A stretch of 33,696 bases of DNA from an uncultured Phocaeicola sp. GTDB taxonomy: Bacteria; Bacteroidota; Bacteroidia; Bacteroidales; Bacteroidaceae. The notes beneath the pieces were generated by a model. It saw only the letters and a program-made list of their open reading frames with translations, had not been told where the DNA came from and ran no database searches. Made by a program: the position numbers and the translations under genes. Numbering within the stretch: position 1 is the stretch's first letter; every line of letters starts with the position of its first letter. The stretch covers positions 1 to 33,696 of the forward strand of contig CANQSM010000033.1 of NCBI GenBank assembly GCA_947626525.1, in the 5' to 3' direction. Positions 1 through 33,696 of this stretch are shown here, piece by piece.

Positions 1-258
1 CCCCATCATTATAGGAAAATCTTTCATTAGAGGAGTGTCTTTCATTCTGACTGAAACTCCCGGTAACGCGTGTTTTCTTTCGTCCAATACTTTACCTTTT
101 AACCGGACTGTTTTTTGTGCCGGGGAGACTCTTCCGTTCTGGACAAACTCCGTTGCCAGGACATTGCTCTGCGGCAGGATGGCGCATAAAAAAATCAGCC
201 ATAGCCTCAGCCTTCCGAAGGCTTTTCTCTTAATACTGATAATTCCGTCTTCTTTCAT
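1..258 (-). CDS. SusC/RagA-type TonB-dependent receptor, N-terminal part, cut by window edge
   Basis: The minus strand reads open from an ATG at 258 to the window edge, giving 86 residues. A basic N-terminus (KRKAFGRLR) is followed by a hydrophobic stretch and a plausible signal peptidase site near NVLA (about residue 35). Residues 51-72 (VRLKGKVLDE, then LPGVSVRMK) match the start of the carboxypeptidase-regulatory-like domain that precedes the plug of SusC-like receptors (V.G.V.D....LPGVSV). Such receptors import glycans or other nutrients through the outer membrane with a SusD partner, which would lie outside the window. The plug and barrel are not visible, so another CarboxypepD_reg-like outer-membrane protein is possible. 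A putative invertible promoter lies upstream at 364-687. Confidence 0.7.
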   Translation of the reverse strand, partial: MKEDGIISIKRKAFGRLRLWLIFLCAILPQSNVLATEFVQNGRVSPAQKTVRLKGKVLDERKHALPGVSVRMKDTPLMKDFPIMMG

Positions 259-363
259 AAGTTTAGAATTTAATGTGACAATGCGGGGCGTACCGGAATG
301 GCCCGTAACGGTATGCTCCTGTTTCTTATAAATTGTAATTACATCATTTTCTTGTTTTATCAC

Positions 364-687
364 TTTTACGGCTCGTCACAATTTGGTAAGTCCGGATAGA
401 ACTTCCAAAAATTAAAGGATTCCCATACGCTTGTCATTCAAGCGCGGTATACTTTCATTCTATTTGTGAACAAATATATAAAAGTTTTATTTTTTGCATC
501 ATTCACTTTCTTATTATTATGTTTTTTTAACATCGCTCGTTTTCTCCCGAGACTCAAGTCTCTTATTGGAATTCAGAAAGATAAGTTTCAAATATCCGTC
601 TGTTCCACGTGAACAAGTACATAAATATTATCCCGACCAATCTGATAAGTACTATCCGGACTTACCGGATTGTGACGAACCGTAAAA
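364..687. repeat. Pair of 36-base inverted repeats (364-399 / 652-687) enclosing a 252-base segment; candidate invertible promoter
   Basis: Bases 364-399 and the reverse complement of 652-687 match at 33 of 36 positions; the mismatches are at repeat positions 9, 20 and 21. Total span is 324 bases. The segment between contains no convincing gene but carries a promoter box (471-478) facing the SusC-like gene 106 bases beyond the left repeat. Bacteroides invertible promoters are commonly built this way, with inverted repeats around a promoter upstream of SusC-type or capsule genes. No invertase gene is present in this window. A decayed MITE-like element is the alternative. Confidence 0.6.
471..478 (-). 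promoter_or_regulatory. Putative -7 box (TATATTTG) directed at the SusC-like gene, inside the inverted-repeat segment
   Basis: On the minus strand this reads TATATTTG, matching the Bacteroidetes -7 consensus TAnnTTTG. Transcription would run left, through the left inverted repeat, and reach the ATG at 258 after a leader of roughly 200 bases. There is no clear -33 TTTG at the expected distance. I found no match to the consensus in the opposite direction inside the segment, so in the orientation shown the receptor would be ON. Confidence 0.4.
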
Positions 688-754
688 CCGATAAAAAACA
701 ATACACAGTCGTCCGACAACTTCATTGCCAACCAATCGGGAGCATAACTATGAT

Positions 755-960
755 TGCTCCCCTTTTTCCCGCGTGGGGACGGCAGTACCGGCCAACCTAT
801 ATGAATCGCCCTTGTCACGGATGTGTTTTGTCTGTTCCATATATCTCCGTTCACCGTCCGGCGTTCGCTGGACGGTCCATGCAGATAGGTGCGTCGGCTT
901 TCGCAGCTATCTGACTTCACCGTCCAGCGTACCGCCGGACGGTGAACGGAGCTTACTGTC
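755..960 (+). repeat. Dispersed intergenic repeat, copy 1, with three consecutive hairpins
   Basis: Bases 755-863 align closely with 8069-8180: both read CTCCCCTTTTT..., then CCAACCTATATGAAT, ACGGATGTGTTTTGT and CCGTTCACCGTCC, and both copies end in GCTTACTGTC. Three hairpins follow in this copy: 853-876 (7-bp stem plus inner pairs), 882-913 (stem 882-893 / 902-913 with one mismatch) and 916-946 (10-bp stem plus inner pairs). A minus-strand ORF through this copy and one through copy 2 share a peptide (QNTSVT.AIHIGW), but I read them as by-products of the repeat, not genes. Confidence 0.7.
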
Positions 961-995
961 ATGACTGTGTAACTCCTCTATGTCTTTGATATGAC

Positions 996-1035
996 GCGGG
1001 TTCGACGAATTCAGAACAAAGCAAGTTGTGCGTCC
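996..1035 (+). repeat. Short dispersed repeat (CGGGTTCGACGAATTCAG type), copy 1
   Basis: The block GTTCGACGAATTCAGAA, then CAAG and GTG.GTCCA, recurs at 22738-22776 beside an IS982 remnant, and a shorter form (GTGAGTCCGACGAATTT) lies at 8017-8033. Here it ends one base before the stop codon of the DUF5686 gene. It may be an insertion-sequence end or an independent intergenic repeat. Confidence 0.5.
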
Positions 1036-1036
1036 A

Positions 1037-3214
1037 CTAACGATTGAATAATTCAAATGTAAACTTACAACCAATCGTATCCAATTGCCCATTTATGGAA
1101 CTGACAAAAATACCTAAATCAAAAATATGGGTACCAACCCCATATCCCAATTCTATATAAGGAAGTAAATGGGGCACATACAACGCGCTACCATATAAAC
1201 GTTCGTTTTGGATAACACTTGTATATTTACGTACATGGCGAAATATTAAAAATGGAGTTTCATAGGTGACATGTCCTCGAATATATTTATTGGAAGAATT
1301 ATACCATCGCCGATCCAGCAATTGAAACACTCCTCCAATCTCATCATTCCAGCCTATTGGCAGATTATCGCGTGTAAAATTAGCGAAATCGACAAAATAC
1401 ATATCACCTTGGTCGGTAAAAGCTCCACATCCCAAACGATAAAACAAACTACGCATGCCTCCCAACTTGAACTCTTGTTGCACATCAAATTCCCAGCGCT
1501 CATAACGCCCCGTACTTTTCAACACGCCTTTCACTCCTCTTTCCCAATCAACAGAGAACGTCGGATAATGTGAATAAAGATTGATTTTCCGTTTACCGTT
1601 CATATAATAATATAGATTAGGAGTCCATTCCAAACGAACGCGTGGAGCAAAACTAATATAAAGATTTCTCAATCTTCCGGAAAGTTGTGATTGCAACTGA
1701 GGATTATATATATTTGATTTATCCACTAATGTTCTCCTATGATATGACATACCCACTTCCACCGACAAGCCATTGGTCACTTCCATCCTATGACTTAAAA
1801 TCAAATAATCATCTTTAAAATAATCCAACTTCAGTTTATCGAAATTCATAGCTGTATCCGGCAAATTTTTAAGGTCATCCAACACATCACTACTATATAT
1901 ACGATTCCCATTACCCATCTGTAAACTTATCTGTCCTATGCGCCGAGGCCAATAGACAAAATCAATATCCGTTCTCCAATAAAATTCTTTATAAGAAAAA
2001 TTATAACCTAAACGAGGTACTATACGCAATAATTTCTGGTTGGCGAATAAATGATTATACTTAAATTTCTGCACATACGAATATCCATTGCTCCTACTAT
2101 AACCAAACAGAAGAGGATTAATAATCGGAGAGCACTTCACACTTCCAAATTCTGACAAATTAATTGTATAGTTACTTATCATGGCATCTCCTAACTCACC
2201 GAAAAAAACGGCTCCTTTTGATTTTTTTTTATGTGTCAAACGAATAGTATCGTTCCTTAACTTAAAATCATTATACAATTTACTTTCTTCTTCCGTCAAC
2301 GGATATGGACGTATTTTTTTCATATAGACCGTGTCAGATATAATACGGGTCGAATCTGTGCTCAAATTAAAAGATTCCGACAAATCGTACTTATTTTTCT
2401 TCCAGGCGCTTTTTTTAGGAGCTTTCGAAAGCATTATGGTCTTATAGTCAAAAACCGCTTCATATCCGGCTTCTATTTTATTCCCTACAAAACTAAAGAG
2501 CATATTCACATCAAAACGTCCGGGCAAATAAAGAGAGTCTCCACTTTTACCCATTTCCACTTTCGCGCTAAATGTCACTTGCTCCACTTTTCCTGTAAAA
2601 CAGAATTCATTAATCGTCCATGAAGCGTCATTTACAACCATATAACCGCTGATTAGCTGATTACTTTTATTACGCGGAACTATCAGCACTTTATAACGTA
2701 AAGAATCTCCATCCCCCAATATGGAATCCAGCAAATAATAATAATGCCTCATTCCACTTTTACTCAAAGGGGAAAGTAATTTATCCGGAAGTAAAGAAGA
2801 AGAGTAAACATTCATATTAAAGTATTCCATTATATTTCCAATTTCACCTCTATTACGACGTAAAGTTCCGGTAAGAGCCTTAACTTTCAAATCATAAATA
2901 TCCGGTGCCGTATAATGAATCTCATTCATGGATTCCACTATATAATCCCTGATTCCTTTTTCAAACCGGAACATTGAAGGAACAACTTTAATTAAATGAT
3001 TACGACGATGCACTTTCACTCGTCCCCGGACATATAAATCCGCTTTAAATTCGTCAACAATATGGGCATACCGAGGAGAAACAGCTATTACACGCTCAAT
3101 AATGCTGTCCGCACTGTCCAGTTCCTCATGAATATAATAATTTTCTTTTTCAAAGGCGCTTCCAGTCTCAAATCCAAACAAACATAGCAGCAAACAAAAA
3201 AGATATCCTTTCAC
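1037..3214 (-). CDS. DUF5686-type outer-membrane beta-barrel protein
   Basis: This is a 725-residue exported protein of unknown function. It starts with a short signal peptide (KGYLFCLLLCLFGFETGSA). The N-terminal region (about residues 30-130) has the YVRGRVKV and SMNEIHYTAPD pattern I associate with DUF5686, a Bacteroidetes family related to TonB-receptor accessory proteins. The C-terminal half alternates aromatic and polar residues as in a beta-barrel (many YNFSYKEFYWRTD-like strands). The start is GTG at 3214: an in-frame TGA sits two codons upstream and the promoter box is only 20 bases away. The gene is monocistronic and divergent from the Crp/Fnr regulator. A dispersed repeat touches its 3' end. 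The substrate and role are unknown. Confidence 0.7.
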   Translation of the reverse strand: MKGYLFCLLLCLFGFETGSAFEKENYYIHEELDSADSIIERVIAVSPRYAHIVDEFKADLYVRGRVKVHRRNHLIKVVPSMFRFEKGIRDYIVESMNEIHYTAPDIYDLKVKALTGTLRRNRGEIGNIMEYFNMNVYSSSLLPDKLLSPLSKSGMRHYYYLLDSILGDGDSLRYKVLIVPRNKSNQLISGYMVVNDASWTINEFCFTGKVEQVTFSAKVEMGKSGDSLYLPGRFDVNMLFSFVGNKIEAGYEAVFDYKTIMLSKAPKKSAWKKNKYDLSESFNLSTDSTRIISDTVYMKKIRPYPLTEEESKLYNDFKLRNDTIRLTHKKKSKGAVFFGELGDAMISNYTINLSEFGSVKCSPIINPLLFGYSRSNGYSYVQKFKYNHLFANQKLLRIVPRLGYNFSYKEFYWRTDIDFVYWPRRIGQISLQMGNGNRIYSSDVLDDLKNLPDTAMNFDKLKLDYFKDDYLILSHRMEVTNGLSVEVGMSYHRRTLVDKSNIYNPQLQSQLSGRLRNLYISFAPRVRLEWTPNLYYYMNGKRKINLYSHYPTFSVDWERGVKGVLKSTGRYERWEFDVQQEFKLGGMRSLFYRLGCGAFTDQGDMYFVDFANFTRDNLPIGWNDEIGGVFQLLDRRWYNSSNKYIRGHVTYETPFLIFRHVRKYTSVIQNERLYGSALYVPHLLPYIELGYGVGTHIFDLGIFVSSINGQLDTIGCKFTFELFNR

Positions 3215-3233
3215 TCTTCATACTCTTTTCGGG

Positions 3234-3241
3234 CAAAAATA
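3234..3241 (-). promoter_or_regulatory. -7 box (TATTTTTG) of the DUF5686 gene
   Basis: The minus strand reads TATTTTTG, fitting TAnnTTTG, 20 bases upstream of the GTG start at 3214. The leader would be short, roughly 10-15 bases. Confidence 0.5.
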
Positions 3242-3358
3242 AACAAAAGAGACTATAAAATTCCCTTTTTCCCATGTAATTAACGTTCGTTGTTATAAGA
3301 AATAAAACAATCCTAAAACTTTTTCCAGGCAAAATATGAGAGAACCAAGTTTTTTTGC

Positions 3359-3366
3359 TATTTTTG
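3359..3366 (+). promoter_or_regulatory. -7 box (TATTTTTG) of the Crp/Fnr gene
   Basis: TATTTTTG fits the Bacteroidetes -7 consensus. It places the transcription start near 3370, so the in-frame TTG at 3355 cannot be the real start of the regulator; the ATG at 3400 can. Confidence 0.55.
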
Positions 3367-3367
3367 C

Positions 3368-3390
3368 GTTATAAAACACGGTTTTATAAC
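3368..3390. promoter_or_regulatory. Perfect 9-bp inverted repeat over the transcription start of the Crp/Fnr gene; possible operator
   Basis: GTTATAAAA and TTTTATAAC are perfect inverted arms separated by CACGG. The site lies 2 bases after the -7 box and 10 bases before the ATG. Crp/Fnr dimers bind two-fold symmetric sites of about this size, so autorepression is a reasonable inference. A leader hairpin is the alternative. Confidence 0.45.
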
Positions 3391-3399
3391 AGAAGCCAC

Positions 3400-4101
3400 A
3401 TGGTAAAGAAAGATATTACGGAATCAGAAATCATAGAGAGTATAGCCGATATGTGGCGTCCTCTCAACGAAGAACAAAGAAAGTTCTTAGCGCAACATTT
3501 CACTATCCAACGATATAAAAAGAATGAAACCATTTATTGTGAAGGAGAAACACCTACACATCTGTTATGCCTCATGAGCGGAAAAGTCAAAATCTACAGA
3601 GACGGAGTCGGTGGACGGAGTCAGATTATCCGAGTCATAAAACCGGTTGAATATTTCGGCTACAGAGCATATTTCGCCGGAGGCAATTTCGTGACAGCCG
3701 CAGCCGCTTTCGAACCGTCTACTATTTGTATGATTCCTATGGACGCTATATACAAACTAGTACAAGAAAACAATGAGTTAGCGATGTTCTTCATCAAACA
3801 GCTTTCTATTGATTTAGGGATTTCTGATGAACGCACAGTAAACCTTACCCAAAAACATATCCGAGGGCGATTAGCCGAATCGCTTCTATTTTTAAAAGAT
3901 AGCTATGGAGTAGAAGAAGACGGATTTACATTAAGCATTTACCTCTCACGAGAAGATTTAGCCAATTTGTCAAATATGACCACCTCTAACGCCATCCGTA
4001 CATTATCCAATTTTGCCGCAGAGAAGCTTATAGCTATTGATGGAAGAAAAATTAAGTTAATAGATGAAGAGAAACTAAAAAAAATCAGCAAGATTGGATA
4101 A
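3400..4101 (+). CDS. Crp/Fnr family transcriptional regulator
   Basis: The 233-residue protein has a cyclic-nucleotide-binding-like beta-roll at about residues 20-125 (CEGETPTHLLCLMSGKVKIYRDG; VIKPVEYFGYRAYFAGG). A dimer helix and a C-terminal winged helix-turn-helix follow at about residues 150-225 (LSREDLANLSNMTTSNAIRTLSNF). There is no N-terminal cysteine cluster, so an FNR-type iron-sulfur oxygen sensor is unlikely; the ligand is unknown. I chose the ATG at 3400 because the promoter box overlaps the longer reading frame. It is divergent from the DUF5686 gene, whose expression it might control, and has a symmetric site just upstream of its own start. Confidence 0.85.
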   Translation: MVKKDITESEIIESIADMWRPLNEEQRKFLAQHFTIQRYKKNETIYCEGETPTHLLCLMSGKVKIYRDGVGGRSQIIRVIKPVEYFGYRAYFAGGNFVTAAAAFEPSTICMIPMDAIYKLVQENNELAMFFIKQLSIDLGISDERTVNLTQKHIRGRLAESLLFLKDSYGVEEDGFTLSIYLSREDLANLSNMTTSNAIRTLSNFAAEKLIAIDGRKIKLIDEEKLKKISKIG

Positions 4102-4229
4102 CAAGCATTGCTCCATTCCCTAATTATCAAGAAATTTCAGTTTGTATACAAGCCGTTCATACAGCACAGATTCCACAAACTCGCATCCATTGATTACAGA
4201 GACCCTTCACCTTATGTATCCTTGGAATC

Positions 4230-5159
4230 TCAGTTTGGAATAATAAAATGAATGGCCTCATGAATAATGGAAACCTGTAATGGAAAATATTCAGGAAGAA
4301 TACGTCCATCCAAACTGACTTGAGCATTCCGGGCACGCAATACCAAGACCTTTTTTGTACGATAAGGCTTTAGCATCTTATGATTTAAAATACGCCCCCG
4401 CAATAACATCCACATACCAGAAAAAAGTTGCATCAGTTCCGGACGATAAATTACCGAGACATCCAGCCATCCATTATATGGCACCGCATTAGGAGTCAGT
4501 CCGTATCCTCGGGCGCTCCCGACGCAAACAGCCATAATACGTCCTCGCACATGCTCATCATTAATACGAAGATGCATACGATATAACTTACGTTCAAATA
4601 ACAACAAAAACATGGACGCATAAAAAGAAAGCGCGCGAGTACCCCAAAATCGGAATGTGCCATCGGAAATCCTCACGGCTCTGGCCCCCAAACCTATCTG
4701 TACCGCATTCAGAAAATAACGGCAAACATGTTTTTCACCATTAAAATAAGAACAGGATCCAACATCCACTTTCCGAAGACGACGGTCAAGGATACAGTCT
4801 ATGGCCTTTTTATAATCATCAAAATCAATCCCCCAATATGAAGCATAATCATTACCAATACCATTGGGAATGATTCCCAGCGCGATATCCTCCTTGTTTG
4901 GGGCAGTCGAGTTCATGATGCCATTAATGGCATCATTCAAAGCTCCATCCCCACCCACTATAACAATCGTACGGTATCCGTTATTCGCCAACATACATGA
5001 CAATCGTTCTACCGACTTGAAACTTTCCGACTGCAAATAATCGAACGCGACATTACGCTCTTCCAAATATTCCCTAATTTTAAACCAGCGCTTTTGTACT
5101 TTCCGTGTACCTGCTTTCGGGTTATATATAATTCCCCATCTATTTTCTTCTATCGCCAT
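4230..5159 (-). CDS. Diacylglycerol kinase-like lipid kinase (DagK/YegS family)
   Basis: The 309-residue protein carries the DAGK catalytic signature: NPKAG near residue 13, the nucleotide-binding loop VIVGGDGALNDAINGI at residues 67-81, and GIIPNGIGNDYA soon after. Family members phosphorylate diacylglycerol or related lipids at the membrane using ATP; the exact substrate cannot be read from sequence. The start ATG at 5159 is preceded by GGAGG, an unusually good Shine-Dalgarno sequence for this genome. It lies 13 bases behind miaA and is probably co-transcribed with it. The intergenic stretch after it (4102-4229) shows nothing recognisable. Confidence 0.85.
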   Translation of the reverse strand: MAIEENRWGIIYNPKAGTRKVQKRWFKIREYLEERNVAFDYLQSESFKSVERLSCMLANNGYRTIVIVGGDGALNDAINGIMNSTAPNKEDIALGIIPNGIGNDYASYWGIDFDDYKKAIDCILDRRLRKVDVGSCSYFNGEKHVCRYFLNAVQIGLGARAVRISDGTFRFWGTRALSFYASMFLLLFERKLYRMHLRINDEHVRGRIMAVCVGSARGYGLTPNAVPYNGWLDVSVIYRPELMQLFSGMWMLLRGRILNHKMLKPYRTKKVLVLRARNAQVSLDGRILPEYFPLQVSIIHEAIHFIIPN

Positions 5160-5172
5160 ATTGCTCTACCTC

Positions 5173-6090
5173 CTATCCGTTTAGCAATTCTTTTATACGT
5201 CCTACTTTTTCCTCTGTTGACAAGGCAGCTTCCAACCAATATATAGGAATTCCTCTCCGTTCCATACCCCGAAACCATGTCATCTGTCTCTTAGCAAACT
5301 GATGAATGGCAATTTCCAACTCTCTAAACATCTCTTCATAGGAAATTTTACCTATTACATATAAAGTCAGATACTTATATTCCAAACCATAATAAATCAA
5401 ACTATCAGCAGAAATTCCTCGACGCAACAAATTTCTTACTTCCTCAACCATCCCATCGTCCAAACGCTGTCGTAAACGATTAGTAATTTTTTCCCTCCGC
5501 AATTCCCTGTCTATCCGCAAACCTATAACCAAGCTTCTAATAGAGGGGAACTCACGTTCTTTCACAGAGACCGTTCGATAATACTCCTCAATCTCAATAG
5601 CCCGGATAGCCCGTTTTACTGTATCCACATCTGTAGAATTATGCGGTTTTTTATAATCGCTCAATATCCGTGTAAGCTCCTCTAACGATTTATTCAATAG
5701 AGAAGCTCTCAACTCTGTATTTGCCGGCACGGGTAGCAACCGATACCCTTTTAAGACCGATTCTATATACATTCCCGTTCCCCCGCACAAAATCGGACAC
5801 TTTCCTTTTCCTAAAATAGAGCAATAGGCAGCAAGAAAATCACGTTGAAACTCAAAAACATTATATTTATATCCAGGGTCAACTATATCAATCAAATGAT
5901 AGGGAATGGCCGTTCCTTTCACTATATAATCAGTCAAATCCTTTCCCGTTCCTAAATCCATTCCTCTATAAACCTGACGACTATCCGCACTGACAATCTC
6001 CGTATTCAAATCGTACGCCAACGCGGCAGCCAAAGGAGTTTTTCCAGACGCGGTAGGACCCAATATTGTGATCAAATCATATTTTCCCAT
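5173..6090 (-). CDS. miaA: tRNA dimethylallyltransferase MiaA
   Basis: MiaA transfers a dimethylallyl group to A37 of tRNAs reading codons that start with U. The P-loop GPTASGKT is at residues 11-18, followed by the conserved SADSRQVYRGMDLGTGK and the region PYHLIDIVDP. The GGTGMYIESVLKG motif and the C-terminal region RQMTWFRG are also present. Length (305 residues) is normal. I chose the ATG at 6090; a GTG at 6102 would add four residues, and neither has a clear ribosome-binding site. The gene is first in a likely two-gene unit with the diacylglycerol-kinase-like gene. Confidence 0.95.
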   Translation of the reverse strand: MGKYDLITILGPTASGKTPLAAALAYDLNTEIVSADSRQVYRGMDLGTGKDLTDYIVKGTAIPYHLIDIVDPGYKYNVFEFQRDFLAAYCSILGKGKCPILCGGTGMYIESVLKGYRLLPVPANTELRASLLNKSLEELTRILSDYKKPHNSTDVDTVKRAIRAIEIEEYYRTVSVKEREFPSIRSLVIGLRIDRELRREKITNRLRQRLDDGMVEEVRNLLRRGISADSLIYYGLEYKYLTLYVIGKISYEEMFRELEIAIHQFAKRQMTWFRGMERRGIPIYWLEAALSTEEKVGRIKELLNG

Positions 6091-6257
6091 AAAAAGAGAC
6101 ACTCATTTATTACACAAAGAAAGAAAAAAAGAGTAAATACACAAACCATACTTTTTAGAAAACGCGCTTTTATTTTTAATAAAACTTAAAAGCCACGTCC
6201 CCTCCCCCCAAACAAATAAACATAAAAAACAAATAAGCATACAAATTTCAACCTAAC

Positions 6258-6293
6258 TCTATAAAAAGAAAGGGCTACCATTACGGTAGCCCT
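6258..6293 (-). terminator. Rho-independent terminator of gapA
   Basis: The arms AGGGCTACC (6271-6279) and GGTAGCCCT (6285-6293) form a perfect 9-bp stem with a five-base loop. On the minus strand the stem is followed directly by TTCTTTTTAT. It sits 34 bases past the gapA stop. Confidence 0.85.
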
Positions 6294-6327
6294 CATATTA
6301 ATTAAAATCACTTAAAATTCCAAATGA

Positions 6328-7350
<1,023 letters not shown>

Positions 7351-7443
7351 TTAAATTGTTTATAATACTTGTTTTCAAATATCCTTTTATCGGCCAAAAA
7401 CGAATATATGATAAAAATTTTTCATATTTTTCGTATTTGCGGT

Positions 7444-7451
7444 GCAAAAGT
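7444..7451 (-). promoter_or_regulatory. -7 box (TACTTTTG) of gapA
   Basis: The minus strand reads TACTTTTG, matching TAnnTTTG, with a TTG about 22 bases upstream as a possible -33 element. It lies only 13 bases from the opposing mscL box. Confidence 0.5.
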
Positions 7452-7464
7452 AACAAATTCTTTT

Positions 7465-7472
7465 TATATTTG
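7465..7472 (+). promoter_or_regulatory. -7 box (TATATTTG) of mscL
   Basis: TATATTTG matches the consensus 32 bases before the mscL ATG. A TTTG at 7436-7439 is a possible -33 element, though the spacing of 25 bases is long. Confidence 0.55.
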
Positions 7473-7504
7473 CACAATAAATTAATGATAAATATACAAA
7501 AAGT

Positions 7505-7933
7505 ATGGGAAAAAGTAATTTCATTCAAGAGTTTAAAGCCTTTGCCATGAAAGGCAATGTGATAGACATGGCCATCGGTGTCATCATTGGAGGTGCCTTT
7601 GGAAAGATTGTGTCGTCTATCGTGGCAGATGTAATCATGCCACCAATAGGTTTGTTAGTTGGAGGCGTAAATTTTACCGATTTAAAATGGATTATGAAGC
7701 CTGCCGAAATGGTAGATGGAAAAGAAATCGCGGCTGTCACCCTAAATTATGGTAATTTTCTACAAGCCACATTTGATTTCTTGATTATTGTTTTCTCTAT
7801 TTTCGTATTCATTAAACTATTCACTAAGATAACAGCCAAAAAGAAAACAGAAACACCCGCTACTCCTCCCGCACCAACTAAAGAGGAAATTTTGCTTACC
7901 GAAATCCGTGATTTACTAAAAGAAAAGAAATAA
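7505..7933 (+). CDS. mscL: Large-conductance mechanosensitive channel
   Basis: MscL opens under membrane tension and releases solutes during hypo-osmotic shock. The N-terminal amphipathic helix ([21 protein letters not shown]) and the first transmembrane helix ([21 protein letters not shown]) follow the family pattern closely. A second helix ([22 protein letters not shown]) and the charged C-terminal bundle ([17 protein letters not shown]) follow. Length 142 is typical. The start is the ATG at 7505. A weak inverted repeat (CATAACC/GGTTATG) lies just after the stop at 7939-7975, too poor to call a terminator. Confidence 0.96.
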
Positions 7934-8012
7934 AAAAGCATAACCAACCCCAACTATTAACTTAAGGTTATGTTACATGACTTTATGGGAAACTTTATAC
8001 CTTTTTCCTAAA

Positions 8013-8033
8013 GGACGTGAGTCCGACGAATTT
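8013..8033 (+). repeat. Short dispersed repeat (CGTGAGTCCGACGAATTT type), copy 2
   Basis: GACGTGAGTCCGACGAATTT is a variant of the blocks at 996-1035 and 22732-22776. As at the left end of the window, it lies next to a copy of the palindromic repeat, here upstream of it rather than downstream. Confidence 0.4.
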
Positions 8034-8068
8034 TAATTGTCTGTAGATTTGTTGATTAGCGGAATGAA

Positions 8069-8207
8069 CTCTCCCCTTTTTTCCGCATGGGGATGGCAGT
8101 ATCAGCCAACCTATATGAATGGCCTTTGTTACGGATGTGTTTTGTTTGTTCCTTGTATCACCGTTCACCGTCCAGCGGCCGCTGGACGGTGAACGGCGCT
8201 TACTGTC
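8069..8207 (+). repeat. Dispersed intergenic repeat, copy 2, with a perfect 36-bp palindrome
   Basis: This copy aligns with 755-960. It contains a perfect palindrome at 8161-8196 (arms of 18 bases, centre GCGGCCGC), followed by CGCTTACTGTC as in copy 1. Compared with copy 1 it lacks about 60 bases, so copy 1 has three hairpins where this copy has one. The 309-base gap between mscL and the next gene holds only this repeat and the short repeat before it. Confidence 0.75.
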
Positions 8208-8242
8208 TGGACACATTCAGGTTCCTTTTACAGTCCGACACA

Positions 8243-9706
8243 TTAATCAAACTCCAATTCTATCGTATAATTTTTTCCTGGTTTGAAATCAGGTTGGTAA
8301 ATTAAAATACAATTCTGATCAATTAGCGCATTCCAATTCTGCCCTGAAGCCAAACGCGCATTCTCCAGTGGCCGAGGGAAAAAATAACCAAAGGGTAACG
8401 GATTAACATGCTCTTCTTTAAAATGCTCCCCTTCAAGCCATTCCATTGTAAAATCAGCAGACGTATGCACCTTCAATATACACTTATGCTTTCTAATAGA
8501 GCACTCCACTTTCAGTTTATCCACTTCATCAGGCAGTTGCCGCAAGCGAACATCCCATTTCGGATCTCCGTAATACACCACCACATCCCGGTCGTATAGC
8601 AATCCTATTTGATCAATAGAAGGATTTTCCACGGATGTCTCCTTAACTATACGTTGCGCTGCCATATTCAAACATTCTGGAAATTTTTCAGCCATTTCAT
8701 AAGGAAAATTGAGCAGGCTCATCTTCGGATCATACCGCTGTATCTGGTAAAGAATATCCTTCCGATTCAAATACAAAGCCTCTGCCAGAGTCAAACTGCC
8801 CGAACGGGTAAGCCAATATTTCAAAACGCCCCATCCGCCCCGTCCAAACCAAGTACTTACCACATAACCTACCATCGCGGAGGCACGAGCATTATTCATC
8901 CAACCTATAGCCATACTTTCCGGTTTATTATCAATATTGGCAATCAAACAATTTCCAATAGGAAGATAGACCTTGCGTTTAGTTTCCATAGGAAAATAGA
9001 GCCTGTTTTCTTTTGTATCCGCATAAAGACGTCCACTATCCGGACGTATATTTCCCGCCGAATAAGGCATTTCCAGATTTTGCTCCGTAGCATGCGATGC
9101 GGTTACCACTAAATCCGGCTGACCAACAGTATACATCGAATAGAATTTCTCCAACATTTTTTCCGGAGCGATAGTATGTCTTTCCACCGCGGTTTTCCGC
9201 CCTCTCTTTTCTCCCCACACTCCTTTCTCATGATCATCAATCCAAGCATACTTATCAAACCATTTAGCAGAACTCAATTCTGAGATTGTACTTATAGCTT
9301 CTTTCACTATTAATGGAGCTGAAGCGTCTTCCACCATCCGGCAAGCTCCTTTCGCGTCATATCCTGTAATGATCCCCCACAAGAAATCCTCATAAATATC
9401 CGTATCCACCTTGCGGCTCAATTGATTCATCCGAATCACATAATCACGATTCAACATTTCCGGTTTCTCCACTATCGCCACATAGCGAGGAGTCATCGCT
9501 TGCAGAGCCGGCAAGATTTCCTCCAAAGAATCCTTATAAAAAATCAAAGCCGCTTTATGTCTTTTCTGCAGTAGTTCCGCCACATTCAACCATTCCATAT
9601 CTCCCAAAACACTTTTTCCTGCTACAACCACATATTCCTTCCGCTGCAAAGCATAGACACCCATTGCCAAACAAGTAATCACAAATAAAAACATAATTCT
9701 TTTCAT
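8243..9706 (-). CDS. Secreted protein, possible C25 (gingipain-like, clan CD) cysteine peptidase
   Basis: The 487-residue protein starts with a signal peptide ([18 protein letters not shown]). I could not name a family with certainty. Two strands end in candidate catalytic residues: [11 protein letters not shown] (His205) and [13 protein letters not shown] (Cys253), as in caspase/gingipain-fold enzymes. [14 protein letters not shown] at residues 105-118 resembles the C25 segment before the catalytic domain. The stretch after Cys253 ([28 protein letters not shown]) resembles the C25 region AxAxxx...GxxAxxxST. Without the longer frame's first 24 codons the start is the ATG at 9706, which fits the promoter box at 9768-9775. 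Monocistronic. A different fold remains possible. Confidence 0.55.
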
Positions 9707-9757
9707 AAGCCATAAACTTTTAAGGTTCAGATTATTTCTATTCTCCACGAATTTCCC

Positions 9758-9775
9758 TACTTTTGCACAAAAATA
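9758..9775. promoter_or_regulatory. Divergent -7 boxes of guaA (+) and the C25-like gene (-)
   Basis: TACTTTTG at 9758-9765 on the plus strand precedes guaA by 38 bases. TATTTTTG on the minus strand at 9775-9768 precedes the ATG at 9706 by about 60 bases. The boxes are 2 bases apart, so the two promoters probably compete for RNA polymerase. Confidence 0.5.
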
Positions 9776-9803
9776 CATTTATCTCTTACATAAACCAAAA
9801 CCT

Positions 9804-11357
9804 ATGCAAGAAAAAATTATCATTCTTGATTTTGGTTCGCAAACCACCCAGCTCATCGGACGACGCATTCGCGAACTAGACACTTATTGCGAGATTGTTC
9901 CTTATAACAAGTTTCCCCATAACGATCCTTCCGTTATCGGTGTCATTCTCTCAGGAAGTCCATTCTCTGTATATGATGAAAATGCTTTCAAGATAGATTT
10001 GACAACTATCCGTGGAAAGTACCCTATACTGGGAATTTGTTACGGGGCTCAATTCATGGCTTATATGAACGGGGGCAAAGTGGAACCCGCAGGAACCCGT
10101 GAATATGGACGCGCGCATTTGGCACAGTTTGAGGGCAAAAATCCTTTATTCAGGAATGTACGTAAGCATTCCCAAGTATGGATGAGCCATGGAGACACAA
10201 TTACGGCTATTCCTGACAATTTCAAAGCAATTGCTTCAACAGACAAGGTCGCCATTGCCGCTTACCAAGCAAAAAACGAGAAACTTTGGGGAGTTCAGTT
10301 CCACCCGGAAGTATACCATACCGAAGACGGAACCCGGATACTTAAGAATTTTGTTGTCGATATATGCGGCAGTAAACAAGACTGGAGTGCCGCTTCTTTC
10401 ATCGAAAGCACAGTAGCACAATTAAAAGAACAATTAGGCAACGATAAAGTCGTGCTAGGCCTGAGTGGTGGAGTCGATTCTTCCGTAGCCGCCGTATTAC
10501 TGAACCGTGCTATCGGTAAGAACCTAACCTGTATCTTTGTCGACCATGGTATGTTACGCAAGAATGAATTCAAAAACGTACTTCACGACTACGAATGTTT
10601 AGGACTAAATGTAATAGGTGTGGATGCCAGTAAAAAATTTTTCAGCGAGCTCTCAGGAGTAACCGAACCGGAACGTAAACGTAAAGTCATTGGCAAAGGT
10701 TTCATCGATGTCTTCGATGAAGAGGCACATAAGCTGAAAGATGTAAAGTGGTTGGCTCAGGGAACTATATATCCAGATTGCATTGAATCACTTTCCATTA
10801 CAGGTACTGTCATCAAGAGTCATCATAATGTAGGCGGATTACCTGAAAAAATGAACTTGAAACTTTGTGAACCTTTGCGCCTATTATTTAAAGATGAAGT
10901 ACGACGTGTTGGGCACCAGTTAGGAATGCCTGAGCATCTCATAACCCGTCATCCATTCCCAGGTCCTGGTTTGGCCGTTCGTATTTTAGGAGACATCACC
11001 CCTGAAAAGGTTCGTATCCTGCAAGACGCGGACGATATTTTCATTCAAGGTTTACGTGACTGGAAAGTAAAAGACGCTCAAGGTAATGATACTGTTCTCT
11101 ACCATCAAGTATGGCAAGCGGGAGTGATTCTGCTCCCAATACAAAGTGTCGGAGTCATGGGCGACGAACGTACCTATGAACAGGCCGTAGCATTGCGTGC
11201 TGTCACCAGCACAGATGCCATGACAGCTGATTGGGCACATCTTCCATATGAATTTTTGGCAAAAGTATCCAATGATATCATTAACAAGGTAAAGGGAGTG
11301 AATCGTGTTACCTATGATATTTCTTCCAAACCACCTTCAACTATTGAGTGGGAATAA
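9804..11357 (+). CDS. guaA: GMP synthase (glutamine-hydrolysing)
   Basis: GuaA converts XMP to GMP with ATP and glutamine, the last step of guanine nucleotide synthesis. The class I glutamine amidotransferase domain has the triad Cys79 (GICYGAQ), His167 and Glu169 (FHPEVYH). The ATP pyrophosphatase domain has the loop SGGVDSS at residues 221-227. The C-terminal dimerisation domain ends in the conserved PPSTIEWE. Length 517 is normal. The start is the ATG at 9804, 38 bases after the promoter box. It is a single gene ending before a long hairpin at 11429-11480. Confidence 0.97.
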
Positions 11358-11428
11358 ACACATACAGAATTCCCCTTTTTCCTCCAATTCCGATATGAAT
11401 AGAGTCAAAATAAAGGGATGTTCATTAG

Positions 11429-11480
11429 ATAACGTGAGTTCGATATAAATATGTTAATCCTTATATCGAATTCACGTTAT
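11429..11480. terminator. 20-bp inverted repeat between convergent guaA and CPBP genes; hairpin or repeat element
   Basis: Arms 11429-11448 and 11461-11480 pair over 20 positions with a single G.T, around a 12-base loop. No T-tract follows on either strand, so an ordinary intrinsic terminator is doubtful even though the genes converge here. The left arm begins AACGTGAGTTCGA, the same core as the short dispersed repeats at 996, 8013 and 22732. Confidence 0.5.
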
Positions 11481-12095
11481 TTATATTGGAAATAACACAA
11501 AAACAGCCACATCCCACAAAGCATGTGACAGCATGATAGCGGAAAGCTGTTTGGGATAAAAACGATACAAGGCTCCCCACGCCGTTCCAACCACTAAAGC
11601 CGCCATAACAAGCATGAAATTAAGCGACCAGATATGCACCAAAGCATAAAGTAGGGTCGTTACTACAAAGCCCTTATTCGCATTCCAACGGTCTGACAAC
11701 GCTTTTTGGATATAACCACGCCAAAAGACCTCTTCCGCCGGACCTATCAAGACAAACAGCAACAAGGAAAGAAACCACTTATTTTCCCCTTCTTTCAGGC
11801 CATAAATCAAATCAACTTGAGGACGGGCAAATGAAAAGAGGAAAGAAGCCACCTTATCTCCTGCCCAGAAAACACACCACAAACCAACGGCAATAAGGAT
11901 TCCCCAACCAACAGTCTTCCATCCTATCAATATATCCAAGGTCCACTGTGGATGAAACTTACCAGCCAATAGGGACAATACCAAGGCCGAAAAACTCATT
12001 GTATACCAAAAATTCACTTTTCCACTCGTATATGGAAAAAACATAAGAAACCATAAGAAAGCCGCTACACAAATAGAAAATAAGACCTGTTTCAT
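11481..12095 (-). CDS. CPBP family intramembrane metalloprotease
   Basis: The 204-residue, strongly hydrophobic protein carries the CPBP (Abi/CAAX-protease-like) motifs: Glu121-Glu122 and Arg126 in PAEEVFWRG, His154 in ALVHIWS, and His191 in LSHALWD. These residues sit in membrane helices in the family and coordinate a catalytic metal. Bacterial members vary in role, and no substrate can be inferred. The ATG at 12095 overlaps the stop of the prenyltransferase gene by four bases (ATGA), so translation is likely coupled. It is last in a seven-gene operon. Confidence 0.85.
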   Translation of the reverse strand: MKQVLFSICVAAFLWFLMFFPYTSGKVNFWYTMSFSALVLSLLAGKFHPQWTLDILIGWKTVGWGILIAVGLWCVFWAGDKVASFLFSFARPQVDLIYGLKEGENKWFLSLLLFVLIGPAEEVFWRGYIQKALSDRWNANKGFVVTTLLYALVHIWSLNFMLVMAALVVGTAWGALYRFYPKQLSAIMLSHALWDVAVFVLFPI

Positions 12096-12985
12096 CCAAC
12101 GATACGACTGATTATAAAGGACAAAGAGAATATTAAACTAAACCACAACTGTAATTGGGCTGTACGTTCATCCAAGTTGACGACAACCTTATAACCTTTC
12201 CGAGGAAGCTGACACACCGTACGTACATTATTTACGGAAAGCGGCAACACCAATCCCCCAAGTAAACTCCATACCGGATAATCCCTCCACATGATACATA
12301 CTCCTATCCAGACAAAAGGAAGCAACAATTCGGCCGTATACAATACAATAGAATACTTGACCCCCACTTTCATCGCTACTGTGGAAATGCCAGCACGCGC
12401 ATCTGTACTCACATCCCGTATATTGTTTACATGCAATATGGCAACAGTTATCAACCCCACCGGAACCACAGTCCATAAGGCATCCCAATGAATCGTCCCT
12501 GTTGTTACATAAGACGTCCCTATAGCCGGCAATACGGCATAGGCAATAAAAATAAGGAAGTCGCCCCATGCACGATACTTAAAAAAAGGATAACATAATG
12601 CACAAATCACTCCACATATACCAACCCACAACAAAGCAAGCCCTGTACGGGAAACCAACCATGTTCCTATGATTATCGCTACAACAAGCAGGACAAGCCC
12701 TAAATTGCGCACCTCAACAGGAGCAAACAATTCATCGGTAAGAATCTTAGATCCGAATGTATCCTCCGCATCCACCCCCTTTTTATAATCATAATAATCA
12801 CTCCAAGCGTTACCTCCGGCTTGAAATAAAACCATCCCTATTAATGCACAGACTCCATATCCTACATTTATCTCCCTATTCATCCAATAAAGATAAGATA
12901 TCGTAGTCAATACAGGCATCACCGATGCCGGAAAAGACCAAGGACGAGTCGCTATGAGCCAATCTTTCAATGCATGTTTTCTCAT
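12092..12985 (-). CDS. menA: UbiA-family prenyltransferase, probable 1,4-dihydroxy-2-naphthoate polyprenyltransferase
   Basis: MenA attaches a polyprenyl chain to 1,4-dihydroxy-2-naphthoate in menaquinone synthesis at the inner membrane. The 297-residue, multi-helix protein has the prenyl-diphosphate binding motif NAWSDYYDYKKGVD at residues 59-72, GSKILTDELF after it, and a second motif NNIRDVSTDARAG near residue 190. A TRPWSFPASVMPV start near residue 13 is typical of MenA. Other UbiA-family reactions cannot be excluded. It lies five bases after the ABC permease and overlaps the next gene by four. Confidence 0.85.
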   Translation of the reverse strand: MRKHALKDWLIATRPWSFPASVMPVLTTISYLYWMNREINVGYGVCALIGMVLFQAGGNAWSDYYDYKKGVDAEDTFGSKILTDELFAPVEVRNLGLVLLVVAIIIGTWLVSRTGLALLWVGICGVICALCYPFFKYRAWGDFLIFIAYAVLPAIGTSYVTTGTIHWDALWTVVPVGLITVAILHVNNIRDVSTDARAGISTVAMKVGVKYSIVLYTAELLLPFVWIGVCIMWRDYPVWSLLGGLVLPLSVNNVRTVCQLPRKGYKVVVNLDERTAQLQLWFSLIFSLSFIISRIVG

Positions 12986-12990
12986 AAGTT

Positions 12991-14193
12991 CTATTCTTTA
13001 TGTTTCCAGATTGCTTTAATTTTATGACGAATAGCCACTATATTCAACAGCGAAACACTCAAAAACAGGATGATTCCCATACTCGCCACAAAAAACACGC
13101 CCTTCTTTTCCGATAAAGGAAATAAAGGCGCAAATATCTCCTGATACAAAGAACGTACCCATACGACAACAGCCAAAGCAAGTAACAAAACCATTCCATT
13201 CAAAAAAAGAGTCAGCATTTGATAAGGCCACGCCACTTGAGACGGAGAATATCCGATTAAAAGCAAATTTTCAAGCTTTTCCGTATTTTTTTGCAATATT
13301 AAATAAATACTTAACATCAAAATATAAAAAGAGAGAATACAGATAACCAATCCTATTGCTAATACGATACCCACAACAAGTTTCAAGAACCAAGTCGTCT
13401 TCCCCGCATCCAATTGGTCCCCTTCTATTTCGTATCCCTTTTCTTTTAAAAACTTCACAATTCGCTCATCTGCCGGATTATGCACTTCTACTATCAATCT
13501 AGAAGGAAGATTTCTTCTATTTGAGGCAAACCGGGCATTTGCCCAGTTCATGAATGTCTCAGGAACTAAAATCGTATTCAGTCTATTTGAAAAACCAACA
13601 ATACGACCTTCAAAAGTTTCGTCTCGCCCATTACCTCTCAATCGGATTTCCAACCGAACCATAGAGAGCAATCCTTCCGAAATCTTAGGAAGACTCCGAC
13701 TCTGGGCAAATCCAAAATTATAAAGATTCAGATAATTACGGGGCAATATAATAGGAATCATTATATCTCCCTCCGTATACGTCCACCGCTTTGAATCCAC
13801 ATCGACATATTCATCTGGGACAGATTCAAAAAACATCTCGGTAGCCATCTGGATACCGGTCCCCTGCATTCCTACAGCCGCAGCAACATGATAGTCCGAA
13901 GGCCGGAAAGCACCAATATTTTTTACAAACGCCTGTTCCTTCAGTTCATCTATTTCCGAAGGGGAAAACGTAGTGTTTGAACCTAATAATGAACCAACAG
14001 TACTCACCCGCTTGGTCAAAATCAAAAAGTCCTTTTTTATAAAACTATCAGGGCTGGTAAAGACAGGAAGAATATCCTGATAAAACTGAATACTCAGTAA
14101 TATAATGACCATACCAAGCAAATTGGCCAGAAAAAAGCCTCCCAGCTGGAACAAATTCATATGCTGACGTAAAAGTTTCCAGACCACCCTCAT
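12991..14193 (-). CDS. ABC transporter permease, FtsX/MacB-like
   Basis: The 400-residue protein has one N-terminal membrane helix (about residues 15-38), a large periplasmic domain (about 40-270), and three C-terminal helices near 272-300, 320-345 and 365-390. This is the topology of FtsX/MacB/LolCE-type subunits, which drive mechanical work or lipoprotein/lipid extraction rather than classical import. Its start overlaps the ATPase stop by four bases, so the two form one transporter. The substrate is unknown; the neighbouring DUF4836 lipoprotein may be a partner. Confidence 0.8.
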   Translation of the reverse strand: MRVVWKLLRQHMNLFQLGGFFLANLLGMVIILLSIQFYQDILPVFTSPDSFIKKDFLILTKRVSTVGSLLGSNTTFSPSEIDELKEQAFVKNIGAFRPSDYHVAAAVGMQGTGIQMATEMFFESVPDEYVDVDSKRWTYTEGDIMIPIILPRNYLNLYNFGFAQSRSLPKISEGLLSMVRLEIRLRGNGRDETFEGRIVGFSNRLNTILVPETFMNWANARFASNRRNLPSRLIVEVHNPADERIVKFLKEKGYEIEGDQLDAGKTTWFLKLVVGIVLAIGLVICILSFYILMLSIYLILQKNTEKLENLLLIGYSPSQVAWPYQMLTLFLNGMVLLLALAVVVWVRSLYQEIFAPLFPLSEKKGVFFVASMGIILFLSVSLLNIVAIRHKIKAIWKHKE

Positions 14194-14834
14194 AACCGAA
14201 ATATTTTTGTATAAGGTAAGTCCAAGCGACTTCCAATAGATGTCACTACCACTCCGGCTCCCTGATGTTTCACTTCAGAGACCAATATCTCAGCCATTTT
14301 TTTTGCATTCCCCTTATCCAGATGGCTCACAGGTTCATCCAGAAATATGAAATCAAAAGGTTGGCACAAGGCTCTCAGCAATGCGACACGTTGTTGTTGC
14401 CCAAAAGAAATCTTCGAGACCAACACCTTTTTCTTATCGGCTATTTCTAATTGTCCAAGCCACTCTTCTATCTGTTTTTTAGACTGATAACCAGTCAACT
14501 GATTCTTTAACCATATATTCTCCCATACGGTCAGCTCCGTAAACAAGCGCAAATCCTGAAACATCATACTTAGCGAATTTCTGCGTAAACCCACCCATTG
14601 CTTTACCGTATTATGCCGTATATTTTCACCATCAAAACCAATAATCCCCTGATAGTCGTCTCGATAACCATAGATATAACTACAAAGAGAGGACTTACCT
14701 GTGCCCGACTGAGCCTCCACCAAGTAAATTCCCTCTTTTTTCCATTCTACCGTTTGGTGCCATACTTCCGAACATACTTCATTACGATCCGCAAATACTT
14801 CAGGAAGTGTTTGCTGTAGCGTTATTTTATTCAT
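14190..14834 (-). CDS. ABC transporter ATP-binding protein
   Basis: The 214-residue protein has a Walker A loop (EAQSGTGKSS, residues 40-49), a Q-loop (MMFQDLRLF), the signature ISFGQQQR at residues 142-149, and a Walker B (FIFLDEP, residues 163-169) with the H-loop region replaced by a short tail (TSIGSRLDLPYTK). The canonical switch histidine is not obvious. It is small, as in LolD/FtsE-type ATPases, and overlaps the permease by four bases and the DUF4836 gene by eight. Confidence 0.9.
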   Translation of the reverse strand: MNKITLQQTLPEVFADRNEVCSEVWHQTVEWKKEGIYLVEAQSGTGKSSLCSYIYGYRDDYQGIIGFDGENIRHNTVKQWVGLRRNSLSMMFQDLRLFTELTVWENIWLKNQLTGYQSKKQIEEWLGQLEIADKKKVLVSKISFGQQQRVALLRALCQPFDFIFLDEPVSHLDKGNAKKMAEILVSEVKHQGAGVVVTSIGSRLDLPYTKIFRL

Positions 14835-16311
14835 CCAACGATTTTACTATATCCACCATTTGTTTGAGTACATTCTCATCTTGGTTTTTCATCACGACTT
14901 CCAAATCCACAGAATCCGGTGTTTTTGTTTTTCCACAAATATAATCAAGCAAACTCATATACTGTATGTTTTTTTGCCCCTCCATAAACGGAGCAAGCAG
15001 GTTAGAGAACTCTTTGATGTCAAAACGGTAATATAGCAAATTACCTTTTACCTCTTTTGTCCAATCACCGGCAGCGACATCCGCTACGGGCAACTCCGCA
15101 TTTTGGGCAGTCAAATAGAAATGCTTTTCCTCATCCAAACCAAAAGTCAGATTCACACCAGGCAAAGCCATGCTATATGTCTGATTTCCCGTAGCAGACA
15201 CCGGAACGCCCAAGCCCTGTAACAAATTGCTTACAGCAGTCATAAAGTCGTTTTCCTGTCCTTCCTTCAATTCTATATTCAAGTTCAGCTTCATCTCTCC
15301 CGATAACATCACAGGCATACTTATCGCCACATCTCCCTCTATGGCAGCAAACAACTTCCGAAGCACCGGCTCCATAGGTTTCATTTGTTCCGCATATTGC
15401 GGGTATCCCATCAACATATCAAACATTTTCTCCCCCTTCAATCCAAGACCCATCCAGAAAGCAGGATTTCCCTGAGGAAGAAACAGTCCTTTCTGAGGCA
15501 TAACGATTCCCTCACTTTTTTTAGCCCATTCTTTTGCTACCTCGCTCGTATAGAAACATTCTCCTTGCATGGCAACCTTTCCTTGCTCAAAACGAAGTGA
15601 AAGTAACAAGTTTATATCTGACAAGTCCAGATTCTCCGGAAACGAGTTTTTCACCATAGGCATTAGTTGGGGCGGCATAATCGAACCATACGACACAACC
15701 CCCGTCATATCTCCGTTCTGTGTTTCAAACGCTTTAAATAGCTCTTTCTTCGATAAGAAGCTCTGTTCTTCCGTCTGTGTCAACAAAGCAATAGATTTTT
15801 CCACCAATGAAGTGGACGTCTTGGCATTCACAAGAAGGAGCAAAGCCGACTCATCGAACGCGACGGCCGCCTGCCGATCCAGTGACAGTGTACGCACCCC
15901 TTTTCTTGACTCTAACACCCAACCTTCCTCTTGCCCATTCAACTTTTCAAACAGCGTCTGTACTTTCTCTTCGTCACCGACTTTTACGATGAAGCCTATT
16001 TCTTCCGATGATGCAGTATAATACAAATAGACAGATGACGACAAATCCAATCCTGACTCCTCAGGATTCCTCACCAAACTCACCACATAATCGGACATCG
16101 AAGCATCCAGATTCTCTTTCAGAAAAGCTTCTATTTTAGCTTGTTCCTCCTCCCCTTTCACATCCGCCTTTTCAGCTATAGACTCTAAATTCATACCCAC
16201 TACTATGCCTGCATCAGCAGGTATAGCCATCCGGTAATCTCTCTCCTTGCCGCAAGAAGTAATCAGTAGCAAGGCCCCTATACATAACCATGCGTTCAGT
16301 CCTTTTTTCAT
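14827..16311 (-). CDS. DUF4836-type lipoprotein
   Basis: The 494-residue protein has a lipoprotein signal with the lipobox Cys at residue 20 (LLLITSC). The following MAIPADAGIVVGMNLESIAEKA is the characteristic opening of DUF4836, a Bacteroidetes envelope family of unknown function. No catalytic motif is visible. The gene overlaps the ABC ATPase by eight bases and is three bases behind rsmE, so it is co-transcribed. It may serve the ABC transporter as a periplasmic or outer-membrane partner, but that is inference from position alone. Confidence 0.65.
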   Translation of the reverse strand: MKKGLNAWLCIGALLLITSCGKERDYRMAIPADAGIVVGMNLESIAEKADVKGEEEQAKIEAFLKENLDASMSDYVVSLVRNPEESGLDLSSSVYLYYTASSEEIGFIVKVGDEEKVQTLFEKLNGQEEGWVLESRKGVRTLSLDRQAAVAFDESALLLLVNAKTSTSLVEKSIALLTQTEEQSFLSKKELFKAFETQNGDMTGVVSYGSIMPPQLMPMVKNSFPENLDLSDINLLLSLRFEQGKVAMQGECFYTSEVAKEWAKKSEGIVMPQKGLFLPQGNPAFWMGLGLKGEKMFDMLMGYPQYAEQMKPMEPVLRKLFAAIEGDVAISMPVMLSGEMKLNLNIELKEGQENDFMTAVSNLLQGLGVPVSATGNQTYSMALPGVNLTFGLDEEKHFYLTAQNAELPVADVAAGDWTKEVKGNLLYYRFDIKEFSNLLAPFMEGQKNIQYMSLLDYICGKTKTPDSVDLEVVMKNQDENVLKQMVDIVKSLDE

Positions 16312-16313
16312 AT

Positions 16314-17018
16314 TTATTCTATTTGATTAGTTAAGTTCAATATATGACAAGCCGCCAAAGCCGCCGTTTCAGTACGCAAACGTGACCGGCCCAAGCTGAT
16401 AGGGCAAAATCCGCAAGCCTCCGCTTTCTCCACTTCTTCCGGACTAAAATCTCCTTCCGGACCAATCAGCACCAACACATCCTCTCCAGGAAGCAGGCAA
16501 TTCTTTAACAGCGGCTTTTCCCCTTCATAACAATGGGCTATAAACTTTCTCCCTTTCCACTCACGGGACACAAACTTATCGAAAGGAATCATTTCATTCA
16601 ATACAGGCTTCCGTGCTTTCAACGATTGCTTCATCGCTGAAACCAGAATCCTTTCTATCCGTTCCGTCTTTATAGACGTCCGTTCCGAGAAACGGCAATT
16701 TATAAAAGTCAGTTCATCAAAACCTATTTCCGTAGCTTTCTCAGCAAACCATTCCGTACGATCCATATTTTTCGTAGGCGCCATGGCTATATGCAAATGT
16801 CCCCTCCATAAAGGCGATTGTGGTATGCGCTCCTTTACCGCAAACAGACATCGTTTTCCACCGACAGCCGTTATCTCGGCCTTGTAAAAACAGCCGCAAC
16901 CATCGGTGAGAAGTATTTCATCACCTTGCGACAAACGCAATACTCTCACACAATGGACAGCCTCCTCTTCGGGGAGTTCATTCTTGACGACGATTTCTGG
17001 CGTATAGAATAAGTGCAT
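16314..17018 (-). CDS. rsmE: 16S rRNA (uracil-1498-N3)-methyltransferase RsmE
   Basis: RsmE methylates U1498 of 16S rRNA in the assembled small subunit, using S-adenosylmethionine. The N-terminal PUA-like part has HCVRVLRLSQGDEI (residues 22-35). The C-terminal SPOUT domain has the knot motifs LIGPEGDFSPEEV (residues 184-196) and LGRSRLRTETAA (209-220). Length 234 is typical. The gene sits five bases behind the permease gene and three ahead of the DUF4836 gene. Confidence 0.95.
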   Translation of the reverse strand: MHLFYTPEIVVKNELPEEEAVHCVRVLRLSQGDEILLTDGCGCFYKAEITAVGGKRCLFAVKERIPQSPLWRGHLHIAMAPTKNMDRTEWFAEKATEIGFDELTFINCRFSERTSIKTERIERILVSAMKQSLKARKPVLNEMIPFDKFVSREWKGRKFIAHCYEGEKPLLKNCLLPGEDVLVLIGPEGDFSPEEVEKAEACGFCPISLGRSRLRTETAALAACHILNLTNQIE

Positions 17019-17023
17019 TCCTA

Positions 17024-18301
17024 TTATTTTTTATCCGTAACAGGTACATGTCTATACTTAAACACTAAAGCAAACAGTACAGCCACAACCAAAGCATAAG
17101 CAGCAAAAATATACCATACCGTGCTCCAATCGCCTACCGTATAAAAATTACCTTCATACTCTGCGGAATGAGTAAAATGGCTGACTACGGCCTGCGCACT
17201 CAGCGTCCCAATCGTCGCGCCTAATCCATTGGTCATAATCATAAACAACCCTTGCGCGCTGGAACGTATAGTAGGGTCAGTCTCCTTATCTACAAACAAT
17301 GAGCCGGAAACATTAAAGAAATCGAAAGCTACGCCGTACACAATCATAGAAAGTATAAACAGCCATACTCCCGAACCTGGATTGCCGAGTCCGAAGAAAG
17401 CAAAACGTCCTACCCATGCCGACATGGCAATAAGCATAACTTTTTTAATTCCAAAGCGGCGCAAGAAGAAAGGTATCAGTAAAATGCATAGAGTTTCGGA
17501 CATCTGCGAAAGAGATATCAGCGCATTGGCATGATTCGCCCCAAACGTATCAGCATACTCCGCAATTCCCTTAAAACTGGTTATGAACGGGTTGGCAAAC
17601 CCATTCGTAATTTGTAAGGACACCCCCAACAACATGGAAAATATAAAGAATAGCGCCATTTTCTTTTCCCTAAACAGCGTAAACGCCCGTAAGCCCAAGG
17701 CTTCCACGAGTGATTTCTTCTTGACGGAATGATTAACCGGACATGCAGGCAATGTCTGGGCATAGACAGCCAGTACGAGACTTAAAGCAGCCGAAACAAA
17801 AAACTGAGAACAGGTGGTTTGAAAGCCCATCCCATCGACAAAAAGCATGGAACAGATAAAACCAATTGTCCCAAATACCCGAATGGGCGGAAAATGCTTT
17901 ATGGTATCCATGCCGGCCCCTTCCAATGCCGAATAGGCCACAGAATTTGAAAGAGCCAGAGTCGGCATATAAAAGCCCACACTAAACGCGTACAAAGAAA
18001 ATAAAACAGAAAAGTCGGCAGCGCCATCTGAGCTCCATCCATAATAAGCCGCGCCTGCCATAAACGCGCCTGCCAGCAAATGACAGAGTCCAAGCATCCG
18101 CTGAGCCGGTATCCATCGATCGGCCACAATCCCTATCAGCGCAGGCATAAACATGGACACAATTCCCTGCATGGCATAAAACCACCCAATGCTTTCAGCC
18201 AGATTGACATTGACCAAATAACTTCCCATCGAAGTCAGATAAGCCCCCCATACAGCAAACTGCAGGAAGTTCATGATAATGAGTCGGACTTTCAAATTCA
18301 T
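17024..18301 (-). CDS. NupG-type nucleoside permease (major facilitator superfamily)
   Basis: The 425-residue protein has about 12 membrane helices. The N-terminal MNFLQFAVWGAYLTSMGSYL and the loop VADRWIPAQRMLG after helix 2 are typical of the nucleoside:H+ symporter family. FDFFNVSGSLFVDKETDP, in the second half, is a family signature of NupG/XapB. It should import nucleosides at the inner membrane. I chose the ATG at 18301 because a promoter box (18322-18329) falls inside the longer frame. It is first of a seven-gene operon. Confidence 0.85.
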   Translation of the reverse strand: MNLKVRLIIMNFLQFAVWGAYLTSMGSYLVNVNLAESIGWFYAMQGIVSMFMPALIGIVADRWIPAQRMLGLCHLLAGAFMAGAAYYGWSSDGAADFSVLFSLYAFSVGFYMPTLALSNSVAYSALEGAGMDTIKHFPPIRVFGTIGFICSMLFVDGMGFQTTCSQFFVSAALSLVLAVYAQTLPACPVNHSVKKKSLVEALGLRAFTLFREKKMALFFIFSMLLGVSLQITNGFANPFITSFKGIAEYADTFGANHANALISLSQMSETLCILLIPFFLRRFGIKKVMLIAMSAWVGRFAFFGLGNPGSGVWLFILSMIVYGVAFDFFNVSGSLFVDKETDPTIRSSAQGLFMIMTNGLGATIGTLSAQAVVSHFTHSAEYEGNFYTVGDWSTVWYIFAAYALVVAVLFALVFKYRHVPVTDKK

Positions 18302-18321
18302 AGTTTCCAAATTTAAGTCAA

Positions 18322-18329
18322 CAAACATA
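18322..18329 (-). promoter_or_regulatory. -7 box (TATGTTTG) of the nupG-rsmE-ABC-menA operon
   Basis: The minus strand reads TATGTTTG, matching TAnnTTTG, with TTTTG about 17 bases upstream as a possible -33 element. It lies 20 bases before the ATG at 18301 and excludes the upstream start at 18349. Confidence 0.5.
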
Positions 18330-18882
18330 CACAAAAAAAATGGAAACAAAACAAATCAAGCATAAAAAGTAAAAGCATGCCGCTCAATTTTATCCTCAGA
18401 ACAGCATGCGTCCCTATACAGAAGATTCCACATCTCCCCTAAACGCAAATGACGCCTTTCCATTTCCGAAGGCCTTGCTTATCGCCGGTGGGAAAGTCAT
18501 GCTTGCCGCCCATAGAAATGACAAGCCTGCGGCTGTCCGAGCCATAGGCCTGCGGCTACCCCAAGTGACAGGCCCGCGGATTGACAAGTGGCAGGCGTGG
18601 CACTTGACACAAGCCATACCTACCTAATCCGATTGGCCATGCCTAAGTGACGGAATGACTCAGGTATCTCCAATGCCGAGGTTTCATCGGTCTCTCCTTT
18701 CCTACCGCCCCTATTCATCTTGAACGCCATACAAAACCCCTATCCTGACCACAACACCATTGAAAGGAAAAAGACGAGGGAATTTTTTACCGGTAAAATT
18801 ACTTTTGCTTACTTGACCGATACGGCGAGTTTGGGAACCGGCAAGAAAAATATGCCTGAACAAGCATGTACTTGCGGAACAA
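18330..18882. other. Gene-poor stretch with GC-rich short repeats, a 14-bp palindrome and an orphan promoter box
   Basis: I see no credible gene here. Bases 18501-18640 are GC-rich and contain GCCTGCGGCT twice (18525-18534, 18548-18557), plus imperfect copies around CAAGTGACAGGC and CAAGTGGCAGGC. Further right, TTTTACCGGTAAAA (18785-18798) is a perfect palindrome, followed two bases later by TACTTTTG (18800-18807), a good plus-strand -7 box. Transcription from it would run into the antisense of the HslJ-type gene with no recognised gene. A small RNA is possible. Confidence 0.35.
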
Positions 18883-18903
18883 AAGCCGTTATGCCCACGG
18901 CTT
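18883..18903 (-). terminator. Terminator of the HslJ/META gene
   Basis: On the minus strand AAGCCGT and ACGGCTT form a perfect 7-bp stem around a 7-base loop and are followed by TTGTT. It starts 14 bases past the stop of the META-domain gene. The T-tract is short, so efficiency may be moderate. Confidence 0.55.
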
Positions 18904-18917
18904 AAGTCCCATGCGAC

Positions 18918-19346
18918 TTATTTTTTACGGATAAGTAACATGGACTGTCCGTTTGCATCACACATGTCCACCTCACCATTACTCAGAATTTCATAACGAG
19001 CTATTTTACTTAAAGCGGACAAAATAGCGTCTTCCGTATCCATATGCGGACACATCATGCGTGTAGCCCCCGCATTGTCGAAACGAATCTCCGACTTCAC
19101 AGGGTCAAGCTCCAAAGCCGCAAAAAAGCGGTTACAACTTGCACTGCCGTAAATTCGATTCTCCGCTCTATTAAACCCGATATAAGGAGCCTGCTCCATC
19201 TTCGAAGTATCCACGGCCTTACCATTTACCGCCACAATATTCCATTCCCCTGAAAGGGAAACAGACGACGCTGTATGCTTGCTCGAAGAACACGAAGCCA
19301 CAAAAAAAGCGGCAACAACAGAAAGGAGTAAAGCGGTTTTTTTCAT
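18918..19346 (-). CDS. META domain (HslJ-like) lipoprotein
   Basis: The 142-residue protein has a lipoprotein signal with Cys19 (AAFFVASC|SSSKH). The META domain follows: LSGEWNIVAVNGKAV at about residues 30-44, IGFNRAENRIYGSASCNRFFA at about 61-81, and ATRMMCPHMDTEDAIL near 103-118. HslJ-type META proteins are periplasmic or envelope-attached; the E. coli member is heat-inducible and linked to novobiocin tolerance. The biochemical role is unknown. It is monocistronic with a small terminator. Confidence 0.85.
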   Translation of the reverse strand: MKKTALLLSVVAAFFVASCSSSKHTASSVSLSGEWNIVAVNGKAVDTSKMEQAPYIGFNRAENRIYGSASCNRFFAALELDPVKSEIRFDNAGATRMMCPHMDTEDAILSALSKIARYEILSNGEVDMCDANGQSMLLIRKK

Positions 19347-19572
19347 CTTTCAACTAGTTTGGTTCAGTTAATAAACAAATTCAGGATGGTAAAGTTAGGC
19401 TTAATTCCACAAATTCAAACATGGATTAACTCAGATTAACTTGCGGCTTCTGTTTTTTCACCAAAAAGTCCAAAGAAAAAAGGATAATCATAGACCATAT
19501 CTTAAAAAAATAGTACTTTTGTTGAATAAACCTATAAAAGAATGTATAATATGAAAACAAATCAAGTTGGGG

Positions 19573-19713
19573 ATGAGTCCTGACGCATGCCGTATGGCTA
19601 AAGGCAATCCTTTACGTGTACATAAGAACCATGCAGAGGCACGGGAAGACTGGTTCTACGAAGACCATTCTATCCTAACCTTCAAACATGGCAAACTGGC
19701 AGAAATCAATTAA
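19573..19713 (+). CDS. Small protein or 3' remnant with a BamE/DUF2845-like pattern
   Basis: The 46-codon frame reads MSPDACRMAKGNPLRVHKN, then EDWFYEDHSILTFKHGKLAEIN. The pattern GMS.D..R.A.G.P..V......E.W.Y.....L.F..GKL..I is that of small BamE/SmpA-like and DUF2845 domains. There is no signal peptide in this frame. An ATG at 19551 opens another frame (MKTNQVGDES, then stop), so the gene may be a frameshifted or 5'-truncated remnant. TACTTTTG at 19514-19521 is a plausible promoter box. It lies 31 bases before the carboxynorspermidine dehydrogenase gene. Confidence 0.4.
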   Translation: MSPDACRMAKGNPLRVHKNHAEAREDWFYEDHSILTFKHGKLAEIN

Positions 19714-19744
19714 TCATCAACTTTTAAACAATTTATTTAAATAG

Positions 19745-20938
19745 ATGGGTAAAGTTTTAATCATTGGCGCAGGAGGTGTAGGAACAGTTGTAGCACACAA
19801 AGTCGCGCAAAATCCTGATGTGTTTACAGATATCATGATTGCAAGTCGCACCAAATCCAAATGCGACACTGTGGTAAAAGCCATAGGTAACCCCGCTATC
19901 CGCACCGCACAAGTTGACGCGGACAACGTAGACGAATTGGTAGCTTTGCTGAATGGGTTCAAACCGGACATCGTGATTAATGTAGCGCTTCCCTACCAAG
20001 ACCTCACCATTATGGAGGCTTGTTTGAAAACAGGAGTCAACTATTTGGATACGGCCAACTACGAGCCTAAAGACGTCGCACATTTCGAATACAGTTGGCA
20101 ATGGGCTTACAAACAACGTTTTGAAGAAGCCGGACTGACAGCCATACTGGGTTGCGGATTCGATCCGGGAGTCAGTGGCATTTACACAGCCTATGCCGCC
20201 AAACATTACTTCGATGCAATCCACTATCTGGATATAGTGGATTGCAATGCCGGCAATCACCACAAGGCTTTTGCCACTAATTTCAATCCGGAAATCAATA
20301 TCCGTGAAATTACACAAAACGGGCGATATTACGAAAACGGACAATGGGTGACCACCGGCCCGCTGGAAATCCACAAGGCGCTTACTTACCCGAACATCGG
20401 ACCGCGCGATTCCTATCTGCTTTATCATGAAGAATTGGAGTCTTTAGTGAAGAATTATCCCACCATCAAACGCGCGCGCTTCTGGATGACTTTCGGTCAG
20501 GAGTATCTGACTCATTTGCGGGTAATTCAGAATATCGGCATGGCCCGTATCGATGAAGTGGAATACAACGGAATGAAAATTGTTCCGCTACAATTCCTGA
20601 AGGCTGTATTGCCTAACCCTCAGGATTTAGGCAAAAACTACGAAGGAGAAACATCCATCGGTTGCCGCATCCGTGGAATAAAAGACGGAAAAGAACATAC
20701 TTATTATGTATATAACAATTGCAGTCATCAGGACGCTTACAAAGAGACGGGTATGCAAGGAGTCAGCTACACAACGGGAGTGCCGGCTATGATTGGGGCT
20801 ATGATGTTCCTCAATGGCCTGTGGAAGAAACCCGGTGTTTTTAACGTGGAAGAATTCGATCCGGATCCGTTCATGGAACAGCTCAACAAACAAGGACTTC
20901 CTTGGCATGAAGAATTCGATAAAGATTTAGAGGTTTAA
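19745..20938 (+). CDS. Saccharopine dehydrogenase family protein, probable carboxynorspermidine/carboxyspermidine dehydrogenase
   Basis: The 397-residue protein has an N-terminal Rossmann fold with GAGGVG (residues 8-13) and IASRTKSKCD after strand 2. The central GCGFDPGVSGIYTAYAAKHYFD and the C-terminal GCRIRGIKDGKEHTYYVYNN are family features. Related enzymes reductively condense aspartate semialdehyde with putrescine or diaminopropane, giving carboxy(nor)spermidine on the route to spermidine in Bacteroides. Length matches the family. The partner decarboxylase (NspC) is not in this window. A lysine-pathway saccharopine dehydrogenase is less likely at this length. Confidence 0.88.
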   Translation: MGKVLIIGAGGVGTVVAHKVAQNPDVFTDIMIASRTKSKCDTVVKAIGNPAIRTAQVDADNVDELVALLNGFKPDIVINVALPYQDLTIMEACLKTGVNYLDTANYEPKDVAHFEYSWQWAYKQRFEEAGLTAILGCGFDPGVSGIYTAYAAKHYFDAIHYLDIVDCNAGNHHKAFATNFNPEINIREITQNGRYYENGQWVTTGPLEIHKALTYPNIGPRDSYLLYHEELESLVKNYPTIKRARFWMTFGQEYLTHLRVIQNIGMARIDEVEYNGMKIVPLQFLKAVLPNPQDLGKNYEGETSIGCRIRGIKDGKEHTYYVYNNCSHQDAYKETGMQGVSYTTGVPAMIGAMMFLNGLWKKPGVFNVEEFDPDPFMEQLNKQGLPWHEEFDKDLEV

Positions 20939-20949
20939 TATCATTGAAT

Positions 20950-21099
20950 ATTGAAAGGAAAATATATAATTTCGGAGAGCACGGATTACCTGATATTTTT
21001 ACCATGTTACAACAGCTTAAATAATCCATACTCATCGGTAGGAAAAGCCTAAATTAAATTGACGGCAAAGTGTAAAAGCACCATAATATTCCTTTCAAT
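20950..21099. repeat. 11-bp inverted repeat flanking the bcp upstream region
   Basis: ATTGAAAGGAA (20950-20960) and TTCCTTTCAAT (21089-21099) are perfect inverted arms, 128 bases apart, ending 25 bases before the bcp start. I found no good -7 box between them. It may be chance or a leader structure. Confidence 0.3.
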
Positions 21100-21123
21100 T
21101 ATAAACTTAAATTCAATAGAAAC

Positions 21124-21570
21124 GTGAACATAGGAGATAAAGCTCCCGAAATACTCGGGATGGACGAAAACGGAAAAGAAATTTTTCTCAGTCATTACAA
21201 AGGACGCAAATTGGTACTCTATTTCTACCCCAAAGACAATACTTCGGGGTGTACGGCTGAAGCCTGCAGCCTACGCGACGGATACAGCGAACTCCGCAAA
21301 GCGGGGTACGAAGTAATTGGAGTAAGCGTAGACAATGCCAAATCCCACCAGAAGTTTATAGAGAAAAACCAGCTCCCTTTCCCTCTGATTGCCGATACCG
21401 ACAAAAAATTGGTGGAACAATTCGGTGTATGGGGCGAGAAGAGCATGTACGGGCGTAAGTACATGGGTACTTTCCGTACGACATTTATCATCAACGAAGA
21501 AGGAGTAATAGAACGAATATTCACTCCAAAAGAGATTAATACCAAAGAGCATGCTCAACAAATTTTATAA
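21124..21570 (+). CDS. bcp: Thioredoxin-dependent thiol peroxidase (Bcp/PrxQ)
   Basis: Bcp reduces hydrogen and organic peroxides. The peroxidatic Cys43 lies in DNTSGCTAEACSLRD, with Cys48 as the PrxQ-type resolving cysteine. YFYPKDNT and the conserved GVSVDNAKSHQKF are also present. Length 148 is typical. The start codon is GTG at 21124 (MNIGDKAPEILG). recA begins only ten bases after its stop, so the two genes are likely one transcription unit. Confidence 0.93.
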   Translation: MNIGDKAPEILGMDENGKEIFLSHYKGRKLVLYFYPKDNTSGCTAEACSLRDGYSELRKAGYEVIGVSVDNAKSHQKFIEKNQLPFPLIADTDKKLVEQFGVWGEKSMYGRKYMGTFRTTFIINEEGVIERIFTPKEINTKEHAQQIL

Positions 21571-21580
21571 ATCATAACTT

Positions 21581-22612
21581 ATGGCAAAAAAAGAAAACAA
21601 CGACACAGAGCCGGAAAACGTAAATGATAAACTGAAAGCGCTTCAAACGGCTATGGACAAAATAGAGAAAAGCTTCGGCAAAGGCTCTATTATGAAACTT
21701 GGAGATGACAACATTCAAGAAGTGGAAGTAATTCCAACCGGATCCATCGGCTTAAACGCAGCTTTAGGCGTAGGAGGTTATCCACGAGGACGTATCATTG
21801 AAATCTACGGACCGGAATCATCCGGTAAAACTACCTTGGCCATTCATGCCATTGCCGAAGCGCAAAAAGCCGGTGGTATTGCCGCCTTTATCGATGCGGA
21901 ACATGCCTTCGACCGTTTTTATGCAGCTAAATTAGGCGTAGATGTAGACAATCTGTGGATTGCTCAGCCTGACAACGGAGAACAAGCGTTGGAAATAGCG
22001 GAACAGTTAATCCGTTCTTCCGCTATCGACATTATCGTGATTGACTCAGTTGCCGCCTTAACTCCTAAAGCAGAAATAGACGGTGACATGGGTGAAAACA
22101 AAGTAGGCCTACAGGCCCGGTTAATGTCGCAGGCGTTACGTAAACTAACTTCGACTATCAACAAGACGAAAACAACATGTATCTTTATCAATCAGCTACG
22201 TGAGAAAATCGGAGTCATGTTTGGTAACCCCGAAACGACTACCGGTGGTAACGCTCTGAAATTTTATGCTTCCGTCCGGATAGACATTCGTGGTTCGCAA
22301 CAATTAAAAGATGGTGACGAAGTAATCGGCAAGCAAACGAAAGTAAAAGTGGTTAAAAACAAAGTAGCCCCTCCTTTCCGCAAAGCAGAGTTCGACATCA
22401 TGTTCGGTGAAGGCATATCCCGATCAGGAGAAATCATTGATTTAGGCTCTGATTTGGGAATTATCAAAAAAAGCGGTGCATGGTACAGTTATAATGATAC
22501 AAAAATCGGACAAGGACGTGATGCCGCCAAACAATGTATTGCTGATAATCCGGAGTTAGCCGAAGAACTAGAAGCACAGATATTCGACAAGCTGAAAGAC
22601 AAGAAAAACTAA
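21581..22612 (+). CDS. recA: Recombinase RecA
   Basis: RecA forms filaments on single-stranded DNA and drives homologous recombination and the DNA-damage response. The Walker A motif GPESSGKT is at residues 77-84. FIDAEHAFD, the [28 protein letters not shown] loop region and the C-terminal ATP-interacting [15 protein letters not shown] are all conserved. Length 343 is normal. It follows bcp by ten bases and ends 63 bases before a strong terminator. Confidence 0.98.
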
Positions 22613-22675
22613 GCATTGCATTCAATAATGCCGCATGATGACAAAAACATATCATTATGCGCTTCTATTCTATAA

Positions 22676-22730
22676 AGGTTGGGACTCTCATTATAAAAAT
22701 AATGCTGAATCCCAGCCTCTTTTTATTTTA
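22676..22730 (+). terminator. Rho-independent terminator of bcp-recA
   Basis: AGGTTGGGA (22676-22684) pairs with TCCCAGCCT (22710-22718) with one G.T. Inside, CATTAT (22889-style inner arm at 22689-22694) pairs with ATAATG (22699-22704) around an AAAA loop. The structure is followed by CTTTTTATTTTA. Confidence 0.85.
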
Positions 22731-22731
22731 T

Positions 22732-22776
22732 AACGTGAGTTCGACGAATTCAGAATAAGGCAAGCCGTGTGTCCAC
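22732..22776 (+). repeat. Short dispersed repeat (AACGTGAGTTCGACGAATTCAG), copy 3, beside an IS982 remnant
   Basis: This copy begins AACGTGAGTTCGACGAATTC and continues with AAGGCAAG and GTGTGTCCA, matching 996-1035 over about 40 bases. Because it abuts the 3' end of the transposase remnant, it could be the terminal region of that insertion sequence. Confidence 0.5.
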
Positions 22777-22947
22777 AGTACGTAGTACATTACCTGAATT
22801 CGGGTTTACTGGAAAATTCGTTATCGAACGATGTCTGGAATGCACGAGCTGCGCTTTGTTTTTGAGCAGGTCGTTGATCGTCTCAATGATATACCTTTTT
22901 CTGAGCATCATTTTATCATAAAAGGACCAAAACTTATACCCGTACAT
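22750..22947 (-). pseudogene. IS982-type transposase, C-terminal remnant
   Basis: The frame contains [20 protein letters not shown], then [16 protein letters not shown], the conserved C-terminal block of Bacteroides IS982-family transposases (LRKR..IET.ND.LKN..Q..HSRHRS..NF). Homology stops after NFPVN, and the N-terminal and catalytic parts are missing. The missing N-terminal part of a related copy lies at 33429-33653 on the same strand. Confidence 0.75.
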
Positions 22948-22952
22948 CTGGG

Positions 22953-23102
22953 ATGAATTTCAAATACAACAAAAACGAAGGTAAAATTCTTGGTGTGTCG
23001 TTCACGAAGAATGAAATCTCATTCAGCGGCTCACGGATAAACAGGAGCAATCATAAGTATCCCTTTGCCGGTTCTCTATATAGCAATAAATGCAGGCTAT
23101 AA
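22953..23102 (+). pseudogene. Short remnant, possibly the C-terminal part of a mobilisation relaxase
   Basis: A 49-codon frame reads [19 protein letters not shown], then NEISFSGSRINRS, and loses its pattern after that. The stretch GVSFTK.EISFSGS.I.RS resembles a block I know from Bacteroides relaxase/mobilisation proteins. It lies only five bases from the IS982 remnant, which suggests a scar of mobile DNA. Nothing recognisable is seen in 23103-23178. Confidence 0.35.
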
Positions 23103-23178
23103 AAAAGGCTATTGCCAGTTCCGTAAGAAATTGTATAGTTTCGCAGTCCATAGTATGTCTCTTCTTTTACGTGATGGG

Positions 23179-24267
23179 TTAAATACCTGTATCATATAAC
23201 TTATTGATGCGGTTAATGAACTTCTCGTAACTCAAGTGTTTGTCAAAATAGAGTTTGGCTTTCTTCCCGAGTTCAGCTCTGTATGATGGCTGTTTCAAGA
23301 CGGTCCTGAGTGCCTCTGCCAATTCTTCAGGATTGTTTGGCGATACCAACAAGCCCGTTTCTCCGGATGTGACATATTCCGGTTGCGCCCCGTTGTTTGT
23401 TGCAATTACACACTTCCCGGCTTGCATGAATTCCATGGGAACCAACGGGCATGCCTCTCTCACGATAGAGGGAGCCACGCCGATGTCGGCCTCTTGTATA
23501 AGGGACCTGACCTCGTCCGAAAAGCCGTGAAACAGGATTTTGTCTTGCAGGCCACGTTCTTTTGCCAATTTCAGTAGATGTATAGGGTAAGATGTTGGTT
23601 TGCTGGATCCGATGAATACGGCGGTAAAAGGAAGATGAGCGACTTTACCAAGGGCTTCAATCAGCACCCCACATCCTTTGGAACGGCGTATGCGTCCGGT
23701 AAAAACAATTAGTGGTATGTTTTCGGCTAAATGATACTGACTTTTCAGCGATATGCGTGCCGCTTTTTCATTGAAAGCCGGGATGCTGTTGTGCACTACG
23801 TTCATCTTGTCATCCGGCATCCACGGATTGGCTTCCGCCCACAACCGTTTTGCCAGCCGGGAAACAAAAATCATGCAATGAAGTCTCCTGAACATGAATC
23901 TGAAAAAGGGAAGCGGGGAACCGGCACGTGCAATGTGCCTGGTAAGTATGACTCGCGCATTGCTGCCACTCAGCCACTTGGCCGTCGTCACTATGGGAAC
24001 AAAACGGGTGTCGTGAATGTGTATTATGTCTGCATTCTTCTCTTTCAGTATGTACGAGAGCCGGAGGGCAGAACAGATGTCCCATGCACATACAAATGGC
24101 AAAGTGCGTAACAATACCTTGCCCCGGAGCCTTTCTTCTATTACGGAACTATTCCGGGCAAGATAAGTCACCTCATGTCCCTGTTCATGCAGTGCCCTGC
24201 CTAGGTCGAGGATATATTGTTCTGCTCCTCCCCATATCTTTCCGGGAAATATCTGTATTATCTTCAT
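23179..24267 (-). CDS. GT4 family glycosyltransferase
   Basis: The 362-residue, GT-B-fold enzyme starts with GKIWGGAEQYILDLGRALHEQGHEV, where the glycine-rich turn binds the acceptor side. The C-terminal nucleotide-sugar part has FTGRIRRSKGCGVLIEAL and the EX7E motif with Glu271 and Glu279 (REACPLVPMEF). Such enzymes add a sugar, with retention, to growing LPS or polysaccharide at the inner face of the membrane. Donor and acceptor are unknown. It is last in the envelope operon, eight bases after the preceding gene. Confidence 0.9.
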   Translation of the reverse strand: MKIIQIFPGKIWGGAEQYILDLGRALHEQGHEVTYLARNSSVIEERLRGKVLLRTLPFVCAWDICSALRLSYILKEKNADIIHIHDTRFVPIVTTAKWLSGSNARVILTRHIARAGSPLPFFRFMFRRLHCMIFVSRLAKRLWAEANPWMPDDKMNVVHNSIPAFNEKAARISLKSQYHLAENIPLIVFTGRIRRSKGCGVLIEALGKVAHLPFTAVFIGSSKPTSYPIHLLKLAKERGLQDKILFHGFSDEVRSLIQEADIGVAPSIVREACPLVPMEFMQAGKCVIATNNGAQPEYVTSGETGLLVSPNNPEELAEALRTVLKQPSYRAELGKKAKLYFDKHLSYEKFINRINKLYDTGI

Positions 24268-24275
24268 GGCGATAG

Positions 24276-26234
24276 CTATGGTTTAATGGAGACATCATTG
24301 TTGTTCATGCGTTCGCTGTAACTCTGCAATATGGCTTTCAGCAATCTTTCCATATCTGCTTGTTCCGTTACTTTTCCTTTCAGATTATTTCGTAACAAAG
24401 TGTCTTTCCGGTAGTTGTACATGCCGCTTACACTGTCTCCCTTCATCACCAGCAGATAGTCTCCTTTTACAAACAGCGGGATGCTGGCGTAATTGAGCGC
24501 CCATGTGTCAGCGGGATTGGTGTGGAGCATGTCTTGGCCGAAAGCGATGTAAGGCTTGTCGTAACCCAGCCAGTTCAGCAATGTCGGCATGATGTCTATC
24601 TGCTGAGCAATGCCATCGAGGCAACCGGTGGGAAGCTCGCCCGACGGGTCAAAGAAGATAATAGGCACACGGCATCCCATTTCTGTCTTGTACTCGGCAT
24701 GGGTGGTTTTGCTGCTGTCATGATCGGCGGTTATTACGAAGACCGTATTCCGGTACCACGGTTGCAGGGAAGCGGTTTCAAAAAACTTGCGGATGGAGTG
24801 GTCGGCGTAACGGATGCACTTGTGCAACCGGTGTATGCCTTCGTCCTTGAACACATTCTTGTATTTGTCAGGAATAGCAAACGGATGGTGGGAGGACAGG
24901 GTGAATACAGCCGTCATGAACGGTTGTTCCATTTCGCTCATCTTCGAACAATAGTATTGAAGGAACGGTTCGTCCCATATTCCCCAGGTTCCGTCGAATT
25001 CCTTTTCTCCACCGAATCTCGGATCTGCCTCAAACTCGTTGCGACCATAGTACTCGTTGAACCCGATGGCGCAGGCAAAGGCATGGAAACCCATGGATGA
25101 GTTTTCGGCTCCATGGAAGAAGGCAGTGTGATATCCCCATTTTTTCAGTTCGCCGGGCAGGCTGCTCAGGTCGTTCATGGAGTGGCGAGTGAGGACAAAC
25201 GGTTGCCCTATTTTAGGAATGGAAGCCAGCACAGCCGGCATGGCATCTATGCTGGTAAATGTATTGTTGATGGTTTCGCGCCAAGTGAGGCTGTGGATCA
25301 ACAGCGAATCGATGAACGGAGTGTAGCCTTTGTACTTGCCTCCGTCCAGGTGTATGTTTCGTGCGCCGATAAATTCCTGGGCAAAGCTTTCCACAATCAG
25401 GACCACTACGTTTTTCTTTCTCGCTTCCCGGTCGGTGGCAGGACGGTGAATGGGGGAATACAGGCTGTCAAGTTCCGCCCGGCTGAAGTAAGAGGGGATT
25501 TGTACAGGCTTGTTTGTCAGCGTCCGTATGATGGAAAACGGGGTGTTCAGCACTATGTTTGCCTCCGAAGGTTGTTTCACGAACTGGTGTGCATTGCTGA
25601 TGGCTATCGGCCGGGTAGCGGTGGTGAAGAATGAGCCCCGCATGCCGCACACCATCAGCGGCGCGATAATTATGAATGATAATGTCTGCCGGAGGTAATA
25701 GCATTTCAGATGCTGCGGAGAGCAATCAGTCTGTGCTTCGCGGTAGAACTTGATTAAAAACCATATAAGCAGAGCCGCCAGCAGTATGAAGTACCAATGC
25801 CGCCATATTTCTATGCCGATGATGGAGCCTAGATTGTTCTCATTGCCGAACTCGTACACTACATCCGCCGTGACGCGCCGTCCGGTGAACGAGCAGTAAA
25901 CGGTATCCATCAGGTTCATGACGATACCTGCCGAGTTGGTAACCACAAAAATCCATTTGGCTATCTTTCGCAGTAGCGATGTCTCTTTATAGTGCAGGGG
26001 AAACAGTACCAGGAGAATATAAAGGCTGTTCGTGTAGCAAATAGCAGAAGTGTCGAAGAACAGGCCGCCGCGAAGCATCTCAAAGAATGAGCTCCAAGTA
26101 AATGTGTCTTTGAACTGCCCCCAGTTCTCAAAGAGGAAAGCTAATCTGCATATCTCGTAACAAATGTAAACCCATAACAGGTTGATAAGTATATTCCAGG
26201 GTGTTTTATCCGATTTTTTCATTGTCATATTCAT
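24276..26234 (-). CDS. Membrane-anchored LtaS/EptA-type sulfatase-fold transferase, first copy
   Basis: The 652-residue protein has about five N-terminal membrane helices (about residues 15-210) and a periplasmic alkaline-phosphatase/sulfatase-fold domain. The metal-binding and nucleophile sites appear as VVLIVESFA (Glu282), NTFTSIDAMPAVLASIPK (candidate nucleophile Thr327) and VITADHDSSK (Asp504, His505). Family members move phosphoethanolamine or phosphoglycerol onto lipid A, core sugars or teichoic acids. In this LPS context, modification of the glycolipid is the natural inference. It is 45 bases behind a second, dissimilar member. Confidence 0.85.
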   Translation of the reverse strand: MNMTMKKSDKTPWNILINLLWVYICYEICRLAFLFENWGQFKDTFTWSSFFEMLRGGLFFDTSAICYTNSLYILLVLFPLHYKETSLLRKIAKWIFVVTNSAGIVMNLMDTVYCSFTGRRVTADVVYEFGNENNLGSIIGIEIWRHWYFILLAALLIWFLIKFYREAQTDCSPQHLKCYYLRQTLSFIIIAPLMVCGMRGSFFTTATRPIAISNAHQFVKQPSEANIVLNTPFSIIRTLTNKPVQIPSYFSRAELDSLYSPIHRPATDREARKKNVVVLIVESFAQEFIGARNIHLDGGKYKGYTPFIDSLLIHSLTWRETINNTFTSIDAMPAVLASIPKIGQPFVLTRHSMNDLSSLPGELKKWGYHTAFFHGAENSSMGFHAFACAIGFNEYYGRNEFEADPRFGGEKEFDGTWGIWDEPFLQYYCSKMSEMEQPFMTAVFTLSSHHPFAIPDKYKNVFKDEGIHRLHKCIRYADHSIRKFFETASLQPWYRNTVFVITADHDSSKTTHAEYKTEMGCRVPIIFFDPSGELPTGCLDGIAQQIDIMPTLLNWLGYDKPYIAFGQDMLHTNPADTWALNYASIPLFVKGDYLLVMKGDSVSGMYNYRKDTLLRNNLKGKVTEQADMERLLKAILQSYSERMNNNDVSIKP

Positions 26235-26279
26235 TATTGAAGTATTATAGTTCTTTCTAACGGGTTGAAACAGTGGCTC

Positions 26280-28115
26280 CTATCTCTTGCTCAAGTCTGT
26301 GTAGAGTGTTTGCAGGATAACTTTTCCCAGTTCTTCGCGCCGTGGATCGGCGCCTTTCAAGGCTTGGTCCGATACATTATCAAAATGAGTGACTCCATCA
26401 CCGTCGCGGAAAATGAATCCGTTGTTATAGGTGTGGAATGCAAACGGATAAGTATATGTATCCGCCATCACATCTCGGCTGAAAATAAAATCCTCGTGCG
26501 GAAGTTCCATCTGTCCCAGCAGCGTGGCGGCAAGGTCGGTCTGATTGATAATCCTGTCTATCTGCATGGGCTGTTTCACGGCGCCGCCCAAGAGAAGCAT
26601 CGGGATGTGAGTCTTTTCATCCTGCGTAAACAGATAATCGTTGACACCATGGTCGCCAGTGCAGATAATCAGCAAGTCATCCCACGCCGGAGAGTTTTTC
26701 AACTTATCTACAAACTTGCCGAAACAATCGTCCACATAAGCGAACGAGTTTTCCACCTTGTCAGTCTTTATTCTGTTGTAAGGCACTTCGAAAGGCTCAT
26801 GCGAGCTAAGTGTCTGAAATGTGGTGTACCAGCGTGTGTTTGCTTTGGTCTTCTTTTGAATGTCATCGTAAAGCCATGAAAAGAGATAACCGTCGTGTAT
26901 TCCCCAACTGCAAGCGGGGGCGGAAGCGGGGAAGTCTTTCTGGTACACTAATCTGTCATGCCCTGATGCGAGGTAATAATCTGATTTATGGAAGATAGTC
27001 AAATCTCCCCCGTGTAGCACCGTGGTGGAGTAGCCGGCTTTATCCCTCAGCAAGCGCGGCAGTGCTGGCAGGTGGGATAATTTGCGGGTATATCTTATCA
27101 CACTCGTAGTGGGCTGTCCCAAGTATCCGCTGAGCAGACACACCAACCCACGGTCTGTGCGGAAGCTGCCCGCATAGCAGTGAGTGAAGAGGACGCCTTC
27201 TTTGGAGAGGCGGTCGAAGTTGACAGCCACGTTCGGCACCCCGCCTAAGGATTCTATGAAATGGGTGCATAACCCCTCCCATACAATCAAGAGAATGTTA
27301 GGACGGGTAGTGTTCAGTAACTTAATCTCCGGTGTCCCTTTTAAAGGGAAAAGAAATTCAAACTTGCGTTGGCACTCGTCGGGAGAAAAAGTTTGAAACT
27401 GCTTGCCGAAGTCGTCCTTCACCGAAAAGGAGTAAATCAGGTTGAACAGTGGGTTCAGGGCGCTGTGGTTATAAAACTGGTTTTTACTGAAATAAGTGAT
27501 ACTGGGATTTTCGGGTCTTCTTTTCAACCCCCGCGTAATCAGGAAAAGAACAACTGCCGTAATGGCAAATATCAGAAACGTGATACCCTGGTTCGGCCAG
27601 CCGGGCAGGGAACTTTCAGCTTCCCGGTTGCACATCCTTATCGTGGGCATCAATGCCGCAAAGAAAATGCCGAAAACAAGAAACACTGCCACCAATGCTG
27701 CCAGGATGTAAGTAACAGATACACTGGCGAAAACGCCTTTCATTGATCTCAGATAGGCAAAGACCGACGAATCGATTTTGAACTGCCAGAATTTGTAGAG
27801 AGCCGTATCGGCCACTGTGGTCAGTGCCACTGCCAACGCCAAGATTGCATCGCACACCAGTAGCACCGGATAGCTGTTGAAGAACGGAAAATGAGCATGT
27901 ATCCACACGATGAGCAAAGGAAACATGGTGAGGTAGGCAGCAACTTTCAAATCCGTCTTATAGCCGTGACGGTAGATTCTCCACCAATCTCTTATCTTCA
28001 TGGTGGAAGTGTTCAGGGCACGGTTGTAAATACAGAATAGAGGGCGTTGTATCGCAAGGAAGAATGTAACGCAGACCATGAAATGTAAACTTATAAAAAT
28101 GAACTCTTTTCCCAT
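26280..28115 (-). CDS. Membrane-anchored LtaS/EptA-type sulfatase-fold transferase, second copy
   Basis: The 611-residue protein has N-terminal membrane helices (about residues 5-30, 58-75, 82-105, 130-157, 176-195) and a periplasmic sulfatase-fold domain: NILLIVWEGLC (Glu280), AGSFRTDRGLVCLLSGY (candidate nucleophile Thr320), and DLLIICTGDHGVND near the C-terminus. It shares the fold but little sequence with the neighbouring protein, so the two probably act on different positions or with different donors. It begins nine bases after the GT9 gene. Confidence 0.85.
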   Translation of the reverse strand: MGKEFIFISLHFMVCVTFFLAIQRPLFCIYNRALNTSTMKIRDWWRIYRHGYKTDLKVAAYLTMFPLLIVWIHAHFPFFNSYPVLLVCDAILALAVALTTVADTALYKFWQFKIDSSVFAYLRSMKGVFASVSVTYILAALVAVFLVFGIFFAALMPTIRMCNREAESSLPGWPNQGITFLIFAITAVVLFLITRGLKRRPENPSITYFSKNQFYNHSALNPLFNLIYSFSVKDDFGKQFQTFSPDECQRKFEFLFPLKGTPEIKLLNTTRPNILLIVWEGLCTHFIESLGGVPNVAVNFDRLSKEGVLFTHCYAGSFRTDRGLVCLLSGYLGQPTTSVIRYTRKLSHLPALPRLLRDKAGYSTTVLHGGDLTIFHKSDYYLASGHDRLVYQKDFPASAPACSWGIHDGYLFSWLYDDIQKKTKANTRWYTTFQTLSSHEPFEVPYNRIKTDKVENSFAYVDDCFGKFVDKLKNSPAWDDLLIICTGDHGVNDYLFTQDEKTHIPMLLLGGAVKQPMQIDRIINQTDLAATLLGQMELPHEDFIFSRDVMADTYTYPFAFHTYNNGFIFRDGDGVTHFDNVSDQALKGADPRREELGKVILQTLYTDLSKR

Positions 28116-28124
28116 ATCATTTGA

Positions 28125-29117
28125 TTAAATGAGTTGTTTTACTTTGGCAACGATGGTTTCAGGAGATATCTGTCGAAGGCAAGCCAGCGTATGTAGCCTG
28201 CACTTTTTGCTTCCGCCTATGCTGCAAGGCTGACAGGGCAGATGGAGATATATCGCGTTATCCTCGCTCTGACCGTAACTCAGGAATCCGCAAGCGGGGG
28301 TGGTACTTCCCCAAACCGACAGAACTTTGGTGTCTACGACCGACGCTAAATGCTGGTTGGCGGAATCCATTGTAATCATTACGTCCATGCTGCTGATGAC
28401 AGACAGCTCATCGGAGAGCGGGAATCTTCCGGCAAGTGAGGTGCAATGCCCAATGTCGTTCTGCCACTGTTTCAGGAGGGAGACTTCCCTGCCGCCACCA
28501 AACAAATAAATATGAAACCCATCCTTAGCCAATAGTTCCGCCACTTGTCGCATCTTTTCCACTGGATACGTCTTGTTGGAATAGCGTGCAAAGGGTGCTA
28601 TCCCTATGGCTGGATGCCGGATGGGAATTATCTGTCGGGGATGAGAGTCACTGAATACGGAACGGAAGTCAAGACTTACCGGAAAGCCCAAACGTGAGAA
28701 TACATCCGCATAGCGGTTCATGAAATTAGGCTGTCTCCCTTTGCCGTGCAAAACCTTTCTTCTGCCGGCTCTCATCTTATCTACCATAACCACCTTTTTG
28801 CCTACCAGGATAAAGAAGGCGTCAATTATCCACGAGCACATTACATTATGAAGGTCTGCCACATAGTCAGGATGTAGGGAGACAAGCTCTTTCAGCAAGC
28901 GACACATCCCGGTCAGTCCCTGATGCTTCCCTTTCAAATCTGCCTTGAATATATGAATGTTCTCCGGCTTGTGGATAAACAGTTGCACAAAGGAAGGGCG
29001 CGTCAGGACATCTACCCGCAGATGCGGGTACTGCCGCGCCAATGAGTATATGGCAGGGACAGTCATTGCCACATCGCCTAGGGCGGACAATCTTATTATT
29101 AATATACGCTTCAACAT
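28125..29117 (-). CDS. GT9 family glycosyltransferase (heptosyltransferase-like)
   Basis: The 330-residue protein has the GT9 opening RILIIRLSALGDVAMTVPAIYSLAR and the donor-binding region MITMDSANQHLASVVDTKVLSVWGSTTP. A cysteine group near the C-terminus (HLPCQPCS.....KCRLHTLACL) is common in Bacteroidetes members. Classical GT9 enzymes transfer ADP-heptose to LPS core, but the sugar here cannot be confirmed. The start overlaps the end of the cytidylyltransferase gene by seven bases, so translation is probably coupled. Confidence 0.88.
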   Translation of the reverse strand: MLKRILIIRLSALGDVAMTVPAIYSLARQYPHLRVDVLTRPSFVQLFIHKPENIHIFKADLKGKHQGLTGMCRLLKELVSLHPDYVADLHNVMCSWIIDAFFILVGKKVVMVDKMRAGRRKVLHGKGRQPNFMNRYADVFSRLGFPVSLDFRSVFSDSHPRQIIPIRHPAIGIAPFARYSNKTYPVEKMRQVAELLAKDGFHIYLFGGGREVSLLKQWQNDIGHCTSLAGRFPLSDELSVISSMDVMITMDSANQHLASVVDTKVLSVWGSTTPACGFLSYGQSEDNAIYLHLPCQPCSIGGSKKCRLHTLACLRQISPETIVAKVKQLI

Positions 29118-29842
29118 TTATTCCCTTTCAGATAAGCTTCCACACCTTCGATGTCTTTGCGGTTGTCTACGGAAAGCGACTTGCAATGACAGTTGTAATA
29201 ATAGATGGGAACATGGTTCTCCAGGAAACGGAACGAGTCGTTTTCTTCTATTTTCTCTATTGGCCCACGGGGAGTGTTGCGGTAGTATTCCAATGCTTTA
29301 CGGGTAAAGGCGCCTACTCCTACGAACTTATGGTAAACATAATCCATATTCCCCTTAGGATAGGGGATGGGGCTTCGCGAGATAAACAGGCAACGATGGT
29401 CGGCGGCCGTTACAATCTTCAGGTTGGTGGCATCCACTACTTCCACTGGGCTGCTGAAATCGGTCATCAGGTTGGATACATACAGCTCGTCGGTTTTCAA
29501 ATCTTGGGGAATACACTGCACAATATACTCTTTGGTGAGCAAAGGCTCATCCCCGTTCACCATGACGTAGAGGTCGGCAGGGATGTAGGTAGATACTTCG
29601 TAAAGACGCTCGGTGGCAGTGTCGTGTTGGGACGAAGTCATAACCACCTTGGCTCCGAATGCTTCGCAGGCAGACTTTATCTTTTCGCTGTCGGTAGCCA
29701 CGTAGACTTCTTCAAAGCATTCTACTTCTTTACAATGGCTATAAACCCATTGTATCATGGGCTTGCCGCAAATCATGGCAAGCGGTTTTTCGAAAAAACG
29801 GGTTGATTCGGCCCGTGCCGGTATTACGCAAATAATTTTCAT
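29111..29842 (-). CDS. kdsB: KdsB-like CMP-sugar (probable CMP-Kdo) cytidylyltransferase
   Basis: The 243-residue protein starts with the nucleotide-binding IPARAESTRFFEKPL (residues 7-21). TSSQHDTATERLYEV replaces the more usual TS..H.SGT(E/D)R..EV, and NGDEPLL stands where KdsB proteins usually have QGDEPLI. KdsB makes CMP-Kdo for the Kdo transferase, and a Kdo-transferase homologue is two genes upstream, which supports the call. The motif changes (for example S-x-R-F-F instead of S-x-R-F-P-G-K) mark it as a divergent paralogue, so another keto-sugar substrate is possible. Confidence 0.65.
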   Translation of the reverse strand: MKIICVIPARAESTRFFEKPLAMICGKPMIQWVYSHCKEVECFEEVYVATDSEKIKSACEAFGAKVVMTSSQHDTATERLYEVSTYIPADLYVMVNGDEPLLTKEYIVQCIPQDLKTDELYVSNLMTDFSSPVEVVDATNLKIVTAADHRCLFISRSPIPYPKGNMDYVYHKFVGVGAFTRKALEYYRNTPRGPIEKIEENDSFRFLENHVPIYYYNCHCKSLSVDNRKDIEGVEAYLKGNKC

Positions 29843-29865
29843 ACAGTTATCGCTTTATATGTAAT

Positions 29866-30777
29866 TCAATGTTCGGTTTTATCAGAGGTGACATCCGCTG
29901 CCGTACGGCGGATACGCCATCGCTTGTGCGACCATAGCCAGTACTCGGGAGCTTTGCTGATGGTACTTTCCAGCATCTTCATAAATTGCAGGGTGTAAGG
30001 ATAGGAAGCCTCCGCACAGTCGGGGACAATGGTTTTGAAACTCATCAGGTATTGTCCTCTTTTCTCCTTGGTCACTTCTAAGTAAAGAAAATGTGCGTCT
30101 ATCCTTCTTCCTATTTCCTCGCCTCCCACACTATAAGCAGTGTCTTGGTGCAGAAAGGTGGTCCAGTGATTCAGGACCTTGCTGTTGGGACGTTGGTCGG
30201 CAATGAAACCGATGAGGTATTGCTTGCCTTCTTGCCTCATTTTCAGCAGTGTTCGGAATGCTTGCTTTTGCCGGATGAGTAGGGTGTCGAAGCGCGACCG
30301 TATTTTTTGCATGACCTTGTCCATAGTTTCGTCGTGCAGCGGGCGATAGATTTCTCCGTTGATGGCGGGCCGCTTGTAATGCCGGGTCACGGCTTGCACC
30401 CATTCCCAGTTGCCGTAATGTCCCAGGTAGAGTATGATGGGGCGTCCGTCTTCCGCCAATCTCTCTATCAGCCGGGCATTGTCTACCTTTACACGTCGAT
30501 CTATCTCCCGGTCGGAGATGTGTAGCAGTTTGATACTTTCTACTATACAGTCACACAAATGATGATAGAATTTCTTTTCTATCCTTTTCAGCTCTTTCCG
30601 GTTCTTTTCAGGAAAGGAACGTGAAAGGTTTTCCCTGACGGTCTTTTTTCGATAGCTTGTCAGGTAATATATCAGCAGGTACATGCCGTTGCTATACATG
30701 TACAGTAGTCTTAAGGGCATAAAAGCAAAGGCGTACAATATGCCTATAATCAGAATATATCGTATTCTTCCCTTCAT
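29866..30777 (-). CDS. LpxL/HtrB-type lipid A acyltransferase homologue
   Basis: The 303-residue protein has an N-terminal membrane helix (RYILIIGILYAFAFMPLRLLY) and the acyltransferase HX4(D/E) motif with His120 and Glu125 (LGHYGNWEW), followed by IADQRPNSK at about residues 200-210. LpxL enzymes add a secondary acyl chain to Kdo-lipid A at the inner membrane. Placement straight after a Kdo-transferase homologue, overlapping by four bases, fits that order. Acyl chain and exact acceptor are unknown. Confidence 0.85.
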   Translation of the reverse strand: MKGRIRYILIIGILYAFAFMPLRLLYMYSNGMYLLIYYLTSYRKKTVRENLSRSFPEKNRKELKRIEKKFYHHLCDCIVESIKLLHISDREIDRRVKVDNARLIERLAEDGRPIILYLGHYGNWEWVQAVTRHYKRPAINGEIYRPLHDETMDKVMQKIRSRFDTLLIRQKQAFRTLLKMRQEGKQYLIGFIADQRPNSKVLNHWTTFLHQDTAYSVGGEEIGRRIDAHFLYLEVTKEKRGQYLMSFKTIVPDCAEASYPYTLQFMKMLESTISKAPEYWLWSHKRWRIRRTAADVTSDKTEH

Positions 30778-32036
30778 GCTTGGTTTAATAATCGGATGAT
30801 ATGTGAAGTCGCCCCGCTGTTCTGCCGGGTATATTCTTTTGCTGTTCGGCGGATATCTTCCAAAGCCGTTTCATTCCCTTTCAAGGTAGCGAACCATCGC
30901 TCCAACTCCTGTGGCGAGCGTACAATGCAACCTATACCTCGTTTAATCAGTTCGTTGGGCGTCACCTTCCGGTGTATTTTAGGGCCGAAAGCTACCGGAA
31001 GCCCGTAGACAGTAGCCTCGATGATGCTGTGCAGATAGGGAGTGAAACCACCACCCACATACGCCCATTTACCGTACCTGTACAAATAAGCCAAAGCTCC
31101 CAGGAAGTCGATGATAAGCACCTGGGTGTTCGAGAAATCGGTGCTTTCATCGCATTCGGAATAACAGAGGGCATTGCCTTCTAAGTGGAACTTGAGGGCA
31201 TTCAGGTTTTCTTCGCAGATTTCGTGCGGCACGATGATGAAATGTATATCCCTATGCCGGTTGGCAAGGGAGCAGATAAGGCTGGTATCTTTCCGGTCGC
31301 TGATGCTGCCGGCAATAAACAAATCTCCTTGTTTGGCAAATTCATCCACCACCGGGTTGTGCCAAGGGGTGGAAGCTACAGCTATCGCATTGTCAAACAG
31401 CGGGTCGCCGGTTATGGTAAGATTGTCGTATCCCAATTTCCGCAGGTTGCTTTGCGAAGTTTCGTTCAGCACCATGAAATGCGTGTAAGCATCAAGCGAC
31501 TGCCGGAACAAGCTCCCGTACCATCGGAAGAAAGGCGAGTGCCGGCTGATGATGGCGGATACCAGGTAAGTGCGAATCCCTTTGGTCTTCAGCTCGTGCA
31601 GGTAGTTCATCCAGTATTCGGAGATGATGAAGACAGCCTTCTGCGGGCGAATGATTTCAAGAAAACGGCAGGCATTCTTGCGAGTGTCCAAAGGCAGATA
31701 GTAAACGTAGTCCACTTCGGGATGGTAACGGTGTAACACTTCATAGCCGGTAGGAGAAAAGAAAGTGAGCACAATGCAGCATTTGTGTTCCTCTTTCAGT
31801 CGTTTGATGATGGGGCGTGCCACTCCATATTCTCCTAAGGAAGCGGCGTGTATCCAAACGGTAATTGTTCCTTCTCCAGGGACTACAAATTCTTTCTCAA
31901 TCCGCTCTAAGAGGTGGCGTTGGCCTTCGGCTGATTTGCGTAGCTTGCTGTTGGAAGACAGTAGGAATGATAGGTTGCCGATAAGTTTCAGAAATACTTC
32001 TCCTATGGTGAGGATAATATTGTATAGTATGTTCAT
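30774..32036 (-). CDS. waaA: Kdo (3-deoxy-D-manno-octulosonate) transferase homologue, WaaA/KdtA family
   Basis: The 420-residue GT-B protein has one N-terminal membrane helix, the conserved WIHAASLGE with the expected catalytic Glu69, LTFFSPTGYE and YLPLDTRKNACRFLE. The C-terminal half has SRHSPFFRWYG, GDPLFDNA, YVGGGFTPYLHSIIEATVYGLPVAFGP. WaaA attaches Kdo to lipid IVA. Several family motifs are altered (ISEYWMNYL for the usual KYEFWYNYL, GDPLFD for GDTRFD), suggesting a second, specialised copy. I chose the ATG at 32036 (AAAGG just upstream); the longer frame's start overlaps the promoter box at 32064-32071. It is first of seven genes. Confidence 0.8.
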   Translation of the reverse strand: MNILYNIILTIGEVFLKLIGNLSFLLSSNSKLRKSAEGQRHLLERIEKEFVVPGEGTITVWIHAASLGEYGVARPIIKRLKEEHKCCIVLTFFSPTGYEVLHRYHPEVDYVYYLPLDTRKNACRFLEIIRPQKAVFIISEYWMNYLHELKTKGIRTYLVSAIISRHSPFFRWYGSLFRQSLDAYTHFMVLNETSQSNLRKLGYDNLTITGDPLFDNAIAVASTPWHNPVVDEFAKQGDLFIAGSISDRKDTSLICSLANRHRDIHFIIVPHEICEENLNALKFHLEGNALCYSECDESTDFSNTQVLIIDFLGALAYLYRYGKWAYVGGGFTPYLHSIIEATVYGLPVAFGPKIHRKVTPNELIKRGIGCIVRSPQELERWFATLKGNETALEDIRRTAKEYTRQNSGATSHIIRLLNQA

Positions 32037-32063
32037 CCTTTTCTGATAATGTGATAATCGGAA

Positions 32064-32071
32064 CAAAGATA
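32064..32071 (-). promoter_or_regulatory. -7 box (TATCTTTG) of the Kdo/lipid A operon
   Basis: The minus strand reads TATCTTTG, matching TAnnTTTG, 28 bases before the ATG at 32036. No other box of this quality was found upstream of the next six genes, whose junctions are short or overlapping. Confidence 0.55.
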
Positions 32072-32135
32072 CGTGGAAAGGATGGAATGAGGAGGACAGG
32101 GGTGTCGGTATCTTGTACGGAAACGACCTTGTTTG

Positions 32136-32564
32136 CTACAGCAATTGCTCTTTCAACATTTCCAACAGGGGCTGGGGAATGTCGGAAGTATCTATGCCTT
32201 TGTCTTTGAAAGGGATGACGATGTAGGGAGTTTGGTCATCGGGTTGCTTCAGCTTGCGCAGGTAGACTTCGTTGATGAAATCGTATTGCAGTACTTCGGA
32301 GATGAGTAACAGGCGCTCCACGTCAATGTTCTTGCTGTTGAAGATATGGTAGAGCGAGGTGCGCACACAGTGAATCTGCCGGGCGAATTCCGCGTAACTT
32401 ATGCCGCGCTCGTCCACTTTCTGCTGGATGAGCTTGCCTATGTAAATGTCTTTGAACTTTGATCCCACAGTCTGTGCTTCAGCTTTTCTGCTGTTGCCGG
32501 CGCCTGTTCCCCTGTGGCGGGCATTTTCGGTTATACAAAAAGCGTGAGGAACTTTATTGTTCAT
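32136..32564 (-). CDS. XRE-type helix-turn-helix regulator
   Basis: The C-terminal two-thirds is a helix-turn-helix domain: YIGKLIQQKVDERGISYAEFARQIHC, then VRTSLYHIFNSKNIDVERLLLISEVLQYDF, in the pattern of Bacteroidetes XRE-like regulators. The tail (YIVIPFKDKGIDTSDI) has no motif I recognise. I start it at the ATG at 32564 (142 residues); an ATG at 32645 would add 27 hydrophobic residues, and a GTG close to the domain is also possible. It lies upstream of the lipid A operon on the same strand with its own promoter candidate at 32817-32824, so control of that operon is a guess from position. Confidence 0.7.
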   Translation of the reverse strand: MNNKVPHAFCITENARHRGTGAGNSRKAEAQTVGSKFKDIYIGKLIQQKVDERGISYAEFARQIHCVRTSLYHIFNSKNIDVERLLLISEVLQYDFINEVYLRKLKQPDDQTPYIVIPFKDKGIDTSDIPQPLLEMLKEQLL

Positions 32565-32816
32565 CTTAAACGTGGTATCGCCAAACACCAGACTGATAAA
32601 TGAACCGAATAAACACCCCACGCTGGTGCTATATGCATACGACATTTACAGTCATAGAATACATACAACCAACGGAAGCATCATACTGTTCCATCCTTAT
32701 CAGTCGAAATTTTGGCGATTTTCGTTTAAGGAATGAAGCGGATAACGCTTTCTTTTCTTTAATATATTAATGTATAGGCCCTCAGGTGGTGTGTAACTTC
32801 CGCCTTCAGGACGTTG

Positions 32817-32824
32817 CAAAGATA
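32817..32824 (-). promoter_or_regulatory. Candidate -7 box (TATCTTTG) upstream of the XRE regulator
   Basis: The minus strand reads TATCTTTG. The leader would be long (roughly 160-250 bases, depending on the start). Nothing else is recognisable in 32646-32935. Confidence 0.4.
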
Positions 32825-32935
32825 CAAAAGAAACTCGAAACAGTATGAGCCCACAGGATGTTTATTCCCACTAAAAGTAGTGAATATGTTTAAAGCAGGC
32901 GTTTTGTTTGAGTTTTTGCGTAGCTATTGAAAAAT

Positions 32936-33283
32936 TCAGCCCACAGGTTTAGTCTGCGTGTACCCTTCTTTCTTCAACAGTTCCAATACCTTTTGTTTGA
33001 AATCACCTTGTACTATGATTTCGCCGTCTTTGGCGCTACCTCCTACACCACATTTACTTTTCAGCATCCGTCCCAGTTCCTTTAGATCGTCTTCTGTACC
33101 GGTAAATCCGGTTATCAGGGTCACCAGTTTCCCTCCCCTGTTCTTACGATCCAGTTGCACGCGCAGACGCTGTTGTGCAGGTGGCAGTGTCTGTTCTTCA
33201 ATGTTTTCTTCCGTTTCGTATTGGAAGTCCGGATTGGTGGAGTATACTACATTGAGTCGTTCTTTCCAATCGTTCTTTTTCAT
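32936..33283 (-). CDS. SUI1/YciH family translation initiation factor-like protein
   Basis: The 115-residue protein ends in a SUI1 (eIF1-like) domain: RVQLDRKNRGGKLVTLITGF, then LGRMLKSKCGVGGSAKDGEIIVQGDFKQKVLELL. KCGVGGS.KDG.I..QGD is the signature of the YciH/eIF1 family, which influences start-site fidelity on the small ribosomal subunit. The start is the ATG at 33283; the longer frame begins inside the promoter box. Monocistronic. Confidence 0.9.
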   Translation of the reverse strand: MKKNDWKERLNVVYSTNPDFQYETEENIEEQTLPPAQQRLRVQLDRKNRGGKLVTLITGFTGTEDDLKELGRMLKSKCGVGGSAKDGEIIVQGDFKQKVLELLKKEGYTQTKPVG

Positions 33284-33337
33284 AATATGCTTGATATATA
33301 GGGATATGTATATGTTCTGTTCCTTGATTTCGACAGG

Positions 33338-33368
33338 CAAAAATAATGTTTTGCATGGAGTCTTGCAA
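33338..33368 (-). promoter_or_regulatory. Promoter of the SUI1-type gene (TTG, 20 bases, TATTTTTG)
   Basis: On the minus strand a TTG at 33368-33366 is followed, after 20 bases, by TATTTTTG at 33345-33338. This is the best full match to the Bacteroidetes -33/-7 arrangement in the window. Confidence 0.65.
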
Positions 33369-33419
33369 TGCAGTCAAAAGTTTTGTAGAAATTATGTTAA
33401 CTATCGCCAAGCGTTTATC

Positions 33420-33427
33420 TACTTTTG
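33420..33427 (+). promoter_or_regulatory. Orphan -7 box (TACTTTTG) at the edge of the IS982 remnant
   Basis: TACTTTTG on the plus strand points rightward into the antisense of the transposase remnant. No plus-strand gene follows in the last 270 bases, so the original target may have been cut away by the insertion. Confidence 0.35.
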
Positions 33428-33428
33428 C

Positions 33429-33653
33429 TTATTGTAAGCTAAATAAATGAAGGAGAAGAATGGTCATTATTCCACTATCCGACAGCGGGGTTTTCCTGTT
33501 ACGATGTTTCTTCCCAGCAGTGGTCGGAAGAAGATTTTTCTTCAATTCAAGAGCAAAATTCTTATCAAACTCATCAATAATACAGAAGATATCCGTAACC
33601 TTATCCTTGGTAATCATTGTTGCTGATTTGCAGGGTTTTGTTTTCTTTTTCAT
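33429..33653 (-). pseudogene. IS982-type transposase, N-terminal remnant
   Basis: The frame contains MITKDKVTDIFCIIDEFDKN (from Met13), then KKHRNRKTPLSDSGIMTILLL, the conserved N-terminus of Bacteroides IS982-family transposases (MITKDKVTEIFC.IDEF; RNRK..LSDSEIMTILL). It stops at 33429, just after ILLLHLFSLQ, long before the catalytic residues. SDSG in place of the usual SDSE suggests decay. It is on the same strand as the C-terminal remnant at 22750-22947. Confidence 0.8.
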
Positions 33654-33696
33654 GGTCGTATGTGTTTTGAAAGATGAATAAATGTTTTTTACCTCA

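Follow-up and report, generated by a model that had tools for sequence, protein, structure and literature searches.

A probable invertible promoter upstream of SusC-family genes in an uncultured Phocaeicola, and the search for its recombinase

In gut Bacteroidota, SusC/SusD pairs act as gates for nutrients. In the DNA analysed here, the beginning of a SusC-type receptor gene is preceded by a pair of inverted repeats, which raises the question of whether these repeats bound a promoter that can be flipped and, if so, which recombinase flips it. The window (33,696 nt) is the whole of contig C33 in a 3.77-Mb assembly of an uncultured Phocaeicola sp. comprising 233 contigs. We consider it highly likely that the 342-bp element lying between this gene and the rest of the contig is a site-specific invertible promoter (inverton) flipped by a recombinase encoded elsewhere; in all likelihood it works as an on/off switch, of a kind already known but with a recognition sequence particular to it.

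The element, its promoter-like box and its target gene

An inverted-repeat scan of the window delimited two arms of 50 nt each, matching at 44 of 50 positions (355-404 and 647-696), which together with the 242 nt that they enclose make up the 342-bp element. The features of the locus are as follows.

1..258, minus strand: SusC-family receptor gene, 5' part only (truncated at the contig start), ATG at 258-256; overlap partner C177 (ORF, overlap, profiles)
355..404, plus strand: left inverted-repeat arm, 50 nt (repeat scan, locus alignment)
375..399, plus strand: 25-nt core site GTCACAATTTGGTAAGTCCGGATAG of the left arm (core search, locus alignment)
394..398, plus strand: GGATA, centre of the best left-arm dyad, a weak hint at the crossover spacer (dyad scan, shuffles)
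405..646, no strand: putative invertible segment, 242 nt, of which C8 holds an identical inverted copy (C33/C8 alignment)
471..478, minus strand: TATATTTG, putative -7-type box of Bacteroidales, directed at the SusC gene, ON orientation (motif scan, consensus)
647..696, minus strand: right inverted-repeat arm, 50 nt, 44/50 to the left arm (repeat scan, locus alignment)
652..676, minus strand: 25-nt core site GTCACAATCCGGTAAGTCCGGATAG of the right arm (core search, locus alignment)
653..657, minus strand: GGATA, centre of the best right-arm dyad, a weak hint at the crossover spacer (dyad scan, shuffles)
699..993, no strand, approximate borders: copy of a dispersed hairpin-rich intergenic repeat adjoining the switch (repeat search; also at the C8 and C31 copies)

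The arms are far above chance expectation: the element has a repeat score (match minus twice mismatch) of 32, against 19 for the runner-up among the inverted repeats of the window and a top score of 16 in 30 first-order Markov sequences of window length. The initial annotation had described 36-base arms at 364-399 and 652-687, matching at 33 of 36 positions and enclosing 252 nt; position, matches and spacing proved exact, while the extent was understated, the true arms being 50 nt long. The element has no evident coding capacity; as in Bacteroidales invertons, inverted repeats flank a non-coding segment upstream of a gene. The dispersed repeat that adjoins it, about 300 bp long with CCGTCCAGCG stems, occurs at more than 30 places in the genome, with up to 100% identity (C31) and with further pieces at window positions 8071-8190 and 22716-22775; it is not needed for the switch model.

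The octamer TATATTTG, which we take to be a -7-type promoter box after the Bacteroidales consensus (TAnnTTTG), is the sole TAnnTTTG in 355-696 when both strands are scanned. It lies on the minus strand (478 to 471) and points toward the SusC ATG (258 to 256), as had been claimed from the sequence at the outset; with none on the plus strand, the predicted promoter faces the gene in one orientation only. Shuffling of the inner segment (2000 dinucleotide shuffles) yielded TATATTTG on one strand in 1.3% of cases and TAnnTTTG in 14.3%, so that the box by itself is weak evidence, and TATATTTG has no good -33 element (best 2/4). If transcription starts about 7 nt past TATATTTG, the leader before the SusC ATG would be about 205 nt long.

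The window gene runs on the minus strand from its ATG for 86 open codons up to the contig start. C8 starts with the same SusC beginning, its 84 open codons being alike to the 86 of C33, and C177 overlaps the starts of the window and of C8 equally, by 77 nt. C177 codes for most of one SusC and the beginning of a SusD, and it is a SusC by profile (TIGR04056, Plug, beta-barrel), which bears out the first description of the gene as a SusC-like receptor; it may represent the C33 locus, the C8 locus or both. The copy on C27 precedes a complete 1007-aa SusC and a 571-aa SusD. Given SusC and SusD in both C177 and C27, the genes behind the element encode surface structures.

Copies in opposite orientation and the exchange interval

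Copies of the element are found elsewhere in the genome at C8:350-691 (97%) and C27:36740-37083 (90%), and a fourth, cut by the contig end, at C31:34811-34900. The three complete copies (C27, C33, C8) each lie directly upstream of a SusC-type gene and each contain TATATTTG. When one of them is reversed, the inner segments of C33 and C8 are identical at 242 of 242 positions without a gap, compared with merely 42 matches and 370 gap columns when they are aligned directly; their left flanks agree in 325 of 355 columns (92%) and their right flanks in 304 of 320 (95%). The C27 segment fits C8 directly and C33 reversed (219/244 columns each). Opposite orientations therefore occur between paralogous loci of one genome, C33 on one side and C8 and C27 on the other. 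As assembled, the box points toward SusC in C33 (ON) and away from it in C8 and C27 (predicted OFF), in line with the OFF state that the initial annotation had foreseen on reversal. The C31 fragment shows the C8 arrangement, and the ON arrangement is seen among the copies in C33 only. Over window 690-1009, C33 and C31 do not differ at any of the 320 bases, yet their segment ends are opposite. Moreover, the two arms of C27 match each other at 50/50 positions yet differ from the arms elsewhere, which is what one expects if the arms of an element recombine with each other.

These comparisons support the reading of the locus as a candidate invertible promoter, since in C8 the inverted 242 nt sit between outer arm halves that are specific to the same flanks. 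Homologues fixed in one orientation had been put forward as what would refute that reading; the opposite was found, the C8 segment being identical but inverted. It should be kept in mind that we infer inversion from paralogous loci of one assembly of short-read type. Nevertheless, in-genome paralogue comparison offers a cheap, read-free route to inferring inversion and to mapping the exchange interval.

Indeed, the arms carry markers that delimit this interval. At arm positions 8, 9 and 18 the letter is specific to the left or the right side and remains with the flank in both C33 arms, both C8 arms and the one arm of C31, and position 46, with A at one segment end and T at the other, travels with the segment in C33, C8 and C31. 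Strand exchange is thus placed at arm positions 19-45, that is, window 373-399 on the left. Positions 29/30 (TT in the left arm of C33, CC in the other C33 and C8 arms) track neither flank nor segment, and the arm differences at positions 8, 9, 13 and 18 fall outside the core. GGATA (arm positions 40-44) forms the centre of the best dyad in each of the three arm types; shuffles reached the score of this dyad in 97/500 cases for the left arm and 11/500 for the right, so that GGATA is only a weak hint at the crossover spacer. A TAAGT spacer, taken from a dyad found by eye, was dropped in favour of the computed GGATA dyad; the marker mapping is compatible with both. In the mechanism that we propose, a recombinase encoded elsewhere would pair the two oppositely oriented 50-nt arms and exchange strands within the core of about 27 nt that they have in common, which would flip the 242-nt segment. 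The TATATTTG promoter would then point toward SusC in C33 as assembled (ON) and away from SusC in the flipped state of C8 and C27 (OFF). Among the points that speak against the inverton reading are the -33 element at 2/4, the weak core dyad and window arms that are only 88% alike.

Within the assembly, the core site is confined to these elements. A search of the 3.77-Mb assembly with up to 3 mismatches allowed, for which the reversed-pattern control gave 0, found seven core sites GTCACAATNNGGTAAGTNCGGATAG, each with 0 mismatches and all within the four elements, and no further one. Outside this genome, the exact core pattern had 0 matches in genome_contigs and 0 in viral_contigs, collections from which records close to the source genome may be omitted. 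At up to 3 mismatches it occurred in 6 of 399 genomes of the family (a sample of a larger group, source genome included); the five other genomes, among 398, had one match each with 3 mismatches, which is chance level because the reversed control matched 6 genomes. The 342-bp element had no full-length match in 60 relatives, three of which gave one match of 33-42 nt each (E 5.6e-4 to 8.9e-4). In the plasmid collection, the near search returned a single 35-base match at window 1000-1034, outside the element, and the distant search returned none. As for SusC relatives in genome_contigs, 8 stretches matched the pattern and 0 were confirmed.

We also scanned the SusC loci L106-L134 (29 out of 51 SusC rows, taken besides C33 and C8), with flanks of up to 1500 nt; L117, L118 and L134 begin inside the gene, and the upstream sequence is shorter than 300 nt in L130 and than 750 nt in L106. 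An inverted repeat of at least 18 nt at 60-1200 nt spacing was present at one of these 29 loci, C27. Two observations of another sort also concern SusC genes. The same insertion-sequence-like termini end C9, C18, C47, C105, C149, C197 and C208 (L140, L148, L149, L143, L146, L144 and L134), and several of these ends fall inside or beside SusC genes, suggesting an element that interrupts SusC loci. C3 and C62 (L142, L141) open with a shared stretch of about 77 nt, around profile position 80, at which two SusC genes start; they are another SusC repeat pair.

Since the same site family precedes at least three SusC loci (C33, C8, C27), with a fourth copy cut (C31), phase variation of several SusC/SusD outer-membrane systems is probably the work of a single recombinase acting in trans. 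A wider reading, rather unlikely in our estimation, is that the site family links three or four separate SusC/SusD loci in a network, in which the trans-acting recombinase would both flip promoters and swap cassettes between loci. Such exchange would explain the identity of the C33 and C8 cassettes (242/242) despite flanks that differ by 5-8%, as well as the identity of C33 and C31 over window 690-1009 with opposite segment ends. If this were true, receptor repertoires would be reset jointly.

Candidate recombinases and competing readings

The genome holds 39 rows for the tyrosine recombinase profile PF00589 (37 above cut-off) and 10 for the serine recombinase profile PF00239. Neither profile gives a row on the window contig, which agrees with the earlier remark that the window lacks an invertase. 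Around the sites (C33 whole, C8 1-20 kb, C27 18-37 kb, C31 18-35 kb), PF00589 finds XerD on C27 only and PF00239 has no row; the distant recombinase deduced in the initial annotation thus holds so far. In an NCBIfam scan of 10 recombinases, XerD alone passed the cut-off.

A repeat scan around recombinases covered 21 stretches, a part of the PF00589 set. It showed six recombinases with a promoter-sized repeat pair of their own (C8:36 kb, C12, C40, C4, C81, C34), the one on C12 being truncated by the contig start. The genome contains six other similar elements, each a recombinase with a perfect or near-perfect repeat pair 147-284 nt apart and arms of 18 to 31 nt.

L150:4122-4330 (C8): candidate invertible promoter beside a tyrosine recombinase (repeat scan)
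L050:602-940 (C12): candidate invertible promoter beside a tyrosine recombinase (repeat scan)
L208:1500-1686 (C40): candidate invertible promoter beside a tyrosine recombinase (repeat scan)
L209:2586-2915 (C4): candidate invertible promoter beside a tyrosine recombinase (repeat scan)
L211:2062-2260 (C81): candidate invertible promoter beside a tyrosine recombinase (repeat scan)
L212:3014-3210 (C34): candidate invertible promoter beside a tyrosine recombinase (repeat scan)

The gene that follows the C8:36 kb repeat pair is presumably upxY-like; Pfam gave no match.

A 313-aa recombinase on C47 was our first candidate on account of its orphan look (no local repeat), and it was dropped because GTTAC-type sites lie alongside it and in the loci of its relatives. 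Of 201 genomes searched for such relatives, 95 matched, and 17 of the 29 foreign loci fetched were compared (L152-L168). A GTTAC-type repeat pair was present in 10 of the 17 (L152-L161); L163 has another short perfect pair and the rest none of that kind. In the source genome, four places have the GTTAC class with 0-1 mismatch, forming one pair on C27 and another beside C47, the members of each pair lying about 5 kb apart; at 2 mismatches the search is uninformative (27 matches, against 66 for a control pattern). The sequence GTCACAATT downstream of C47 is at chance level (39/200 shuffles).

Two stretches of about 5 kb, in L149 (C47:22000-28177) and L221 (C27:1-7000), lie between GTTAC-type inverted sites. 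Each contains a large lipoprotein-like gene (907 aa on C47, 1001 aa on C27) with nearly identical starts, and Pfam collagen-repeat and DUF4988 matches above cut-off are found only in the C27 gene. The C27 arms are identical at 55 of 55 positions, and the C47 stretch lies just upstream of the tyrosine recombinase. Together, they are possibly a two-locus lipoprotein switch. The C27 GTTAC-type arm (L221:162) and the right SusC arm version (window 650) have TACTATCCGGA in common, a shared length reached by 1 of 1000 shuffles in what was one of 7 arms tested.

A 402-aa recombinase at C1:47.8-49.0 kb has no promoter-type repeat, the 17/18 repeat there flanking the gene itself; it is a candidate by elimination only. 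Given that six other recombinases have repeats of their own, that the one on C47 adjoins the GTTAC class and that only XerD lies nearby, the SusC switch recombinase probably acts at a distance.

That the recombinase scans tied none to the element would also fit a frozen former switch, one inverted in the past, or once after SusC duplication, with no active recombinase left, and the arm mismatches (6/50 in the window, 5/50 in C8) point the same way. We regard this as very unlikely: a C33/C8 segment identical at 242/242 between flanks that differ by 5-8%, and C27 arms identical at 50/50, both indicate recent exchange, and the arm differences at 8, 9, 13 and 18 spare the core. Switching is probably reversible and continuing.

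The assembly itself requires caution. Its contigs overlap by 77 nt and it therefore looks short-read; since exact repeats collapse in an assembly graph, the assembler may have had a part in both the orientation called at a given locus and the perfect identity. One could then suppose a single fixed orientation everywhere, with the repeated segment mis-threaded in C33 or C8. Where an exact repeat occurs in both orientations, a k-mer graph with 77-nt overlaps merges them; it is at these repeats that C31, as well as C33 and C8 on their left, breaks off; and C33 is the sole ON copy. However, the C27 copy, separately assembled and about 10% diverged, is OFF relative to SusC, so that opposite orientations exist if C33 is right, and an artefact leaves the identical arms and the promoter box unexplained; we judge it highly improbable.

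A MITE-like non-autonomous mobile element with 50-nt terminal repeats, inserted either way upstream of SusC genes, is exceedingly improbable: the element is multicopy, has terminal inverted repeats and no evident coding capacity, adjoins a dispersed repeat family and shares the eight bases beyond its right arm (AACAATAC) between C33 and C27, a match that might count as part of the element instead of the flank, but there are merely three complete copies and a cut one, the complete ones all before SusC, with no other core site, the crossover falls inside the arms and not at their ends because both flanks and the outer arm halves are common to C33 and C8, and no target duplication is seen by eye at the arm borders.

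Relation to known systems

We thus favor a site-specific invertible promoter whose recombinase is encoded elsewhere. Promoter inversion before SusC/SusD and other surface genes is already known in Bacteroidales, and the mechanism is not new. Several SusC loci on one site family without an adjacent invertase are an instructive arrangement; moreover, as this switch site is distinct from the other switch repeats of the genome, they provide a clean case for finding a distance-acting recombinase. Published accounts suggest what may depend on such switches: gut inflammation is reported to go with differences in orientation near susC/susD and at capsule promoters (PMC10939037), and capsule switching bears on phage sensitivity (PMC12118408). 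A promoter that still flips although its adjacent recombinase is defective has also been described (PMC13114119).

Bacteroidota inverton group 131 (PMC11892184) is, by its published description, among the closest systems. Like the SusC element, the GTTAC-GTAAC class has repeats that flank a promoter, with its tyrosine invertase nearby (PMC12118408). The initial annotation had proposed comparing the repeat with known site classes, and here the likeness ends: the GTTAC-GTAAC palindrome is absent from the SusC arms, a class which this genome carries at other places (C27:140/5119 and C47:21793/26753). The SusC site is also unlike the repeat sequences quoted in PMC12118408, the literature being compared here by words and not by sequence.

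In B. fragilis BF2766/Tsr19, one tyrosine recombinase inverts local and distant promoters (IVp-I and IVp-II) and thereby turns a surface polysaccharide operon and a cluster of outer-membrane-protein genes on and off, as described in PMC4747536. Our element resembles this system in its promoter between inverted repeats and in the predicted ON/OFF control of surface genes, a likeness of description and not of site sequence; it differs in that no recombinase was found next to a site. Tsr0667 of B. fragilis (Nakayama-Imaohji 2009, as cited in PMC4747536) carries out shufflon-type multiple inversions at three SusC/SusD clusters and nine other invertible regions. According to that account, the two systems would share site-specific inversion at several SusC/SusD loci of one genome; unlike the shufflon, it is here a short non-coding segment upstream of susC that would invert, the inverted 242 nt lying upstream of the ATG in C33, C8 and C27.
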